DNA of 64,000 bases from positions 62,001-126,000 of the forward strand of contig NZ_DAHVNP010000014.1 in NCBI RefSeq assembly GCF_027319265.1. Direction: 5' to 3'. The notes beneath the pieces are model-generated. The model saw only the letters and a program-made list of their open reading frames with translations. It searched no databases and was not told the origin of the DNA. Position numbers and translations under genes: made by a program. The stretch is from Ferrimicrobium sp. Lineage in GTDB: Bacteria; Actinomycetota; Acidimicrobiia; Acidimicrobiales; Acidimicrobiaceae. The stretch's first letter is position 1. Each line of letters opens with the position of its first letter. Positions 1-64,000 of the stretch are shown here, in pieces.

Positions 1-133
1 GCTGAAATGAGGGTGCCTCGAGCACCTGTAGTGCATAGAGACGAGCGACCAGACCGCCAAGGAGTGCCAATCCTGTCAGCCCGAGCAGACGAGCCCGGAA
101 ACTCAACGAAACTTTCTTTGATCCTTGGGGCAC
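1..133 (-). CDS. mrdA: Penicillin-binding protein 2, N-terminal fragment (cut by window edge)
   Basis: The first 44 codons of a minus-strand gene run off the left edge. It starts at a GTG (131-133) two bases after the mreD stop, with GGAGGT immediately upstream inside the mreD end. The protein opens with a short basic stretch, then a hydrophobic helix (LLGLTGLALLGGLVARLYAL), followed by QVLEAPSFQ. This matches the cytoplasmic tail, single membrane anchor and start of the periplasmic region of class B PBPs. In established rod operons mreB-mreC-mreD is followed by mrdA (PBP2, the elongation transpeptidase), and the spacing here indicates one transcript. Identity rests on context and N-terminal shape only, because no catalytic motif lies inside the window. 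Confidence 0.75.
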   Translation of the reverse strand, partial: MPQGSKKVSLSFRARLLGLTGLALLGGLVARLYALQVLEAPSFQ

Positions 134-135
134 GA

Positions 136-651
136 TTACCTCCGTTCGAGCATCGGGGTTCGTTCCTGCGCTCCAAAGACCAACCGGCAAAGACCAAGCG
201 CTACAACTGCGAGAACTAGATTGATGCCTCCGACGATGATCAACTCGTCGAGTGTTCTCGCCCGCAACGGATTACCAAGGCCAAGCAGGTAGAGGACTAG
301 GGAACTCAACCCTTCCCCAACGACGCTAGTAGCCCCAACTATGAGAATTTTAAGAGCAAGGGGACTCCCGGAATCCAACCGTTCTATCTCACCAGCAAGA
401 TATCCTACCACACAAAGTACGAGCGCTGAGATACCGAATGGAGTCGTGAGGAAGGAGTCGACCAACAGACCAGCGAAGAATCCGGTAAGCGCTCCGATCT
501 CTCTGCCCCGGTACACCCCCACGGCAGCGACCATAAGCATCACAAAATCCGGGTGTACCCCTAAAATGGTGAAGCCACCCGCCCCTGAACGCTGTACCAC
601 CACCGCCGTGAAGATCAACAGAGGCAACCCAAGCGCCCGTACCCACCTCAC
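136..651 (-). CDS. mreD: Rod shape-determining protein MreD
   Basis: A small polytopic membrane protein of about 171 residues, the usual size for MreD, a partner of MreC and MreB in the elongasome that guides lateral cell-wall synthesis. Hydrophobic segments cover most of the length (for example LGLPLLIFTAVVV near the N terminus and LVLAVVALGLCRLVFG near the C terminus). I chose the GTG at 649-651, which overlaps the mreC stop as GTGA and has GGGAGC eight bases upstream. A longer reading from GTG 672 lacks a ribosome site. MreD is poorly conserved in sequence, so the assignment depends strongly on its place between mreC and the PBP2 gene. Confidence 0.85.
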   Translation of the reverse strand: MRWVRALGLPLLIFTAVVVQRSGAGGFTILGVHPDFVMLMVAAVGVYRGREIGALTGFFAGLLVDSFLTTPFGISALVLCVVGYLAGEIERLDSGSPLALKILIVGATSVVGEGLSSLVLYLLGLGNPLRARTLDELIIVGGINLVLAVVALGLCRLVFGAQERTPMLERR

Positions 652-1481
652 GAGCCAGCTCCCGGGGTCCACTTCAACACCGCGACATACTGAAGAGTGG
701 CATAGTCCACCAAAGGAACTGCACGGATACTCTCTTGAAGGTCACCCGAAGGATTCGAAACCTGGGTGACACGAACCGCCGGGATCCCTGGTGGGAACAA
801 CTCGCCCTGCAGGCCGGAGGTCACCAACACCGCGCCACGCCGGATATGGGTGCCAGGCACCACCAAATTGATCGTCAACGGCTCTCCAGTGCCTTGACCA
901 ACCGCGGCACCCACCTGGCCCGACTTAGGGATCCGGACGCCAACCGTTGAGGTTGGGTCCGTGACCATCAACACCGTCGCAGTTGAAGACGTCGTCTGCA
1001 CCACCCGTCCTGCCAGTCCAGCACCGCCCACCACTGGATTGCCCACCACGACACCATTCGCGCTGCCACGGTCAATCACAAAGGTGAGCTGTAGATTGCT
1101 AGGGGTCATCTGGATGACCTCCGCGGGAGTGGAGGCAAGGGTCGTAGCAAACGGTAATCTCGTCAGCCGACTCAACTGCGTCAACGCGTGCAACGCTCCA
1201 AGATCCTCAAAGTGCGAGCGTTCTATCACCCCAAGCTTCGACTTGAGTTGGGCAATCTCACGCTGGTCGGAAGGGTAGTTCGTTATTCCGTGGTAGGCGT
1301 TCGCTAGCGGCCGAAAGACGGTGTCGAGCGCCGACTTCGTCGGATTGACCACATCAGCGACCACAACCTTGAGTGATCCAAAATGCATACGGGAAGCGTT
1401 GAAGTTGATCGTGATGAGCGAGACCGATAGCAGAATCAGAACAGCAAGTGTTGCCCTAGGTCGCTCGAGTAGTCGTGACAA
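648..1481 (-). CDS. mreC: Rod shape-determining protein MreC
   Basis: MreC links cytoplasmic MreB filaments to periplasmic wall enzymes. The 277-residue product has one N-terminal membrane helix (about residues 10-28), then a short coiled-coil-like stretch (about 70-95), then the beta-rich MreC domain with typical phrases such as VIDRGSANGVVVGNPVV and GLAGRVVQ. Length matches the family. The only reasonable start is a TTG (1479-1481) 13 bases after the mreB stop, with a weak AGGT upstream, so translation is probably coupled to mreB. Downstream it overlaps mreD by four bases. Confidence 0.9.
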   Translation of the reverse strand: MSRLLERPRATLAVLILLSVSLITINFNASRMHFGSLKVVVADVVNPTKSALDTVFRPLANAYHGITNYPSDQREIAQLKSKLGVIERSHFEDLGALHALTQLSRLTRLPFATTLASTPAEVIQMTPSNLQLTFVIDRGSANGVVVGNPVVGGAGLAGRVVQTTSSTATVLMVTDPTSTVGVRIPKSGQVGAAVGQGTGEPLTINLVVPGTHIRRGAVLVTSGLQGELFPPGIPAVRVTQVSNPSGDLQESIRAVPLVDYATLQYVAVLKWTPGAGS

Positions 1482-1494
1482 GTCGTTGGGGGAC

Positions 1495-2526
1495 CTAACG
1501 TGACGAGGTAATCAAGACCTGTTTGAGCGCCTCAAACTCCTCCAGGCACTGCCCCGACCCAAGAGCCACGCATTGGAGTGGATTTTTCGCCACGACGATG
1601 GGCATGCCCGTCTCCTCGTGGAGTCGTCGATCGAGTCCGGCCAATAACGCACCACCACCGGTTAGCACAATACCCTGATCCATGATATCAGCGGCTAATT
1701 CAGGAGGCGTATTGTCGAGCGTTACCTTCACGGCATCGACGATGGCGTTAATCGGCTCGGAGATGGCTGCGCGAATCTCCTCAGTCGTTACCGATATCGT
1801 CTTTGGCAAGCCCGTCACAAGATCCCGACCCTTGATTTCAGCGCGCAACTCCTCCTCAAGCGGGTAGGCCGAGGCGAGTGTCATCTTGATCGATTCAGAG
1901 GTCCGTTCACCAAGCGCGACCGAGTACTGCTTCTTGATGTAGGCAATAATCGCCTCATCCATCTCGTCGCCACCGACGCGAATAGAACGGGAGGTAACAA
2001 TCCCACCGAGCGAGATCACAGCGACCTCAGTGGTACCACCACCGATATCGACGACCATATTGCCGGCCGGCTCATGCACAGGCAACCCAGCCCCTATCGC
2101 TGCAGCCATCGGCTCCTCGATGATGTACGCAGGTTTTCTTGCCCCCGCGTACTCAGCAGCCTCTTGGACCGCACGACGCTCGACACCAGTGATGCCGCTC
2201 GGAACGCAGATGACCATACGCGGCTTGCCCATCTTCGACTGGTTGACTTTATGAATAAAGTAGCGGAGCATCTTCTCGCAGATCTCAAAGTCAGCGATCA
2301 CGCCATCCTTGAGTGGCCGAATCGCCTGGATATTCGATGGGGTGCGTCCAATCATCCGCTTGGCCTCAGCACCAACCGCCAGGGGACGACCATCCCGCAC
2401 GTTGATGGCGACCACCGATGGCTCGTTGAGTACGATACCCTTGCCACGTACGTACACCAACGTGTTGGCGGTACCGAGATCGACGGCGATATCTCTACCG
2501 AAAAGACCGCTGCTACTCTTTGCCAT
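1495..2526 (-). CDS. mreB: Rod shape-determining actin homologue MreB
   Basis: Bacterial actin that forms membrane-associated filaments and positions the elongation machinery. The 343-residue product shows the actin-fold phosphate loop [10 protein letters not shown] near residue 17, the second phosphate motif [20 protein letters not shown] (about 160-180) and the adenosine motif [15 protein letters not shown] (about 285-300). Length is typical. The ATG has a strong ribosome site (AGGAGGTCAA). It heads the mre block, with ndk just upstream on the same strand. Presence of mreBCD plus PBP2 implies a rod-shaped cell with lateral wall growth. Confidence 0.97.
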
Positions 2527-2552
2527 TTGACCTCCTAAAGATGGCGTCTCGC

Positions 2553-2969
2553 CTACGTGAGGCGAAACTCTGGGAAAAATAAACCGATTTCGCGTTCTGC
2601 TGCCGCGGGTGAGTCCGAACCGTGGATCAAGTTCTCATCCATGAGCATAGCAAGATCACCACGGATTGTGCCCGGTGCTGCCTGAGCCGAGTTCGTCGCT
2701 CCCATCATCGTTCTCACCATCTCCACAACTTGAGGGGGACCTTCAACGATGCCTACGACAACTGGTCCCCTCGTGAGAAAAGCGATGAGATCCTCGTAAA
2801 ACGGCTTCTCGCTGTGCTCGGCATAGTGTTGGGCGACCAATGGATTCGCCAATTGTCGCCGCTCAAGCGCGAGGAAGCGAAGCCCACGGCGCTCAAACCG
2901 ACCGACGATCTCGCCGATCAATCCGCGCTCAACAGCGTCTGGTTTTAGGATGATGAGGGTAGTAGCCAT
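2553..2969 (-). CDS. ndk: Nucleoside diphosphate kinase
   Basis: Transfers the gamma phosphate from NTPs to NDPs through a phosphohistidine. The product from ATG 2967-2969 is 138 residues, the normal length. It starts [14 protein letters not shown] and carries the active-site block NLIHGSDSP, with nucleophilic His at about residue 116. An upstream extension of 27 codons is open but does not fit the family, so I rejected that start. The ATG lies 22 bases after the folC stop and has no good Shine-Dalgarno, though a TAGCCT hexamer lies 11 bases upstream. Likely co-transcribed with folC and mreB. Confidence 0.95.
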
Positions 2970-2991
2970 ACGAATGGTAAAGGCTACCGGC

Positions 2992-4275
2992 TCACGACTC
3001 ATCAAGCAGCAGCTTGGGAATATCTTTGCACAAAACGGTCCCACAGGCACAGTGCGAACCAGTGATCAGCACCAATCCGACCTCGAGCGAACTGAGCAAT
3101 TCTCCCACCGACCGGAGTTCAGCGGACCAATCGAGAATGCGTGCATCCGGATACACCTTTTCAGCGGCGGCACGCAAGATGGCCGGCGCCACCCCGCAAT
3201 CGAGCAAACCAAGAGCGGCGACGCCTGGAAGCGCCAACGCCACCAAGAACTCATACGGATCCCGTCCATGGCTCATACCGAAGACAATCCCAATGGAATG
3301 CTCTGGACCAAAGGTCTCCAGCAACGTCGTCCCGAGGACCGCAGCAGCCTCACGGTTATGCGCCGTGTCTACCACGACAATCAGCTCTCCACGCAGGACC
3401 TCAAAACACCCCGGCAGGTGGAGCCGAGCGAGCCCGCTCTCGATCCGCTCACTCGTAAGACGGCGACCAAGAAGCGCCTCAACGGCGTGAACGGCCAGCA
3501 TGACATTCCAGGCAACGGCCTCACCAAAGAGTGGAACAAAAAACGATCGGTCGCCCAACGGTGAATGCTCGACAAGCTCCTGCCCACCCACTCCAGGAAA
3601 GCGTTCAACATCGAGCTCATCCATCCAGATTGTAGGGTTCAGAGAGAGTCGATCCATGGCCAAGGCTCGCAACTCTTCGTCGAGAGGCCCCAAGCAGACC
3701 GTCGCCCCGTCGTGGACGATCCCCAACTTGTGTTCGAGTACGTCACCAAGTGTCGGACCAAGTTCCGTTAGATGATCGTGCCCAATCGAGGTGATGACGG
3801 CTACCTCTGCATCAATAATATTGGTTGCGTCGTCGCGACCACCGAGCCCCGTCTCGATCACAGCGATCTCGCAACCCTCAAGTGAAAACACTGAAAGCGC
3901 CGCAACAAAGAGTGCTTCAAAGTGCGTCAAGGGAGGCACTAACTGTTGTTGGGTCATCGCCGCCAACTGCCTGAGCTCCTGTTCAAGGCGCTCGCTCTCC
4001 ACTGGAACGGCGTCAATCATCACTCGCTCTTCGAGACGACAAAGATGTGGGGAGCGAAACAGTCCCACGCGAAACCCCATATCCCCCAGCAGCACCGCCG
4101 CTGCGGCTGCGACGCTACCTTTCCCATTGGTACCAGCGATATGGATAAACCTGAGCCCGGAACTGATGCCTCCCAGCACCGATGCCGCTGCCCGAACGCG
4201 ATCGAGCGGCGACAGTGTCACCGAACGATCGGCCTCAAAGTTCGGCAGACTCTCCAACCATTCGATACCCCGCAA
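2992..4275 (-). CDS. folC: Folylpolyglutamate synthase / dihydrofolate synthase
   Basis: A Mur-ligase-family enzyme that adds glutamate to dihydropteroate or folates using ATP. The 427-residue protein has the P-loop IHIAGTNGKGSVAA near residues 44-57, the SPHL motif after it (FRSPHL), the IETGLGGRDDATN segment (about 140-153) and the C-terminal Mur-type domain with DTAHN. The start is a TTG that directly abuts the clpX stop codon, without a Shine-Dalgarno, so it probably depends on re-initiation after clpX. The N terminus (GIEWLESLPNF) matches the family there. Next gene downstream is ndk. Confidence 0.93.
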   Translation of the reverse strand: MRGIEWLESLPNFEADRSVTLSPLDRVRAAASVLGGISSGLRFIHIAGTNGKGSVAAAAAVLLGDMGFRVGLFRSPHLCRLEERVMIDAVPVESERLEQELRQLAAMTQQQLVPPLTHFEALFVAALSVFSLEGCEIAVIETGLGGRDDATNIIDAEVAVITSIGHDHLTELGPTLGDVLEHKLGIVHDGATVCLGPLDEELRALAMDRLSLNPTIWMDELDVERFPGVGGQELVEHSPLGDRSFFVPLFGEAVAWNVMLAVHAVEALLGRRLTSERIESGLARLHLPGCFEVLRGELIVVVDTAHNREAAAVLGTTLLETFGPEHSIGIVFGMSHGRDPYEFLVALALPGVAALGLLDCGVAPAILRAAAEKVYPDARILDWSAELRSVGELLSSLEVGLVLITGSHCACGTVLCKDIPKLLLDES

Positions 4276-5538
4276 CTAGGAGGCTTGCCTGGTCGATGAC
4301 CCATTCTGATCAGGTGCGGCCGGAATGAGCGTCGGTGCAACGTGCTCAAGCACCACCTGCTCGTCGACCACGCATTTAGTCACATCATCACGCGATGGCA
4401 CCTCGTACATCACGTCGAGCAGAACCTCCTCGAGAATGGCTTTGAGGCCGCGAGCACCGGTCCCTCGCAACATGGCCTGATCGGCGATGGCATCCAGAGC
4501 ACCATCGGTGATCTCCAACTCAACCCCGTCGAGTTCAAGCACCTTCTTGTACTGTTTGACCAACGCATTCTTGGGTTCAGTCAGAATCTCAATCAACGCC
4601 GGTCGGTCGAGGTTGTCGATGGTACCGATGATAGGCAGACGTCCAATGAACTCCGGAAGCAAGCCGAACTTCAATAGATCCTCGGGTTGCACCTCGCCAA
4701 GGACCTCAATCTCTCTCTTGGCATGGGTCATGGTTCCAGAGAATCCGATACCGCGTCGCCCAAGGCGACTTGCCACGATCTCTTCAAGACCAACGAAGGC
4801 ACCACCACAGATGAAAAGTACGTTGGTGGTGTCGATCTGAATGAACTCTTGATGTGGATGCTTCCTGCCGCCCTGAGGGGGAACGGAAGCAACGGTACCC
4901 TCAAGTATCTTCAACAGCGCCTGCTGAACCCCTTCCCCTGAAACATCACGGGTGATCGATGGGTTCTCACTCTTGCGTGCTATCTTGTCGATCTCATCGA
5001 TGTAGATGATCCCCATCTCAGCACGCTTCACATCAAAATCCGCTGCTTGGATGAGTTTGAGGAGAATGTTCTCCACATCCTCACCGACATAGCCTGCTTC
5101 GGTCAGTGCGGTAGCATCAGCGATGGCGAAGGGCACGTTCAACATTCGAGCGAGCGTCTGCGCAAGCAGTGTCTTGCCACAGCCAGTTGGGCCGAGCAAC
5201 AGCACATTGGACTTCGCAAGTTCGACGTCATCTTTGATGCCGCTACGAATGCGCTTATAGTGGTTGTAGACCGCCACCGAAAGAATCTTTTTCGCGCCCT
5301 CTTGGCCGATCACATAGCCATTGAGGAACTCCATGATCTCCTTGGGCTTAGGGAGTTTGTCATCGCCTTGGGGCTCCGGTTTAGCGCCCAACTCCTCGGA
5401 GATGATGTCGTTGCACAGCTCGATGCACTTGTCACAGATGTAGACGCCTGGCCCTGCGATCAGTTTCCGTACCTGTTTTTGCGACATTCCACAGAAACTG
5501 CACTTCACCATCTCTTGGCCTTCACCAATCTTCGCCAT
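4276..5538 (-). CDS. clpX: ATP-dependent Clp protease ATP-binding subunit ClpX
   Basis: AAA+ unfoldase that feeds substrates to ClpP. The N-terminal zinc-binding domain shows CSFCG (about residues 13-17) and CDKCIELC (about 35-42). The AAA domain has Walker A GPTGCGKT, Walker [11 protein letters not shown], the pore-loop region around GYVGED and the IGF-like ClpP-binding loop (RRGIGF). Length is about 420 residues, as expected. I chose ATG 5536-5538, preceded by AAGGAG about 10 bases upstream. A TTG six bases earlier is possible. It sits 76 bases after clpP and abuts folC. Confidence 0.97.
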
Positions 5539-5614
5539 GGCCAACCCTCTCCTTAGTTCTTACCGTAACCATATCGCAATCGCCGCAACGATCGCCGTGT
5601 TTGGGTAAGACTTC

Positions 5615-6223
5615 CTATTTCCCAATGGAATCTCGTGAGGAGAATACCTCATCGATGACCCCATACTCCAGTGCCTGCTCCGCTTCGAGAATAAAATCTC
5701 TATCGGTATCATGGGCGATCTTCTCAACTGTTTGACCGGTTGACTCCGAAAGCATCTGGTTCAGCAGATCACGCATCCGCAAAATCTCTTTCGCTTGGAG
5801 TTCGATGTCGGTTGCCTGGCCGCCAACACCGCCGTAGGGTTGATGCAAGAGAATCCGAGCGTGCGGAAGAGCATAGCGCTTACCTTTCGCGCCTGCGGAA
5901 AGAACCACCGCAGCCGCAGAAGCAGCCTGGCCAAAGCAGAGAGTAGACACGTCCGGACGAATGTAGCGCATGGTGTCGTAGATCGCGAACAAACCGGTAA
6001 TCTCTCCACCCGGGGAGTTGATGTATAGGTTGATATCTCGGTCAGGATCTTCGTACTCGAGGTACAGCAACTGCGAGCAGACCAGGTTCGCGACGGCATC
6101 GTCAATCGGTGTCCCCAAGACGATAATCCGCTCCCGAAGGAGTCGGGAGTACAGATCGTAGGCTCGTTCACCCCTTGAGGATGTCTCAATCACGGTAGGA
6201 ACCAAATAGTTATACGCTTGCAT
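5615..6223 (-). CDS. clpP: ATP-dependent Clp protease proteolytic subunit ClpP
   Basis: Serine protease ring subunit. The 202-residue product has the catalytic Ser in GQAASAAA (about residue 102), His in LLHQP (about 127) and Asp in TDRDF (about 176), all intact. The ATG is preceded by GAGAGGTTGC. Gene order tig-clpP-clpX is a classic bacterial cluster. Many actinobacteria carry two clpP genes. Only one is in this window, and a second elsewhere cannot be excluded. Confidence 0.97.
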
Positions 6224-6303
6224 GCAACCTCTCGATCTCCATTATCTGCCCGTTGGTTCGCACCGCGAGGAGCAGTTCTTCCATTCTAATGGTGCCGTGG
6301 TGT

Positions 6304-7704
6304 TTATTCCTCTGAAGAGCCGACAGGTTCAGCAAGCTCCTCCGCCCCGGCGTCATCTTGCGCTTGCGCTCCATCTCCAGCTTCGAGGAGTTGATCCAAC
6401 TCAAGCTGCGATAATGTCACTGGGTTCCCGTCACTGTCCTTGATGCTCACGATATTGGCCAGCCGCCGGTAGGCCTTCTGTTTGATAAGCGACGTACGGA
6501 CCTGAAACTCCTGCAGCGGAGAGATGCCGCCACGCCGAGGCTCCAGTGCTCCCGAGGTATTGAGTTTCTCGATCTCCTCCTCCACCTCTTGTGCATCGAC
6601 ACTGACCGCCTCATCGACGGCTATCGCCCTCAACGCGAGGTCCCAGAGAACTGATTGGGCAGCCTTCGAACTGAGTTGTCCAGCTAGAGCGTTTTCGTCC
6701 TGTTGGCTCATCTCCAGGTAACGTCGCAAGGAGATCCCAGAGCCGTCGAGGGCATGCCCAAACTCATGCAACTCCTGCTGGTAGGCGGAGTTGAGGAGCA
6801 CCTCTGGAATGGTTTTTGGCTCGGTCAACTCGAGCACCTTCTGATAGAGCTGTTGCTCGAAGAGCGAACGAGCCTCTGCGATACGCCGCGAAGCCATACT
6901 CGTGCGCACATCCTCGCGCAGCTCATCAACCGTGGTGAACTCGGATACCTGAGCGACAAAATCTGCATCGAGATCAGGTAGTACCAGCTCGCGAATAGCG
7001 AGCACCTCAAGGATCGTCTTCTGCGTCGGGGCTTCGTCATCGGCATCGCCATCAACCGGCGCTTCAACCGCCACCTTATCGCCAACACTGGCACCGAGGA
7101 GCGCTGTCTCAAACTCAGGAGCAACCTCGCCTTTCCCGAGACGAGCAGTGAGGTACGGTGTCACCACATCCTCCGTGTCACCCTCAACGGCAATCACATT
7201 GAAGGTCACTTGGTCGCCTTCTGCCACCGGACGATCCACCTCTTGGAGAGTGGCCATCTGCTCGCGAATGCTATCGATCACCGCATCGACATCGGCCTCG
7301 GTCAGCTCGACTCGCGGCAGCTCGATCTCGATCGAGCCAATACCCTCTACGCGCACCACCGGTCGCAGTGCCACGTCGAGCTCCACCTTCACATCGCCCT
7401 CTTGAGCCCCATCGACAATTCGGAGGCTGGGCGACTCGATAACGTCGAGACCATTGTCAACAATGACCTCCTCGTAGCTCTCCTGTACCGCATCCTCGAC
7501 CGCTTCGCGGCGAACGGCCTCTTGACCCAGCCGTGCCACGAGCACCGAAGCAGGAACGTGACCCTTCCTAAAGCCAGGGATCCTGACCTGGGAGCGAAGT
7601 TTTCGCACCGCCTGATCAAGGTACGGTCGTAACTCCTCGTCGCGGAGTTCGATCGTAACAACAGCAGAATTGGACTCTTGATGAAGTTCAGCAGATGAGC
7701 GCAT
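6304..7704 (-). CDS. tig: Trigger factor (ribosome-associated chaperone, peptidyl-prolyl isomerase)
   Basis: Binds the ribosome near the exit tunnel and shields nascent chains. From ATG 7702-7704 the product is 466 residues, near the family norm. The ribosome-binding signature appears as GFRKGHVPASVL (about residues 45-56), followed by an FKBP-like domain (about 150-240) and a helical C-terminal arm ending in an acidic tail. A TTG six codons upstream is another possible start. Neither has a Shine-Dalgarno. A TATGCT box nine bases before the ATG may mean a very short leader. csoR lies 45 bases upstream on the same strand. Confidence 0.94.
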   Translation of the reverse strand: MRSSAELHQESNSAVVTIELRDEELRPYLDQAVRKLRSQVRIPGFRKGHVPASVLVARLGQEAVRREAVEDAVQESYEEVIVDNGLDVIESPSLRIVDGAQEGDVKVELDVALRPVVRVEGIGSIEIELPRVELTEADVDAVIDSIREQMATLQEVDRPVAEGDQVTFNVIAVEGDTEDVVTPYLTARLGKGEVAPEFETALLGASVGDKVAVEAPVDGDADDEAPTQKTILEVLAIRELVLPDLDADFVAQVSEFTTVDELREDVRTSMASRRIAEARSLFEQQLYQKVLELTEPKTIPEVLLNSAYQQELHEFGHALDGSGISLRRYLEMSQQDENALAGQLSSKAAQSVLWDLALRAIAVDEAVSVDAQEVEEEIEKLNTSGALEPRRGGISPLQEFQVRTSLIKQKAYRRLANIVSIKDSDGNPVTLSQLELDQLLEAGDGAQAQDDAGAEELAEPVGSSEE

Positions 7705-7748
7705 AGCAACCAAAGCATACAAGGTCTACGCGCGAGGTCATGAAGATC

Positions 7749-8036
7749 CTAACGAAGTCGCCCCAACAAGCGACGAAGTTCCTCAAGCGAAGTACCCTCT
7801 TCCATCGCCAATTCCGGATTCTCGATGCAGTACACGAGGTGTGCCGTCAAGTAGTTGATAGCAGCTCGATCCAGCGCTTTGGTCACCGCGGCAAACTGCA
7901 TTGAGAGCTCCTTGCAATCACGACCCTCGGCGACCATGCGACGAATCCCTCGCACCTGTCCCTCGATCCTCGAGAGTCGGCGATCGAGATCCGCCTCCTC
8001 CTGGCGTAGATCGGTTTGACCTTGCTCGGGGGTCAT
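7749..8036 (-). CDS. csoR: CsoR-family copper-sensing transcriptional repressor
   Basis: A 95-residue all-helical DUF156 regulator. The Cu(I) ligands of CsoR are Cys-His-Cys at relative spacing +25 and +4. Here Cys41 (GRDCKEL), His66 and Cys70 (AHLVYC) reproduce that spacing exactly, and this separates it from nickel-type RcnR proteins, which use more histidines. CsoR represses copper efflux or chaperone genes until Cu(I) binds. No copper transporter lies nearby; the neighbours are tig and two tRNAs. The ATG overlaps the stop of a tiny open frame with its own AAGGAG (8037-8095), possibly a translational coupler. Confidence 0.85.
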   Translation of the reverse strand: MTPEQGQTDLRQEEADLDRRLSRIEGQVRGIRRMVAEGRDCKELSMQFAAVTKALDRAAINYLTAHLVYCIENPELAMEEGTSLEELRRLLGRLR

Positions 8037-8182
8037 GGTTCGCCCAGACCTCTCTGATGTGCCTCGACCATCGAACTCACCTTCTCCTTATGGAAGCCGT
8101 CAGGACAAACCGATCGGCTCTTACCACACGACACAGCTAGCGACAACTCCCTGGTTATCAAGTGTAGCCGCGGCAAACAATA

Positions 8183-8197
8183 ATACCATAGGGGGTT
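8183..8197. promoter_or_regulatory. Candidate CsoR operator
   Basis: The sequence ATACCATAGGGGGTT resembles the pseudo-palindrome of CsoR operators (an AT end, a C-run, a TA core and a G-run of five). It lies about 150 bases upstream of the csoR start, in the only sizeable non-coding region next to that gene, so autoregulation is plausible. The left half is degenerate (ACC in place of a full C-run). Identification is by eye only. Confidence 0.35.
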
Positions 8198-8400
8198 GTC
8201 GATAGGCCTCGCGACCAGAGCACCACAAGCGTGGTAGGTAATCAAGCATTACCCGCAACGTTCCTACCCAAGGAGTGATCGCCCACGCAGCGAAGCCAAG
8301 ATCGTTCGTGGACAAGACCACCGCAAGGAGTACCAAGTTAGGCGCCATCCAGGACCACCTCACTCACCGCACAGACCCGACTAGATGACCGCTAAGGCGA

Positions 8401-8436
8401 CGGAACTCCATGGCTGCACGGAACTCCATGGCTGCA
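8401..8436. repeat. 18-bp perfect tandem duplication
   Basis: The unit CGGAACTCCATGGCTGCA occurs twice head to tail (8401-8418 and 8419-8436) with no mismatch. It sits 16-51 bases beyond the 3' end of tRNA-Gly in the direction of tRNA transcription. A perfect copy suggests a recent slippage or duplication event. Confidence 0.9.
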
Positions 8437-8451
8437 TCGCCGACAGGGAGG

Positions 8452-8528
<77 letters not shown>

Positions 8529-8547
8529 GGAACACAACAATGCACCG

Positions 8548-8621
8548 TCGGGAAGGCGGGATTTGAACCCGCGGCCCCCTGCTCCCAAAGCAGGTGCGCT
8601 ACCAAGCTGCGCCACTTCCCG
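8548..8621 (-). tRNA. tRNA-Pro (anticodon TGG), CCA not encoded
   Basis: On the minus strand CGGGAAG pairs with CTTCCCG as acceptor stem, with A as discriminator. The anticodon arm is CCTGCTTTGGGAGCAGG with anticodon TGG, and the T arm is GCGGGTTCAAATCCCGC. The bases after the discriminator are CGG, so CCA must be added by tRNA nucleotidyltransferase, unlike in the neighbouring tRNA-Gly. Length is 74 nt. Confidence 0.96.
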
Positions 8622-8641
8622 CAAGGGCAGAGTTTAGCTGA

Positions 8642-9253
8642 TTATTCTCCCAGTGCCTCTAAATTAGCGCGTCGTCGATAGCGGAACCAGACAAAACCCA
8701 CGACTAACAACACCAGCAACGCACCGAGTACGTAGCCCAAGTCCTGGATCACCTTCACTAATACCGTGTAGTTCGCGCCCAACCAATACCCCGCCAGCGT
8801 CAATAACGCCACAAAGGGGATACTCCCGATCAACGTGTAGAGCGAAAACTTACCCACAGGCATCTCTGCAACACCGGCTGGAAGACTGATGACCGACCGA
8901 ACCACCGGCAACAACCGGGAGATGATCACCGCCGCCTCACCGTGACGCTGAAACCACCGCTCGGCCCTATCGAGGTCCCGCGGCTTGACAAAGATGAAAC
9001 GCCCAAAACGTTCGACTAGCGATCTTCCGCCCGTCCGGCCGATCGCCCAAAGAATAACACTGCCGATCAGGTTGCCCAGGATTCCTACCAAGATCGCGCC
9101 GATAAGGCTCAGTTTGCCAGACGCGGCCAGTACGCCGGCGAGCGTCATAACCAGTTCCGAGGGGACGGGGATCAACGCCGACTCCAAGGTCATCAACACC
9201 AAGATAGCGAGCAATCCATACGTCACTACGTACGTGTCAATAAAGGAGTTCAT
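8642..9253 (-). CDS. DedA-family integral membrane protein
   Basis: A 203-residue member of the DedA/SNARE-associated (VTT) family, implicated in lipid-carrier transport and membrane homeostasis. Signature parts are visible: ESALIPVPSELVM near residues 24-36, GNLIGSVILWAIGRTGG near 58-74, and the amphipathic segment SRLLPVVRSVISLPAGV near 115-131. Four to five hydrophobic segments span the protein and the C terminus is basic. The start at ATG 9251-9253 is supported by family alignment. An upstream extension of 74 codons is unlike the family. There is no Shine-Dalgarno, but TATCAT lies seven bases upstream, consistent with a leaderless mRNA. Confidence 0.9.
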   Translation of the reverse strand: MNSFIDTYVVTYGLLAILVLMTLESALIPVPSELVMTLAGVLAASGKLSLIGAILVGILGNLIGSVILWAIGRTGGRSLVERFGRFIFVKPRDLDRAERWFQRHGEAAVIISRLLPVVRSVISLPAGVAEMPVGKFSLYTLIGSIPFVALLTLAGYWLGANYTVLVKVIQDLGYVLGALLVLLVVGFVWFRYRRRANLEALGE

Positions 9254-9260
9254 CGTCCCA

Positions 9261-9266
9261 ATGATA
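9261..9266 (-). promoter_or_regulatory. Candidate -10 box for leaderless dedA-family gene
   Basis: TATCAT, followed by seven bases and then the ATG at 9253. The spacing would place transcription start at or next to the A of the start codon. No convincing -35. The divergent intergenic region also holds a perfect 10-bp palindrome GAGATATCTC (9281-9290) that could be an operator. Confidence 0.5.
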
Positions 9267-9410
9267 CCTACGTGCGATGGGAGATATCTCGATCTCCAGG
9301 AATTCTTACCACTACTCCAAGCAGGCTCCCAGCCCAATGCAGCTGCCGCAACTAGACGCCTGACCTTTCGGATGATGACAGAGGATCGGCCGACAGATCT
9401 TCGATGCTGG

Positions 9411-9416
9411 TAGCCT
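9411..9416 (+). promoter_or_regulatory. Candidate -10 box for leaderless RecB-like gene
   Basis: TAGCCT is followed by six bases and the ATG at 9423. No Shine-Dalgarno is present, so a leaderless transcript beginning at the start codon is the simplest reading. Confidence 0.5.
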
Positions 9417-9422
9417 GGACGC

Positions 9423-10244
9423 ATGGGGCTACCACTACCTTGCTCGTTGACGCCTACCAAGGTCACTGCCTTCAAGGATTGCGCCTATGCCTTTCGGCTC
9501 TCTATCATCGACAAGATACCCCAACCCCTCTCCATCTGGACCGTCAAAGGCGTCCTCGCTCACCGGGCGCTCGAACGCTTCTACTTCTCGCTACCAGCTG
9601 CCGAGCGCACCCCACAACGGGCACGCTCGATCGTGCAGGACGAGCTGGCCAATAGTCGCAAGGCCGGGTACTCCGCGAACTTCCTAGAAGAGCTCCCCGA
9701 AGGCGCACAAGTCCGCCTCGGCCAAGAGGTGGAACAACTGGTCCTCAACGTCTTCACGCTTGAGGATCCGACCACTACCAACGTTCTCGGCACCGAGATC
9801 ATGTTCGAATCGTCGGTGGGCGACGTCCTCGCTCGCGGCGTAATCGATCGTCTCGACCGTGACGCCAACGGAGACCTCATTGTCGTCGACTATAAGACCG
9901 GTCGTCCACCCTCGCACACTCACGAGCAAGATAAGCTCGCTGGCGTGCTGTTCTATGCGCTTCTCGTCGAACGGGTCCTTGGAGTGAAGCCAAAGAGCGT
10001 CAAGCTGATGTATCTTCGAGATCGCATGGTCATCGAGACTGAGGCGACACCACATCGGCTGCATGCCGTCGAGGGCAAAACGGCCGCGATTTGGTCGGCG
10101 GTTCGTATGGCCTGCGAGACCGGGAACTTCCGCCCGCGACCATCAAGGCTTTGCCATTTTTGCGCCTACCAATGTCAGTGCCCATCCTTTATGGCTCCCC
10201 ACGTGCAACGACAGCCAACTGATCCAAGGGCGCCAGAGGTTTGA
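9423..10244 (+). CDS. RecB/Cas4-like PD-(D/E)XK nuclease with Fe-S cysteines
   Basis: A 273-residue stand-alone nuclease of the PF12705 type. Catalytic residues of the PD-(D/E)XK fold are visible: His48 (LAHRALE), Asp142 (GVIDRLD), Asp156 and Lys158 (VDYKTG). One cysteine near the N terminus (Cys20) and a C-terminal group (Cys244, Cys247, Cys251, Cys253) fit the split 4Fe-4S cluster seen in Cas4 and AddB. There is no helicase domain and no CRISPR array nearby, so a house-keeping repair exonuclease role is more likely than adaptation. Such single-domain RecB-like proteins are common in actinobacteria. The PAP2 gene overlaps its stop. Confidence 0.85.
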   Translation: MGLPLPCSLTPTKVTAFKDCAYAFRLSIIDKIPQPLSIWTVKGVLAHRALERFYFSLPAAERTPQRARSIVQDELANSRKAGYSANFLEELPEGAQVRLGQEVEQLVLNVFTLEDPTTTNVLGTEIMFESSVGDVLARGVIDRLDRDANGDLIVVDYKTGRPPSHTHEQDKLAGVLFYALLVERVLGVKPKSVKLMYLRDRMVIETEATPHRLHAVEGKTAAIWSAVRMACETGNFRPRPSRLCHFCAYQCQCPSFMAPHVQRQPTDPRAPEV

Positions 10245-10774
10245 AACAACTTGATCGCTTTGATGCCGCTGTTGATCGCCTCTTCCAACTGCTGAGGGGA
10301 CGGAGACACCTAGATCGCCTCTTCTATACCCTCTCAGCACTCGCCGACCACTCGCTACTGTGGGAACTCCTCGCGGCATCCCTTGCGATTTCCCCGCGAA
10401 GACGCGGGAACGCTCTACGCGCCGGGGCAGCATTGGGTGTAGAGTCGCTGTTGATCAACGTCGTAGTCAAGTCTTTGTTCTCCCGAGAACGTCCGATCGA
10501 CGACACCTACGAACATCCCCACCATCTCCGATACCCGCTGACATCAAGCTTCCCGAGTGGTCACTCAACCGCGGCCTTTGCTGCGGCTTCCTTGCTTCCG
10601 AGCCATCGGTTGGGCCGTTGGATCCTTTTCCCACTAGCTGCGCTGATCGCGCTCTCACGCATTCACGTGCGCATCCATCATGCCTCCGACGTTATCGGCG
10701 GCGCATTGATTGGTCTCGCTTACGCACACGTAGTCAAAGTTCTTGTGCCGCTCCCACCTCAGCCGAGGGAGTAA
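10241..10774 (+). CDS. PAP2-superfamily membrane phosphatase
   Basis: A 177-residue membrane phosphatase, likely acting on a lipid (poly)phosphate such as undecaprenyl diphosphate or a phosphatidate. All three catalytic motifs are present: KSLFSRERP (KxxxxxxRP, about residues 77-85), SSFPSGHST (about 101-109), and SRIHVRIHHASDVIGG (about 138-153). Hydrophobic segments surround them. The start is a TTG that overlaps the stop of the upstream nuclease gene, pointing to coupled translation. The substrate cannot be told from sequence. Confidence 0.88.
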   Translation: MKQLDRFDAAVDRLFQLLRGRRHLDRLFYTLSALADHSLLWELLAASLAISPRRRGNALRAGAALGVESLLINVVVKSLFSRERPIDDTYEHPHHLRYPLTSSFPSGHSTAAFAAASLLPSHRLGRWILFPLAALIALSRIHVRIHHASDVIGGALIGLAYAHVVKVLVPLPPQPRE

Positions 10775-10818
10775 CACACCCTAGCATGCCCCATCTCGTT
10801 CGCAGAACTTGGGTGTTT

Positions 10819-10848
10819 TTGAGTTATCGTCCTACCACCCGGTAGACT
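10819..10848 (+). promoter_or_regulatory. Candidate sigma-70 type promoter of the DsbA-like gene
   Basis: TTGAGT (10819-10824) and TAGACT (10843-10848) are separated by 18 bases. The start codon follows 33 bases downstream, with AAGGAG between, a standard leadered arrangement. Confidence 0.45.
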
Positions 10849-10881
10849 GATTGTAAAAGCAATCAAAAGGAGACGTAACCG

Positions 10882-11478
10882 ATGCACTTCGCCATCAACT
10901 GGGACTACCGTTGCCCATTCGCTCGTAACATGCATGAACACCTCATTACCGCGATGCAAGATGGTGCGGACTACCAAGTAGACTTCGTGCCGTTCTCCCT
11001 CAGTCAGGTGCACATCGAAGATGGAGAGCCAGACGTTTGGTCAGACCCCGAACGTTACAACGAGCTCCTCGCAGTGATGACTGGCATGACCGTGCAACGC
11101 CACTTCCCAGAGAACTTCCCTGGCGTCCACCTTGCCCTCTTTGCCGCCCGCCACGACCGCGCTCTCGACCTTAGCGATTGGTCAGTACTCGCATCGATTC
11201 TTGAGAGCCATGAGGTGACGCCCGAAGAGGTGCGCAAGCTCATTGATTCAGAACACATCCTCGAGGACTTCAGACGCCAACATCTCGCCTCGGTTGAAGA
11301 ACACCACGTCTTTGGGGTCCCAACATTCATCGTGAACGGCCAAGCTGCATTCGTGCGGGTTATGCATCGACCAAACGGTGATGCAAAGGTAGCTCGCGCG
11401 ACCATCGACCGTGTCCTCGACACCATGACAAACTACCCCGAATTTAACGAGTTCAAGTACACCTCCATCCCCCGCTAG
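10882..11478 (+). CDS. DsbA/FrnE-type thioredoxin-fold oxidoreductase
   Basis: A 198-residue cytoplasmic protein (no signal peptide) of the DsbA-like family that includes FrnE and 2-hydroxychromene-2-carboxylate isomerase. The active-site region is DYRCPFARN at residues 8-16, so only the first Cys of a CxxC pair is kept (CPFA). The cis-Pro loop appears as FGVPTFIVNG (about 144-153). A single Cys suggests thiol-dependent isomerase, transferase or glutaredoxin-like chemistry, possibly with mycothiol, rather than disulphide formation. That is inference. The ATG has AAGGAG nine bases upstream. It stands alone after the PAP2 gene. Confidence 0.8.
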   Translation: MHFAINWDYRCPFARNMHEHLITAMQDGADYQVDFVPFSLSQVHIEDGEPDVWSDPERYNELLAVMTGMTVQRHFPENFPGVHLALFAARHDRALDLSDWSVLASILESHEVTPEEVRKLIDSEHILEDFRRQHLASVEEHHVFGVPTFIVNGQAAFVRVMHRPNGDAKVARATIDRVLDTMTNYPEFNEFKYTSIPR

Positions 11479-12021
11479 GGGCTCCGTCACTCACGGCTAT
11501 ATCCCGCAACTAAGCGACAACCGTTGGGATCGCACTGGCCGGAGCGTCCTGTCGCCGGGGACCAAAGCTTCCCTGCTGTCTTACACTCTCGATCGAGATG
11601 GTCCTGGCTGGACTGCACAGGACTGTTCACCTCCGCATGAACGCATCTCTCGTGATCGGTACTCTATCGGCATCAACGCTGCAGGTCCCCGCTTGGCGAC
11701 CGCCTGCATGCTTCGAGCCATTACCCTCTTGGTGCGCCGAGCCCGGACGATCTGCATCGTTACGGGCAAGATCCACCTGCGCGGCGATCCTCGCTCATCA
11801 CAGTTGACCGCGACACGCTACCCGAGGGGGCACGGTGTGCCAGCTACGGTGAGCCTCACGCCCGACCCAACATGAGGACGATGCACTGATCGATGTGCTC
11901 AGCACCTACCGCGCACTCAGAGTCACGACCGATTATGCCCCTATGCGTACACAAACGTTCCTTGGCACATTCACCGAGCAGTCATCACCGAGCAAGCTCA
12001 ACCGAAACGGTCATGGGCTGT
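11479..12021. other. Non-coding or degraded stretch of about 540 bases
   Basis: No gene I can support. On the plus strand one frame is open from inside the end of the DsbA-like gene to a TGA at 11873-11875 (about 130 codons), with protein-like stretches such as YTLDRDGPGW and RDRYSIGINAAG. It has no plausible start with a ribosome site and matches no family I know. It could be a gene remnant or chance openness in GC-rich DNA. Confidence 0.4.
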
Positions 12022-13059
12022 TCAACCAGTTATGGTCGTACCGAAGTTGCTTCGAAGCGTCTGCGCCCACTCCTCAGGCGAATAGTCAATCATTGTCTCA
12101 AGGCAAAGACGTTCGAAATAGGTGACATCACTCCGATAGTAAGGCTCCATTGGTGCTCTTGCGACGATGCGAAACAGCAAGCTCGCACCAAAATCCCCAC
12201 TATCGGGGGTGGCGCCAATGAGAGAGAAATTGAAGGACTGAATGCCCATTTGCTCGTAGGTGGCGAGTACAAGTGCGAGACCCGATGCCAATTGATAGAT
12301 ATCGGGATCGCTTAGATCAACGAGATCACCAAGCCCAGGGGCCAGCGCCCAAACCTCATAGAATCCGGAGGGCGCGAAGGGAACCAGCCAGACGAATGGA
12401 TCCATATGCGCCACCATGCGCTGGCTCTGTGCATCCTCGAGTGCTATCAGTTCTTCAAAATAGGGTTGACCATAGCTATCAAAATGCTCCTTTGATGCTA
12501 ACAACAACCGTGACTGTGCACCAAGCGGGACAGAATCATGCGAGGATTGGATGTGTGGATGGATGAGTGAACTTCCCGAAGGCGGCAGATAGTTCGCATT
12601 GACTGAGGAGTAAATCAACTCCGGACGTTGAGATCGCACTGCTTTGGCATGTTGTTCGATCGCCAAGAGCACATCGTAGACAACCTCGCGGGTCATGGCC
12701 GTCAGTGGGAGGAAGTGGCGGCTTACATCGTAGACACCGACTGCAGACACGGAGGAATAAGCGATCACATTAGGAACCACCCAGGCGTTCCCAACGATGA
12801 TGCGGCCATTTCTTGCAATCTCCTCGGGGAAGGGCGCGGTTGCATCGCCGATGGTATCTGCACAAAATGGACAGAAGCCGTCTCGTTCGACAACGGAACC
12901 GAGTTCCACAGCACCTGGAGTTAACTTTGCACCCTCGATCAGCCGAGCGCCATGACCGAAGAGCGGGTCCACCCGGTGGATGAGCTTCGCCGTTCTGAAA
13001 CCACCATGCTCGAAGTCTGGAACCTCCGCTTGAAGCTCACGCTCCTGGAACAAAATCAT
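12022..13059 (-). CDS. GalT-like nucleotidylyltransferase (HIT superfamily)
   Basis: A 345-residue protein resembling galactose-1-phosphate uridylyltransferase. A zinc-type pair CPFC (Cys63, Cys66) and the segment GRIIVGNAWVVPNV lie in the first half. The catalytic HIT motif appears as IHPHIQ (His167, His169), close to the HPHGQ of GalT. In GalT the second His forms a UMP adduct. No galK, galE or galM is adjacent, so the true sugar phosphate or nucleotide is unknown. The ATG has GAGGAG eight bases upstream. It is divergent from the histidine kinase, with only 51 bases between start codons. Confidence 0.75.
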   Translation of the reverse strand: MILFQERELQAEVPDFEHGGFRTAKLIHRVDPLFGHGARLIEGAKLTPGAVELGSVVERDGFCPFCADTIGDATAPFPEEIARNGRIIVGNAWVVPNVIAYSSVSAVGVYDVSRHFLPLTAMTREVVYDVLLAIEQHAKAVRSQRPELIYSSVNANYLPPSGSSLIHPHIQSSHDSVPLGAQSRLLLASKEHFDSYGQPYFEELIALEDAQSQRMVAHMDPFVWLVPFAPSGFYEVWALAPGLGDLVDLSDPDIYQLASGLALVLATYEQMGIQSFNFSLIGATPDSGDFGASLLFRIVARAPMEPYYRSDVTYFERLCLETMIDYSPEEWAQTLRSNFGTTITG

Positions 13060-13097
13060 CGATCGCTCTCCTCGAACCAGAACCCATGTACGAGGAC

Positions 13098-13103
13098 TAA
13101 CCT
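13098..13103 (+). promoter_or_regulatory. Candidate -10 box for leaderless histidine kinase gene
   Basis: TAACCT, then seven bases, then GTG at 13111. This supports the GTG as the real start and suggests a leaderless mRNA. The box lies in the short divergent gap with the GalT-like gene. Confidence 0.5.
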
Positions 13104-13110
13104 AGTCGAG

Positions 13111-14229
13111 GTGGACCGACTGGTAGACGAACCGCGTTTGAAAGACATCTTTGCCGCTTTAGTCGACGTCGTAAGCAAGCTCGACATGGATGAGACATTG
13201 GTGCTCCTCGCCGGTCACGCTCGCACGCTCACCCGTGCTCGATATGCAGCAATCGGCGTAGTTGATCCCGCACAACCAGACCGGCTGCTCGACTTTGTGA
13301 CATCGGGCATCAGCTCCGAGGAGCGAAAGCGTATCGGCAATCTCCCCTCCGGTGGTGGACTTCTGGGCGCGGTTATCGACTCTCACGCTCCCGTCATCTC
13401 TGACTCTATCGCCAACGATCCACGAGCCGCTGGTTTCCCCCCAAACCACCCGTTCATGCAACACTTCCTAGGCGTTCCGATTATCACTGGTGAGAAGGTC
13501 TTTGGCAACATCTACGTAACCGACCGCCTCGACGATCAACCGTTTGATCAGGTAGATCTCGCCATCCTTGAGACTCTCGCCACCGGTGCGGCTGCAGTGA
13601 TCGGCAACTTGCTGTTGCGACAGGCGCTCGCCCTCGCGCAAATCGAGGACGACCGGGCACGCATCGCCCGAGACCTCCACGATGACATTGTCCAACGCCT
13701 CTTCGCAGTGGGCCTCCAGCTGCAGGCCGCGTTGCCCTCGCTACAGGGGACTGATGGATTCCTTTTCGTCCGCCAAGCGATCGACGATCTCGATGCCGCA
13801 ATCGGTGAAATCCGGACGACAATCTTTCAACTCGAACCCGCACAGGAGGGGTCATCGCGTTCAGAAGTACTCGACCTTGTCTCGCGGCTCTGCACCATTG
13901 CTGACCTGAAATACCACGTCGTCTTTACCGGCCCAATCGATACCGTTCTCACCAACAGCAAGCAGACCCTTCTCCTCACGGTCCTGCGAGAACTCATCAC
14001 CAACGCCATCAAACACGCTCATGCTCATGAACTCCGCATTGAAATTGGGGTCGCTACAGTCCTCAGCATCGTCGTCATCGACGACGGCGTCGGAATCAGC
14101 GACCATCCTCACCTTGGCCATGGCATCGCGAACCTCCAAGCCAAGGCAGCAACCAGGGGTGGAACCTTTGCGATTGAGGCCAGTCCCTTAGGCGGATCGC
14201 GAGCCACCTTCACGATCCCTCTGCATTGA
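13111..14229 (+). CDS. GAF-domain sensor histidine kinase, DevS/DosS-like
   Basis: A soluble sensor kinase of about 372 residues. A GAF domain (about residues 25-170) contains the DevS-type phrases FVTSGISSEERKRIGNLP and GFPPNHPFM...FLGVPI. The HisKA_3 dimerisation helix has RIARDLHDDIVQRL with phospho-acceptor His at about 190. A HATPase domain follows, with ELITNAIKHA (N box) and DDGVGI (G1 box). DevS-type kinases sense redox, oxygen or NO through haem, but only one GAF is seen and haem binding cannot be confirmed. A longer reading from ATG 12952 would overlap the divergent neighbour by about 100 bases. I prefer GTG 13111. No response regulator gene is adjacent. Confidence 0.85.
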   Translation: MDRLVDEPRLKDIFAALVDVVSKLDMDETLVLLAGHARTLTRARYAAIGVVDPAQPDRLLDFVTSGISSEERKRIGNLPSGGGLLGAVIDSHAPVISDSIANDPRAAGFPPNHPFMQHFLGVPIITGEKVFGNIYVTDRLDDQPFDQVDLAILETLATGAAAVIGNLLLRQALALAQIEDDRARIARDLHDDIVQRLFAVGLQLQAALPSLQGTDGFLFVRQAIDDLDAAIGEIRTTIFQLEPAQEGSSRSEVLDLVSRLCTIADLKYHVVFTGPIDTVLTNSKQTLLLTVLRELITNAIKHAHAHELRIEIGVATVLSIVVIDDGVGISDHPHLGHGIANLQAKAATRGGTFAIEASPLGGSRATFTIPLH

Positions 14230-15213
14230 CAAAGGTTCGATACTCCCGAGCTCATAGAGGCGTGAGAGGCAGCGACCGTACTTCTGCCTGAACCCCCCGG
14301 CCAAGAAACTCGCCGGGAACAGATCTCGAAGAGCACCCTCTCGCAACCGCACAACGACCCCTTGATCATAGAGAACGTCAACAAGGCTACACAAGTGCAA
14401 CGCATCGCTTTGGAGCTCAATGGGAACGACATCGTGTATCTCAACCGCATCGAGCCTCTGAACGACTCCACGATAACGAATTGGATGAACGCTGCGGAGC
14501 TGGTCCAGCAGTTCGCTTAGCCCGACGTGCACCGTACTCTCCGGCAACGATCCAACCCCACTCATTTCGCGATCGAGCGCAAAGCCCCTCCGTCGGAAAT
14601 CCCCGCCCTCAATCGATAGCACCTTGAACGCTCCCGCCAACCCCTGTATCTCACGCAGAAAGTCATCCGCGCCGAAACGCCCCTCTCCAAGTCGATCGGG
14701 CAAGGTGTTCGATGTCACTACGAGGTTGGTTCCGGTCATAAGTAGCTCATCAGCAAGTCTGCTGATGAGGACCGTGTCCCCCGGATCGTCTAGCTCAAAC
14801 TCATCGATCGCCAGCAGGCTCGTCCCTCGAAGGAGTTGAAGCGCACCAGCGAAAGAAAGCGCTCCAACAAGACTCGTCAGCCCGGAGAAGGAGGTATAGA
14901 ACTTCGACCCCGACCAGGCATGAAACGTTGCAGCCAAAAGGTGGGTCTTGCCCACTCCAAACCCACCATCGAGATACCAGCCCACCGGCTGATACACCGT
15001 CGATCGTCGCCACAATCGATGACTGTGGGCCTGCGCCGCGCTCTCGACCGTAAACGCGTGGAGCACCTCCTTGGCTCGCTGTTGCGAAGGAAACCGGAGG
15101 TCTGGGTGGTAGGAATCAAAAGTCGCATCTGTGAACCCGCGAGGAGGAACCATGGCAGCAATTAACTCTTCATGACTCGGGGCGAGGGCCGGATAGCCAA
15201 GCAACATCTCCAT
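14188..15213 (-). CDS. zapE: ZapE/AFG1-like ATPase
   Basis: A 341-residue P-loop ATPase of the AFG1/ZapE family. In proteobacteria ZapE acts at the division ring; its role in actinobacteria is less clear. Walker A is GGFGVGKT (about residues 83-90) and Walker B is LLAIDEFELDD (about 133-143). The family phrase GWYLDGGFG precedes the P-loop, and SNTLPDRLGEGRF lies in the sensor region. I start at ATG 15211-15213. A longer open frame upstream runs through the 13-bp repeats and is not family-like. The 3' end overlaps the convergent kinase gene by 42 bases. Confidence 0.87.
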   Translation of the reverse strand: MEMLLGYPALAPSHEELIAAMVPPRGFTDATFDSYHPDLRFPSQQRAKEVLHAFTVESAAQAHSHRLWRRSTVYQPVGWYLDGGFGVGKTHLLAATFHAWSGSKFYTSFSGLTSLVGALSFAGALQLLRGTSLLAIDEFELDDPGDTVLISRLADELLMTGTNLVVTSNTLPDRLGEGRFGADDFLREIQGLAGAFKVLSIEGGDFRRRGFALDREMSGVGSLPESTVHVGLSELLDQLRSVHPIRYRGVVQRLDAVEIHDVVPIELQSDALHLCSLVDVLYDQGVVVRLREGALRDLFPASFLAGGFRQKYGRCLSRLYELGSIEPLSMQRDREGGSRSA

Positions 15214-15220
15214 CGCTACC

Positions 15221-15226
15221 ACGTTA
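15221..15226 (-). promoter_or_regulatory. Candidate -10 box for leaderless zapE
   Basis: On the minus strand TAACGT is followed by seven bases and the ATG at 15213. No Shine-Dalgarno is present. Confidence 0.45.
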
Positions 15227-15302
15227 GAGGCGAGCGGCCTCCTTGACCTCTGTCGAGAGACATTCCGTCCCGAGTGTCGCCCGAGGCGCAACCGATCACA
15301 AT

Positions 15303-15354
15303 CCCGACAGAACGACCCGACAGAACGACCCGACAGAACGGCCCGACAGAAAGG
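15303..15354. repeat. 13-bp tandem repeat, four copies
   Basis: The unit CCCGACAGAACGA occurs at 15303-15315 and 15316-15328 without change, at 15329-15341 with the last base changed, and at 15342-15354 with two changes. It lies 90-141 bases upstream of the zapE start. The unit is not a multiple of three and does not look coding. It could be a protein-binding array or a slippage product. Confidence 0.85.
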
Positions 15355-15600
15355 GGCTGTTGGCGCGGCAACAGGAGGGTCCCAAGTGGCCAAATCGATA
15401 CGAGATGGGTAGCCCTCGGATGATCAACAAGGCGGTACTGGTGTCGGGTTTCTCCCTACACACGCTTCGTCGATGGAATCGACGATCCGATCGAGCTGTC
15501 GTCGCTGCTTGCCTTTGGGCTCCCCTGATCCCCACCGAGTTCTTGGGTCTGACATCACCGCGTTACCGCCTTGCCCCGACAGAGGGGACCAAGCTGTACC

Positions 15601-15999
15601 AACGTGTCCTGCGAGCAGGCCCCCGAGTTCCTTGGGCTCTTGAGGTTCAGCTGCCTCAAGCAATTCCTTAACGCTCCACCACTGGCAACCAAGAAGAGCC
15701 GCCCGTTCCTCGTCGGTCAGGCAAGTCGGTCGAACGCGGGCATCTCCCACGCGAGCCAGACACAACGGCTCAGCTCCCACCAGTCAAGTCGCCTTCCACA
15801 CGCTGTTACCCCTCACTCGTGCAACTTGCCCGGCAACGCTACCCGTGGACAGACCAGCCTCTTCCCACCGCTCTCGGCGTACCGCGTCCATCTCCGACTC
15901 ACCCTCTTTAACCTCCCAATGGTCGGGTCCCAGAACGTTCTGTTGTTGAGCGGATCACGCCGGTGGAGCGACAGAAGCCGTTCGGCACCGTCAATTTAA
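15601..15999 (-). pseudogene. Decayed NUDIX hydrolase
   Basis: Read on the minus strand, a NUDIX protein is recognisable in two frames. The first part reads AERLLSLHRRDPLNNRTFW up to about 15915. After a small indel near 15912-15918 the frame shifts and gives the Nudix box (EVKEGES, then DAVRRERWEEAGL, matching the GES..A..RE..EE.GL core). A TGA at 15784-15786 then interrupts it, and the C-terminal part continues with LTDEERAALLGCQWWSVKELLE, typical of the family end. No start codon with a ribosome site exists. Frameshift, stop and lost start together make this a pseudogene. The left boundary is approximate, because the frame stays open to 15424. Confidence 0.75.
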
Positions 16000-16078
16000 G
16001 TAATGTGCACTGGGACCCTCGCCAGCACCGAAAAAACACTCATCAACCATGCTCGAGCCCCCTTGTCGCATCAGAACC

Positions 16079-17560
16079 TCATGAGCGAGGGGGATAGGCC
16101 GTCCACCGGCCCACCCTCATTCTGCCGCTCGGCGGCACTGGACCGAGGGAAGCGGATGGGCTCGTGGAAGAATCGACGCCCACTCCGAGCAGTGTCCGAG
16201 TCACCGCTTGTCCGCTGTCAAGCAGGTCATCAAGAGCTCGGGAGACGTGCGCCGCGGTTACGAGAGGCGCCTGTTCGCCCAAGGACTCGAGTACTGAGCG
16301 ACGGAGCAACTCCTTGAGGAAAGATGCCGTCACGCCATCTGTGCGGTCGACGACGACGCCCAGTTCCTCATCGTTGAGCTGCAACGAGACACCACGGGCA
16401 TAGAACTCGAACAGTCTGCGTCGGGCAGCGGCGTCAGGCAAGGGAACTTCGACGGCAACATCGACGCGCCCCGGCCGTGCAGCTAGTGCAGGCTCGAGCA
16501 AATCAGCTCGGTTTGTAGTCAACACGAAGAGCAAATCGGCATCAGCAGCGGCGCCATCCATGGCGTCAAGCAGATCAAACAGTACCGGGCTTGACCCATT
16601 GCCAAACGAGCGATCCTCTGCGACCAAGTCGACATCTTCGAGAACGATGACCGCTGGGGCAAGATCGCGTGCCATCGCGGTAACCGAACCAACCGCATGC
16701 AAAGAGCGGCCAGTGAGCACAAGCCGCGTGTACTGTGGCATGTGCGCGACCAGATACCGCATGGTGTGTGTCTTGCCGGTTCCCGGCGGTCCATAGAGCA
16801 ACAGACCTCTCTTGAGGTGCTGACCCGATGTGAGCAGGGCCTCGCGATGCTCCGCAACCCCGAAAGCATGGCGCTCGATACGACCCAGCACTTGGTCGGG
16901 AAGTACGACACCGTCGCGCTCGATAGGCGCAACGCTCATGAACCGCAGGTCAAAACCGCCGTGCGGGAATGCCACTACCTCGAGCAGCTGGCTGCGGTAG
17001 ACGTTCAGCGCACCACGTAGCCCATCTATCTCGGCGACCACCGCTTGGGCGGCCGACACTGGCAGTCCAAGAACTTCAATACGAAGGCCGCGTTCGTGTT
17101 CACGCGGCGCCGAGACCAGTAGCACGTAGGGGCCAGCCGGATCGCTCACGAGTAGCAGGGCGAGCTGCAGACACGCGAGAGTCGAGCCGGGTCCGTTTGG
17201 AAGGTCGACCAAGGGCGGGGCGCACAGTTGAATGGGCGGCAGCGCTCCGCCTGAGGCAAGTTGTTGCAGCGTCACACCGCCGAAGTGGGGTGGCAGCGCG
17301 ATCCCATGGACCACAACGTTCCTCCCCTCCTCGGCCATCCACACGTTTAGGGCCGTCTGCAAGTTGACATGCTCAAACGACGACCACTCCCTGGTGACAA
17401 CCGACTCGCGGGCTCGTGTTGCTCCCAGAAACTCAGCGATAAGGCTCACGACCTCGTTGCGCTCAACCTGCGTGTCGGTCTGAACCCACCGCATAAACGA
17501 CCGGAACTCTGCGGCAAACTCGCGCCCGACCGCCTCGCTCGCGTGACTCTCATCACCCAT
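16079..17560 (-). CDS. AAA-family ATPase with unassigned N-terminal region
   Basis: A 493-residue protein. The C-terminal half is a clear AAA module: Walker A GPPGTGKT (about 257-264), Walker B VIVLEDVD (about 304-311), a sensor region LTTNRADLLEPAL and the arginine-finger segment AARPGRVD, related to FtsH/Bcs1-type ATPases. Residues 1-250 match no domain I can name. They include a hydrophobic beta-rich stretch (YVLLVSAP) but no obvious membrane helix and no protease motif. The start is ATG 17558-17560, with GGGAGGG about nine bases upstream. A frame 28 codons longer lacks support. It lies between decayed genes and its substrate is unknown. Confidence 0.8.
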   Translation of the reverse strand: MGDESHASEAVGREFAAEFRSFMRWVQTDTQVERNEVVSLIAEFLGATRARESVVTREWSSFEHVNLQTALNVWMAEEGRNVVVHGIALPPHFGGVTLQQLASGGALPPIQLCAPPLVDLPNGPGSTLACLQLALLLVSDPAGPYVLLVSAPREHERGLRIEVLGLPVSAAQAVVAEIDGLRGALNVYRSQLLEVVAFPHGGFDLRFMSVAPIERDGVVLPDQVLGRIERHAFGVAEHREALLTSGQHLKRGLLLYGPPGTGKTHTMRYLVAHMPQYTRLVLTGRSLHAVGSVTAMARDLAPAVIVLEDVDLVAEDRSFGNGSSPVLFDLLDAMDGAAADADLLFVLTTNRADLLEPALAARPGRVDVAVEVPLPDAAARRRLFEFYARGVSLQLNDEELGVVVDRTDGVTASFLKELLRRSVLESLGEQAPLVTAAHVSRALDDLLDSGQAVTRTLLGVGVDSSTSPSASLGPVPPSGRMRVGRWTAYPPRS

Positions 17561-17686
17561 CTCACGACCCTCCCTCTCGGCACACCACCCATGGCTAGCA
17601 ACTACCCCGAACTCGGGGGGACGCTCTTGGCCATCTGACAGCACCGTCTTCGCTGTGCTCGAACCCTCTATGAGCGCCGAGCCTTC

Positions 17687-18091
17687 TCACCCTATCGGAT
17701 CTCTCCTTTGATCGGGCGACCGCGAGGTGTCGTCGCCTGCCGCCCAAGAGGAGCAACATCGCAACACCACCTCATACGGTCTCGGATCTTGCGCGTTCAG
17801 GAAAGCGGCTCTGCCCCACCAAAGGGATTTTTCTGCTAGTTTTCTCTTGGTACTCGACGTAGGGCAGGAAAGCTGCCACAGCGCGGTCCCACCATACCAA
17901 GCGCTCCCGTAACCGTAGACCCCGGCCTTGCGCAACACGCGGACGCTAGTCAAGTAGCATCCCACATGGCAGAGAACAACCGCCACAGCCGCAAAGATTC
18001 TGAGCGCACTCAACCGAGGAAGGCGCTCCGATCGTCCTCTTACCCTCGATCCGACGTCGCAGGGAACGTCGGTTGTCGGTAGCGTCGTCAT
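17687..18091 (-). pseudogene. Truncated acyltransferase-3 family gene
   Basis: The open frame encodes 134 residues. About residues 23-65 (LPRLSALRIFAAVAVVLCHVG and the following GYGSAWYGGTA) look like the first membrane helix and GYxG(V/A) loop of OafA/YrhL-type acyltransferase-3 proteins. These normally have about 350-400 residues and ten helices. After about residue 70 the similarity ends and the rest is polar, with no further membrane segments. This suggests a large deletion. A weak GCGAGG precedes the ATG. It may still be transcribed but cannot make a working enzyme. Confidence 0.55.
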
Positions 18092-18210
18092 CCTCGCTAG
18101 GGCGCTACTGTGCCTTTCTCCCGGTCAGCTGGGATGATGCTTGGACCGTCCGGCATCCGTGGCTCGAGCACGAGGAGCCCTGTGTCGTACCAAACCAGAG
18201 CCATGACTGT

Positions 18211-18727
18211 CTAGTGGGCCAGTGGCCCCACATACTGTACCTCTTGAATGGACACCCCTTCCGCTGGGCCCCAGGTCGGCCGCAGTTCCACCTGACGCCC
18301 CACTCCGTTGGCGGTCCATCCCTGGGAGAGATAGACGGTCTCTGCCCGGACGTTATCCGCCAACACCCACAGCTGTACCACCTTATAACCCTTTTGCCAG
18401 AGGGATTGACACGCCACGTCCATCAAGGCCTTGCTCGCTCCACGACGCCAGTGGTCAGGATGTACATAGATGGCATAGATTTCTCCCGCCGAGATGTCCT
18501 CGCAATCGGGTCCACCCCGAGACGCGTCCATCGTCCACTACGATCACCGTTGCGGGGCCGTGACTTGAACGTGAACCAAATTTCTAGCTCTCCGCCCGTT
18601 CGCTCACGTCAAGTCCATCAAGGACACTGTCGGGCATCAAACCCCGGCAAGCAGCTCCCCGTGTGGCGACATGTAGCAGCGCGACCTCGTCGGCATCACC
18701 TTCTTTGGCCTCTCTCAGCTCTCGCAC
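18211..18727 (-). pseudogene. Decayed GNAT-family N-acetyltransferase
   Basis: A full GNAT frame can be rebuilt on the minus strand. It starts at GTG 18725-18727, with GGGGAG seven bases upstream, and reads RELREAKEGDADEVALLHV and later GLMPDSVLDGLDVSERAES. A TAG at 18584-18586 then falls where the family usually has Trp. The frame continues to GPATVIVVDDGRVSGW and shifts near 18490-18530. The acetyl-CoA-binding part (EIYAIYVHPDHWRRGASKAL, then QLWVLADNVRAE) reads on to a stop at 18211. One nonsense change and one frameshift indicate recent inactivation. Confidence 0.75.
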
Positions 18728-19076
18728 TGCCCGCTCCCCACTTCAATCCGAAGTCCCTCCAAACCTGCGCGAGGTGGATGGTAATTTCACAATCAGCGAG
18801 ACCATACGGACACCGAGTAGGGCTCGACCAACGCTCTGGCACCGGCCATGCACCCGACCCATGCAAGCCCCACAACGCACCAATACCCATTTCGGCACTG
18901 TCGTCCCTCCGCCACGTACCCACGTACCACGCCGCCAGCCTTAACCAAAAACATACTCGAACGCAAGTAGTTGACTTACGCAGGGGTATCATCTTGCGGT
19001 CAATAACCTCCACCGCTAGACTCAGCTACTCAAGCGACACTGGACCCTTGAGGAGGAAATACACGCAGGCTTGGAC
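18728..19076. other. Stretch of about 350 bases with no supported gene
   Basis: Open frames exist on both strands, one of them a long plus-strand frame (18073-19296) that is antisense to the GNAT remnant. None has a ribosome site plus recognisable protein features. The tail of this segment is less GC-rich than its surroundings. Confidence 0.4.
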
Positions 19077-19277
19077 TCATCGACGATTTAGATTCTGGTG
19101 CGAACGCCAACAACAGGGACCCCCCAAAAAGCCAATCAATGAGACCACCGTCGAAGATAGGAGACGACTCATCCCCAACCGATCTCGAATCGCGATCACT
19201 ATCGTTCTTGATCTCATGGACACCAAGGTGAAGGCGAAGAACCCTGCACCACCGTACATCGTGATGAGCGGAGTCAT
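19077..19277 (-). CDS. Small hypothetical membrane protein
   Basis: A 66-residue frame with a good ribosome site (CGGAGGGGAGACG just before the ATG). Two hydrophobic stretches are visible: MYGGAGFFAFTLVSM near residues 7-21 and LLSSTVVSLIGFLGG near 39-53, separated by a basic arginine-containing loop. The C terminus is polar. I recognise no family. It is divergent from the RibD-like gene, with 66 bases between starts. Support is the ribosome site and the hydrophobic pattern only. Confidence 0.45.
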   Translation of the reverse strand: MTPLITMYGGAGFFAFTLVSMRSRTIVIAIRDRLGMSRLLSSTVVSLIGFLGGPCCWRSHQNLNRR

Positions 19278-19343
19278 CGTCTCCCCTCCGAACTAGCTCC
19301 AGCGCAACTACTATCCATTGCTCAACGAATGAGGAGTCCTGTT

Positions 19344-20009
19344 ATGTATCTCACCGAGGGAGAGACGCTCAGTTATGAGCAACTACTTACGCTGTATCCA
19401 GTAACCGAGGCAACGGTCCTTCGTGCGAATATGGTAACCTCGCTCGATGGCAAGATTGCTATTGATGGTAGGTCAAAGGGCCTCTCCACCAGTCTCGATC
19501 GCAAGATTTTCCATCTCCTGCGTGCAACGGCGCAGGTCATCTTGGTGGGATCAGGTACTGCACGGACAGAGAACTACAAACCACCCACGCTCACACCCGA
19601 GTTAGCTCACGTGCGTCAACAGGCTGGGTTGCATCAGCCCCTACGCATCATCGTTGCCACCAGGCATCAGCCACCAGCAGCGATCAGTGCTACCAGCAAC
19701 GCCGACTCCCCGGCTATCCTCCCCCGTCACCTGCCCGAGCAACTCAACCGGGTCGAACTAGGACGGCTCCTTGAAATCGACGAAAATCAACCAGGCGGTA
19801 TCCTCTGTGAAGGAGGTCCAACGCTGCTCGGCAATCTCCTCACCCAAGGTTTGGTTGATCAACTCTGCGTGACAATACGGCACATGCTCGTCGGAGAACC
19901 CTCTCCCCAGCTCGTCCCCACGCAACTGCCGACAACCTCCGACTTTGACTTGGCGGCCAGCATCACCACTCAGCAGGCCACCTTTCTACGACTTACGTAC
20001 TTGGGCTAG
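19344..20009 (+). CDS. RibD C-terminal-like (dihydrofolate reductase-fold) reductase
   Basis: A 221-residue stand-alone RibD_C domain. The NADPH-site phrase ANMVTSLDGKIA lies near residues 29-40, VILVGSGTARTENY near 65-78, and GGILCEGGPTLLGNLL near 151-166. The family contains riboflavin pyrimidine reductase and many F420- or NADPH-dependent reductases. No deaminase domain is fused and no rib gene is adjacent, so the substrate is open. The ATG at 19344 has GAGGAG nine bases upstream. An ATG at 19329 would be upstream of that site. It ends nine bases before the next gene. Confidence 0.82.
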   Translation: MYLTEGETLSYEQLLTLYPVTEATVLRANMVTSLDGKIAIDGRSKGLSTSLDRKIFHLLRATAQVILVGSGTARTENYKPPTLTPELAHVRQQAGLHQPLRIIVATRHQPPAAISATSNADSPAILPRHLPEQLNRVELGRLLEIDENQPGGILCEGGPTLLGNLLTQGLVDQLCVTIRHMLVGEPSPQLVPTQLPTTSDFDLAASITTQQATFLRLTYLG

Positions 20010-20012
20010 AAT
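20007..20012 (+). promoter_or_regulatory. Candidate -10 box for leaderless gene at 20019
   Basis: TAGAAT overlaps the stop codon of the RibD-like gene, followed by six bases and the ATG at 20019. There is no Shine-Dalgarno. The gene may therefore have its own leaderless transcript despite the short gap. Confidence 0.5.
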
Positions 20013-20018
20013 ACAAGC

Positions 20019-20534
20019 ATGCAGCTCGGTCGCATCGTGCGAGATTATCAGCGCGCCTACGATGAGGCGCTCGTCTTCCTGCACGAGAGTGCCGATGAAG
20101 TCCAGGCCGACCAACAGGTACTCGCATGGATCGATGGGCCAACCCTCATGGATCTCTCTACCCACCTGTCCGAGGTTCTGGGATTGGTCACCATCGAACA
20201 ACGTGACTACCTCGGTACTCCCTACGTACTGAATCCGAATCGCCGAAGTGCAACGCTCCAGGTGGCCAGGAGGCTGTCGCTACACGCGCTTTGTGAAACG
20301 ATTTTACGCTGCTGGGGTGCAACCGGACCGATCTCCACGGAGGCACCGGACACGCCAGAGCGACTGATCAGCGTGGCCGAACAAGGGGGGACCTACCCGA
20401 TCCCGAGCGCTATGGCCACCGCATTACTATCCGCGAACCCCCAGTTGCGTGCTGACCCTCGTCCTATCATCGCTGCGATCGCCGAATCGGGCTACGAACG
20501 CCTATGGGCCATTGGCTTTTCTCAACTCCAGTAA
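20019..20534 (+). CDS. Hypothetical protein, 171 residues
   Basis: A soluble, mostly helical product with no signal peptide or membrane helix. The middle holds conserved-looking phrases (DQQVLAWIDGPTLMDLSTHL, then YLGTPYVLNPNRRS), and the C terminus ends in AESGYERLWAIGFSQLQ. I recognise no domain. Codon use matches the neighbours, which favours a real gene. It is convergent with the DUF5719-like gene and its start fits a leaderless mRNA. Function unknown. Confidence 0.65.
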   Translation: MQLGRIVRDYQRAYDEALVFLHESADEVQADQQVLAWIDGPTLMDLSTHLSEVLGLVTIEQRDYLGTPYVLNPNRRSATLQVARRLSLHALCETILRCWGATGPISTEAPDTPERLISVAEQGGTYPIPSAMATALLSANPQLRADPRPIIAAIAESGYERLWAIGFSQLQ

Positions 20535-20603
20535 CCTGGCGCCATGGCAACACTCACCCCGATCGAATCGACCAACGCCAGGCGCAGAGATGCAGGTGGT
20601 GGG

Positions 20604-21980
20604 TCAGGTCGCAGGAAGTGCAGCGCAACCTTCCACTGCTGGCAATGTTCCGACCGTCATCGGTTGGCTTAGGCGTACTTCATAAAGTGATGGGGTCGTT
20701 GCAGTCAGACCGATAGGCTCAAGCGATGGGCGCAAGATGTTCGTTGCAGTCGAACCCTGGGCAACCCCTCCTACGAGGCTTCCACCGATGATCGAGGCCA
20801 GACTCGCCCGACTAAAGACCACCTCGGGAACGTGGGTGCTGGGATTTGCCGCGCAACTGACCCACCATCGTGAAGAGTGAAACAGTGTCGGTGCTAGCTC
20901 GTAAAAGGGCGCGACTGGATTCGTGGTCTGAACCGCGCCGAACCCATAGAGCGCAGTACGACCGGTCACTTTGATGGCGACCGCTCGGGACCCGGTGGTG
21001 CTTGCAATCGAGGTAAGGTCGACGACCAACGGAGCACCAGCCGGAACCGTGACCCGTTCCACGGTACGCATTTGACCCATATCCGCTACCTGTGGGGTTC
21101 CGTCGAAACCAGCCATCGAGATCGTCACAGGATCCGCCGTTGTCGAGGTGTTCACGAGATCGAGCGACAGCGTCTTGGTCCCAACCAATGGAACGTACGG
21201 GAAGTACAGTCGTCCCGAGGGAGCAGCATCACCGAGCGACTCCTGGGTGTTCGGGAGCGCGATGCTCGAGGCGACGACGACGCTTCCCGACCGGGCTGAG
21301 ATCCCCGCAGCAATAGCAGAGGTATTCGGCGCAAACCGCTCCGCGTTGATTGCCAGAACTGCACCGGGGCGTACGATGAGGCCTTCGACAGAGGGAACTG
21401 AAACTTCACCCTGCGCGGAGTAGTAGTTCAAATCGATCACTGCTTGCACTTTAAAAGGGTTGTACACAGAGATTGTCGAGTGGCTACCTGTTGTCGTCGA
21501 GAGACCCTCAACGGTCCAGCTATTGCTCGGAGATGAGCTGCACGGGGAGAGCTGTGGAGTCGCAGTTGGGGTCGTCTGCGTCTCGATAAAGGCCACTACC
21601 CCACCAGAAGAGACGATGACTCGTCCGTGGCCAGGAGGCACCAATAGTCGAAGTGACGAGTGTGCTAAGAGAAGACCATGATTGATACGTTTGCCCACCT
21701 CTGAACTGATGAGGAGTCGTCGATCAAATCGAGTTGGATTCTCCAAGATGATCCCATCAGAACGAATCGCGCCAAGCGTCGATGGGATCACACAGTACCA
21801 ACTCACCGATGTTGCATCCGGTACTGCAGTCGGGATCGCCAGACTACCGATGCCAAAAGGTACATTCGCCACCGCGAACCGAGCCCGTTGCGCCGAATAC
21901 GCATTGGTTAAGAGCACCACGCCAACGAGCGCCACTACGAGAGCCACCAGTATGGCTTTCTTGCGTTGCATCGCCATCAT
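20604..21980 (-). CDS. Exported DUF5719-like protein
   Basis: A 458-residue protein with an N-terminal signal or anchor helix (about residues 9-28, AILVALVVALVGVVLLTNAY) and a long extracytoplasmic beta-rich part with many Ser, Thr and Val. Phrases such as SISVYNPFKVQAVIDLNYYSA in altered form, RPGAVLAINAERFAP and RLYFPYVP fit DUF5719, which in actinobacteria is typically found next to a large GT2 membrane glycosyltransferase, as here. The start overlaps the stop of that gene by four bases. A role in exporting or attaching a surface glycan is inferred from context only. Confidence 0.7.
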   Translation of the reverse strand: MMAMQRKKAILVALVVALVGVVLLTNAYSAQRARFAVANVPFGIGSLAIPTAVPDATSVSWYCVIPSTLGAIRSDGIILENPTRFDRRLLISSEVGKRINHGLLLAHSSLRLLVPPGHGRVIVSSGGVVAFIETQTTPTATPQLSPCSSSPSNSWTVEGLSTTTGSHSTISVYNPFKVQAVIDLNYYSAQGEVSVPSVEGLIVRPGAVLAINAERFAPNTSAIAAGISARSGSVVVASSIALPNTQESLGDAAPSGRLYFPYVPLVGTKTLSLDLVNTSTTADPVTISMAGFDGTPQVADMGQMRTVERVTVPAGAPLVVDLTSIASTTGSRAVAIKVTGRTALYGFGAVQTTNPVAPFYELAPTLFHSSRWWVSCAANPSTHVPEVVFSRASLASIIGGSLVGGVAQGSTATNILRPSLEPIGLTATTPSLYEVRLSQPMTVGTLPAVEGCAALPAT

Positions 21981-24859
21981 ACTCTGACTGGCTCCGCTGG
22001 CTCTGGAGTGAGCTGTGATCCAGTCCTTCGTGCAGCGCCAAAGGTCCTACTCCGCAGCCATGAGCGTCGACCAAAAAGACCAAGTAACAAAATCAGTGTC
22101 GTCAAGAGCTGGATGGAGATGCCAACGATCAGCCAAGGATTCGTCGAAGAAGCACTGTTGGACGGAGACACCAATCGCGCCGTCAAGCGATAGACGGAGA
22201 TCCCGCCCTGAGAAAAGAGCTGGACCATATCGAGTTGCCGACCAAAGGCAGTTGTGAAGGCATCAGCCGCTAAGGTCCGCGGCGCGCCAACGACGACCAC
22301 CTCTCCGACCCCATCAGTGGCAAGTTGATCGCCAAGACGCACCGTCTGCCCGGCGAGGGCCAGGCTGACGAGATGATCGAGCGTAGCTTGCCCATGGGTG
22401 ATTGCGGGAGCCCCAGCGGTCAATACCGTCGGAGCCACGCCCTCGGTCAGGCCTACGTAGACACCGTTGGTCAACTTCTCCCCCGTCACGATACGCGGAC
22501 CTGTACCTAACTCAACCCAGAGCACGGAGCCCGGATCGCGGACCAGGCCCTCGACCAGAGGGAGCGTGTCACGCGCGTTGGTTGTCGGACCTGGCTGACC
22601 TGCGAGTGCGCCGAGGGTGGACCCCAACACGGTCACCAGTAGCACCACGGCAACGACTCCAGCCATCACATGATGGAGTCCAAGGCCGAAGGAGCGAAGC
22701 CTCTGTAGCATGAGACGTACGGCTCCTGGCACCGCAACCGAGGCGATCAGTGTCGCCAAAATCGTCGGGTAGACCGGGGCAATAGGTGAGCCACCGAGTA
22801 TCCCCCGGCCAGCTAAGACGGAAAAAATAAGATAGCCAACGGCCGCGATGGTTGCCACCATGAGTGCTCCACCTTGCCCTTCGCTAAACCCAACCACGAC
22901 CACGACAAGGGTAAGGAGCATGGCGCCAAGCAACCAGGCGGAGAGACCTTGAACAACCGATGCACCAAAAAGTGCGCTGATCATCGAGCTTGCGGGGTTG
23001 ACAAAACCGGTGAACACATAGTCGGCGCCTGGGTGAACCACGATGAGAGCGCCAATCCAGGGAAGGTTCGCCAGGACACCAAAGGCAACAGCGTAGGCAA
23101 CAACGACGGCCAACCTCCGTGCCCGCTCGACGCCAGCGGTCGCGACATAGGCCACTAGCTGTACGAGAGCGGCAAGAAGCCAGACGAAGGCGAGTTGCGG
23201 ACTAAGAGCGAGGGCGAGCGCAAAGAGTGCTGCCACCCGTAGATTCGACCTGCGCATCACCCTTCGAGAGCGACGCTGAGCCGCAATAGCGTCGATGGTA
23301 GCCCCCAACAACAGCGGCGCGATAGCATAAGCAAAAATGATGTAGATGGACCCACGAACCAGAGCGATCGCCACGATAGGCGACAGGGCATAAAGGACAC
23401 CCGAGGCTCGAGCGAACCCATCAGGAAGACGTCGTCTGGCCACCCGATACGCGCCGACGGGTCCCACGATTAGGGAGGCGACCACCAGCAACCAGACGCC
23501 AAGCGCCGTATGACCGATCAACACAAGACCCAGCAGACCTATCAGCAGGTCCGAGGCTGGCAACACAGCAACTCCGAGTAGGTGGCTCGCTCCATGGCCA
23601 GAGAAGTACGCCCCAAGGAGCTGGAATGGGGAAGAGTAGAGCGTGAACGAACCCACTAGTGGTGTCGGCGCAAAGAGGGTAGAGCGTGCCAAGACAAGAC
23701 TTACCAGGATCGCGACCCACAGCGCCCATCTACCTAGTGTGCTACGCCCCTCGCTGGGTGACTCTGCATCTGGTGAAGTACTCGACTCCGCTAACGGTTC
23801 CGTAGCCGACTTGGTCCTCGCCTGTGAGAAGAAGCTTCTCAACGTCAACCATGAACCCGAAAACTTCAATAATCGTCCATCAAGACCATCCGCGACCATG
23901 CGTTCGCGCTGCTGACGCAGTCCCTCCCGTTCGCGGAGGACGCCAAAGGACCGAAGGCAACCCCAAGCTACTCGTGGGCGCGCGGTAAGCGTGAGAAAAA
24001 AGGCCTCCAGGAGTCGTTCCAGATAGAACACCACAAGCGCGAACACACGTGTCCATCCCTGTTCTAGCTTGGCGATACAGCGAGCTTGGTGGCGACGCTT
24101 CAGTTCGATGCGCTCAGCGTGCGGCAACGCCACCCGCTCCTCAAGGACGACTCCACGCTGGACGGCCCTAAGACGCGGCGATCGGCGTCCCGCCGTAGAG
24201 ACTGATCGATGGCGCACTCGAGCGTGAGGCGCTGTCGATATTCGTGCCCCCGCCATGCGAACACGACAGGAGAGGTCTACCTCCTGATAGACACTCCCAA
24301 AATCTTCATCAAATCCCGCAAGCGCCATGAAAAGATCGGCACGGATGAGCATGGCGCAACCAGCGGCGACCGCGACCTCATTGATCTCGTCATACTGACC
24401 CTGATCGAGATCTCCCACCTCAACACGGGGCGCGGTCCCCATCAGAAAATCGAGATCCCTACCGAGTTCAAGAATCTGGCGAGGAGAATCATAGGCGACA
24501 ATCTTGGGAGTGACTAAGCCAGAGTTCGTCGCGTACGCAACCTCCATCATCGCAGCGAGCGAATTTGGCGCTAATGCTACATCATCGTGGCAGAGGAGTA
24601 GGAACTGCGCCTCTGGTGCCATCTCGACACTCGCGTTCGCCGCTGCGGCGAAGCCGGGGTTGCCGGCCACTTCGCATAGGCGTGCCATCGGCAACAAGCG
24701 ATGTGTCAACTCATCAACTCGGCTCGACTCATCGACGTTGGCCACAACCACATCGAGGTCGGGGTAACTCAGCGAGGAGACGCTCGCCAGGCATTCTTCG
24801 AAGTAATCACCTGGATCGTGAGCGACGACGATCACTGCCACTTTAGGGGGTGCTTGCAT
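21977..24859 (-). CDS. GT2 glycosyltransferase fused to a polytopic membrane region
   Basis: A 960-residue protein. Residues 1-330 form a GT2 domain: VAVIVVAHDPGDYFEECL, NPGFAAAANA, the DDV metal motif in LLLCHDDVAL, and FDEDFGSVYQEVDLSCRVR (the ED-type acceptor region). From about residue 370 to the end there are many hydrophobic helices (over ten segments) plus a periplasmic loop near the C terminus, ending in one more helix and a basic tail. The design suggests a glycosyltransferase acting at the membrane on a polyprenyl-linked or cell-wall glycan. It pairs with the DUF5719-like gene by overlap and follows the RMD-like gene by 13 bases. Confidence 0.85.
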   Translation of the reverse strand: MQAPPKVAVIVVAHDPGDYFEECLASVSSLSYPDLDVVVANVDESSRVDELTHRLLPMARLCEVAGNPGFAAAANASVEMAPEAQFLLLCHDDVALAPNSLAAMMEVAYATNSGLVTPKIVAYDSPRQILELGRDLDFLMGTAPRVEVGDLDQGQYDEINEVAVAAGCAMLIRADLFMALAGFDEDFGSVYQEVDLSCRVRMAGARISTAPHARVRHRSVSTAGRRSPRLRAVQRGVVLEERVALPHAERIELKRRHQARCIAKLEQGWTRVFALVVFYLERLLEAFFLTLTARPRVAWGCLRSFGVLREREGLRQQRERMVADGLDGRLLKFSGSWLTLRSFFSQARTKSATEPLAESSTSPDAESPSEGRSTLGRWALWVAILVSLVLARSTLFAPTPLVGSFTLYSSPFQLLGAYFSGHGASHLLGVAVLPASDLLIGLLGLVLIGHTALGVWLLVVASLIVGPVGAYRVARRRLPDGFARASGVLYALSPIVAIALVRGSIYIIFAYAIAPLLLGATIDAIAAQRRSRRVMRRSNLRVAALFALALALSPQLAFVWLLAALVQLVAYVATAGVERARRLAVVVAYAVAFGVLANLPWIGALIVVHPGADYVFTGFVNPASSMISALFGASVVQGLSAWLLGAMLLTLVVVVVGFSEGQGGALMVATIAAVGYLIFSVLAGRGILGGSPIAPVYPTILATLIASVAVPGAVRLMLQRLRSFGLGLHHVMAGVVAVVLLVTVLGSTLGALAGQPGPTTNARDTLPLVEGLVRDPGSVLWVELGTGPRIVTGEKLTNGVYVGLTEGVAPTVLTAGAPAITHGQATLDHLVSLALAGQTVRLGDQLATDGVGEVVVVGAPRTLAADAFTTAFGRQLDMVQLFSQGGISVYRLTARLVSPSNSASSTNPWLIVGISIQLLTTLILLLGLFGRRSWLRSRTFGAARRTGSQLTPEPAEPVRV

Positions 24860-24872
24860 CAGAAGCTACACG

Positions 24873-25784
24873 CTAGTCGCCAGGTTGAGGGTAACGACCA
24901 CTGTCGACACCCCCGACAACCCCTGCAACTGTCTGGGGAAGGGAAAACTCACGGGAGAAGCCAGTCACCTCCATCAGTCGTCGCGGATCTCCCACGACGA
25001 CCTCGACATCATTAGGTCGTAAGAGCGCGGGATCAACCTCCAGATCGACCTGGTAATTCAGGACGGCAGCGAGGGCACCCACGATCATACGAACACTCAC
25101 CGACGCACCCGAGCAGACGTTATAAGCCTGACCCGGCACGCCGTGGATAGCAAGGAGACGATAGGCTCGCACCACATCTCGGACATCCATAAAGTCACGA
25201 CGGGCATCGACATTGCCTACGCGAAGGCTCGTCTTGCCCAACGCCTTTGCCTCCATCATGCGGATTGCAAGCGCCGGCACGAGATAGTCGGGAGACTGCC
25301 CTGGACCGGTATGGTTGAAGGGGCGAGCCACCACCGTCGGCAGACCGCGACCATACCAGCCCTGCAAGGTGGCGAATTCAGCCGCCGCCTTCGATGCTGC
25401 ATACGGAGAGACGGGGTGCAGCGACTGAACCTCCTTGATAGGGAGATCATCTTGCGCAACCCTTCCGTACACCTCTGAAGAAGAGACGTGCAGGAGGCGT
25501 GGGAGGCGTGGGAGCTGAGCGAGCGCAGCTACCAAATTTGCTGTTCCCACGACGTTGTTATAAAAATACAACTGAGGATCTGACCACGATGCTCCTACGT
25601 GCGAGAGAGCGGCCAGATGGTAACAGACATCGATCTCAACACCAGTCAGCGCCGTCTGGAGCGCCTCTCGATCACACAGGTTCAAGCCCTCACGAAGCTC
25701 GATCACCTCGTCTCCTTCACCAGAAAGGTGCTGACATAGCCACCCTCCTACAAAGCCATGGCTACCAGTGACGAGCGCTCGCAT
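24873..25784 (-). CDS. NAD(P)-dependent sugar epimerase/reductase, RMD-like
   Basis: A 303-residue extended SDR enzyme. The nucleotide-binding loop is TGSHGFVGG (about residues 6-14) and the catalytic YxxxK is YAASK (about 133-137). PFNHTGPGQSPDYLVP (about 158-173) is characteristic of GDP-4-keto-6-deoxymannose reductase and GDP-mannose 4,6-dehydratase relatives. By length and this block I favour a GDP-4-dehydro-6-deoxy-mannose reductase type (GDP-rhamnose route). No separate GMD gene is in the window, so the substrate is uncertain. It sits in the minus-strand glycan operon, seven bases after a GT4 gene. Confidence 0.75.
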   Translation of the reverse strand: MRALVTGSHGFVGGWLCQHLSGEGDEVIELREGLNLCDREALQTALTGVEIDVCYHLAALSHVGASWSDPQLYFYNNVVGTANLVAALAQLPRLPRLLHVSSSEVYGRVAQDDLPIKEVQSLHPVSPYAASKAAAEFATLQGWYGRGLPTVVARPFNHTGPGQSPDYLVPALAIRMMEAKALGKTSLRVGNVDARRDFMDVRDVVRAYRLLAIHGVPGQAYNVCSGASVSVRMIVGALAAVLNYQVDLEVDPALLRPNDVEVVVGDPRRLMEVTGFSREFSLPQTVAGVVGGVDSGRYPQPGD

Positions 25785-25791
25785 CGTGCTT

Positions 25792-26889
25792 TCAAGCCTC
25801 GAGCAGGCGACAATAGAGCGAGGTCGTTTCCCGCGCAGCGCGCTCCCATGTGAAGCTTCGTGCCCAATTCACCTGCCGTTCTATCTCATCTGGTGTACGC
25901 GAAGTCAGCGCCGCCATTTCAATACCGTGCGCGATCGCATCGACATCGTCAGGGTCGGCCAGCCACGCATACTCTCCCGCCACCTCAGCCATCGCCGACT
26001 TGTTACTGGTAACGACATTGAGACCGGAGGCTAACGCCTCTAAAACTGGGAGACCAAAACCCTCAGCATTGGAGACATAGATCATCGCCCGCGCTCGCCG
26101 CAGTGCTCGTCGCAGCTCCTTTTCATCAAGGTAGCCCTCGATACTCACGCACGACCGATTCCGCATCGCGTCTAGGGCCGCATCGAAATCACTGGTCTTC
26201 CAACCTCGCTTACCGATGATGCGGAGCCGCCAATTCGGATATTGATCGGCGACCTTGTCAAAGGCTTGGAGTACCCGAGCAAGATTCTTCCGTGGCTCTA
26301 TGGTCCCGAGCGAGCAGAGTTCTACTGCGTCATCCTCATCGCCACCGTGCTCTGGAATGAGCAGCGGATCAACCCCATGATAGATCACATGGATAGGAGG
26401 GGTTGTGGGGAAATGGTTACGTAAACGATCAGCGGTCGCTTGCGACGGAACGATCAAAGCATCAGAGCGCTTCACCGCCAGCCGGATGGCCCGCTGGAAG
26501 TAACGCACTTTGGCCGGCTCGTGCCACTCAGGGTTGTCAAAGAAGGTGAGGTCATGAATCGTTGAGATCACTCGCAGCTTGTGACGGGCGGCTGGAACTT
26601 GATAGTGAAGGCCGTGAAAGACACGGGCACCACCTTTGATCGCGATAGAGCCAAGACTCCGCTCCTGGTAGAGCAGCCGAAGAGGACGACTATTTGGAGC
26701 AGCAATGAGGTTTTCGTAGTTTCCTCTTGGAGGGAGAGCAAAGAGACGCAGCGACGCACGAGTCGTCAGGAGTGAGATGGGAGGGCGATCCTCAAGTTGG
26801 TACATAGCAGCGACGAGTTCCTTCGCATAACGTCCCACTCCCGTGGGGTCACCAGAGATAGACGTCGCATCGATAGCCACTGGGTTCAC
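25792..26889 (-). CDS. GT4-family glycosyltransferase
   Basis: A 365-residue retaining glycosyltransferase with GT-B fold. It carries SGDPTGVGRYAKEL near the N terminus, the hinge phrase LGTIEPRKNLARVLQAF (about 197-213) and the donor-site EGFGLPVLEALASG block (about 288-301). I start at GTG 26887-26889, which overlaps the upstream stop as GTGA and has GGGAGGAG nine bases before it. An ATG six codons earlier would lie ahead of that site. It is the last of three consecutive GT4 genes linked by overlaps. Donor and acceptor are unknown. Confidence 0.87.
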   Translation of the reverse strand: MNPVAIDATSISGDPTGVGRYAKELVAAMYQLEDRPPISLLTTRASLRLFALPPRGNYENLIAAPNSRPLRLLYQERSLGSIAIKGGARVFHGLHYQVPAARHKLRVISTIHDLTFFDNPEWHEPAKVRYFQRAIRLAVKRSDALIVPSQATADRLRNHFPTTPPIHVIYHGVDPLLIPEHGGDEDDAVELCSLGTIEPRKNLARVLQAFDKVADQYPNWRLRIIGKRGWKTSDFDAALDAMRNRSCVSIEGYLDEKELRRALRRARAMIYVSNAEGFGLPVLEALASGLNVVTSNKSAMAEVAGEYAWLADPDDVDAIAHGIEMAALTSRTPDEIERQVNWARSFTWERAARETTSLYCRLLEA

Positions 26890-27965
26890 GCTGTTAGCTC
26901 CTCCCATAATCGAAGATGTTGCTGGGCGGCCACCAACCAGGATAGCCCCTCAACTGCGAGTAACCCATGAGTAACAAGTTGGGAACGCAATGGATCATCA
27001 CTCGTGATCTGCTCCATAGCCTGTGCGATGGCATCGACATCATGGGACTCAACACCCAGGCCCCCAAAGTGGGCAGCGGGAATATTCTCTGCGGTGACGA
27101 CTGGAACCGCCGCGGCCAACGCCTCGATGACTGGGAGACCAAAACCCTCCTGCAGCGGCACGTAGACCAAGGCGAGAGCGCGAGCAAGCAGCCCCGCAAC
27201 TACTCCACTTGAGACGCTACCAACGATGAACGCTCCTCGAGGCGGCACGATCTCTGGACCCCAACCCTTCGGGCCGACGATGACTAGCGGAACCGGATCG
27301 AATGCCGTTGACCGATACTGTTGATAGGCCTTGAGGATACGCGGCAGATTCTTCCGTGGCTCAACCGTGCCGAGCACCATCAGGTAACGTCCCGCAATGC
27401 CAAGATCGTCCAGCAATTTTGCTGTCGCTACGGTGTCGGCAGGTGGAACATGATCAACTCCGGGAGGTATGACCACGATGCGCTCCGCCGCAACACCAGC
27501 CTCTACGAGCAGTTTGACTGTCTCCGTAGCTAACGTCACCACCCGTGCGTCGCTCGCAACCACCTGAGCGAAGCGCCTTTCATGCCAGGCCCTTGCTCGC
27601 GGAGGAAACGTCTCCTTCTCTGAACGAAACAGTAGATCATAGACCGACACCACCTGAGGCATGTCCATTCTCAGCAAGGGCCCACCAAGGGAAAATGCGT
27701 GATAGAAGGACCAGTTTCCCCGTGGGACACCCCAACCAAAGTCCCAGAGACGCTGCTGGAGGCGATAATCAAAGGGTGTCTGGACACGGGTACCAAGCCA
27801 CGAGGATGGACCAATGTCGACAGAGGTGCGCGAGGTAAGCAGCGCAAGCTGCCGATCCATTCCGAGTTGGCCTAAGCCCTGGAGTACCCCCGTAATATAG
27901 ACCCCAATACCGCCCGATACGGGTCTGGCAAGCTGATCCACCAGCAACAGTCCTGAACTCGTCAT
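26886..27965 (-). CDS. GT4-family glycosyltransferase
   Basis: A 359-residue GT-B enzyme. It shows SGGIGVYITGVL near the N terminus, VLGTVEPRKNLPRILKAY (about 195-212) and the EGFGLPVIEALAAAVPVV block (about 275-292). ATG 27963-27965 overlaps the upstream stop as ATGA, with AAGG upstream. A frame 17 codons longer is rejected because it would enter the upstream gene without a ribosome site. It belongs to the same glycan operon and is a paralogue of its two neighbours by motif order. Confidence 0.87.
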   Translation of the reverse strand: MTSSGLLLVDQLARPVSGGIGVYITGVLQGLGQLGMDRQLALLTSRTSVDIGPSSWLGTRVQTPFDYRLQQRLWDFGWGVPRGNWSFYHAFSLGGPLLRMDMPQVVSVYDLLFRSEKETFPPRARAWHERRFAQVVASDARVVTLATETVKLLVEAGVAAERIVVIPPGVDHVPPADTVATAKLLDDLGIAGRYLMVLGTVEPRKNLPRILKAYQQYRSTAFDPVPLVIVGPKGWGPEIVPPRGAFIVGSVSSGVVAGLLARALALVYVPLQEGFGLPVIEALAAAVPVVTAENIPAAHFGGLGVESHDVDAIAQAMEQITSDDPLRSQLVTHGLLAVEGLSWLVAAQQHLRLWEELTA

Positions 27966-29062
27966 CGTAGGACCCTTGCGTACAATGCTGCCATCTGCTC
28001 CCCACTTCGATCCCAAGAAAAGCGTGCTGCTCGGCTGTGTCCCCGCTCAATCAACGATTCACGGAGCTCTTTGTCCTCGATCACCCTGATGAGGGCAGAT
28101 GCCAGTTCATCGGCAGAACGCGGCGCAACCGTGATCGCCCCATCACCAACGACCTCTGTGATGGCGCCAGCAGTCGTTGTGACCACAGGAGTACCCACGC
28201 TCATCGCCTCCAGTGGCGGCAACCCAAAACCCTCATACAGGCTTGGGTACGCAAAGACTTGGGCATTGCGGAGCAACCATGAACGCGCATCCTCCGAAAC
28301 ATAACCCGGCAACAAGATCCGTTCGGCCAAGACTGACGCCCCCAGATTGGCGAGCAACTCATCCAAGCCCCAGCCAGACTGCCCCGTCAGCACGAGGCGA
28401 AGATCCGGGTAGCGCGGAGCAAGCTCGGCGAAGGCCTGAACGAGATATCTTAAGCCTTTTCGCGGCTCAAGCGTCGATAAAGCGAGGATGTACGGGTGTC
28501 CCGCCAACTCCGTGGCGATGGGTGGAATCGATGGTTGTGCGCGAAGTGGTGTCACGCCATGCCCGATCGCAACAACGCGATCGGGCGCAATACCGAAGTA
28601 ATCCAGTACCTGTCCACGCACGAACTCGGAGGGCGTGTGCACAAACGATCCTGACTCGACCGCGTGGCGCACCAACGTCGGAAACACGAGCACCTCTGGG
28701 CGACAGAGATGTGGATAGAGAAGTGGAGCCAAATCATGGACGGTCACGATCGTTGCTTTGCCCCGTACAGGAGGGACCACAAAGTTGGTTCCATGGATGA
28801 CATCAAACCCACGAAAGAGGCCCCGAAGGTCTGGCCGATACCACCGCTGCCACGAAGCGAGCAGCGGTCGTGCGGGGAGCGCAAGGTTCAAGTAGGCAAC
28901 CCCGGTCGGCAAGGCCTGCCGAAGTTGGCCGTGCCGACGGAGCGAGACCATAAAACCTGCTGCTTCGACGTGAGACCCCACTGACTCCGCCATGTGATAA
29001 GCGAACTCTCCGATACCACTACGCTGTCCTACGATCGCTGTGAGCTCAATTGCTACTCGGAC
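27962..29062 (-). CDS. GT4-family glycosyltransferase with non-canonical GTC start position
   Basis: A third GT4 enzyme, first of the run, with TLEPRKGLRYLVQAF, then EGFGLPPLEAMSVGTPVV near the C terminus. The first ATG (28991-28993) would remove the N-terminal strand and glycine loop. Upstream the frame encodes VAIELTAIVGQRSGIGEFAYH, exactly what GT4 proteins carry at residues 3-23, and a strong GGAGG sits six bases before codon 29062-29060. That codon is GTC, not GTG, ATG or TTG, and an in-frame TAG lies just before it. Either GTC initiates weakly, or a start-codon mutation has impaired the gene, or there is a sequence error. Conservative coordinates would be 27962-28993. Confidence 0.7.
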   Translation of the reverse strand, partial: VRVAIELTAIVGQRSGIGEFAYHMAESVGSHVEAAGFMVSLRRHGQLRQALPTGVAYLNLALPARPLLASWQRWYRPDLRGLFRGFDVIHGTNFVVPPVRGKATIVTVHDLAPLLYPHLCRPEVLVFPTLVRHAVESGSFVHTPSEFVRGQVLDYFGIAPDRVVAIGHGVTPLRAQPSIPPIATELAGHPYILALSTLEPRKGLRYLVQAFAELAPRYPDLRLVLTGQSGWGLDELLANLGASVLAERILLPGYVSEDARSWLLRNAQVFAYPSLYEGFGLPPLEAMSVGTPVVTTTAGAITEVVGDGAITVAPRSADELASALIRVIEDKELRESLIERGHSRAARFSWDRSGEQMAALYARVLR

Positions 29063-29291
29063 GACCTACCTCCACGTCTTCACGGACCGGCTCCCAAACA
29101 CAGAGGAGCGCTGTCACGAACCCATCCCTATCGAACAACAACGCTAGTAGCGATTGACCCAGGCGGTTCCCTTCATCGTCGATCGCGCAGCGAGGTGCCC
29201 AATTACCCCTTGGTCGATCGATAGAATGGGCGTCGAGTGACCAAGTGGTGTACGTTGAGGCTTGGGCAAAGCGTTAAGGAGATCGAGAGTT

Positions 29292-30248
29292 TTGATTGCG
29301 GTACTCGCCGGTGGAGTTGGAGCTGCCAAGTTTTTACGAGGTCTCACCAATGCCGGGCTCCAAGAGGAGATTGTCGCGATCGTCAACACTGGTGACGACT
29401 GGGTGCACTATGGTCTCCACATCTCCCCGGACCTCGACACCATCGTCTACACACTGGCTAATCTCGTGAATCCGGAGACTGGTTGGGGTCTCCAAGATGA
29501 GAGCTTTCACGCCCGGGCCTCGCTGCAGCGCCTCGGAGATGATCCGTGGTTTACCCTTGGAGACCGCGACATTGGTCTCCACATGTTTCGAACACAGCGA
29601 CTCGCTGAGGGCGCCAGTCTCACCCAAGTCACCGCGGAGATCGTCCAGCATTTGAACGTCGACCTCACCGTCTTACCGATGACGAACGACGAGGTCGCCA
29701 CCAAGGTCCTCGCTCAGCTCCCATCGAAAGAGAATCAAGGCGATCAGATTGTCGAACTCGATTTCCAGGAGTATTTTGTTCGCTACCATCACCAGCCGCG
29801 GGTGTTGCGGGTGCGATACGACCATATCAACACCGCAAAGCCGAGTTCGGACGTCACACGCGCTCTTGACACAGCACGTCGGATCATCATTGCTCCATCA
29901 AATCCCATACTCTCTATCGGGCCAATCCTCGCGTTAAGGGGTATCAGTGACCAGCTGCAGCGACGGGCCAGCGAGGGAGCTGTCGTCGCAATCTCTCCGA
30001 TTATTGCCGGCGAAGCAGTCAAGGGGCCACTTGCAGAAATACTCGACTCACTCATGACCCAGCACGATGCACGGACCGTTGCACAGCTCTACCAGGAGGT
30101 CGCAAGTGTTTTCATCGTCGACACGGCCGATGCACACCTCGTCGAATCGATCCGCGCCGGCGGTCTGGCCTGCCTGAGCACCCAAACGCTTATGACTGAT
30201 CTCGACGCTGCCGTCAACCTAGCCCAATTCGCGGTTGGAGCTCGATGA
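29292..30248 (+). CDS. cofD: 2-phospho-L-lactate transferase (F420 biosynthesis)
   Basis: Transfers phospho-lactate or phosphoenolpyruvate from its GDP-linked donor to the deazaflavin Fo, giving (dehydro)F420-0. The 318-residue protein begins IAVLAGGVGAAKFLRGL, the hallmark N terminus, followed by VNTGDDWVHYGLHISPDLDT (about 35-54), and later IIAPSNPILSIGPIL (about 199-213). TTG 29292-29294 is chosen, with AAGGAG about ten bases upstream. A TTG at 29262 precedes the ribosome site. It overlaps cofE by four bases (ATGA). Fo synthase and cofC are not in the window. F420 is typical of actinobacteria and archaea. Confidence 0.94.
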   Translation: MIAVLAGGVGAAKFLRGLTNAGLQEEIVAIVNTGDDWVHYGLHISPDLDTIVYTLANLVNPETGWGLQDESFHARASLQRLGDDPWFTLGDRDIGLHMFRTQRLAEGASLTQVTAEIVQHLNVDLTVLPMTNDEVATKVLAQLPSKENQGDQIVELDFQEYFVRYHHQPRVLRVRYDHINTAKPSSDVTRALDTARRIIIAPSNPILSIGPILALRGISDQLQRRASEGAVVAISPIIAGEAVKGPLAEILDSLMTQHDARTVAQLYQEVASVFIVDTADAHLVESIRAGGLACLSTQTLMTDLDAAVNLAQFAVGAR

Positions 30249-30949
30249 ATCAGCTCAGGCTCCAGCTCTTTACCAATCCGCTCGACGAGGAGATCGTGGA
30301 GGGAACTGATCTCGCAGCTCTGATCGTCCGAGACTTTGAACTCGCCGATGGCGATATCATAGTGGTCACCCAAAAGGTGATTTCAAAGGCCGAAGGGCAG
30401 GTCGTCAGCGTCGATGACGACGATCAGGAGAGCTTTGACGCGCTCGTGCGCTCTGAATCCCGTCGCATCCTCCGTCGTCGAGGGACACTCGCGATCACCG
30501 AGACGCACCACGGATTCGTCTGCGCTAATGCGGGTATCGATCGATCAAATACCGACCCAGGTACGGTCACGCTCCTGCCTGTCGACCCTGATCGAAGCGC
30601 ACTCCGCCTGTTGCATCAGTTGCAGTATCGCACAGGACTTCAGCTTGGAGTGGTCATCACTGACACCTTCGGCCGTACATGGCGATCAGGAGTAACCGAC
30701 GTCGCTATCGGTGTCGCAGGCCTCCAACCCATCGCCGACCTACGCGGGACCCGGGACCACAACGGTATGACCCTACAGGCAACTGAAATCTGCATCGCCG
30801 ACGAGATTGCCGGTGCTGCTGACCTCATTAAGCGCAAGGACGGTCGTACCCCATTTGTTCTTGTTAGAGGAGTGGACCGAAGCCACCTGGGGCATGGGAG
30901 CATCGGTGCCGACGTCGTCCGTGGGTACGACTTCGATCTCTTCCGTTAG
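30245..30949 (+). CDS. cofE: Coenzyme F420:L-glutamate ligase
   Basis: Adds gamma-linked glutamates to F420-0 using GTP. The 234-residue protein has VTQKVISKAEG (about residues 42-52), the TDTFGRTWRSGVTDVAIGVAG-type block (about 138-158, shortened here) and DEIAGAADLIKRK (about 185-197). It corresponds to archaeal CofE, or to the N-terminal half of mycobacterial FbiB. The nitroreductase-like C-terminal half of FbiB is absent from this gene. The start overlaps the cofD stop as ATGA. The 3' end overlaps the convergent epimerase gene by four bases. Confidence 0.93.
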   Translation: MNQLRLQLFTNPLDEEIVEGTDLAALIVRDFELADGDIIVVTQKVISKAEGQVVSVDDDDQESFDALVRSESRRILRRRGTLAITETHHGFVCANAGIDRSNTDPGTVTLLPVDPDRSALRLLHQLQYRTGLQLGVVITDTFGRTWRSGVTDVAIGVAGLQPIADLRGTRDHNGMTLQATEICIADEIAGAADLIKRKDGRTPFVLVRGVDRSHLGHGSIGADVVRGYDFDLFR

Positions 30950-31920
30950 CCGAAGCTGGTCCGAGTGACAGTGGCCTCATACCACTCAAAAACCCGTTCA
31001 AGACCTCGTTCGAGCGTTGTGCTCGCGTGCCACCTCAAATACCAACCAGCACGCCTGGCATCAAGACTTGAGCGCAAAATCTCGCCGGGAATGGCCTGGC
31101 TATAGATCGGCTGCCGGTACTCACCCCCTGCAATCCGATACATCTCCTTATGGAGCGTGTTGATCGAGGTTTCGATTCCTGTTGCAATATTGAGCGTAAG
31201 ACCACCTCCCTGCTCAAGGGATCGATAAAACGCATCAACGACATCCTCGACGTAGACGAAATCACGAGTCTGGCTTCCATCTCCAAGGATACTGGCCTGT
31301 TCGCCTGCGATGATGGCCTGAGCGAACTTCGCCACCACCCCTCCCTCAGCCAACATGCCTTGCCTCGGCCCATAGACGTTCGCCAACACGAGAGCCGTGT
31401 ATTCGAGGTCGAAGCTCGCCCGGAAGAGCCGCAGATAGGCGAGGACCGCATCCTTGGACAGACCATAGAAGGAGTCCGGATTATGGGGCATATCCTCGCG
31501 CACAGGCAGATCCTTTGGTGCTATCGCACCGTAGATACCGGCACTCGTGGCAAAGATCACCTTTGAAACGCCGGTGCGTCGTGCAGCTTCGAGGACCCGG
31601 AGAGAACCAACGACGTTAGTCGTCAAATCCCCAACAGGGTCCAACATGGATTCACGCACGTTGACCTGCGCGGCGAGATGGATCACCGCCCCAGGTTGGC
31701 GCCGCATCATCAGCGCCTCCAGATCACCATCGACAATATCTAGCTTGTGGAAATGTAAACCACGATCACCCTTACCTCGCGCCGTGCGCAGATTGGCAAG
31801 GGAGCCCGTCGAAAGATTATCGACCACATCGACTTCGTAACCAGCATCGATCAACCGCTCCACGAGATGAGAACCGATAAAACCGGCTCCGCCGGTCACC
31901 AAGACAGGAGACGATACCAT
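30946..31920 (-). CDS. NAD-dependent UDP-glucose 4-epimerase-like SDR
   Basis: A 324-residue extended SDR. It has TGGAGFIGSHLVERL (about residues 8-22), DNLSTGSLANL (about 36-46), the Ser of ATSAGIYG (about 124-131), YGLSK as YxxxK (about 149-153) and NVYGPRQ (about 178-184). Members make or interconvert UDP-galactose, UDP-glucuronate-derived or dTDP sugars. Exact substrate unknown. It starts directly at the stop of the sugar nucleotidyltransferase, so the two may act in sequence. It ends the rml-side minus-strand operon. Confidence 0.82.
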   Translation of the reverse strand: MVSSPVLVTGGAGFIGSHLVERLIDAGYEVDVVDNLSTGSLANLRTARGKGDRGLHFHKLDIVDGDLEALMMRRQPGAVIHLAAQVNVRESMLDPVGDLTTNVVGSLRVLEAARRTGVSKVIFATSAGIYGAIAPKDLPVREDMPHNPDSFYGLSKDAVLAYLRLFRASFDLEYTALVLANVYGPRQGMLAEGGVVAKFAQAIIAGEQASILGDGSQTRDFVYVEDVVDAFYRSLEQGGGLTLNIATGIETSINTLHKEMYRIAGGEYRQPIYSQAIPGEILRSSLDARRAGWYLRWHASTTLERGLERVFEWYEATVTRTSFG

Positions 31921-32973
31921 CTATGATTGTCCCACGCCCACCAAGCTGTCGCCTGGATGAAGATCCGTACTCTCAGCGACAATAGCTAGCTCATCGAGGT
32001 GGACATCCTCAGGAACCACCGTATGCGCACCAACGATAGATCCTCGGATAACGGAACCCGGACCCACTCGCGCGCCCTCAAGGACAACTGAGTCTATAAC
32101 CGTGGCCCCATCTGCAATCTCTACCCCGTCCTCAATCACAGATCCAACGACTCGTGAAACCGAACTCAGTTGGACCGAAGAACCAAAGTAGCAATGCCCA
32201 ACAGCGTCTTCCGGCTGATTCGGAGCAGGATACCAGGCTCGCGGAGGAACGAGCTCACCCATCCGAGCACCAAAGAGAATGTCTCGAATTGCCCGATAAT
32301 AGTTTTTTGGCGTACCCGCATCAAGCCAGTAACACTCATACGCACGGGCAAAGAGAGTGCCCTGTTTTACCAGTTGCGGGAACAACTCTCTCTCGATCGA
32401 CATTTTGCCGCCTTGAGGGATAAGCTCAAGGGCACTCGGCTCCAAAATGTAGATCCCCGCATTGATATCATGTGAGGGAGCGGATTCGATCGACGGCTTC
32501 TCCACAAAACGAAGGGCGCGCCCATGCTCATCCTTCACCACCACCCCAAACTGGCTAGGGTTGTCCACTCGCACCAGTCCAATTGTCGCACGGCTTCGCC
32601 GATCGAGATGGAAATCTATCAAATCCTTTACGTCCAAGTCGGTCAAGATATCGCCGTTGACCACGAGAAATGTCTCATCAATGCCAGCACTCTCTGCAGC
32701 AAACCGGATCGCCCCTGCCGTATCAAGTGGCTCCTCTTCGATCGCATAGGTTAGGCGAACCCCCGCCGCTTCCCCAGTCGGATAGGCCAGGCGGAAGGCG
32801 TCTGGTTGATATCCCAGCGACAACACCACCTCATCGACACCGAAACCACGAAGACGATGCAGGACCCGCTCCAGCATTGGGAAACCAATCACTCGAAGCA
32901 TCTGCTTAGGAGTATGAAACGTCAGCGGTCGAAGGCGAGTGCCCTCCCCACCGACGAGAACGACTGCTCGCAT
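31921..32973 (-). CDS. Sugar-1-phosphate nucleotidyltransferase (GDP-mannose pyrophosphorylase-like)
   Basis: A 350-residue protein with an N-terminal nucleotidyltransferase domain (VVLVGGEGTRLRPLTFHTPKQ at residues 4-24 in broken form, VNGDILTDLD near 108-117, VEKP near 153) and a C-terminal left-handed beta-helix built of hexapeptide-like repeats (about 265-340). The layout resembles ManB/GMPP-type enzymes that produce GDP-mannose, which would fit the RMD-like gene in this locus. Specificity cannot be fixed by eye. A GGAGGGGAG site lies directly at the ATG. Confidence 0.82.
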   Translation of the reverse strand: MRAVVLVGGEGTRLRPLTFHTPKQMLRVIGFPMLERVLHRLRGFGVDEVVLSLGYQPDAFRLAYPTGEAAGVRLTYAIEEEPLDTAGAIRFAAESAGIDETFLVVNGDILTDLDVKDLIDFHLDRRSRATIGLVRVDNPSQFGVVVKDEHGRALRFVEKPSIESAPSHDINAGIYILEPSALELIPQGGKMSIERELFPQLVKQGTLFARAYECYWLDAGTPKNYYRAIRDILFGARMGELVPPRAWYPAPNQPEDAVGHCYFGSSVQLSSVSRVVGSVIEDGVEIADGATVIDSVVLEGARVGPGSVIRGSIVGAHTVVPEDVHLDELAIVAESTDLHPGDSLVGVGQS

Positions 32974-32984
32974 CTCCCCTCCTG

Positions 32985-33701
32985 CTACTTAGTACTGCTC
33001 GTGGACTTCGACGTACTCGTGGACTTCGACGTGCTCGTGGACTTCGACGTAGTCGCACTCGACCCAACCGATGCAAGGTTCGCTGCTGTCGGAGGTTGAG
33101 GAGGAGTCGTACCCTTGGGCAGCACGCCAAGCGTGATCACTTGATCGTTTGCGAGACGCACCTGCGCAAGACTCCGATAGACCACTGGCTTTGTAGCCAG
33201 TAGTGACGACCAGACATAGATACCAAACGTGGCAGACTTACCACTGCAACCCGCAGTAGCGCTCACCGATTTGCCCCCGGGCAGGGTGAAGCCATCCTTT
33301 GTTACCGTCAACCCACTAATTGCCTTGGGAAGTAACGCCAACGTGGCATTTGCTCCCTCTTCAGACTTCGACTTTGGTGCAACCGTGAGGACGCCATCTC
33401 CAAGTGACGTGATGCCGCTTTTCACATCGGTCGTCTTGGCCAGTACCGGCAAATACTTGCCGCAGGCATCGAATCCGATAGCCGTGTGCCATGTCGTCCC
33501 AATCACAGGCTGATCAGCAGCGGTTGCTGCTGACGTCGGGTGATCGATCTCGTACTTTGAATAGCCGATCACTGCGACACCAGCGACCACAATAACTGTC
33601 AATGCGGAATAAAACCCCACTGGAACCTGCCGTCGAACTTTTGCTCCACGGCCTGAAGCTTGTGCTCTTGCGACTCTTCGAGCGCTCTCTTTGCTTGCCA
33701 T
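32985..33701 (-). CDS. Membrane-anchored protein with Ser/Thr/Lys repeat tail
   Basis: A 238-residue protein: a basic cytoplasmic N terminus (residues 1-28), one membrane helix (about 29-47, YSALTVIVVAGVAVIGY), then an extracytoplasmic domain with two cysteines (DACGKY and AGCSGK) that may form a disulphide, and the phrases GTTWHTAIGFDACG and ITSLGDGVLTVAP. The C-terminal tail is a TSKSTS repeat matching an 18-bp DNA repeat. No family name is certain. It lies between the rhamnosyltransferase-like GT2 and the nucleotidyltransferase. A TAGCCT box nine bases before the ATG suggests a separate near-leaderless start. Confidence 0.7.
   Translation of the reverse strand: MASKESARRVARAQASGRGAKVRRQVPVGFYSALTVIVVAGVAVIGYSKYEIDHPTSAATAADQPVIGTTWHTAIGFDACGKYLPVLAKTTDVKSGITSLGDGVLTVAPKSKSEEGANATLALLPKAISGLTVTKDGFTLPGGKSVSATAGCSGKSATFGIYVWSSLLATKPVVYRSLAQVRLANDQVITLGVLPKGTTPPQPPTAANLASVGSSATTSKSTSTSKSTSTSKSTSSTK
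33001..33054. repeat. 18-bp in-frame tandem repeat, three copies
   Basis: GTGGACTTCGACGTACTC (33001-33018) is repeated at 33019-33036 with one change and at 33037-33054 with one change. Read on the minus strand it encodes the hexapeptide unit TSKSTS of the membrane protein tail. Being a multiple of three, copy-number change would keep the frame. Confidence 0.9.
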
Positions 33702-33869
33702 AACAGGTTAAGGCTACCGCCTTTGTGGCCCGTCCAGGACCGAAGGTGGCGAGACTTGCCCGAGAAACCCGTGAACTGCCCACAGCTCGAGTTCATCGCA
33801 TCCGCTCGGCCAAAGCCAAGGATACCGTTGCACGGGTTAGACGACTCGTGGCTGGGCTGTTTACATTCC

Positions 33870-34721
33870 TCAGTTGCGCACGGTACCCGTGATGATCGTC
33901 CGTATCACGCTCATGGCACAACGTAGTCCAACGCCTATCTCCACCGCGAACAACAACAGGGTTGAGCGCTGCTCCAAGGAGGCATATGTCGCCATCGACC
34001 GATGATGCTCAACGACGGCTCCTAACCGCCGCTGGCTACTCGAGGTACCGCCCACGTGGGTCACCACCGCACGAGGTTCATAGACAATCTGGTAGCCAAA
34101 GAGTGCCATTCGGCGACAGAGGTCGACATCTTCCAAGTACAGATGGTATTTCGGATCGAAACCACCGACCCGACGGATCACATCAGTGCGACATAACAGG
34201 CAAGCTCCTGAAATCCAGGGTACGGTCACGGCTGTGCTTGGATTGAGATCGCTCATACGATACGAACGTGTAGCAGAACTCTCCGGGGCGAGCCAGCCAA
34301 TCGCACCATGGCGGATCGATTGCCAGAGTGATGGGAAACGTCGAAATGAGGGGTAACGGCCACCATCACTATCTAAAACCTTCGGCCCCACAGCGCCCAC
34401 GGCGCCGCTCGATGCCGCAGTGGCGACAAGCGCATCGACCGCTCCAGTGTGTAGGACCACATCTGGATTCATGATCAACACCATCGACTCCTCGATCATT
34501 GCGAGACCTCGATTGACAGCCAATCCATAACCAAGATTCTGACCAAATGCGACCCTGTGAACAACGCAGTTCGCAAAGGTTGAGGTCCATTCACCAGGTT
34601 CCGTTGCGCCGTTATCGATCAGGACGATGGTGGCAACGCCTTGGGCTGCGAGCTCCTCGACAAGAAGATCGGTCGAGCCTGAACGATAGAGAACGATGAT
34701 GGCAGCAACGGTGGTCTTCAC
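33870..34721 (-). CDS. GT2 glycosyltransferase, rhamnosyltransferase-like (WbbL type)
   Basis: A 283-residue GT2 enzyme: AAIIVLYRSG near the N terminus, GQNLGYGLAVNRGLA (about 60-74), MNPDVVL as the DxD-like site (about 85-91), VPWISGACLLCRTDVIRRVGG (split, about 168-188) and FDPKYHLYLEDVDLCRR (about 190-206). This order is typical of WbbL-type dTDP-rhamnosyltransferases, which attach rhamnose to the polyprenyl-diphosphate-GlcNAc linker. Its start overlaps the rmlD stop as ATGA, which supports use of dTDP-rhamnose. A C-terminal hydrophobic segment may associate it with the membrane. Confidence 0.82.
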   Translation of the reverse strand: MKTTVAAIIVLYRSGSTDLLVEELAAQGVATIVLIDNGATEPGEWTSTFANCVVHRVAFGQNLGYGLAVNRGLAMIEESMVLIMNPDVVLHTGAVDALVATAASSGAVGAVGPKVLDSDGGRYPSFRRFPSLWQSIRHGAIGWLAPESSATRSYRMSDLNPSTAVTVPWISGACLLCRTDVIRRVGGFDPKYHLYLEDVDLCRRMALFGYQIVYEPRAVVTHVGGTSSSQRRLGAVVEHHRSMATYASLEQRSTLLLFAVEIGVGLRCAMSVIRTIITGTVRN

Positions 34722-35584
34722 TGAAGATCAAGCTCTCGGACGACTCGTTCAACCGCATCATGCCAATCATCGGTTGCACGCCCAATCGCAGCGCTGTAGG
34801 TCGCCGTTGAAAGCACTGAGTAACCAGGGCGAGGGGCGGGATATCGGTCAACAATAGAGGCGGCGCTGATCTCCACCACCTGGTCAAGATCCCGTCCGAG
34901 CGAGGTGAGGATCCAGCGCACCACCTCATACCACGATGCAGTACCACCGTTGACGACATGAAAGTGACCGGTGCACGCACTCAGCATCAATTGAATGCTT
35001 GCCTCGCTTAAATCGTCTGCGACCGTCGGAGATCCGACTTGATCGCCGACAAATCGGAGGACAGAGCCCTCCTTGGCAAGTCGGACAACGGTAGATGCAA
35101 TGTTGCCGGCCGATGCGCTCATCAGCCAGGCGGTCCGAATATTGAGATCGATCCCAACACGGAGCTCGCACTCACCGCCGAGCTTACTGCGGCCATAGAC
35201 GCCTAGGGGGTCGACACGATCCCACTCGCGGTAGGGTTCAACCGACTGGCCATTGAAGACATAATCGGTTGAGAAGTTGCAAACCCGAGCACCCACGGCA
35301 TCGGCGGCCTCTACCTGCCAGCGAAGCGCCAATGCATTGACACCAAAAGCGAGATCGGGCTCTCGTTCACATCGATCGACAGCAGTGAAAGCGGCGGCAT
35401 TCACCACCCAATCAGGTCGGAGTGACCGGATGACCTCATTGACGTTAGCTCGCTGGCGTACATCGATGTCGGCGGAGGTAAACGCGAAGACTTCTACAGG
35501 AAGGTCGAGTTCGCGAAGCCTTCTCGCAAGCCGCTGGCCCAATTGTCCATTACTTCCAAAGACGACAAAGCGGAGCTGACTCAC
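34718..35584 (-). CDS. rmlD: dTDP-4-dehydrorhamnose reductase
   Basis: Last step of dTDP-L-rhamnose synthesis. The 288-residue protein has VFGSNGQLGQRLARRL (about residues 8-23), NAAAFTAVDRCE (about 62-73), STDYVFNG (about 104-111) and YGRSKLGGE, with YxxxK at about 129-133. I start at GTG 35582-35584, which overlaps the rmlB stop as GTGA. A frame 20 codons longer is not family-like. It is translationally coupled to rmlB upstream and the GT2 gene downstream. Confidence 0.93.
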   Translation of the reverse strand: MSQLRFVVFGSNGQLGQRLARRLRELDLPVEVFAFTSADIDVRQRANVNEVIRSLRPDWVVNAAAFTAVDRCEREPDLAFGVNALALRWQVEAADAVGARVCNFSTDYVFNGQSVEPYREWDRVDPLGVYGRSKLGGECELRVGIDLNIRTAWLMSASAGNIASTVVRLAKEGSVLRFVGDQVGSPTVADDLSEASIQLMLSACTGHFHVVNGGTASWYEVVRWILTSLGRDLDQVVEISAASIVDRYPAPRPGYSVLSTATYSAAIGRATDDWHDAVERVVRELDLQ

Positions 35585-36594
35585 GATCGAGACTGCCAGG
35601 CTGCCGACTCCTGGACTGGAGCACGACCCATCAACGGACGCCACCAGCCCTCATTGCCACGGTACCATTGGATCGTTTCGCTGATCCCTTGGTCGAAGGG
35701 GATGGATGGTGTGAAGCCAAGCTCATTACGGATCTTGGAAGAGTCCAACAGATAACGGCGGTCATGCGACGGGCGATCAGGAACCGTCGTCTTGAGTGTA
35801 TCGGGTTTACCTAGTTCAACAAGAATCCGATCAGCGATCTCCTCGATCGAATATTCGTCACCTGTACCAACATGATAGGTCTCCCCCGAGTGCCCCTTAT
35901 GAATCACCAAATCGATAGCTCTCGCGTGATCGAGCACGTGGATCCACTCTCGCCGGTTGTCCTTGGAAGCATAGAGGGGCAATGGCTGGTCCTGCAAGGC
36001 TAGCGCAGTAAAGAGGGGGATCAATTTTTCAGGGAATTGGTAGGGTCCATAGTTATTGGCGCAGTTGGTGATGCTGATCGGCAAGCCATAGGTCAGCGCA
36101 TAGGCCCGAACCGCGTGATCTGCCGCGGCCTTCGATGCGTTGTACGGGGTGCGCGGACGATAGGGCGACTCCTCCGTAAATGCATCCTGGGCATCAAGAT
36201 CAAGATCCCCATACACCTCGCAGGTCGAAACATGATGAAACCGTGTCAGCCCCCCATAAGCCCGAGCAGCCTCAAGGAGACCAACCGTCCCGGTGACATT
36301 CGTGCGAAAGAAGCGCTCGGGATCGATGATAGCCAGAGAGTTATGCGACTCGGCGGCAAAGTTCACTACGACATCGACGGCGTAGCGATCAAGCACCTCC
36401 ACGACGTGGTCGGTGTTACCGATATCACCATGAACAAAGCTGATGCGATCATCCAGATCCCCCAGTGACTCGCGACAGCCCGCATAGGTGAGCGCATCGA
36501 GCACGACAACATCATCGTCTGGATGGGCCGTCGACCAGTACCGTGTGAAATTCGAGCCGATAAATCCTGCGCCGCCGGTGACCAGTAGTTTCAC
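35581..36594 (-). CDS. rmlB: dTDP-glucose 4,6-dehydratase, variant active site
   Basis: A 337-residue extended SDR of the RmlB group: TGGAGFIGSN (about 6-15), VLDALTYAG (about 31-39), PYNASKAAADH with Tyr151 and Lys155, NNYGPYQFPEKLIPLF (about 179-194) and a DNRREWIHV block. The usual STDEVYG dehydration motif is STCEVYG here: Cys125 replaces the catalytic Asp while Glu126 stays. The AAESHVDRSI stretch is AAESHNSLAI. I recall similar sequences in other actinobacteria, so this may be a lineage form. GTG start with GAGGG upstream. rmlA is 40 bases upstream. Confidence 0.88.
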   Translation of the reverse strand: MKLLVTGGAGFIGSNFTRYWSTAHPDDDVVVLDALTYAGCRESLGDLDDRISFVHGDIGNTDHVVEVLDRYAVDVVVNFAAESHNSLAIIDPERFFRTNVTGTVGLLEAARAYGGLTRFHHVSTCEVYGDLDLDAQDAFTEESPYRPRTPYNASKAAADHAVRAYALTYGLPISITNCANNYGPYQFPEKLIPLFTALALQDQPLPLYASKDNRREWIHVLDHARAIDLVIHKGHSGETYHVGTGDEYSIEEIADRILVELGKPDTLKTTVPDRPSHDRRYLLDSSKIRNELGFTPSIPFDQGISETIQWYRGNEGWWRPLMGRAPVQESAAWQSRS

Positions 36595-36634
36595 TGCCCT
36601 CGCCTTTCATGGTGGGAAACGTTGCGAGCACAGA

Positions 36635-37702
36635 CTATAGCAACTCCACCCGAGCGTGATCGCCTACGATGAGCTTGGTGGCGCTGGGCCGTTCGCTGCG
36701 ATGACAAATCTTGGCAAACTTCCCGATCACCGAACCTTCGATTGCGCCGACAGTGTCAACCGTAGAGTCGCTGAGAATAATGGAGTTCATCACTTCAGAA
36801 GAGAGAATCGCACATCGATCCCCGATCGACGAAAAGGGACCGACGTAACTGGACTGCAGAACAACATCGCGCCCAATGATGGCGGGGCCACGAACGATCG
36901 AGTCGACGACCTTCGCCCCTGCCTCAACGACCACCGGGCCCTCGATCTTGGAGTCGATCACCTCACCCATGATTGACGGTCGAATCGCCATCAGCGCAAT
37001 CCTGTTACCGTCGAGTAGCGCCTCAGGATCCCCCAAGTCCTTCCAGTATCCCTCCACCATCGATGAGTTCACCCCGAGACCATGATCGATCAGCCAGCTA
37101 ATGGCGTCAGTGATCTCAAGTTCACCCCTCGCAGAGGGTGCGATCTGGGCGACTGCCTCATGAATACGAGCATCGAAGAGGTAGACCCCAACGAGGGCAA
37201 GGTCGGAGGGAGGATGATCAGGTTTCTCCACGAGGCGCAGTACCGAACCGTCATTGGCGACCTCAGCTACACCAAACTTCCGAGGATCTGGAACGCGCGC
37301 CAGCAAGATCCTCGCCGCCGTTGCGACGTCTCGAAGGGTGAACCCGTGCACAATGTCGGTGATACCGCCGACAAGAAAATTGTCGCCAAGGTACATGACA
37401 AAATCCTCATCGCCGAGGAAATCCTTGGCGATGAGAACTGCGTGAGCAAGCCCACGCGGCGCATCCTGTGGGAGGTAAGTCGCCTTCAAACCAAAAGCCG
37501 AGCCGTCTCCAACAGCGGCCTTTACCTCGCTAGCCGTGTGTCCCACGACAATCCCTACATCGGTAATGCCGCACTCAGCTATCGCTTCGAGGCCGTAGAA
37601 GAGGATGGGTTTGTTCGCGATCGGCACCAGCTGCTTGGAGGCGGTATGTGTCAGCGGACGGAGTCGAGTCCCGGATCCTCCGGCGAGGATAAGCGCCTTC
37701 AT
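36635..37702 (-). CDS. rmlA: Glucose-1-phosphate thymidylyltransferase, long form
   Basis: Makes dTDP-glucose, the first step to dTDP-rhamnose. The 355-residue product has LILAGGSGTRLRPLTHTASK at residues 4-23, VMYLGDNFL (about 101-109), VEKPDHPPS (about 158-166) and EITDAISWLID (about 194-204). About 60 residues beyond the classic 290-residue enzyme form a left-handed beta-helix C terminus (IIGRDVVLQSSYVGPF), the long RmlA form common in actinobacteria and archaea. The ATG is preceded by AGGGGAC. The upstream acyl-CoA dehydrogenase ends eight bases before it. Confidence 0.92.
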   Translation of the reverse strand: MKALILAGGSGTRLRPLTHTASKQLVPIANKPILFYGLEAIAECGITDVGIVVGHTASEVKAAVGDGSAFGLKATYLPQDAPRGLAHAVLIAKDFLGDEDFVMYLGDNFLVGGITDIVHGFTLRDVATAARILLARVPDPRKFGVAEVANDGSVLRLVEKPDHPPSDLALVGVYLFDARIHEAVAQIAPSARGELEITDAISWLIDHGLGVNSSMVEGYWKDLGDPEALLDGNRIALMAIRPSIMGEVIDSKIEGPVVVEAGAKVVDSIVRGPAIIGRDVVLQSSYVGPFSSIGDRCAILSSEVMNSIILSDSTVDTVGAIEGSVIGKFAKICHRSERPSATKLIVGDHARVELL

Positions 37703-37710
37703 CTCGTCCC

Positions 37711-38850
37711 CTAAGAGGTTGGTAGACCGAGCGAACGGGCGATCACAAGACGCTGCACCTCAGATGTTCCTTCGCCAATCTCGAGTATCTTGGCGTCACG
37801 ATAGTAGCGCGCCACAGGAGACTCCTCGATGAATCCTGCCCCTCCAAAGATTTGGGTCGCCTCTCTGGCTACCGACACCGCAGCCTCGGTAGCATAGAGC
37901 TTCGCGATCGCCGCCTCTCGCTTGAAGGGCCGCCCGTGATCCTTCAGCCAAGCCGCACGGTAGACCAACAGCCTCGAGGCTTCGACAGCGACCTCCATGT
38001 CAGCGCACTTAAAAGAGATCGCCTGATACCGCGAGATTGGCCCTCCAAAGGCATTGCGATTCGCTGCATAGGCAAGCGACTCTCGAAGACAGGCCTCAGC
38101 TAGTCCCAGTGCGAGTGCTGCGATTGAGATCCGCCCATCATCGAGAATGGCAAGGAATTGCGCAAACCCACGACCTACCTCGCCAAGTAAGGACTCTGGG
38201 CCAACCTCCACATCGGCCAAACTCAACGGATGTGTGTCTGATGCGTGCCAACCGAGCTTCCTATAGGCAGGCTCAACGGTAAAGCCCGGCGTCCCTGCAG
38301 GAATGATAAATGCCGAGACCCCGTCCTCTCCTCGAGCAGTAACGGTCACCAATGACGTGATAGGGGTGCCTGAGTTGGTGATATAGGCTTTGGCCCCATT
38401 GAGTAGGAATCGCTCGCCCTGGCGCTCGACCCTTGTGCGGGTGGCTCCCGCATCGGATCCCCCGTCAGGCTCCGTCAGGCCAAAACCACCGAGCGTTTTC
38501 CCAGCACAAAGATCGGGCAGCCATCGCTGCTTTTGTTCCTCATTGCCAAACTCGTAGATCGGATTCGCACCGAGTCCCACACCAGCAGAGAGGGTGATAG
38601 CCAGCGATGAGTCGCCTTTGGCGAGCTCTTCGACCGCGATGCACAATGAGGTGAAGTCGCCTCCTCCCCCTCCGTAACTCTCGGGAAAGATCATCCCGAA
38701 CAGTCCAAGCTCCCCGAGCTGGAGCACCTGCGCAAGAGGGAACTCACTACGTTCGTCCCAGCCGAGAGCATTTGGCAACACCTCAGCATCCACAAAATCA
38801 GCCACCACCTTACGCAGTGCTTGATGTTCCTCACCGAACTCGACTGACAT
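37711..38850 (-). CDS. Acyl-CoA dehydrogenase
   Basis: A 379-residue FAD flavoprotein that oxidises acyl-CoA to enoyl-CoA. FGLTEPDGGSDAG (about residues 123-135) and AYITNSG (about 154-160) are the flavin and substrate signatures, and the C-terminal GGAGFIEESPVARYYRDAK block is typical of short- or branched-chain members. The catalytic Glu region (EGTSEVQRLVIAR) is present. ATG 38848-38850 has GAGGAGG just upstream; an ATG six codons earlier precedes the site. It lies directly upstream of rmlA, although function points to fatty or branched-chain acid breakdown. Confidence 0.92.
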   Translation of the reverse strand: MSVEFGEEHQALRKVVADFVDAEVLPNALGWDERSEFPLAQVLQLGELGLFGMIFPESYGGGGGDFTSLCIAVEELAKGDSSLAITLSAGVGLGANPIYEFGNEEQKQRWLPDLCAGKTLGGFGLTEPDGGSDAGATRTRVERQGERFLLNGAKAYITNSGTPITSLVTVTARGEDGVSAFIIPAGTPGFTVEPAYRKLGWHASDTHPLSLADVEVGPESLLGEVGRGFAQFLAILDDGRISIAALALGLAEACLRESLAYAANRNAFGGPISRYQAISFKCADMEVAVEASRLLVYRAAWLKDHGRPFKREAAIAKLYATEAAVSVAREATQIFGGAGFIEESPVARYYRDAKILEIGEGTSEVQRLVIARSLGLPTS

Positions 38851-39177
38851 ATCGACCTCCTCGTCCAATCCTCGTCGACCTCAACGCCGCTTTTCTACCA
38901 GGTAACCGCATCAACGCGCATGAGCCCTCACCAAGACACTACGCCCGACGACGACTCTTCCGTCCAGGGCGATCATCGCGACCACCTCGACCCAGTAGTA
39001 CCGTGGGACCGCTCCCCAAACACTCTGTATCTGCCATCATTGTTGTATATAGAGCCACGACTAGGGCTATCCCGGTGCACTCGAGCACCCAAACTATCCA
39101 ATGCCGCGGTCCCCTCTACAGCAAGCCATGCCGACCTCGAGACGGATCTACTACGCGAGCACAACCCCGATGAGACA
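38851..39177. other. Intergenic stretch between birA and the acyl-CoA dehydrogenase
   Basis: About 330 bases. A 71-codon minus-strand frame (38973-39188) begins inside the end of birA, with GGAG six bases before its ATG. Its Ser/Arg-rich composition (RSRSVSRSAW) and lack of family likeness make it doubtful. No other gene or clear terminator was seen. The acyl-CoA dehydrogenase promoter should lie here. Confidence 0.4.
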
Positions 39178-39945
39178 CTATCGATCATTCACCACTCCAA
39201 GATGTTCGATATCACCAACATGAACGGCAACCTGACCGGACGCAGTTCTGACAAGCAAACAACCCTCTTGATCGACATCTTCGGCTAATCCTACCACCAT
39301 CTCCTCTGGGTACTGAATTTGCACCCGACGACCCAGCGTTGACAAGCAGCATCGGTAGGTTTGGAGGAGGAGCTCGGTGTGGCCATGCAGGAGCTGTGAC
39401 AGTTGGTCATCAAGTTCCTCCAGGAACCGCATAAGGAGGGAATCGCGCAGCGAGAAGAAATCCTCCGCCGGTTCACCTTCAATCGCTTCATTGAGACAGC
39501 AAAGGTTGCGAGCATCCTCTAGGGTTGGGGTGGCCGTGAGGTTCACACCAAGACCAATGACCACCTGATGAGACGAGCCATCGAAGATGCCATCGATCAA
39601 CATCCCTCCGAGCTTGGCTTCCCCTACCATCAGATCATTGGGCCACTTCAAGGTCACCCCCGCTACCCCGAGGCCCCGAATCGCAAAGACGATCGCATTA
39701 CCGACGGCCATCGGAAGGAGATTGACCTCAGCACGCCGAGGCAACCGTACCAATACCGAGCAGGCAAGGGTACTCCTCGGAAGATCATGAAAAGCACGAC
39801 CTCGTCTGCCGCGGCCGGCCCGTTGATGATCTGCCACGACGACCAGACGTTGGGTACTGACCCGTGCAAAGAGGTTTGAAAGCGTGCGATTCGTAGAGTC
39901 GGTCTCATCAAGTAGGATTATGCGCCATGGGGCGGTGCTGATCAT
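39178..39945 (-). CDS. birA: Biotin--[acetyl-CoA-carboxylase] ligase
   Basis: Activates biotin with ATP and attaches it to biotin carrier domains. The 255-residue protein has LDETDSTNRTL (about residues 12-22), the biotinyl-AMP loop DHQRAGRGRRGRAF (about 39-52), KWPNDLMV (about 100-107) and GLGVNL (about 131-136), then a C-terminal SH3-like cap. It lacks the N-terminal DNA-binding domain of repressor-type BirA. It is divergent from the biotin carboxylase/carrier gene at 40049, its likely substrate. A TAAGGTG lies eight bases before the ATG. Confidence 0.93.
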   Translation of the reverse strand: MISTAPWRIILLDETDSTNRTLSNLFARVSTQRLVVVADHQRAGRGRRGRAFHDLPRSTLACSVLVRLPRRAEVNLLPMAVGNAIVFAIRGLGVAGVTLKWPNDLMVGEAKLGGMLIDGIFDGSSHQVVIGLGVNLTATPTLEDARNLCCLNEAIEGEPAEDFFSLRDSLLMRFLEELDDQLSQLLHGHTELLLQTYRCCLSTLGRRVQIQYPEEMVVGLAEDVDQEGCLLVRTASGQVAVHVGDIEHLGVVNDR

Positions 39946-40048
39946 TACTCAGCACCTTAGAGGACAGGATCGAGCCAAGCTTCCTCGACAGGGATAGCCT
40001 CGGAGAGCGGCGCCGGTGACGGCGAAGCAAGCAAGAAAGGTGACGTAG

Positions 40049-41818
40049 GTGTTTGAGCGGTTACTCATAGCGAACCGAGGAGAGATCGCGGTTCGCGTAA
40101 TCCGGACAGCCAAGGAGATGGGAATCAAGACGATCGCTGTCTATTCTGACGCCGACCGAGATGCGATGCACGTCCGTTACGCCGACGAAGCCTACAATCT
40201 GCCCGGCACAACCGTTCGAGACAGCTACCTGAACACCGAACGCATCTTGGAGATTATTCAACGTTCGGGCGCCCAAGCCGTGCATCCTGGCTATGGCTTT
40301 TTCAGTGAAAACACCGACTTCGCCAGGGCGATCGAAAGCACCGGCGTTGTGTTCGTTGGTCCACCACCAGAAGCCATCGAGATCATGGGGGACAAGATCT
40401 CTTCTCGTATTGCCGCGACGGCAGCCGGTGTCGCTGGTGTACCTGGCACCACGGAGGTCCTCAAAAGCGCCGATGAGATCGTCGCCTTTGGTGAGAACCA
40501 CGGTTGGCCTTTAGCGATCAAGGCAGCCTATGGCGGAGGTGGCCGAGGCATGCGAGTCGTCAACTCTGCCTCCGAGGCGGCCGAGGCTTTGGCCTCGGCT
40601 CAACGAGAAGCACTCGGTGCCTTTGGGCGTGATGAGTGTTACGTCGAACGGTACCTCACTTGGCCCCGCCATGTGGAGATGCAGATCATTGGGGATGCCT
40701 ATGATACGACTCTCTGGCTCGGCGAGCGCGATTGTTCGTGCCAACGGCGGCATCAGAAGCTGATCGAAGAGTCGCCTGCTCCAGATTTTCCTGATGACAT
40801 GCGATCCAAGATGGGCGAGGCGGCCGTGAAGGTCGCTCGCGCATGCGGCTATCGCAACGCTGGAACGGTCGAGTTTCTTTACCAAGACGGCGCATTTTAC
40901 TTTCTTGAGATGAATACGCGTCTCCAGGTTGAGCACCCCATCACCGAAGCGGTCACTGGTCTCGACCTGGTGGAGCTCCAGCTTCGTATCGCAGCAGGCG
41001 AACGTCTTCCGCTCTCCCAAGACCAGATCAGCCACAACGGCCATGCCATTGAGATCCGTTTGAACGCTGAAGACCCATCAGGAGGTCGTTTCGTCCCCTC
41101 TCCGGGCCCCATCACGCGCTTCGAGCGCCCCGATGGTCCTGGCATTCGCACCGACGCTGGTTATGAGGCAGGAGACGCAGTGAGCCAGTACTACGACAAT
41201 CTCATCGCGAAATTGGTGGTTTGGGCCCCTGATCGCGAGCGGGCAATCGCTAAGGCCATCCGCGCTCTCCGTGAGACCAAGCTCGAAGGAGTCACGACTA
41301 CCATCCCCGCTGATCTCGCCATTCTCGAGCACCCAGACTTCCACACGGCGCAACATTCCACCAAGTGGGTTGAGGATCGGTTGGACTTGAGTGCGCTGAC
41401 AGCTCCACCCATTACCGCCACGTCCGAGGAGACCACCACGCCGACCGAGGTCGTAGCCGAGGTCAATGGCAAACGGGTTGCCGTCAAGCTCTTCCTTTCT
41501 GAACTGGTTGCGCCGACCCCAACGAACGTGCCATCTCCGCGCCGTGACACCCCTGCCCCACGAGCAGCCCGCACGCAGGGACCTGCGTCGAAGGTAGGGG
41601 GTGGATCTGGAGCCGTCACTGTACCTATGCAAGGCACCGTCGTGAAGATAGCGGTTCAAATAGGCCAAGAGATCAATGTCGGGGACACAGTGATCGTGCT
41701 CGAGGCGATGAAGATGGAGAACTCAATCCTCGCTGAGCGCGCAGGAACCGTCAGCGAGATCAGGGTAAAGCCTGGCGACACCGTGGGTACTGGTGACGTG
41801 GTCGCCACCATCGCTTAA
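40049..41818 (+). CDS. accA: Acetyl/propionyl-CoA carboxylase alpha subunit (biotin carboxylase + BCCP)
   Basis: A 589-residue protein joining biotin carboxylase (about 1-450) and a C-terminal biotinyl domain (about 515-589). Seen: LLIANRGEIAVRVIRTAKEM, the ATP-grasp loop YGGGGRGMR, ERDCSCQRRHQK, FLEMNTRLQVEHPITE and the biotin motif EAMKMEN with Lys at about 555. The domain layout is that of actinobacterial AccA3-type subunits, which serve acetyl- or propionyl-CoA carboxylases with separate beta subunits (none in the window). GTG start with AAAGGTGA eight bases upstream. With methylmalonyl-CoA mutase downstream, a propionyl-CoA role is attractive. The gene name follows actinobacterial usage. 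Confidence 0.92.
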   Translation: MFERLLIANRGEIAVRVIRTAKEMGIKTIAVYSDADRDAMHVRYADEAYNLPGTTVRDSYLNTERILEIIQRSGAQAVHPGYGFFSENTDFARAIESTGVVFVGPPPEAIEIMGDKISSRIAATAAGVAGVPGTTEVLKSADEIVAFGENHGWPLAIKAAYGGGGRGMRVVNSASEAAEALASAQREALGAFGRDECYVERYLTWPRHVEMQIIGDAYDTTLWLGERDCSCQRRHQKLIEESPAPDFPDDMRSKMGEAAVKVARACGYRNAGTVEFLYQDGAFYFLEMNTRLQVEHPITEAVTGLDLVELQLRIAAGERLPLSQDQISHNGHAIEIRLNAEDPSGGRFVPSPGPITRFERPDGPGIRTDAGYEAGDAVSQYYDNLIAKLVVWAPDRERAIAKAIRALRETKLEGVTTTIPADLAILEHPDFHTAQHSTKWVEDRLDLSALTAPPITATSEETTTPTEVVAEVNGKRVAVKLFLSELVAPTPTNVPSPRRDTPAPRAARTQGPASKVGGGSGAVTVPMQGTVVKIAVQIGQEINVGDTVIVLEAMKMENSILAERAGTVSEIRVKPGDTVGTGDVVATIA

Positions 41819-41846
41819 TCATCACTCCGGTCGCGGAAGGAGCACC

Positions 41847-43013
41847 ATGTCACACGGAGACAACGAACGCAAGGCAATTCGATCAGCAGCAGAACGCAAC
41901 TACGGTCGAGCTTATGACCTCTCACATCGTATTCATGCAAACCCTGAATTGGCATTTCACGAAGAGAAGGCCGCCACCTGGCTCACCAACGAGCTCAGTA
42001 CATCTGGGTTCACGGCCACAAAAGGTATCGGTGGTCTCGACACCGCCGTCATCGCTGAGGCCGGAAGTGGCGACCTTATCGTGACCATCTGCGCCGAGTA
42101 CGATGCACTTCCCCATATCGGACACGCCTGTGGTCACAACATTATCGCAGCCAGTGCCTTCCTCGCCGCCACCTCACTCGTGGACCTCGTCGATGATCTC
42201 GGAATCACGCTGCGCGTCATTGGAACTCCTGCCGAGGAGGGCGGCGGCGGTAAGATCATCCTCCTCGATCAGGGGATCTTCACCGGTACGCACCTAGCTA
42301 TGATGTTGCATCCGGCACCGATGGAGGCTGACCGAATGCATGTGCAAGCAGCGCGCCACTTCCGCGTCACCTACCAGGGGCGAGACTCCCACGCTGCGGC
42401 CGCACCTCAGCTTGGCATCAACGCACTTGATGCGATGACAATCGCCCAGACCTCTATCGGGCTTCTACGTCAACACATCCTGGCCGATGACCGCATCCAC
42501 GGCATCATCACGAAGGGGGGAGATGCCCCAAACATCATTCCGTCCCTTGTTGAGGGGGAATTTCTGACGCGCTCTGCAACACTGGAGGAGCTTGCGCATC
42601 TCGCTCCTCGTGTCGATCGCTGCTTCGAGGCTGGAGCCTTGGCTACTGGTGCCACCTGCACCATCACCGACCGCGGACCCACCTACTCCCATCTGGTAAC
42701 CGACGAGGAGTTGGCCACTATCTACGTGGAGGAAGCCACCCAAGTCGGCCGTACCTTTCAGACCGACCAACAGCCACTATCGGCCTCCACCGACATGGGT
42801 AATATCTCACTTGAAGTCGCTACCATTCATCCTCTGATCAACATCAACTCATGGCCGGCCGTCAACCACCAACCCGAGTTCACTGAGGCGGCGAAGTCGC
42901 CGGAGGCAGATAGGGCAATGTTTGAAGGAGGCATGGCGCTGGCTATGACCGCGATGACCGCCGCGCTCACCCACAGCACCAGAGAACGACTCCTCGCTCA
43001 CCCTTGCCGGTAG
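41847..43013 (+). CDS. M20-family amidohydrolase/peptidase
   Basis: A 388-residue metal hydrolase of the M20D type (amidohydrolase / p-aminobenzoyl-glutamate hydrolase-like). Metal-site signatures: EYDALPHIGHACGHN (about 92-106), PAEEGGGGK (about 135-143) and HAAAAPQLGINALDA in the dimerisation lid (about 183-197), with a late MGNISLEVATIHPLI block. ATG 41847 follows AAGGAGCACC. A longer reading would enter the carboxylase gene. It lies 28 bases after that gene and likely shares its transcript. Substrate not predictable. Confidence 0.88.
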   Translation: MSHGDNERKAIRSAAERNYGRAYDLSHRIHANPELAFHEEKAATWLTNELSTSGFTATKGIGGLDTAVIAEAGSGDLIVTICAEYDALPHIGHACGHNIIAASAFLAATSLVDLVDDLGITLRVIGTPAEEGGGGKIILLDQGIFTGTHLAMMLHPAPMEADRMHVQAARHFRVTYQGRDSHAAAAPQLGINALDAMTIAQTSIGLLRQHILADDRIHGIITKGGDAPNIIPSLVEGEFLTRSATLEELAHLAPRVDRCFEAGALATGATCTITDRGPTYSHLVTDEELATIYVEEATQVGRTFQTDQQPLSASTDMGNISLEVATIHPLININSWPAVNHQPEFTEAAKSPEADRAMFEGGMALAMTAMTAALTHSTRERLLAHPCR

Positions 43014-43049
43014 GCGACGCCAAGTGTGCTCCTCGAGAGGCCTTTAAGA

Positions 43050-43652
43050 ATGGAGTTCGACGCAGTACTACGACGGCGACGGATGCACCGTTCCTTCACT
43101 GAAGAACCCGTCCATATCGAGGAGGTCAACGCTCTTTGCGAGGCGGCGCTTCGTGCACCTTCGGCTGGCTTCACCCAGGGTACCGAGTTGGTGATCGTAC
43201 GAGACCCGCAACGCATTCGCACCATCCTGGAACTGATCACCACGCAAGACTGGTTGACGAACGCTGTTAACCACCAAGGACTGCGTCACAGCCAAGTGTT
43301 GATCTTCCCAATCATCAACCAACAGGCGTATCTCGCACGATACGCAGAACCCGACAAAGCGCAATCCGGCATGGCGACCGAGGATGGTTGGCCTCAGCCT
43401 TATTGGCTGGTCGATGCAAGTTTTGCCACCATGCAACTGCTCCTAAAGGTCGTGGATCTTGGTCTCGGCGCAAGTTTCATGGGCATCTACTACGGCGCTG
43501 AGGAGCTGCGCACATTGCTAGCTCTGCCTGACGGGCACCATCCGCTCGGCATTCTCTGCATTGGACACCCCAGCAACTCCCGTCTCACGGGCTCACCGAG
43601 TCGTCGTCAGCGCCGGGCCGCGGAAACGCTAATGCATTTCGAGCAGTGGTAA
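43050..43652 (+). CDS. Nitroreductase-family flavoprotein
   Basis: A 200-residue FMN-binding nitroreductase-fold protein: RRRRMHRSFTEEPV (about residues 7-20) is the N-terminal flavin-phosphate site, APSAGFTQGTELVIV (about 38-52) follows, and LGLGASFMGIYYGAEELR (about 139-156) is the C-terminal motif. Length is normal. ATG 43050 is preferred (AGAGGCC upstream) over GTG 43026. It is in the plus-strand run from the carboxylase to the mutase. Relatives include FbiB C-terminal domains that complete F420 synthesis; a link to cofE in this genome is possible but unproven. Confidence 0.82.
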   Translation: MEFDAVLRRRRMHRSFTEEPVHIEEVNALCEAALRAPSAGFTQGTELVIVRDPQRIRTILELITTQDWLTNAVNHQGLRHSQVLIFPIINQQAYLARYAEPDKAQSGMATEDGWPQPYWLVDASFATMQLLLKVVDLGLGASFMGIYYGAEELRTLLALPDGHHPLGILCIGHPSNSRLTGSPSRRQRRAAETLMHFEQW

Positions 43653-43680
43653 CATGATCGAGGGAGGCAATGTACGCTCT

Positions 43681-44826
43681 ATGTCTAACTTACGAGAGCT
43701 ACTGGCGAATGCACGAGCGCAGATCGACGAAGTTGAGCCCGTAACACTGCAGACGAAGCTCGGTGATGATTGGGTTCTTCTCGATGTACGTGAACCCGAG
43801 GAGTTCAGCCAGGGCACCATCCCCGGGAGTATTCTGCTACCCCGTGGCAACCTAGAACTGCAGATCGAAACGGTCATTCCAGACAAGAGGACCCCAATCG
43901 TGGTGTACTGCGCCGCGGGCGTGCGCAGTATCCTCGCTGCGTATACCTTGGGGCAACTCGGTTATACGAACGTCGCTTCACTCTCCGGGGGTTTTGAAGC
44001 ATGGAAAGACCAGGGAGGACTCTGGCAGGTGCCACAACGGCTCGGTGATGCGCAGCGCCGTCGTTACCATCGCCACCTCCTGCTACCAGAGGTCGGTGAA
44101 GAGGGCCAACGGAAGTTGCTCGACTCCAAGGTCCTGCTGTTAGGAGCTGGAGGCCTCGGGTCGCCGATCATCTTGTACCTCGCCGCAGCGGGGGTGGGAA
44201 CCCTTGGCATTCTCGACATGGACGAGGTCGATCTGTCAAACCTCCAGCGTCAAATTATTCATACCACAGATTCGATTGGAAAACGTAAGGTCGACTCCGC
44301 CAGTGCGGCTGTCCGTGCCTTGAACCCTGATATCGACGTCATTACCTATGACTGTCGTCTCGATGCAACAAATATCGCCTCCATCATCGCTGACTACGAT
44401 CTGATCGTCGATGGTACCGATAACTTTGCAACACGCTACCTGATCAACGATGCAGCGATCGTTGCGCGGCTTCCAGTGGTGCACGGCTCCATCTATCGCT
44501 TCGAGGGTCAGGTCACTGTTTTTGCGCCACCAAAAGGACCGTGTTATCGATGCTTCCAACCGACCCCCCCTCCGAGTGAACTCGCACCTTCATGCTCTGA
44601 AGCGGGCGTCTTGGGCGTCCTGCCGGGCATTATCGGGTCTCTCCAGGCCACAGAGACGCTCAAGCTCCTCCTCGGGATCGGTGACACGCTCGTTGGGCGC
44701 TTGCTCACCTACGACGCGTTGACCCAATCGTTACACACCTACCGTCTTGGGCGTAATCCCAACTGTCCAAGCTGCGGAGACCGACCATCCGGCCTGGTCA
44801 ATCACCAGAACATGGAGGCAGTGTAG
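43681..44826 (+). CDS. Rhodanese-ThiF/MoeB fusion (sulfur-carrier adenylyltransferase)
   Basis: A 381-residue protein with a rhodanese domain first (about 15-120; [12 protein letters not shown] and active Cys77 in [10 protein letters not shown]) and an E1-like ThiF/MoeB domain second (about 125-375; [34 protein letters not shown], zinc pairs CYRC and CPSC). Such enzymes adenylate and sulfurylate small carrier proteins (MoaD, ThiS, CysO). In MoeZ/MOCS3 the rhodanese is C-terminal, so the order here is reversed. ATG 43681 matches the usual N terminus. ATG 43654 is an alternative, the GGGAGG site lying between them. Confidence 0.88.
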
Positions 44827-44890
44827 CATCGAGACTCCCAACCATCAAACTCTTCACTCACCAAACTCGATCTCAGACGATGCAAGTAGG

Positions 44891-46471
44891 ATGGCAAGGG
44901 TGACCACAAGACAGACCGACTCTGAGATACCCATCGAACCCTTCTATTCTCCCGCGAACACCTCGGTGAACTATGCGAGTGATCTTGGTGATCCAGGTAC
45001 CTTTCCGTTTACCCGTGGAATTTATCCCGAGATGTATCGCCAGCGCAACTGGACCATGCGACAGTATGCCGGTTTTGGGACCGCTGAGGCCACCAACGAA
45101 CGCTTTCGATTCCTGCTCGCCAACGGCCAAACAGGGTTGTCTTGCGCCTTCGATCTGCCGACACAGATGGGCTATGACGCCGATCACCCCCGAGCCGATG
45201 GAGAGGTGGGTCGAGTCGGCGTGGCAATCTCCTCCATTGAGGACATGCATCGACTTTTGCAGGGCATTCCACTCGACAAAGTCACGACCTCCATGACCAT
45301 CAACGCCACCGCTTCCACCCTGCTGCTCCTCTACCAGCTAGTCGCAGAGGAGAACAACGTCGATCCCTCGGCCATTGGGGGAACGATCCAAAATGATATT
45401 CTGAAAGAATATGCCGCTCGCGGTACCTACATCTATCCTCCTCGCCCAAGCATGCGCATCATCACTGACATCTTCGCGTACTGCCAACGGGAACTTCCCC
45501 ACTTCAATACCATCTCCATCTCGGGCTATCACATCCGTGAAGCGGGCTCCACCGCAGCACAAGAGCTTGCCTTCACCATTGCCAACGGCATCGCCTACGT
45601 CGAAGCCGCTCTGGCCGCTGGACTGGCAGTCGATGATTTTGCGCCGCGACTCAGCTTCTTCTGGAACGCCCATAACAATCTCTTCGAGGAGGTTGCCAAG
45701 TTTCGGGCTGCTCGACGGCTCTGGGCCCATATCATGCAAGAACGCTTCCATGCTCAAGATCCACGATCCCTGCTCATGCGTTTCCATACCCAGACCGGCG
45801 GCTCAACCCTGACAGCACAGCAACCAGAGGTGAACCTCGTGCGAGTCTCAGTCCAAGCGTTAGCGGCCGCCCTCGGGGGCACACAGTCGCTGCACACTAA
45901 CGGTTATGACGAGGCCCTCGGTTTGCCAACCGAAAAGGCGGCCAAACTCGCGCTCAGGACACAGCAAGTGATCGCCTATGAGACGGGGGTAACCGACACG
46001 GTCGATCCACTCGCAGGTTCCTATTACGTCGAGTCGCTCACCAGTTCGCTCGAAGCAAAGGCACGCGAATACCTCGAGGAGATCGATGGACGTGGAGGTG
46101 CGGTCGCAGCCATCGAAAACGGGTACATCCAACAGGAGATCGAACGTGCCGCCTATGCCTACACCAAGGCCGTTGATGCTGGCGAAAAAGTGATCGTTGG
46201 AGTGAACCGCTTCGTCGATAAGCAGGAGTCGAGTCCAGAGGTCTTCCCGATTGATCCAGCGCTACAGAGACAGCAGATACAGGAGATCCGCGAGTTGCGC
46301 CGCCGCCGTGATCAAGGGACCGTCGATCGGGCACTCACCGAACTCAAAGTGGCCGCTCGTGGAACCGACAACGTCTGTTACCCGATGAAGCGTGCCTTAG
46401 CGGCGCGCGCTACCTTGGGCGAGGTCGCCGATACGTTGCGCGACGTATTCGGAACGTTTTCTCCTATTTGA
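44891..46471 (+). CDS. Methylmalonyl-CoA mutase large subunit (catalytic domain only)
   Basis: A 526-residue acyl-CoA mutase barrel: [20 protein letters not shown] in two parts (about 46-65), [16 protein letters not shown] (about 84-99), YPPRPSMRI and [13 protein letters not shown]. The Tyr of EMY and Arg of PSMR correspond, as I recall, to Tyr89 and Arg207 of methylmalonyl-CoA mutase, favouring methylmalonyl- over isobutyryl-CoA. No cobalamin-binding domain (DxHxxG) is attached and no small subunit gene follows, so a separate B12 subunit must be elsewhere. Start: ATG 44891 or GTG 44900 (better spaced from AGGA). Confidence 0.9.
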
Positions 46472-46495
46472 TTTTGATATATTCTATGCTATACT
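46468..46495 (+). promoter_or_regulatory. Strong promoter-like sequence in an AT-rich patch
   Basis: TTGATT (46468-46473) and TATACT (46490-46495) are 16 bases apart. The -35 overlaps the stop codon of the mutase gene. The surrounding 30 bases are much more AT-rich than the rest of the window. AAGGAGG and an ATG follow at 46525. Confidence 0.6.
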
Positions 46496-46524
46496 GATGT
46501 AAGAGAAGACCAAGGAGGGTCGTT

Positions 46525-47106
46525 ATGGGTCAGGAAGGTCCACGTCCAGAATTCCTCACTGTGTGCCGTTGGGAGGTCCCACACCGTCAAGAGCAGTGGT
46601 GGCCGATCACATCAGAGTACGTGCAGCTGCTCTGGCTGCCGATACTTGGTCCATCCTGCATTGTGCTCTTGCAGCGCCTAGACCTGCTGATCGGGGAGGC
46701 GAAACAGGTCAGAACCTCCACCGAGGAGCTCGCTCGATCGCTCGGGCTCGGCCATACCCCACACCGAGGTTCGCTGCTGGACCGCAGTATCGATCGTTGC
46801 TGCGATTTCCGCGTGCTCCGTGAACTCATTCCAGGGCTCATCGAGGTGCCGCGCGAGCTACCTCCTCTGAGCAGCCGACAGCTCAAACGACTGCCAGAGA
46901 GCCTCCAAGTCGTCGCACATGCGCAGCCTGAACTCCAACGTTATCGCAACGAGACCGAACGAAGAGGTCGACTACATCAACTCACCGCCACACTAGCCAA
47001 CCTAGGTGCAACGGACGACGAGATCAGCGACCAACTCCTTCGGCTCGGTTACCCGCCTGAACGTTCCACGGCCTCTAGTCGTGCGTACCCTGTAACCAGC
47101 GGATAA
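46525..47106 (+). CDS. Hypothetical protein, possible winged-helix
   Basis: A 193-residue protein with a strong ribosome site (AAGGAGGGTCGTT before ATG). The N-terminal half has a pattern that could be a winged helix (LWLPILGPSCIVLLQRLDLL, then STEELARSLGLG and SLLDRSIDRCCDFRVLREL), somewhat like DnaD-type or regulator domains. The C-terminal half is helical and charged. No catalytic motif. Its own promoter-like sequence lies 30 bases upstream. It overlaps the end of the convergent aminopeptidase gene by 32 bases. Function unknown; DNA binding is a guess. Confidence 0.65.
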   Translation: MGQEGPRPEFLTVCRWEVPHRQEQWWPITSEYVQLLWLPILGPSCIVLLQRLDLLIGEAKQVRTSTEELARSLGLGHTPHRGSLLDRSIDRCCDFRVLRELIPGLIEVPRELPPLSSRQLKRLPESLQVVAHAQPELQRYRNETERRGRLHQLTATLANLGATDDEISDQLLRLGYPPERSTASSRAYPVTSG

Positions 47107-48439
47107 AGGTCACTACACCAAATCCTGTCGCTCCTGCTCGTATCCAGCCGTGATCGGTCTCGGCTCGCGAGGGTCCGGCGATATCGAGGTGTGCCCACCG
47201 TGCGTCTGGCACGAAACGCTGAAGAAGAAGAGCCGCTGCGATGGCACCACCACCGCGCTTGCCAATGTTCTTCATATCCGCCACCTCCGAGGCGATCAAC
47301 TTCTCGTAGCTCGAAGGGAGAGGCAGTCGCCAGTTGGGCTCAACGGCCTCTTCTCCAGCGGTATGAAGTGCATCGAGAAGCAACTCGTCGTTGCCCATCA
47401 GTCCTGCGACCTCTTCACCTAATGCGACGACACAAGCGCCGGTGAGTGTCGCGATATCGACGATCTCATCGTTGCCGTCCTCCAGGGCAAGTGTCAGACC
47501 ATCAGCCAAGACAAGGCGTCCCTCTGCATCGGTGTTCAAAACTTCAATCGTACGTCCCGAACGCGTAACCAAGACATCGCCCGGCTTTTGGGCACTGCCA
47601 GAGGGCATATTCTCAGTCATCATGAGATAACCATTGACCTCATGCGACACACCGAGCGCACCCAAAGTCGACATCGCGGCGAGCACCGCGGCGGCGCCAC
47701 CCATGTCCGTCTTCATGGTCATCATCCCCTCACCAGATTTGAGTGAGAGGCCCCCTGAGTCAAAGGTGATGCCCTTCCCTACGAGTCCGATCTTCTTTCC
47801 AGCCGTCTGCTGAGGGCGATAGGTCAGTTTGATGGCACGCGGAGGCTCCACCGACCCACGAGCCACCCCAAGGAGGCCGCCCAATCGCTCCTCCTCACAG
47901 GTCTGCTCGTCCCATACGCGAATCTCAAGGCCAGAGCGAGCCGCAACATCGCTCGCCATGCGTGCAAACGCTGTCGGGGTCAAGCGCGATGGTGGTTCGT
48001 TCACTAGATCGCGAGCCAACGCCACCGCCTCAGCGATCACTGACGCCCGCTCCACTGCAGCGCCCTCAGCTTCGTGGCCAAGCACGACAACCTGAGTACA
48101 GACAGAGGATTCGGTATCCTCACGGGTTCGATAGGTATCGAAACGATACCCAGCCAGCAACATGCCGATGGTAAGTTCTTCAATTTGGGTCTCGTTCAAA
48201 GCGGGCAGGGTCAGCGCTACCTCAGGAAAATGAGCGCGTGACGCCTCGTCGACCACCGCCGCCCCCAGAGCACGAAGCTGTTCGGCGGTCGCCTCAGCGA
48301 CGACGCCGAAGTGATACTGCAGTGCACCATCTACAACAGTTGGCTGCATCCGAGTTGTGTGCTCACCCTCGACAATACGAACGTCGACAGCACCAGCACT
48401 TGCCTTTTGCGCAATCGAAACCGATGTCTTTAAACTCAC
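47075..48439 (-). CDS. pepA: Leucyl aminopeptidase (M17)
   Basis: A 454-residue M17 zinc/manganese aminopeptidase. The catalytic domain shows GKGITFDSGGLSLK (about residues 231-244), MKTDMGGAAAVL (about 252-263) and the family signature NTDAEGRLVLAD (about 315-326), with metal ligands intact. The N-terminal domain is variable, as usual. GTG 48437-48439 has AAGGAGG five bases upstream; a TTG eleven codons earlier precedes that site. It starts 50 bases downstream of the adenosyltransferase gene stop on the same strand. Confidence 0.94.
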   Translation of the reverse strand: MSLKTSVSIAQKASAGAVDVRIVEGEHTTRMQPTVVDGALQYHFGVVAEATAEQLRALGAAVVDEASRAHFPEVALTLPALNETQIEELTIGMLLAGYRFDTYRTREDTESSVCTQVVVLGHEAEGAAVERASVIAEAVALARDLVNEPPSRLTPTAFARMASDVAARSGLEIRVWDEQTCEEERLGGLLGVARGSVEPPRAIKLTYRPQQTAGKKIGLVGKGITFDSGGLSLKSGEGMMTMKTDMGGAAAVLAAMSTLGALGVSHEVNGYLMMTENMPSGSAQKPGDVLVTRSGRTIEVLNTDAEGRLVLADGLTLALEDGNDEIVDIATLTGACVVALGEEVAGLMGNDELLLDALHTAGEEAVEPNWRLPLPSSYEKLIASEVADMKNIGKRGGGAIAAALLLQRFVPDARWAHLDIAGPSRAETDHGWIRAGATGFGVVTFIRWLQGTHD

Positions 48440-48489
48440 TCCATCCTCCTTGGGATCCACGTTCTTGAACAAGTCTGTCCTCTTGCACC

Positions 48490-49035
48490 CTAGGCGTTCT
48501 GAGCTCCTCGCGCGGTCAGCGACACGCCCTCACTCCATCGAGCCAACGTCCAGACAAGATCAGAGAGCCTGTTCAGGTACATCTGCACCAGAGAGTCTGG
48601 AGCCTCCTCAACGAAGGCGACGCTGTGTCGTTCTGCCCGACGGACAACCGTGCGTGCAACATCCAAAAACGCCGCAGTCACCTCCTCACCCGGGACGACA
48701 AACTCCTTTGGTGGTTGAAAACGCAGAGAAATCTGGTCAATGAGTTCCTCTAAGTGTGTCACCATGTCACGAGTCACCAGTGTTGTACCCGGTTTGAGAT
48801 GATCGCGTTTGCTAGCCTGAGTCGCTACCTCCGCCATCAGTATCCAAAGATCGAGTTCGAGGTCCCGGCAGATTGACGCGAGTTCCCCGGTGGCATGGGC
48901 CCGAACAAGACCGAGATGGGCCTGAGCTTCATCAACTGCACCATTGAGCTCGACCTGGGGTGAATTTTTCGGGACCCTCCCGCCATAGAGCAACCCAGTG
49001 GTTCCTTTGTCCCCTGTCTTGGTGTAGATCTTCAC
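48490..49035 (-). CDS. Cob(I)alamin adenosyltransferase, PduO type
   Basis: Transfers the adenosyl group of ATP to cob(I)alamin to form adenosylcobalamin, the cofactor of methylmalonyl-CoA mutase encoded nearby. The 181-residue protein has YTKTGDKGTTGLLYGG at the N terminus (ATP site) and RTVVRRAERHS (about 130-140), then LNRLSDLVWTLARW near the end: the PduO/MMAB signatures. GTG start with AAGGGA six bases upstream. It is divergent from metH, another B12 enzyme, with 48 bases between starts. Confidence 0.93.
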   Translation of the reverse strand: MKIYTKTGDKGTTGLLYGGRVPKNSPQVELNGAVDEAQAHLGLVRAHATGELASICRDLELDLWILMAEVATQASKRDHLKPGTTLVTRDMVTHLEELIDQISLRFQPPKEFVVPGEEVTAAFLDVARTVVRRAERHSVAFVEEAPDSLVQMYLNRLSDLVWTLARWSEGVSLTARGAQNA

Positions 49036-49070
49036 ATCATTCCCTTCGAAAAACGCAGCTCAGCACCTAC

Positions 49071-49076
49071 TAGCCT
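49071..49076 (+). promoter_or_regulatory. Candidate -10 box for leaderless metH
   Basis: TAGCCT is followed by seven bases and the ATG at 49084. No Shine-Dalgarno and no room for a cobalamin riboswitch in the 48-base divergent gap. Confidence 0.45.
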
Positions 49077-49083
49077 ATTAGAC

Positions 49084-52000
49084 ATGCTCGACTACGCCCG
49101 GCTAGTTCAAGAACAGATCGTCATCTTTGACGGCGCGACTGGCACCAACCTACAGCTCCGCGAACTCACTGCCGACGACTTCGGCGGCGAGCATCTCGAG
49201 GGCTGCAACGAGGTGCTCGTGCGCACAAAACCAGAGGTCATCGAGCAGCTTCATGCCTCATTTCTTGAGGTCGGCGTGGACGTGATTGAGACCGACAGCT
49301 TTGGATCCCTGTCGCCAGTCTTAGCTGAATACGGGCTCGCATCACAGGCCCGTGAACTGAATGAAACCGCAGCTCGGTTAGCCGTCCGAGTGGCCAGAGA
49401 CTTCTCAACACCCAACCATCCACGCTACGTTGCTGGCAGCATGGGCCCAGGAACCAAACTTCCGACGCTCGGACAGATTGAGTTCGAGACACTCGTCGAT
49501 GCCTACCATACCCAGGCGGCAGGTTTGATCGCCGGCGGCGTTGACCTCTTACTTATTGAGACCGTCTATGACATACTCTCGGCAAAGGCTGCAATGATCG
49601 GTGCTCGCCTGGCAATGCAGAGTGAGGGTCGTACGCTGCCGATACAGCTCCAAGTAACGATCGAGCTCACCGGCCGCATGCTTCCTGGAACTGAGATCGG
49701 TGCTGCCCTCTCTTCGCTCAGCGCCATGCAACCGACCGTCTTTGGCATCAACTGCGCCACCGGTCCTACAGAGATGAGTGAGCATCTCCGATATTTGGCG
49801 GAGCGCAGCCCTTTACCGATCTCCTGTCTACCCAATGCTGGACTCCCATCGGTCAAAGACGGCAAGATGCACTACGATCTCACGCCGGACCAGCTGGCCA
49901 CCTCCCTGCGTCGCTTCGTACACGATTTTGGCGTTACTGTCATCGGCGGATGCTGTGGCACCACACCTGACCACCTCAAGGCGGTGGTGGAGGCCTGCCG
50001 AGATCTCACACCAGAACCACGCCAACCAAGCCTGGAACCCGAGGTTGCGTCGTTGTACTCCCCTGTCTCCTTGCGTCAGGACACCTCCCTACTGAACGTC
50101 GGCGAACGAACGAATGCCAACGGCTCGAAACGCTTTCGTGAGGCTCTTCTTGCAGCTGATTACGATACCTGTGTGGCGATGGCCCAAGAACAGGTTCGCG
50201 ACGGTGCCCACCTTATCGACCTCTGCGTTGACTATACCGGTGAAGACGGTGTGCACAACATGGGGGAGCTGAGTGCACGCCTCGCCACTGCAGCAACTCT
50301 ACCTATCATGCTTGACTCCACCGAGGCAGAGGTAATCGAAGTCGCGTTGACCCATCTCGGTGGAAGAACGATTCTGAACTCCGTCAACCTCGAAGAAGGC
50401 GATGCCCCTGGATCGCGTCTCGACAAATTTCTCACCCTCGCGCAGCGCTTCGGAGCCGCAGTAGTGGCGACCTGCATTGACGAGGAGGGGCAAGCACGAA
50501 CACCTGAGTGGAAACTCAAAGCCGCCACCTCTATCGCCAATATCGCGATAGATCGGTATGGGCTCCAACCTGCCGATCTCATCTTCGACCCACTCGTGCT
50601 CCCCATTACGACTGGGATGGAAGAGTCCCGCCAAGATGCCAAAGCCACCATCGAAGGTATCCGGCTCATCCATGAGGCCTTCCCTGAATCGCACATCATC
50701 ATCGGCTTATCCAACGTATCGTTTGGCCTGAAAGCTGCGGCCCGAGAAGTACTGAACTCCGTTTTTCTCGAAGAATGTCGGCTCAATGGACTCAGTATGG
50801 CAATTTTACACCCTTCAAAGATCATCCCTCTGGCAAAGATTCCCGAAGAGATCACAACAGTCTGCCTTGACCTCATCTATGACCGTCGCCGAGATGGCTA
50901 TGATCCGCTGTCGCGACTCATTGACCTATTTGAATCCGCAGAAAGCCTCAAGGAAACTGGACCTCCGTTAGAGTCGCTCCCCGTCGATGAGCGCCTCTAC
51001 CGCCGCATCGTTGACGGGAATCGAGTCGGTCTTGAAACCGACCTCCGGCAAGCACTCGACGGGGGATCGGCACCACTTGCGATCGTCAACGACATCCTTC
51101 TCGCGGCCATGGCCGAGGTCGGCGACCTCTTCGGTTCAGGGCAGATGCAGCTACCTTTTGTCCTCGCTTCGGCTGAGACCATGAAACAGGCAGTCGCTTA
51201 TCTTGAGCCCTTTATGGATCGCGCGGACTCCACCAATCGCGGGACCATTGTACTTGCCACCGTCAAGGGCGACGTGCACGATATCGGCAAGAATCTCGTG
51301 GATATCATCCTGACAAACAATGGTTTCCATGTTCACAATCTCGGTATCAAAGTTGCGGTCAATGAACTCATCGAAAAAGCCGTCGAGACGAAGGCGGATG
51401 CGATAGGCATGAGTGGATTGCTGGTCAAATCAACGCTCGTCATGCGGGATAATCTTCTCGAACTCAATGCACGGGGTCTGGACCATATCCCAGTCATTCT
51501 TGGAGGAGCCGCCCTCACACGATCATTTGTGGAACGCGATCTGCGCGAGATCTACAAGGGAAGAGTCTTCTACGGTAAAGATGCCTTCGAAGGACTTACT
51601 GTGCTCGACAAGCTCGTCAAAATCTCCCATGGTGACCTCACTGACGACCAATTCGGTCGCAAGATCAAAGCTTCCTCCGTTAAGCGCATGCGAACCGAAG
51701 CGAGCGTTCGTTCCGAAGAACGTACCATTCGCTCCGAAGAGGTACCATTCGATAATCCGGTCTATACCCCTCCGTTTCTCGGCACAAGGGTGGTGAAAGG
51801 CGTCCCTCTCGAGGAGATCGCCGCCTATCTCAATGAAACAGCGCTCTTTCGTCATCAGTGGGGCTATCGACCCCAAAATGGAGAATCTGACGCTGAGTTC
51901 AAAGAACGGATTCGCCAGCAACTCGCGCTAGAACTCGATCACGCAAAAACGGACCAGATCTTGATTCCCCAGCTCGTCTATGGATACTTCCCCTGCAACT

Positions 52001-52545
52001 CTGAGGGCAATGACCTGATCATATGGGACCCTTCGGCGCGTGATCGTGAATTGACCCGTTTCCAATTCCCGCGGCAGCCAAATGCACCACATCTATGCAT
52101 CGCCGATTTCTACCGACCCCGTACAACGCAAGAAGTTGACTACGTCGCCTTTCACGTAGTGACCATGGGTAAACGTGTCAGTGAGGTGGCCCAAGAATAC
52201 TTCCGCGACAATCGCTACCAAGATTACCTGCATCTCCATGGGCTCGGCGTTGAAATGACCGAAGCTCTCGCGGAGTTGTGGCATGCACGGGTGCGACGCG
52301 AATGGGGATTCAGCAGCGAAGACGGACCAACACTAACCGGTCTCTTCAAACAGGCCTACCGCGGTGGGCGCTACTCCTGGGGCTACCCGGCGTGCCCCAA
52401 TCTCGAAGACAACGAGAAGTTAGTGCAGCTCTTAGAAGCCTCACGGATCGGGGTGACGGTGTCCGAGAACTTCCAACTCGATCCCGAACAGACAACCACC
52501 GCCATCATCGCACATCACCCCATGGCGAAATACTTCATCGCATAA
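49084..52545 (+). CDS. metH: Cobalamin-dependent methionine synthase
   Basis: Methylates homocysteine using methyl-tetrahydrofolate through methylcobalamin. The 1153-residue protein has all modules: homocysteine domain (about 1-310, GATGTNLQ; zinc Cys in GINCATG and GGCCGTTPDH), pterin domain (about 330-600, NVGERTNANGSK), cobalamin cap and B12 domain (about 630-870, VKGDVHDIGKNLVDIIL with the axial His), and the S-adenosylmethionine reactivation domain (about 910-1153, YSWGYPACPNLEDN). Slightly shorter than E. coli MetH but complete. It starts divergently from the adenosyltransferase and ends facing the Xaa-Pro peptidase gene. Confidence 0.97.
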   Translation: MLDYARLVQEQIVIFDGATGTNLQLRELTADDFGGEHLEGCNEVLVRTKPEVIEQLHASFLEVGVDVIETDSFGSLSPVLAEYGLASQARELNETAARLAVRVARDFSTPNHPRYVAGSMGPGTKLPTLGQIEFETLVDAYHTQAAGLIAGGVDLLLIETVYDILSAKAAMIGARLAMQSEGRTLPIQLQVTIELTGRMLPGTEIGAALSSLSAMQPTVFGINCATGPTEMSEHLRYLAERSPLPISCLPNAGLPSVKDGKMHYDLTPDQLATSLRRFVHDFGVTVIGGCCGTTPDHLKAVVEACRDLTPEPRQPSLEPEVASLYSPVSLRQDTSLLNVGERTNANGSKRFREALLAADYDTCVAMAQEQVRDGAHLIDLCVDYTGEDGVHNMGELSARLATAATLPIMLDSTEAEVIEVALTHLGGRTILNSVNLEEGDAPGSRLDKFLTLAQRFGAAVVATCIDEEGQARTPEWKLKAATSIANIAIDRYGLQPADLIFDPLVLPITTGMEESRQDAKATIEGIRLIHEAFPESHIIIGLSNVSFGLKAAAREVLNSVFLEECRLNGLSMAILHPSKIIPLAKIPEEITTVCLDLIYDRRRDGYDPLSRLIDLFESAESLKETGPPLESLPVDERLYRRIVDGNRVGLETDLRQALDGGSAPLAIVNDILLAAMAEVGDLFGSGQMQLPFVLASAETMKQAVAYLEPFMDRADSTNRGTIVLATVKGDVHDIGKNLVDIILTNNGFHVHNLGIKVAVNELIEKAVETKADAIGMSGLLVKSTLVMRDNLLELNARGLDHIPVILGGAALTRSFVERDLREIYKGRVFYGKDAFEGLTVLDKLVKISHGDLTDDQFGRKIKASSVKRMRTEASVRSEERTIRSEEVPFDNPVYTPPFLGTRVVKGVPLEEIAAYLNETALFRHQWGYRPQNGESDAEFKERIRQQLALELDHAKTDQILIPQLVYGYFPCNSEGNDLIIWDPSARDRELTRFQFPRQPNAPHLCIADFYRPRTTQEVDYVAFHVVTMGKRVSEVAQEYFRDNRYQDYLHLHGLGVEMTEALAELWHARVRREWGFSSEDGPTLTGLFKQAYRGGRYSWGYPACPNLEDNEKLVQLLEASRIGVTVSENFQLDPEQTTTAIIAHHPMAKYFIA

Positions 52546-52639
52546 GGGATCACACGACAGGACAACAGCATCAATTCTTGCATCAGGTCGCCCCTTGCTC
52601 ACATCAACCCGAGTACTGGGCCTCACGGCGGCCCCAGAA

Positions 52640-52661
52640 AGACAACGGAGCAGAGTTGTCT
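52640..52661 (-). terminator. Candidate terminator of the lpd operon
   Basis: A perfect 7-bp stem (AGACAAC / GTTGTCT) with an 8-base loop overlaps the stop codon of the peptidase gene. On the minus strand it is followed by TTTCT. A second imperfect GC stem (CTGGGCC / GGCCCCAG, 52616-52637) lies next to it toward metH. The T-run is short, so efficiency is uncertain. Confidence 0.4.
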
Positions 52662-53784
52662 AAAGCACGGCCAATTCCCGAGGCGACTCGTTCAATGCGC
52701 GAACACCCTTTTCCTCCAAGATGACGATGTCCTCGATCCGAGCACCATAACGACCTGGAAGATAGATGCCTGGTTCAATTGAGAAAGCGGTGCCCGCTTC
52801 CAGGGGCAACACGTTTTCGCTCGACAGGTAGGGATCCTCATGTTCATCGAGTCCAATTCCATGCCCAAGCCGATGAACAAAATACTCTCCATAACCGCCC
52901 TCTGCAATCACATTGCGAGCCACGAGATCGGCTTCCCTGCCGGACATGCCCACCCGGATGCTCTCACGGGCCACTGTTTGCGCATGGTACAGCACTTCGT
53001 AGAGTTCCCCAAAACCTTCGGGAACTTCACCAACTGCAAATGTCCGTGTGGTATCGGAACAATAACCAGGCTCGCCATCAATCGAGTATGTCCCGCCAAA
53101 GTCGAGGACTAACGCATCTCCTGGCATGATAACCCGAGTGGTAGGATCATGGTGTGGCGAAGCAGAATTTGGCCCACTTCCGACAATGGTAAAGTTGACG
53201 CTGGTGTGACCCTCTTCTAGCAGAGCCTCACCGATGTCCTTCGCCACCTCGCTCTCTCGGCGATTCGCTACCTTGATCTCGCCCCGAATCAGCCGCTCCG
53301 TCACCCGGTCCGCTGCATGAGCCGCAAGCTCGAGCAACTCGATCTCGATTGCATCTTTCTGTCGCCGAAGCGGATTTAGCAATGCGGTCGCTGATCGCAG
53401 GCTAGCCCTTGGAGCTCGCTCCATCAGTGGCAGCAGCCATCCAGAGATAAAACGATCATCCACTGCGACAACCTTCGCATCACGAATCATGGATCCGAGG
53501 AGCGCAAAGGGATCCTCGCCATCTACCCATGGCACGAGTTCCAGTCCAGGCAATGCCCGAACTCTCGGCGCTTCCAACTTTGGAATCACCAAACGAGTCG
53601 ACCCGCTGGCATCCATGTAGAGACAGGTAATTCGCTCGAGTGGCATCGCTTGATAGCCGATGAGCCAGGGTAACTCCCTACCCAATGTGATCAGCAATGC
53701 ATCGACTTCGTTCGCCGCCAGTAGCTGTCGGGTCCGCTCCTGGCGTCCTTGATACGCAGCCTCAAACTGAGAAGGTTCAATCAT
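52660..53784 (-). CDS. M24-family Xaa-Pro aminopeptidase
   Basis: A 374-residue metallopeptidase with a creatinase-like N-terminal domain (1-130) and a pita-bread catalytic domain. Metal ligands appear in ALVLDFGGTY (Asp), GYCSDTTRTF (Asp), HRLGHGIGLDEHEDP (His), FSIEPGIYLP (Glu) and ARIEDIVIL (Glu). It removes N-terminal residues before proline. Its ATG overlaps the LipB-LipA stop as ATGA, so it is the last gene of the lpd-E2-lipBA operon, with no obvious functional link. Confidence 0.92.
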   Translation of the reverse strand: MIEPSQFEAAYQGRQERTRQLLAANEVDALLITLGRELPWLIGYQAMPLERITCLYMDASGSTRLVIPKLEAPRVRALPGLELVPWVDGEDPFALLGSMIRDAKVVAVDDRFISGWLLPLMERAPRASLRSATALLNPLRRQKDAIEIELLELAAHAADRVTERLIRGEIKVANRRESEVAKDIGEALLEEGHTSVNFTIVGSGPNSASPHHDPTTRVIMPGDALVLDFGGTYSIDGEPGYCSDTTRTFAVGEVPEGFGELYEVLYHAQTVARESIRVGMSGREADLVARNVIAEGGYGEYFVHRLGHGIGLDEHEDPYLSSENVLPLEAGTAFSIEPGIYLPGRYGARIEDIVILEEKGVRALNESPRELAVL

Positions 53785-55415
53785 GCCATCGCCTCAACGG
53801 CAGCATCGGACCCTTGACGTGCGTGATAGGAGGACCTCGCTAGCGGCGACGCCTCCACATAACGGAAGCCCAGACTCTTCGCATACTCACGCAACTCGAC
53901 AAACTCCTCAGGGTGGTAGTAGCGAGAGACCGGCAAGTGATCTCGCGTCGGCCGAAGATACTGTCCTACCGTTAAAATATCTACACCTACCGACCGTATA
54001 TCACGCATCACTGACTTGAGTTCGGGAATCGACTCGCCCATTCCGACGATGAGACCCGATTTTGTCGTCAAGCCGAACTCCTTCGCCCGTGCCAGTACCG
54101 TCAAAGAACGTACATAGTTCGCAGAGGGACGGACGGCACGGTGCAATCGCAATGCTGTCTCTAGATTGTGATTCAATACATCAGGTCGAGCCTCCAGGAC
54201 CGTCTCAAGCGATGCATGGTCACCCTTAAAGTCAGGGATGAGGACCTCAACCGAACAGGCAGGATTGAGCTCGCGAATCGCATGAATCGTCTCTGCAAAG
54301 GCACCAGAGCCCCCATCTTGAAGATCATCACGGGCCACCGCAGTAACAACCGCAAAGGAGAGCTTCAAGGCTGCGACCGCTTGCGCAACCCGATTGGGCT
54401 CTGTCGCATCGAGTGGCAGCGGCTTTGAGGTATCAACGAGACAGAAGCCACAGGCGCGCGTGCAACGTTCACCGTTGATCATGAACGTCGCAGTACCATC
54501 CTTCCAACACTCATAGATGTTTGGACAACCCGCCTCTTCACACACCGTTACAAGATTCAAATCCCGCACAAGATGCTGCAACGACCGATACTCCGTACCA
54601 AGGTTCACCTCGCTGCGCACCCATTCAGGCTTTCGTGAGACATATGGGACAGCGGACTCAAAGGAGAAGCCCGCCTTCGCCAAACGCTTGTTCAGCCGAG
54701 AGGTGAGCGCGCTCTGTGTTCGTGCTCCTTCTTGTGCAACGGCTACCTGAGAGGCGTCATCCACACCCTGATAGTCAAGCTGATCGAACGCGAAGCAGGA
54801 AGCAAACTCCTTCGCGTAGGCACGAGCTACCTCACGCAAAGATGCATGGACACCTTCGGCCTCCATTGAGGTGACTGCCTTATCAGAGATACCGCATGGA
54901 ACAATATGTTCGAACATAGACAGATCAGTATGTACGTTCAAGGCAAAACCATGCATTGACCGTCCACGGCTTAACTTCACCCCAATGGCAGCGATCTTGC
55001 GAGGAGCGTCAACCGGACCAACCCACACCCCCGGGAACTCCTTAAGTGTAAAGGCCTCGATCCCGTAAGAGGCAAGCAGTGCGATGATCGATGCCTCGAG
55101 TGTGTGGACATACTGCGGGGTCGAATCTGGACCGAACGGGACGTCGATGATGGGGTAACCTACCAGCTGCCCCGGACCGTGATACGTGATGTCACCACCG
55201 CGGTCTGTCCAACAAGAAGTTGCGTTCACCGTAGCAGGATCAACCAAAAGATGGGCAGGATCTGTCCGAACACCCATCGTATACACGTGGGGATGTTCGA
55301 GCAGCAAGAGATGCGAACTCGTCCCCTCGCGGAGTCTCTGTTGAAATACCAACGCGTCCTCGTAACCAACGCGTCCTAACCAACGAGCCCCTAACTCTGG
55401 TCGGCTCTCTACCAT
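53781..55415 (-). CDS. lipBA: Bifunctional octanoyltransferase-lipoyl synthase (LipB-LipA fusion)
   Basis: One 544-residue frame joins both enzymes of protein lipoylation. Residues about 5-215 are LipB: DRGGDITYHGPGQLVGYPI (about 71-89), Lys147 in KIAAIGVKL and Cys174 in PCGISDKAV, the LipB active-site pair. Residues about 255-544 are LipA, a radical-SAM enzyme: auxiliary cluster Cys292, Cys297, Cys303 (CEEAGCPNIYEC), SAM cluster CTRACGFC (Cys318, 322, 325) and the C-terminal RSSYHA that ligates the auxiliary cluster. All key residues are intact. The linker is about 40 residues. ATG 55415 has AGGAG six bases upstream and overlaps the E2 stop by one base. Confidence 0.93.
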   Translation of the reverse strand: MVESRPELGARWLGRVGYEDALVFQQRLREGTSSHLLLLEHPHVYTMGVRTDPAHLLVDPATVNATSCWTDRGGDITYHGPGQLVGYPIIDVPFGPDSTPQYVHTLEASIIALLASYGIEAFTLKEFPGVWVGPVDAPRKIAAIGVKLSRGRSMHGFALNVHTDLSMFEHIVPCGISDKAVTSMEAEGVHASLREVARAYAKEFASCFAFDQLDYQGVDDASQVAVAQEGARTQSALTSRLNKRLAKAGFSFESAVPYVSRKPEWVRSEVNLGTEYRSLQHLVRDLNLVTVCEEAGCPNIYECWKDGTATFMINGERCTRACGFCLVDTSKPLPLDATEPNRVAQAVAALKLSFAVVTAVARDDLQDGGSGAFAETIHAIRELNPACSVEVLIPDFKGDHASLETVLEARPDVLNHNLETALRLHRAVRPSANYVRSLTVLARAKEFGLTTKSGLIVGMGESIPELKSVMRDIRSVGVDILTVGQYLRPTRDHLPVSRYYHPEEFVELREYAKSLGFRYVEASPLARSSYHARQGSDAAVEAMA

Positions 55416-56872
55416 CAAAGCTCCTGCTCCCAATTCCATGTCTCGATCACCTGCTTGAGTTTGGCGAGGAACGCTGCTGCGTAAGCCCCATCGACCGCTC
55501 GATGATCAAAGTTCAGTGTTAACATCCCAACCGAATGGATTCCAATCGACTCATTACCTTCACCATCGACGATCACGACCGGCTTGCGAGCAATACCGTC
55601 AGTCGCCAGAATAACCACCTGAGGTTGGTTGATAATTGCGCCTGTCATGAAGGTACCAAACGGACCCGGATTGGTTATCGTAAAGGTGCCGCCAGCGATA
55701 TCGTCGGCAGCTAGGCGTCGGGTACGGGCACGGGAAGCGAGATCATGGATCTCTCGAGCGATTCCGGTCAACCGCTTCCCATCAGCGCCATGGATTACCG
55801 GGGCAATTAAACCCTCCAAATTAAGATCGACTGCAATAGACAAGTTAATATCTCGATGGACCACTAGCGAATCGCCCAACACGGATGCATTGACATTGGG
55901 GTAGGCCCTTACCGACTCAACTACTGCTCGAGCGATAAATGGAAGGTACGTCAGGCTAAAGCCCTCCTCGGCCTTAAAGTCAGAACCAGCAGCTCGACGA
56001 ACACGCTCGACCCGTTCAAAGTCAACCTCGATCGACATTAGCGTATGCGCTGAAACCGCCTTCGAATGAATCATGTGTTCAGCGGTCCGACGACGAATAT
56101 TGGTAAACGGAACGACATAATCCCGTGAACCCGGCTCAATATCCGGACCAGAGTAGGCTACGGGCGCCTCTTCCCTACGAACAGGAGTCGACGAAGATCG
56201 CTGTGGAGCTGGGGCAGGGGCCGGCTGTGGAGCTGAGGCTGGCTGTGGGGCCGGGGCCTGTGCTCCTGCACGCGACTGTTCTGCCAAGCGATCAAGAATC
56301 GATAACACATCAGATCGAGTAATGCGCCCACCAACGCCTGTCCCTTGAATTGACGCTGGGTCAAGGTTATTTTCTTCGATGAGATGGCGTACAACCGGCG
56401 ACAGAACCAAATCACCGTACTCCTTACTCGGCTGTGGGGCCGGGGCCGGCTGTGGAGCTGGGGCCGGCTGTGGAGCCGGGGCAGGCTGTGGGGCCGGGGC
56501 TGGTTGTGGAGCTGGGGTCGGGGCAGGCTGTGGAGCTGGGGCCGGGGCCGGCTGTGGAGTTGGGGCCGGCTGTGGGGCCGGGGCTGGTTGTGGAGCTGGG
56601 GCCGGGGCCGGCTGTGGAGCTGGGGCTGGGGCCGAACCTGCATCTCCCACCCTCGCAACCACAGTACCTACAGCAACGGTTTCCCCTTCTGGTACTACAA
56701 GCTCACTCACCACTCCTGATGCGGTGGCCGGAACCTCAGAATCCACCTTGTCTGTAGAAACCTCAAAGAGGGGTTGGTCGATCTCAACTGTATCGCCAAC
56801 CTGCACCAACCACTTCGTGATAGTACCCTCGGTAACGGTCTCTCCCAACTGTGGCATAATTACATCAGCCAA
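55415..56872 (-). CDS. Dihydrolipoamide acyltransferase (E2 of 2-oxo acid dehydrogenase)
   Basis: A 485-residue E2: one lipoyl domain (about 1-75; DVIMPQLGETVTEGTITKW, lipoyl Lys42 in STDKVDS), a long Ala-Pro-Gln linker (about 81-148), a peripheral-subunit-binding domain (about 155-195; LSPVVRHLIEENNLDPASI), a second shorter APQ linker and the catalytic domain, with NFDHRAVDGAYAA near the C terminus (active His and Asp). TTG 56870-56872 overlaps lpd and has AAGGAG nine bases upstream. It could serve pyruvate or 2-oxoglutarate/branched-chain complexes. aceE in the window favours pyruvate. Confidence 0.92.
   Translation of the reverse strand: MADVIMPQLGETVTEGTITKWLVQVGDTVEIDQPLFEVSTDKVDSEVPATASGVVSELVVPEGETVAVGTVVARVGDAGSAPAPAPQPAPAPAPQPAPAPQPAPTPQPAPAPAPQPAPTPAPQPAPAPQPAPAPQPAPAPQPAPAPQPSKEYGDLVLSPVVRHLIEENNLDPASIQGTGVGGRITRSDVLSILDRLAEQSRAGAQAPAPQPASAPQPAPAPAPQRSSSTPVRREEAPVAYSGPDIEPGSRDYVVPFTNIRRRTAEHMIHSKAVSAHTLMSIEVDFERVERVRRAAGSDFKAEEGFSLTYLPFIARAVVESVRAYPNVNASVLGDSLVVHRDINLSIAVDLNLEGLIAPVIHGADGKRLTGIAREIHDLASRARTRRLAADDIAGGTFTITNPGPFGTFMTGAIINQPQVVILATDGIARKPVVIVDGEGNESIGIHSVGMLTLNFDHRAVDGAYAAAFLAKLKQVIETWNWEQEL
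56429..56632. repeat. Ala-Pro-Gln linker-coding repeat in E2
   Basis: About 200 bases built from near-identical units, read on the plus strand as GGCTGTGGAGCTGGGGCC and variants. They encode APAPQP-type repeats of the swinging linker between lipoyl and binding domains. Units differ by a few bases, consistent with slippage-driven length change. The long G-rich plus-strand frames here are artefacts of the repeat. Confidence 0.9.
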
Positions 56873-58250
56873 CGTGCAAACTCCTTCCAGTAAGTGCAAA
56901 AACTGTCTCTCCGAACGCCTCCGAAAGGGTCGGATGTGGTTGAATAAAATACGCCAGCTCTTCGGCACTTGCTTCCCAGTTCACCGCTAGGTAGCCCGGT
57001 GAAAGCAGTTCTGTTGCCCAAGGGCCAACAATGTGGACACCTAAAATTTGATGGGTCGCTCGATCTGCAACCACTTTTACGAAGCCGTCCACCTCGCCGA
57101 TGATGCGCGCACGCGAGTTTCCACCAAGTGGATCCTTCTTCACGATCGGGTCGTATCCCCGATCTTTAGCCTGCTCCTCCGTTAGTCCGGCAAAGGCGAT
57201 CTCGGGATGGGTATAAATACACCAGGGAACTCTGGAATAATCAACCGGAGCAGACCTCTCGCCAAGTATTGTCTTGATTACCGCAACCCCTTCGGCAAAA
57301 CCCACGTGTGCAAGCTGAGCGGTGTCAATCAAATCGCCAATGGCATAGACGCCTGGTTCCGACGTTTCATAGTTTTCGTCAACCTCGACAAAGCCTCTCT
57401 CGGACACCGAAACCGCGGATCTACCCTGAAATATGCCCTCAGAATTGGGGCGCCTACCGACCGCAACAACAATTTGGTTGACCACCAACGAGCTGCCATC
57501 TGCTAACGTCAGGGTGGTTTCTTTACCATCGGGACTGTGTCCGGTGACTCCAACACCAGTGCGAATCGCGATTCCACGCTTCTTGAACGAGCGTATCATC
57601 ACGTCGACAAGATCCTGATCGACACCTGGCAACAACCGTGGCAGTGCCTCAACGATCGTAACCTTGCTGCCTAGGTCAGCCATTAACGAGGCGAACTCAC
57701 AACCAATAACCCCACCGCCGACGATGGCTACTGACTTAGGAAGCTCCTCCAACAACAAGACTTCGTCGGAGGTCAGAACGTAACGGCCATCGACCTCAAA
57801 ACCGGGGATGACACGTGGACGCGACCCTGTTGAGATGATGACCTTGTCGCCAACGAGCTTCTCCCCTGTCGATACCGAGATACGCCCATCACCTTCATAG
57901 GCACCGTCACCCGCATACGTCACGATCCCACGGCTCCTCATGAGGCCAGCCAACCCACCCGTCAACTTGTCCACTACCGCTTGCTTGCGTTTTTGCGAGA
58001 TGGCAAAATCCACAACCGGGTCGCTGACAGCAATCCCGAACTCAGCCGATCCACGAATAGAGCGGTAGACCGCGGCCGTCTCCAGATACTCCTTGGCGGG
58101 CACGCAACCACGCTGCAGGCACGTACCACCAACTCGATCGCGCTCTACGATACCGATCTTGAGGCCCGCCGACGCACCGTAAAGCGCTGCCGCATAACCA
58201 GCTGGCCCTGCACCCAGAATCACCACATCAAAAGCTTGCTCTTCGCTCAA
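56865..58250 (-). CDS. lpd: Dihydrolipoyl dehydrogenase (E3)
   Basis: FAD/NAD flavoprotein that reoxidises the dihydrolipoyl arm of E2. The 461-residue protein has VVILGAGPAGYAAAL (about residues 9-23), the redox disulphide in GGTCLQRGCVPAK (about 41-53), the NAD loop VAIVGGGVIGCEFASLM (about 174-190), YAIGDL, and the active-site base in HPTLSEAFGE near the C terminus. TTG start with AAGGAAGGAA upstream. It is the first gene of the operon lpd-E2-lipBA-peptidase and overlaps E2 by eight bases. Confidence 0.96.
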   Translation of the reverse strand: MSEEQAFDVVILGAGPAGYAAALYGASAGLKIGIVERDRVGGTCLQRGCVPAKEYLETAAVYRSIRGSAEFGIAVSDPVVDFAISQKRKQAVVDKLTGGLAGLMRSRGIVTYAGDGAYEGDGRISVSTGEKLVGDKVIISTGSRPRVIPGFEVDGRYVLTSDEVLLLEELPKSVAIVGGGVIGCEFASLMADLGSKVTIVEALPRLLPGVDQDLVDVMIRSFKKRGIAIRTGVGVTGHSPDGKETTLTLADGSSLVVNQIVVAVGRRPNSEGIFQGRSAVSVSERGFVEVDENYETSEPGVYAIGDLIDTAQLAHVGFAEGVAVIKTILGERSAPVDYSRVPWCIYTHPEIAFAGLTEEQAKDRGYDPIVKKDPLGGNSRARIIGEVDGFVKVVADRATHQILGVHIVGPWATELLSPGYLAVNWEASAEELAYFIQPHPTLSEAFGETVFALTGRSLHVG

Positions 58251-58337
58251 CGCCGTTCCTTCCTTGCACCGTCCCCCTACTAGTTTTAGTAGAAATTACG
58301 CCTGGTTAATAAATTGGAGGACCACTGGATGGATTCC

Positions 58338-59252
58338 TCATGGCCACATTCGCTGGGCAACCTCAGCCAGGTCAAGGTAGTCATCCTCTGAAAGAATCAA
58401 GTCAGCGGCTTGAGCATTCGACCTCAGCTGTTCAACCGAGGACGCACCAGGAATCGCTACCACAGATTCGTGAGACAACACCCAGGCTAACGCAACCTGA
58501 GCAATTGTCGCGTCATAACTTCGCGCCACACGTTCCATCACTTGGCGTACCGGCCTGAACGCTAACAACGTACGGTCACCAAACTCCCGTTTCAGCCGCC
58601 GGAGGTTTGTCGGCTTATTGTCAATATCGTAACGTCCAGATAATAGTCCCTGCTCAAGTGGTGAGTACGCGATAACCAGTCGATCATTTGCTGTCGCCCA
58701 AGGGATCATCTCGCGCACTGGTCTCCGCGTGAAAAGTGACAGATGGACTTGATTCGTCCACAGCGGAAAGCTTACCGAATCCTGTGTGCGCCGCCATGCT
58801 CCCAGTGAGTAGTTGGACAACCCAAGCATTCGAATATCGCCCGCATGGAGCATTGGCTCGAACTCTGCCACTTCTGCCCGTAGCGAAAACAATGGATTAG
58901 GAAAATGAAGTTGATAGAGATCGATCTCCTCCACCCCCAACCGAGCCGCTGAACGTCGCGCATGCTTCCTTCCTACACCGGGCAGAGGAACGATCGGGGC
59001 ATACTTCGAGGCGATCAATGCTTGTCGGCGATGGGAACCAAGCGCCTGGCCGAGGATGGTCTCGGAACGACCGAACCCGTACAGTTCGGCGGTATCAAAT
59101 AAGTTGATACCCAGACTCAGGGCCTCCTCAACAAGTTCGTAAGCGACCCGCTCCGAGTACTCACGACCATAACCCCACTCAGGCGAACCGAATTGCCATG
59201 TTCCCAGCCCGACCACGCTGAACCGAATCCCATTGAGCTCTCGATATCTCAC
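58338..59252 (-). CDS. Aldo/keto reductase
   Basis: A 304-residue NAD(P)H-dependent TIM-barrel oxidoreductase. The catalytic tetrad is visible: Asp and Tyr in NLFDTAELYG (about 51-60), Lys in IASKYAP (about 80-86) and His in YQLHFPNP (about 112-119). The C-terminal coenzyme region is VVAIPGASSVEQLRSN (about 267-282). GTG start at 59250-59252, with TAGGCT six bases upstream and no proper Shine-Dalgarno. Substrate unknown. It lies 86 bases upstream of lpd on the same strand. Confidence 0.92.
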   Translation of the reverse strand: MRYRELNGIRFSVVGLGTWQFGSPEWGYGREYSERVAYELVEEALSLGINLFDTAELYGFGRSETILGQALGSHRRQALIASKYAPIVPLPGVGRKHARRSAARLGVEEIDLYQLHFPNPLFSLRAEVAEFEPMLHAGDIRMLGLSNYSLGAWRRTQDSVSFPLWTNQVHLSLFTRRPVREMIPWATANDRLVIAYSPLEQGLLSGRYDIDNKPTNLRRLKREFGDRTLLAFRPVRQVMERVARSYDATIAQVALAWVLSHESVVAIPGASSVEQLRSNAQAADLILSEDDYLDLAEVAQRMWP

Positions 59253-59258
59253 CCCTTC

Positions 59259-59264
59259 AGCCTA
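59259..59264 (-). promoter_or_regulatory. Candidate -10 box for leaderless aldo/keto reductase gene
   Basis: On the minus strand TAGGCT, six bases, then the GTG start at 59252. A GGGG next to the GTG is too close to act as a ribosome site. Confidence 0.45.
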
Positions 59265-59395
59265 GGAGTCACATCCAAAACACCGATCGGGAGTGCTTCG
59301 CACAACAAACTACGACACCGAATTCGTGACCGAAGGCAGACCGATGCTCGCCATGGTTATCTGCAGCAGCAACGTCCCCAGTTTCCGACAGGCAA

Positions 59396-60160
59396 TCAAC
59401 GAGGTGGCATACGAAGCGCACCATCAAGGCGAATGACCTCACCATTGAGGTAGTCGTTGTCGAGGATGGCGAGAACGAGTTTGGCAAACTCAGCCGGGAG
59501 TCCAAGTCGCTTCGGGAAGGGGATCGAGGCTCCCAGTGCCGATCGGACCTCCTCGGGCAACATGCCTAAGAGCGGAGTATCCATGATCCCAGGGGCAACA
59601 GCAGCTACTCGGATGCCAACACTCGAAAGATCACGTGCTGCAGGGAGCGTCATTCCTACGATACCGCCTTTTGAAGCTGCGTATGCGAGTTGGCCAATCT
59701 GACCGTCATAGGCGGCGATAGAGGCGGTATTAACGATTACACCGCGTTGGCCATCGCGAGGGTCGTTTCGCGACAGATATTGCGCACCAAAACGTAGCAT
59801 GTTGAAGGTTCCCATCAGGTTCACCCGAATCACTCGCTCGAAGCTCGCATAATCATGCGGATTGCCGTTTCGACCAATTGTGCGTTCAGCGATCCCAATG
59901 CCTGCGCAACTGACCACCATGCGAAGCACGCCGACTTTAGCGGCCTCAATCATCAGGTCGCTGACAGAAGTCTCCTCAACGACATCAGTCAGCACAAACG
60001 TTGCAAGGTCACCGATCTTCCCTGCCGCCTCTCGTCCCGCCTGCTCATTGCGATCCGCCAACACCACATGTGCCCCGGCCTCGGCCAGCGCAGCTGCCGC
60101 TGCGAATCCTAAGCCTGATGCTCCGCCGCTGATAACCGCCACTTCTCCTCGAATATCCAT
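59396..60160 (-). CDS. SDR dehydrogenase, 3-hydroxyacyl-CoA dehydrogenase type II-like
   Basis: A 254-residue classical SDR with [11 protein letters not shown] (about residues 12-22, NAD-binding), the catalytic Ser in [15 protein letters not shown] (about 143-157), YAASKGG as YxxxK (about 159-165) and the PG motif [10 protein letters not shown] (about 187-196). The DGQIGQ and [20 protein letters not shown] phrases match HSD17B10-type enzymes that act on 3-hydroxy-2-methylbutyryl-CoA and related substrates. That would suit the acyl-CoA and propionyl-CoA genes in the window. Exact substrate is inference. The start fits a leaderless mRNA. Confidence 0.88.
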
Positions 60161-60166
60161 ACCGCC

Positions 60167-60172
60167 ACCCTA
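60167..60172 (-). promoter_or_regulatory. Candidate -10 box for leaderless SDR gene
   Basis: On the minus strand TAGGGT, six bases, then ATG at 60160. The G-rich part of the same segment could also act as a weak ribosome site, so the reading is ambiguous. Confidence 0.4.
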
Positions 60173-60230
60173 GTCGAGGCTCAACGGCTGCCTCAAATCA
60201 GTCAACCCGATAGGAACGCGGACAGCGAAT

Positions 60231-60659
60231 TTATCGAAAGCGATTCGCTGCTTCCTGGGCAAGTGCGTCCACTCTGTTGTTGTGTGGATCCCTGCTGTGA
60301 CCCTTCACCCACTCAAAGGTGACACTCCGACCAGCATGCAACGCTTCAGCGAGCAGTGGTCGCCAGAGATCACTATTGGCCACCGCATCACCCTTGCTGG
60401 TCTTAAAGCCATTCACTTCCCACTTCTTCCACCATGACTGACGAAAGCAATTGACCACATACGTGGAGTCGGATCGGATCGTGAGATCACCGGCATGGGA
60501 CTCAAGTGCATGCAAGACCGCCGCGAGCTCCATCCGCTGATTGGTGGTCAAAGCCTCCCCACCTGAATCGTAGGCCAGCGAAGTCGGTTCAAACCAAGCC
60601 CAGCCCCCGGGACCTGGATTTCCTTTGCACGCACCGTCCGTGTACACCAACAACGCCAT
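60231..60659 (-). CDS. rnhA: Ribonuclease HI
   Basis: Cuts RNA in RNA-DNA hybrids. The 142-residue protein has all four metal-binding acids: Asp8 (VYTDGACKGNPGPGGW), Glu44 (NQRMELAAVLHAL), Asp64 (IRSDSTYVVN) and Asp131 (NNRVDALAQ), and the basic handle KKWEVNGFKTSKG. ATG 60657-60659 is preceded by GGGGGAG eight bases upstream. A longer frame enters the divergent region. It is divergent from aceE and downstream of nothing related. Confidence 0.95.
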   Translation of the reverse strand: MALLVYTDGACKGNPGPGGWAWFEPTSLAYDSGGEALTTNQRMELAAVLHALESHAGDLTIRSDSTYVVNCFRQSWWKKWEVNGFKTSKGDAVANSDLWRPLLAEALHAGRSVTFEWVKGHSRDPHNNRVDALAQEAANRFR

Positions 60660-60745
60660 GCGAATTACTCCCCCTAAGGTTGCTCTTTGCCGGGTGTCAG
60701 TGTACCAGGTGGAAGTCTTCGCCAAAAGCTGCAAGAATAGTAGAT

Positions 60746-63487
60746 GTGATTATCGACGGCTTTGCACATCAGATTCCAGACATCGACCCAGAAGAGACAG
60801 CAGAGTGGGTAGAGTCATTCGGCTCGCTCGTGGATGGACGCGGCAAGCAGCGCGCCACCTTCCTCCTGATGAAGCTGCTAGAAGCCGCAAGGGAGAGGCA
60901 GGTGGGCTTCCCTGCGACGGTCTCGACCCCTTATATCAACACGATCGCGCCCGAAAACGAACCCTGGTTTCCAGGAGACGAACAGGTTGAACGGCGCATT
61001 CGAGCCTTTATCCGCTGGAACGCCGCTGCTATGGTGACGCGGGCCAATCACCTCGCGGATGGTATCGGTGGCCATCTATCGACTTATGCGAGTTCGGCCT
61101 CACTCTACGAAGTGGGCTTCAACCACTTCTTCCGCGGCAAGGACAACGGGTCTCCAGGTGATTTTGTCTACTTCCAAGGGCACGGCTCACCGGGTATCTA
61201 TTCACGGGCCTTCTTGGAGGGTCGTCTTAGCGAAGACCAACTCGACCATTTTCGCATGGAGGTAGATGGCCTTGGAATCCCCTCCTATCCCCATCCTCGC
61301 CTTATGCCCGAGTTTTGGGAGTTCCCAACTGTTTCGATGGGGTTGGGTCCGATCCAATCGATCTACCATGCCCTTTTTAATCGCTATATGAATGATCGGC
61401 ACCTCGCCAGTACGACCGAGAGTCGGATATGGGGGTTTGTCGGCGATGGTGAATTCGACGAGCCGGAGACCAGCGGAGCCTTGTCGCTAGCGGGACGCGA
61501 GCATCTGGATAATCTGATTTGGGTCGTCAACTGTAACCTGCAACGTCTAGATGGTCCTGTGCGCGGCAATGGCAAGATCATCCAGGAGCTCGAAGCCACC
61601 TTCCGAGGAGCCGGGTGGAACGTCATCAAGGTGGTCTGGGGTTCGAAGTGGGACGAGCTGTTGGCCAGAGACACCGATGGGGTCCTCCTCAACAAGATGA
61701 ACACCACCCCTGACGGAGACTTTCAAAAACTCGCCACGGAGTCCGGTGCCTACATTCGGGAACATTTCTTCGGGCCAGACCCACGGCTGCGTGCACTGGT
61801 GGACCACTTAACCGATGAGGACCTCCAGCAGCTGCCACGAGGAGGGCATGATTACCGTAAACTTTATGCGGCCTATCATGCCGCCGTTAACCACCACGGT
61901 TCACCAACCGCGATCCTCGCTCACACGGTCAAAGGCTGGACGCTAGGGCCTGATATCGAGGCACGTAACTCGACGCACCAGATCAAAAAAATGACGGATG
62001 AACAGCTGCGCCAGTTCCGAGACCGTCTCCATCTTAACGACATCATCACCGACGAGATGTTGGAAGCTCCTGAGCCTCCGTACATCCGATTGCCAGAGGG
62101 GTCGATCGAGGCTGCCTACCTCAGCTCACGCCGCAAGCAACTCGGAGGCTCATTGCCGCGCCGTATGAATAGAAGCGCCGAATTGCCAGCACCAAGCGAT
62201 GATGTCTTTAAGGAGTTCTACCTTGGGTCTGCCAAACAACAGGTCTCTACCACAATGGTCTTCTCCAAACTCCTTCGTAACCTCATGAAAGATCCCCTGG
62301 TCGGAACGCGCGTGGTTCCAATCGTGCCTGATGAGGCAAGGACCTTCGGCCTTGAGGCCCTATTCCGCGAGGCAAAAATCTACTCTACGATCGGGCAACG
62401 CTACACACCCGTTGATGCGGGACTGCTCCTCTCCTACACCGAAGCCCAGGACGGTCAGATCCTTGAGATGGGTATCACCGAAGATGGGTCAACCGCGATG
62501 TTCACCGCCGCTGGCACCTCCTATGCAACGCTTGGGGTGCCCATGATTCCTGTCTATCTCTTCTATTCGATGTTTGGTTTCCAGCGTTCAGGAGATCTCC
62601 TGTGGGCGGCATCCGATGCACGCGCGAAGGGCTTTCTCATCGGAGCGACTGCCGGCAGGACTACGTTGATTGGCGAGGGACTACAGCACACCGATGGACA
62701 CTCCCAGATACTGGCAGCGGTCTATCCAAATGTGCAAGCGTACGATCCGGCCTTTGCGTATGAGATCGCAGCGATTGTCAAGCACGGGATCGCTGACATG
62801 TTCGGCCCACATGGCAGAGATGTCATCTACTACCTCACCACCTACAACGAAAACTACGTAATGCCCCCCGTGGACGCGGAGAAAAACCTCGAAGAGCTTG
62901 TGGACTCCATCGTTCGTGGTGGATATCTCTTCGCAGCCGGCCACAACCCAGAGGAGCTCTCGCCTATCTCATCTGCGACGCCAAGGGACCGTGCGCGCCA
63001 CGCCACCCTGTTATTCTCCGGCACAGCACAATCCTCGGTGCGTGCGGCTGCCGATGCTCTCCGGGAGCACTGGAATGTCGTCTGCGATGTCTACTCGATC
63101 ACCTCATACAAGCGCCTTCGAGAGGATGCCGAAGCCGCCGAACGCTTCGAACGGCTCCACCCCGGCGAAAAGACGGAGTCTCCCTGGGTCTCCCAGCTAC
63201 TGGCAGGCGCAGAAGGACCAATCGTAGCTACTACCGACTTCGTAAAACTGGTGCCTGATCAGATTCGGCCGTTTGTGCACCAACCTTTCGTCTCTCTTGG
63301 AACCGATGGCTTTGGCCGTTCAGACACACGGGAAGCCCTTCGCCGATTCTTCGAGACCGATGAGGGATCGATCGTCGTTGCTACACTTTCAGCGCTATCC
63401 AAGCAAGGCGAAGCCAAGCCCGAAGAGGTCGCCGATGCAATGACACACTACAGTGTTGTCTACGAGCACCACGATCCGACCGTCTAA
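60746..63487 (+). CDS. aceE: Pyruvate dehydrogenase E1 component, homodimeric type
   Basis: Thiamine-diphosphate enzyme that decarboxylates pyruvate and acylates E2. The 913-residue product has the usual AceE features: YFQGHGSPGIYSRAF, the ThDP motif GFVGDGEFDEPETSGAL followed by NCNLQRLDGPV, LAHTVKGWTLG, and C-terminal TLIGEGLQHTDGHSQ and YYLTTYNENY. The open frame extends 80 codons upstream across rnhA, but homology begins about VIIDGFAHQIPDIDPEETAEW, so GTG 60746 is chosen. There is no clear ribosome site. E2, E3 and lipoylation genes lie 4-5 kb away on the other strand. Confidence 0.95.
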   Translation: MIIDGFAHQIPDIDPEETAEWVESFGSLVDGRGKQRATFLLMKLLEAARERQVGFPATVSTPYINTIAPENEPWFPGDEQVERRIRAFIRWNAAAMVTRANHLADGIGGHLSTYASSASLYEVGFNHFFRGKDNGSPGDFVYFQGHGSPGIYSRAFLEGRLSEDQLDHFRMEVDGLGIPSYPHPRLMPEFWEFPTVSMGLGPIQSIYHALFNRYMNDRHLASTTESRIWGFVGDGEFDEPETSGALSLAGREHLDNLIWVVNCNLQRLDGPVRGNGKIIQELEATFRGAGWNVIKVVWGSKWDELLARDTDGVLLNKMNTTPDGDFQKLATESGAYIREHFFGPDPRLRALVDHLTDEDLQQLPRGGHDYRKLYAAYHAAVNHHGSPTAILAHTVKGWTLGPDIEARNSTHQIKKMTDEQLRQFRDRLHLNDIITDEMLEAPEPPYIRLPEGSIEAAYLSSRRKQLGGSLPRRMNRSAELPAPSDDVFKEFYLGSAKQQVSTTMVFSKLLRNLMKDPLVGTRVVPIVPDEARTFGLEALFREAKIYSTIGQRYTPVDAGLLLSYTEAQDGQILEMGITEDGSTAMFTAAGTSYATLGVPMIPVYLFYSMFGFQRSGDLLWAASDARAKGFLIGATAGRTTLIGEGLQHTDGHSQILAAVYPNVQAYDPAFAYEIAAIVKHGIADMFGPHGRDVIYYLTTYNENYVMPPVDAEKNLEELVDSIVRGGYLFAAGHNPEELSPISSATPRDRARHATLLFSGTAQSSVRAAADALREHWNVVCDVYSITSYKRLREDAEAAERFERLHPGEKTESPWVSQLLAGAEGPIVATTDFVKLVPDQIRPFVHQPFVSLGTDGFGRSDTREALRRFFETDEGSIVVATLSALSKQGEAKPEEVADAMTHYSVVYEHHDPTV

Positions 63488-63507
63488 CTGAGAGGTACAA
63501 GCGCGCT

Positions 63508-64000
63508 ATGAACGGAGATATCTATCTCACGCCTGATCCGGATGCGAACGACTACCTCAAAGAGAACCCCTTTGGGTTGCTGGTTGGCATGTTGCTGGAT
63601 CAGCAGATCCCCATGGAACGAGCATTTGGTGCCCCGTATCTCTTGCACACAAGACTGCAACAACACTATGGCAAGGCCCTTCACCCGACGACCATTGTGG
63701 CACTCGACGAAGAACAGTTGATCGCACTCTTCTCAGAGAAGCCTGCCTTGCATCGCTTTCCTAAGGCGATGGCGGCGAAATGCCACCTTCTTGCCGACCG
63801 TATCGTCACAGACTACCATGGCGAGACCGCCGCTATTTGGGAAGAAGCACCATCCGGGGAGGAACTTCTCACCCGATTACAGTCGTTGAACGGCTTTGGA
63901 GCCGACAAGGCGAAGATTTTCATGGCGCTGCTTGGCAAGCGCTTCAAAGCAGCTCCAGCCGGCTGGGAACAGGCTTCAGATCCCTTTGGACGAACCAATG
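63508..64000 (+). CDS. HhH-GPD base-excision DNA repair protein (cut by window edge)
   Basis: The frame starts at ATG 63508 (AGAGGT about 12 bases upstream) and is open to the window end, 164 codons so far. The protein reads NPFGLLVGMLLDQQIPMERAF (in part), PALHRFPKAMAAKCHLL, and the helix-hairpin-helix segment LQSLNGFGADKAKIFMALLG. These match actinobacterial HhH-GPD-type glycosylase-like repair proteins. The catalytic Lys/Asp region cannot be fully judged. It follows aceE by 20 bases and may be co-transcribed. Confidence 0.82.
   Translation, partial: MNGDIYLTPDPDANDYLKENPFGLLVGMLLDQQIPMERAFGAPYLLHTRLQQHYGKALHPTTIVALDEEQLIALFSEKPALHRFPKAMAAKCHLLADRIVTDYHGETAAIWEEAPSGEELLTRLQSLNGFGADKAKIFMALLGKRFKAAPAGWEQASDPFGRTN

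Follow-up and report, generated by a model that had tools for sequence, protein, structure and literature searches.

To our knowledge, the two steps of lipoylation are carried out by separate enzymes in every LipB/LipA system. LipB, with solved structures from Mycobacterium tuberculosis (1w66) and from what we take to be Thermus (2qhs/2qht), is a protein of its own, and so is LipA (M. tuberculosis 5exi, 5exj and 5exk; human LIAS, 8ugo). NCBI also models a bifunctional lipoate--protein ligase/lipoyl synthase (NF053790, LplA_LipA_fuse), a design like the one described below in that an attaching enzyme stands in front of LipA. The lipBA operon of Shewanella oneidensis presumably yields two proteins. 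The genes of that operon are adjacent and expressed together (PMC4398509). In the window analysed here, a stretch of 64,000 nucleotides from Ferrimicrobium sp. (class Acidimicrobiia), LipB and LipA are instead joined in a single polypeptide.

The preliminary description had reported one uninterrupted frame at 53781-55415, without a strand, carrying a complete LipB followed by a complete LipA. This frame is borne out on the minus strand, where it reads from an ATG at 55415 to a TGA at 53783-53781 (Table 1); plus-strand frame 1 of the same interval contains many stops. An alternative in-frame ATG upstream, at 55439, would extend the protein to 552 aa. In Pfam, the protein matches LplA-B_cat at residues 23-205 (129.5 bits, cut-off 27), LIAS_N at residues 260-297 (35.8 bits, cut-off 27; profile positions 59-96 of 96 only) and Radical_SAM at residues 316-472 (46.5 bits, cut-off 29.5), and all three domains are present in 35/35 members of the fused set A1. 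In NCBIfam, it belongs to LipB by TIGR00214 (136.9 bits, cut-off 83.55) and exceeds the cut-off of the PRK14345 LipB model (175.7 bits versus 155), while the other, narrower LipB models PRK14341, PRK14342 and PRK14343 match with scores below their cut-offs. It also belongs to LipA by TIGR00510 (343.5 bits, cut-off 310.25) and falls outside LipS2, scoring 24.1 bits with that model against a cut-off of 270. The fusion of a complete LipB and a complete LipA in one frame is thus confirmed as real by scores above cut-off in both Pfam and NCBIfam, and both halves look ordinary.

Table 1 Features of the fusion gene and its neighbourhood in the window.
Feature	Coordinates	Strand	Basis
lipBA fusion gene	53781..55415	-	stop-free frame with both enzyme families above cut-off; 544 aa plus stop
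LipB part (octanoyltransferase)	54801..55394	-	residues 8 to ~205-211; PF21948, TIGR00214, PRK14345, alignment with 1w66
Linker	54645..54800	-	residues 206-257 (~50), poorly conserved; mostly outside the Pfam/NCBIfam LipA and LipB matches
LipA part (lipoyl synthase)	53784..54644	-	residues 258 to ~539-544; TIGR00510, fold match to 5exk
E2 of 2-oxoacid dehydrogenase, presumed lipoylated substrate	55415..56968	-	TIGR02927, 405.9 bits, just below cut-off 423.45
Dihydrolipoyl dehydrogenase (E3)	56865..58250	-	upstream of E2; TIGR01350, 476.8 bits, cut-off 408.8
Pyruvate dehydrogenase E1 (aceE, homodimeric type)	60506..63487	+	TIGR00759, 1265.2 bits, cut-off 859.9
Xaa-Pro peptidase-like (PepQ-like) gene	52660..53784	-	NF040821, 163.2 bits, below cut-off 630

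As had been described, the fusion gene immediately follows E2 and overlaps it: the E2 stop (TGA, 55417-55415) shares its last position with the fusion ATG (TGATG), and an AGGAG is found 5 nt upstream of this ATG. At the other end, the PepQ-like gene starts inside the fusion stop (ATGA, 53784-53781); it is an operon neighbour for which we infer no role in lipoate metabolism. The best model of the window's E2, TIGR02927, is of the actinobacterial SucB type. Because genes for E1, E2 and E3 are all nearby, the neighbourhood is predicted to encode both a complex, probably pyruvate dehydrogenase, and the enzyme that makes its cofactor.

To establish how widely the fusion is distributed, taxonomic mapping of proteins with both LipB and LipA domains had been proposed in the preliminary description. 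Among 148 genomes of class Acidimicrobiia, 141 had a match, and the fusion was found in 137 of these. A single match reached both halves in 120 of the 141 genomes (hand count of the listing), six of which (G013, G119, G123, G183, G192 and G166) have a stop inside the match yet a stop-free ORF with both halves; in a further 17 genomes with two matches, the fusion was verified by ORF. The four genomes outside the 137 comprise two cut by contig starts (G157 and G194) and two in which the fusion state is undecided (G135 and G146). No match was obtained in 7/148 genomes, four of them 93-96% complete. Since 34 of the 148 genomes belong to one genus, the survey count does not represent 148 independent cases; counted by genus (by hand), 80/82 had a match and the fusion was shown in 78 of the 80. 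Single-contig assemblies with the fusion include G012 (2,158,157 bases), G041, G061, G084 and G037. In a contig collection that holds partly the same genomes, 34 of 79 loci were fused, all titled Actinomycetota or groups within, and the other 45 were without a fusion shown. The nearest relatives there are a Ferrimicrobium sp. and an unclassified Actinomycetes MAG (98% and 92%, respectively, in the best segment). The fusion is therefore a class-wide trait of Acidimicrobiia and not a peculiarity of the window's genome.

Several loci of the class appear to be exceptions. The LipA pieces L131, L178 and L195 are open to the contig end, in L132 (G029) there are stops near a contig end, and L045, one of the 45 loci above, starts at a contig end by which it is cut. 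G317 carries a stand-alone LipB (L152, the same protein as L089), and its LipA piece is cut at a contig start, with upstream residues that by eye resemble a LipB tail. G108 holds the fusion (L154) plus a second, unfused E2-lipB-lipA set (L138).

An open frame may nevertheless yield two proteins, through internal initiation or through proteolysis in a disordered linker, so that the locus would be merely a tightly coupled operon. Several properties of the linker speak for such an arrangement: it is of low confidence in both AlphaFold models described below, it varies from 28 to 175 residues across fused members, and it evolves faster than the domains, its dN among congeners being ~3-5 times theirs with the frame kept. 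Compared with the congener L005, the linker has a dS of 1.19 and a dN of 0.203 (domains ~0.04) and no indel, which indicates a sequence that is loose yet under protein-coding constraint. An in-frame ATG occurs in or near the linker in 77/96 members, and in 33/96 an ATG or GTG there is accompanied by a 4-mer that resembles a Shine-Dalgarno sequence under a loose definition (chance level not computed), so partial internal initiation may take place in some species. However, the linker of the window's gene contains no ATG and no ATG, GTG or TTG preceded by a Shine-Dalgarno sequence, the four members of its genus listed next likewise lack a start preceded in this way, and no promoter- or terminator-like pattern is found on the gene's strand within the fusion gene. 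Separate translation is moreover expected to lead to an accumulation of stops and frameshifts in the linker, and the single frame kept in 137 of 141 genomes argues against it. We consider the production of two proteins improbable and infer that the fusion protein is made in one piece. Provided that it is translated whole, the fixed 1:1 ratio of LipB to LipA suggested in the preliminary description follows.

Activity of both halves would depend on their catalytic residues, which were assessed in a 97-row alignment (the window's protein plus 96 fused rows, one being the window's own gene again). K140, in RKIAAIG (codon 54996-54998), and C174 (codon 54894-54896, both on the minus strand) are identical in 97/97 rows. 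They align with the Lys of RKVAAIG and the Cys of PCG in 1w66, with a spacing of 34 residues in both proteins, and we take them to occupy the positions of the catalytic pairs K135/C169 of Escherichia coli and K142/C176 of M. tuberculosis. Of the two LipB residues first named, Cys174 thus stands, whereas Lys147 has to be replaced by K140, K147 not being among the positions common to at least 95 of the 97 rows. The LipA half was said to carry both Cys triplets and the C-terminal RSSYH, and it does: C292/C297/C303 (CX4CX5C) and C318/C322/C325 (CX3CX2C), which we take to hold the auxiliary and the radical-SAM cluster, respectively, are present in 97/97 rows, and RSSYH spans residues 527-531, with R527 in 97/97 rows and S528 and S529 in 96/97. 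In sequence searches, each half matches solved structures of its own family, and the fold of the predicted model agrees: 5exk (LipA) matches residues 238-543 (Z 39.5), 2qhs (LipB) residues 6-214 (Z 30.9) and 1w66 (LipB) residues 1-211 (Z 30.8). The list of structure matches also contains ligases, e.g., 2art (6..446), that extend into the LipA half.

One half could still be a catalytically dead scaffold, for example an inactive LipB whose task is performed by other LplA-like proteins of the genome. The window's genome (a draft of 82 contigs, 95.9% complete) contains three LplA-B_cat matches, two of them besides the fusion, on C33 and C50, so that the LipB function might be partly redundant. These two LplA/LipB-fold proteins, however, have ligase models as their best matches, in no case above cut-off; one adjoins GcvH-like and sulfur-carrier-like genes (GCV_H has three matches in the genome). 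In the fusion, the residues presumed catalytic in either half are invariant in the alignment. A dead half is therefore very improbable. For LipA, LIAS_N has a single match in the genome, and no second lipoyl synthase of the LipA or LipS2 type was found in the 95.9% represented (none above the LipS2 cut-off). An assembly or sequencing artefact that deleted a stop between lipB and lipA can be dismissed, for although the window's genome is a draft, a stop would then be expected between the halves in the majority of the class's independent assemblies, and the opposite is observed both in the class survey, single-contig assemblies included, and in the 34 fused loci of the contig collection, which are partly from the same genomes.

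Outside the class, matches were obtained in 92/109 genomes of other Actinomycetota (at least two of them, G226 and G249, weakly), in 130/151 of the phylum of a Chloroflexi locus, in 146/148 of the phylum of a Rikenellaceae locus and in 5/5 of the phylum of the L068 genome; phyla beyond these were represented by single loci only. Among the matches listed for these four groups, none was a stop-free match across both halves; as the best scores are listed first, a fusion whose linker is very long could escape. Several candidates were rejected. ORF checks revealed a stop between lipB and lipA in G305 among the other Actinomycetota, in G415 from the phylum of the Chloroflexi locus, and in G493, G552 and G548 from that of the Rikenellaceae locus. 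In G563, G560 and G536, the match itself contains 2, 4 and 3 stops, respectively. An apparent frame of 604 aa in G231 proved to be two ORFs (280 and 323), apparent fusions at Chloroflexi, Lentisphaerales, Deltaproteobacteria and Bacteroidales loci were found to be separate frames, and the other long-frame LipA matches that were fetched from outside the class lack a LipB in that frame. Upstream of LipA, L161 and L176 carry ~640 and ~500 additional residues, respectively, which look like chance open frames. In the plasmid collection, all eight matches listed are in two pieces.

The gene order of relatives offers a possible precursor. E2, lipB and lipA occur as separate genes in this order in other Actinomycetota (L143, L144, L145 and L148), with a single stop codon between the lipB and lipA frames in L144, and L146 has the same order with ~3 kb before lipA. 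Other Actinomycetota do not all share this order: of the eight loci fetched, five have it (among them L146 with its gap), L135 and L147 have lipB-lipA with no E2 found in the stretch, and in L142 lipA precedes lipB. Where a distinct fused ORF has 900 nt or more of upstream sequence, E2 ends just before it in 62 of 67 cases; for a further 30 ORFs, the upstream DNA is too short to judge.

In the LipA tree (96 fused and 58 separate rows), the fused rows form one side of a branch with an SH-aLRT value of 92, which is below the 95 mark. The LipB tree (96 fused and 65 separate rows) requires two changes; when L089, which is a stand-alone LipB from an Acidimicrobiia genome, is left aside, one suffices. 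Both trees were made with a quick method without bootstrap, after removal of L131, L132, L151, L152, L045, L178, L195 and L153, of duplicates, and of fused ORFs whose matched domains were short. The simplest reading of these quick trees, short of proof, is a single fusion with vertical descent thereafter, and the fusion looks old. Most likely, it originated once, at or near the base of class Acidimicrobiia, where, in an E2-lipB-lipA operon, the stop that separated lipB from the adjacent lipA would have been lost, with vertical inheritance from then on.

Taken as a whole, the locus is best explained by a bifunctional lipoyl-assembly enzyme, LipB followed by LipA, that was fused once and has descended vertically, a reading to which we assign a probability of about 0.88. 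Both halves are probably active. The LipB half would transfer octanoate from acyl carrier protein onto C174, with the help of K140, and then pass it to the lipoyl-domain lysine of apo-E2 (presumably of GcvH too). The LipA half, with two [4Fe-4S] clusters, would then insert sulfur into the protein-bound octanoyl chain at C6 and C8. The benefit of the fusion would lie in fixed stoichiometry and in the closeness of the two steps.

Docking of the halves in a fixed arrangement would go further, with one molecule octanoylating and then sulfurating the same lipoyl domain with little release. AlphaFold modelling, which drew on 35 fused sequences only, gave a mean pLDDT of 86.5 and a pTM of 0.88 for the window's protein (pLDDT below 50 at residues 221-234, in the linker), and 84.0 and 0.86 for L043, which has a low-confidence linker of 48 residues. 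For two freely oriented domains of such size, a pTM of ~0.57 is expected by rough hand estimate, so the higher values hint that a defined arrangement is possible. Even so, we regard docking as rather unlikely. If it were true, the protein would be a built-in lipoate assembly station maintained throughout an entire bacterial class.

Automatic UniProt annotation can label such fused proteins multifunctional. Whether LipB-LipA fusions had been described before was left open in the preliminary description. Searches of the open-licence PMC literature found no published description recognisable as such, and the related ligase-LipA fusion has already been modelled by NCBI, so the surprise is modest. 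In the accessible parts of PMC3917532, PMC3904984 and PMC4398509, a LipB-LipA fusion goes unmentioned. In those of a GTDB-wide survey of lipoate assembly, the terms fusion and fused, where specific, refer to ligase domains, and 'Acidimicrobi' is absent from the main text (PMC10332631).

As a class-wide feature, the fusion provides a clean marker of Acidimicrobiia. It also offers a naturally occurring test case for cooperation between LipB and LipA on a single lipoyl domain, a question that separate proteins make difficult to ask, and it may supply a ready-made construct where engineered cells are to produce lipoate. When LipB and LipA are counted family by family, it can escape notice that both are one protein here.

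The N-terminal half has the same fold, Lys/Cys spacing and HGPGQ and PCG motifs as the known LipB proteins (1w66; 2qhs/2qht), which are separate proteins, whereas in the fusion LipA follows at the C-terminus. The C-terminal half resembles known LipA (5exi/5exj/5exk; 8ugo) in its radical-SAM fold, two Cys triplets and C-terminal RSSY, but differs from these separate proteins in matching the last part of the LIAS_N profile only. The lipBA operon of S. oneidensis comprises the same two genes, although the coupling there is transcriptional. NF053790 shares the design, but its N-terminal half is a lipoate ligase, whereas that of the window's fusion is LipB. The fusion scores 361.2 bits with this model against a cut-off of 800, and its best stretch covers profile positions 329-605, the LipA part alone; it is thus not a member of NF053790, and LipA is preceded by a different attaching enzyme in each of the two fusions.

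In the class genome G108, the LipB-LipA fusion (L154, contig C3) is accompanied by a second E2-lipB-lipA set, unfused, on another contig (L138, C83), which may reflect contamination or gene transfer. The draft genome of a congener (G006, 83% complete) carries the fusion in two copies, on C82 and C252 (L004; L032 and L044), with 98% and 89% identity to the window's fusion, which may indicate a mixed bin or a duplication.

In the Acidimicrobiia isolate PFL8 (G317), a stand-alone LipB is encoded (L152; L089 in the tree), and this LipB is the closest in the tree to the fused LipBs. Beside it, a LipA piece truncated at the contig start was observed with a LipB-like tail upstream (L151). The stand-alone LipB may be a spare one, or the gene may have been split.

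Outside the class, lipA precedes lipB in L163, L164, L165, L169 and L175, from the phylum of the Chloroflexi locus, and also in L078 and L080-L088, mostly from Bacteroidales. Elsewhere in these phyla, at L168, L157-L160 and L172-L174, lipB comes first.

Further features of the window and its assembly.
Feature	Location	Strand
Gly/Ala- or Gly/Trp-rich repeat ORFs	window 56379-56990	+
Third LplA/LipB-fold protein, 226 aa	own genome C50, L203 3064-3744	-
LplA-like protein and neighbour genes	own genome C33:1-15000, L202 6518-14514	

The repeat ORFs lie antisense to E2's Pro-Ala-rich linker and are most likely not real genes. The third LplA/LipB-fold protein exhibits weak similarity to known ligases. 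On C33, the LplA-like protein is adjoined by two GcvH-like proteins and a DsrE2-like sulfur carrier. An Hdr/TfrB-like Fe-S protein of 721 aa is also encoded beside it, as are EtfA/EtfB-like proteins. This gene set resembles a lipoate-dependent sulfur-oxidation cluster.
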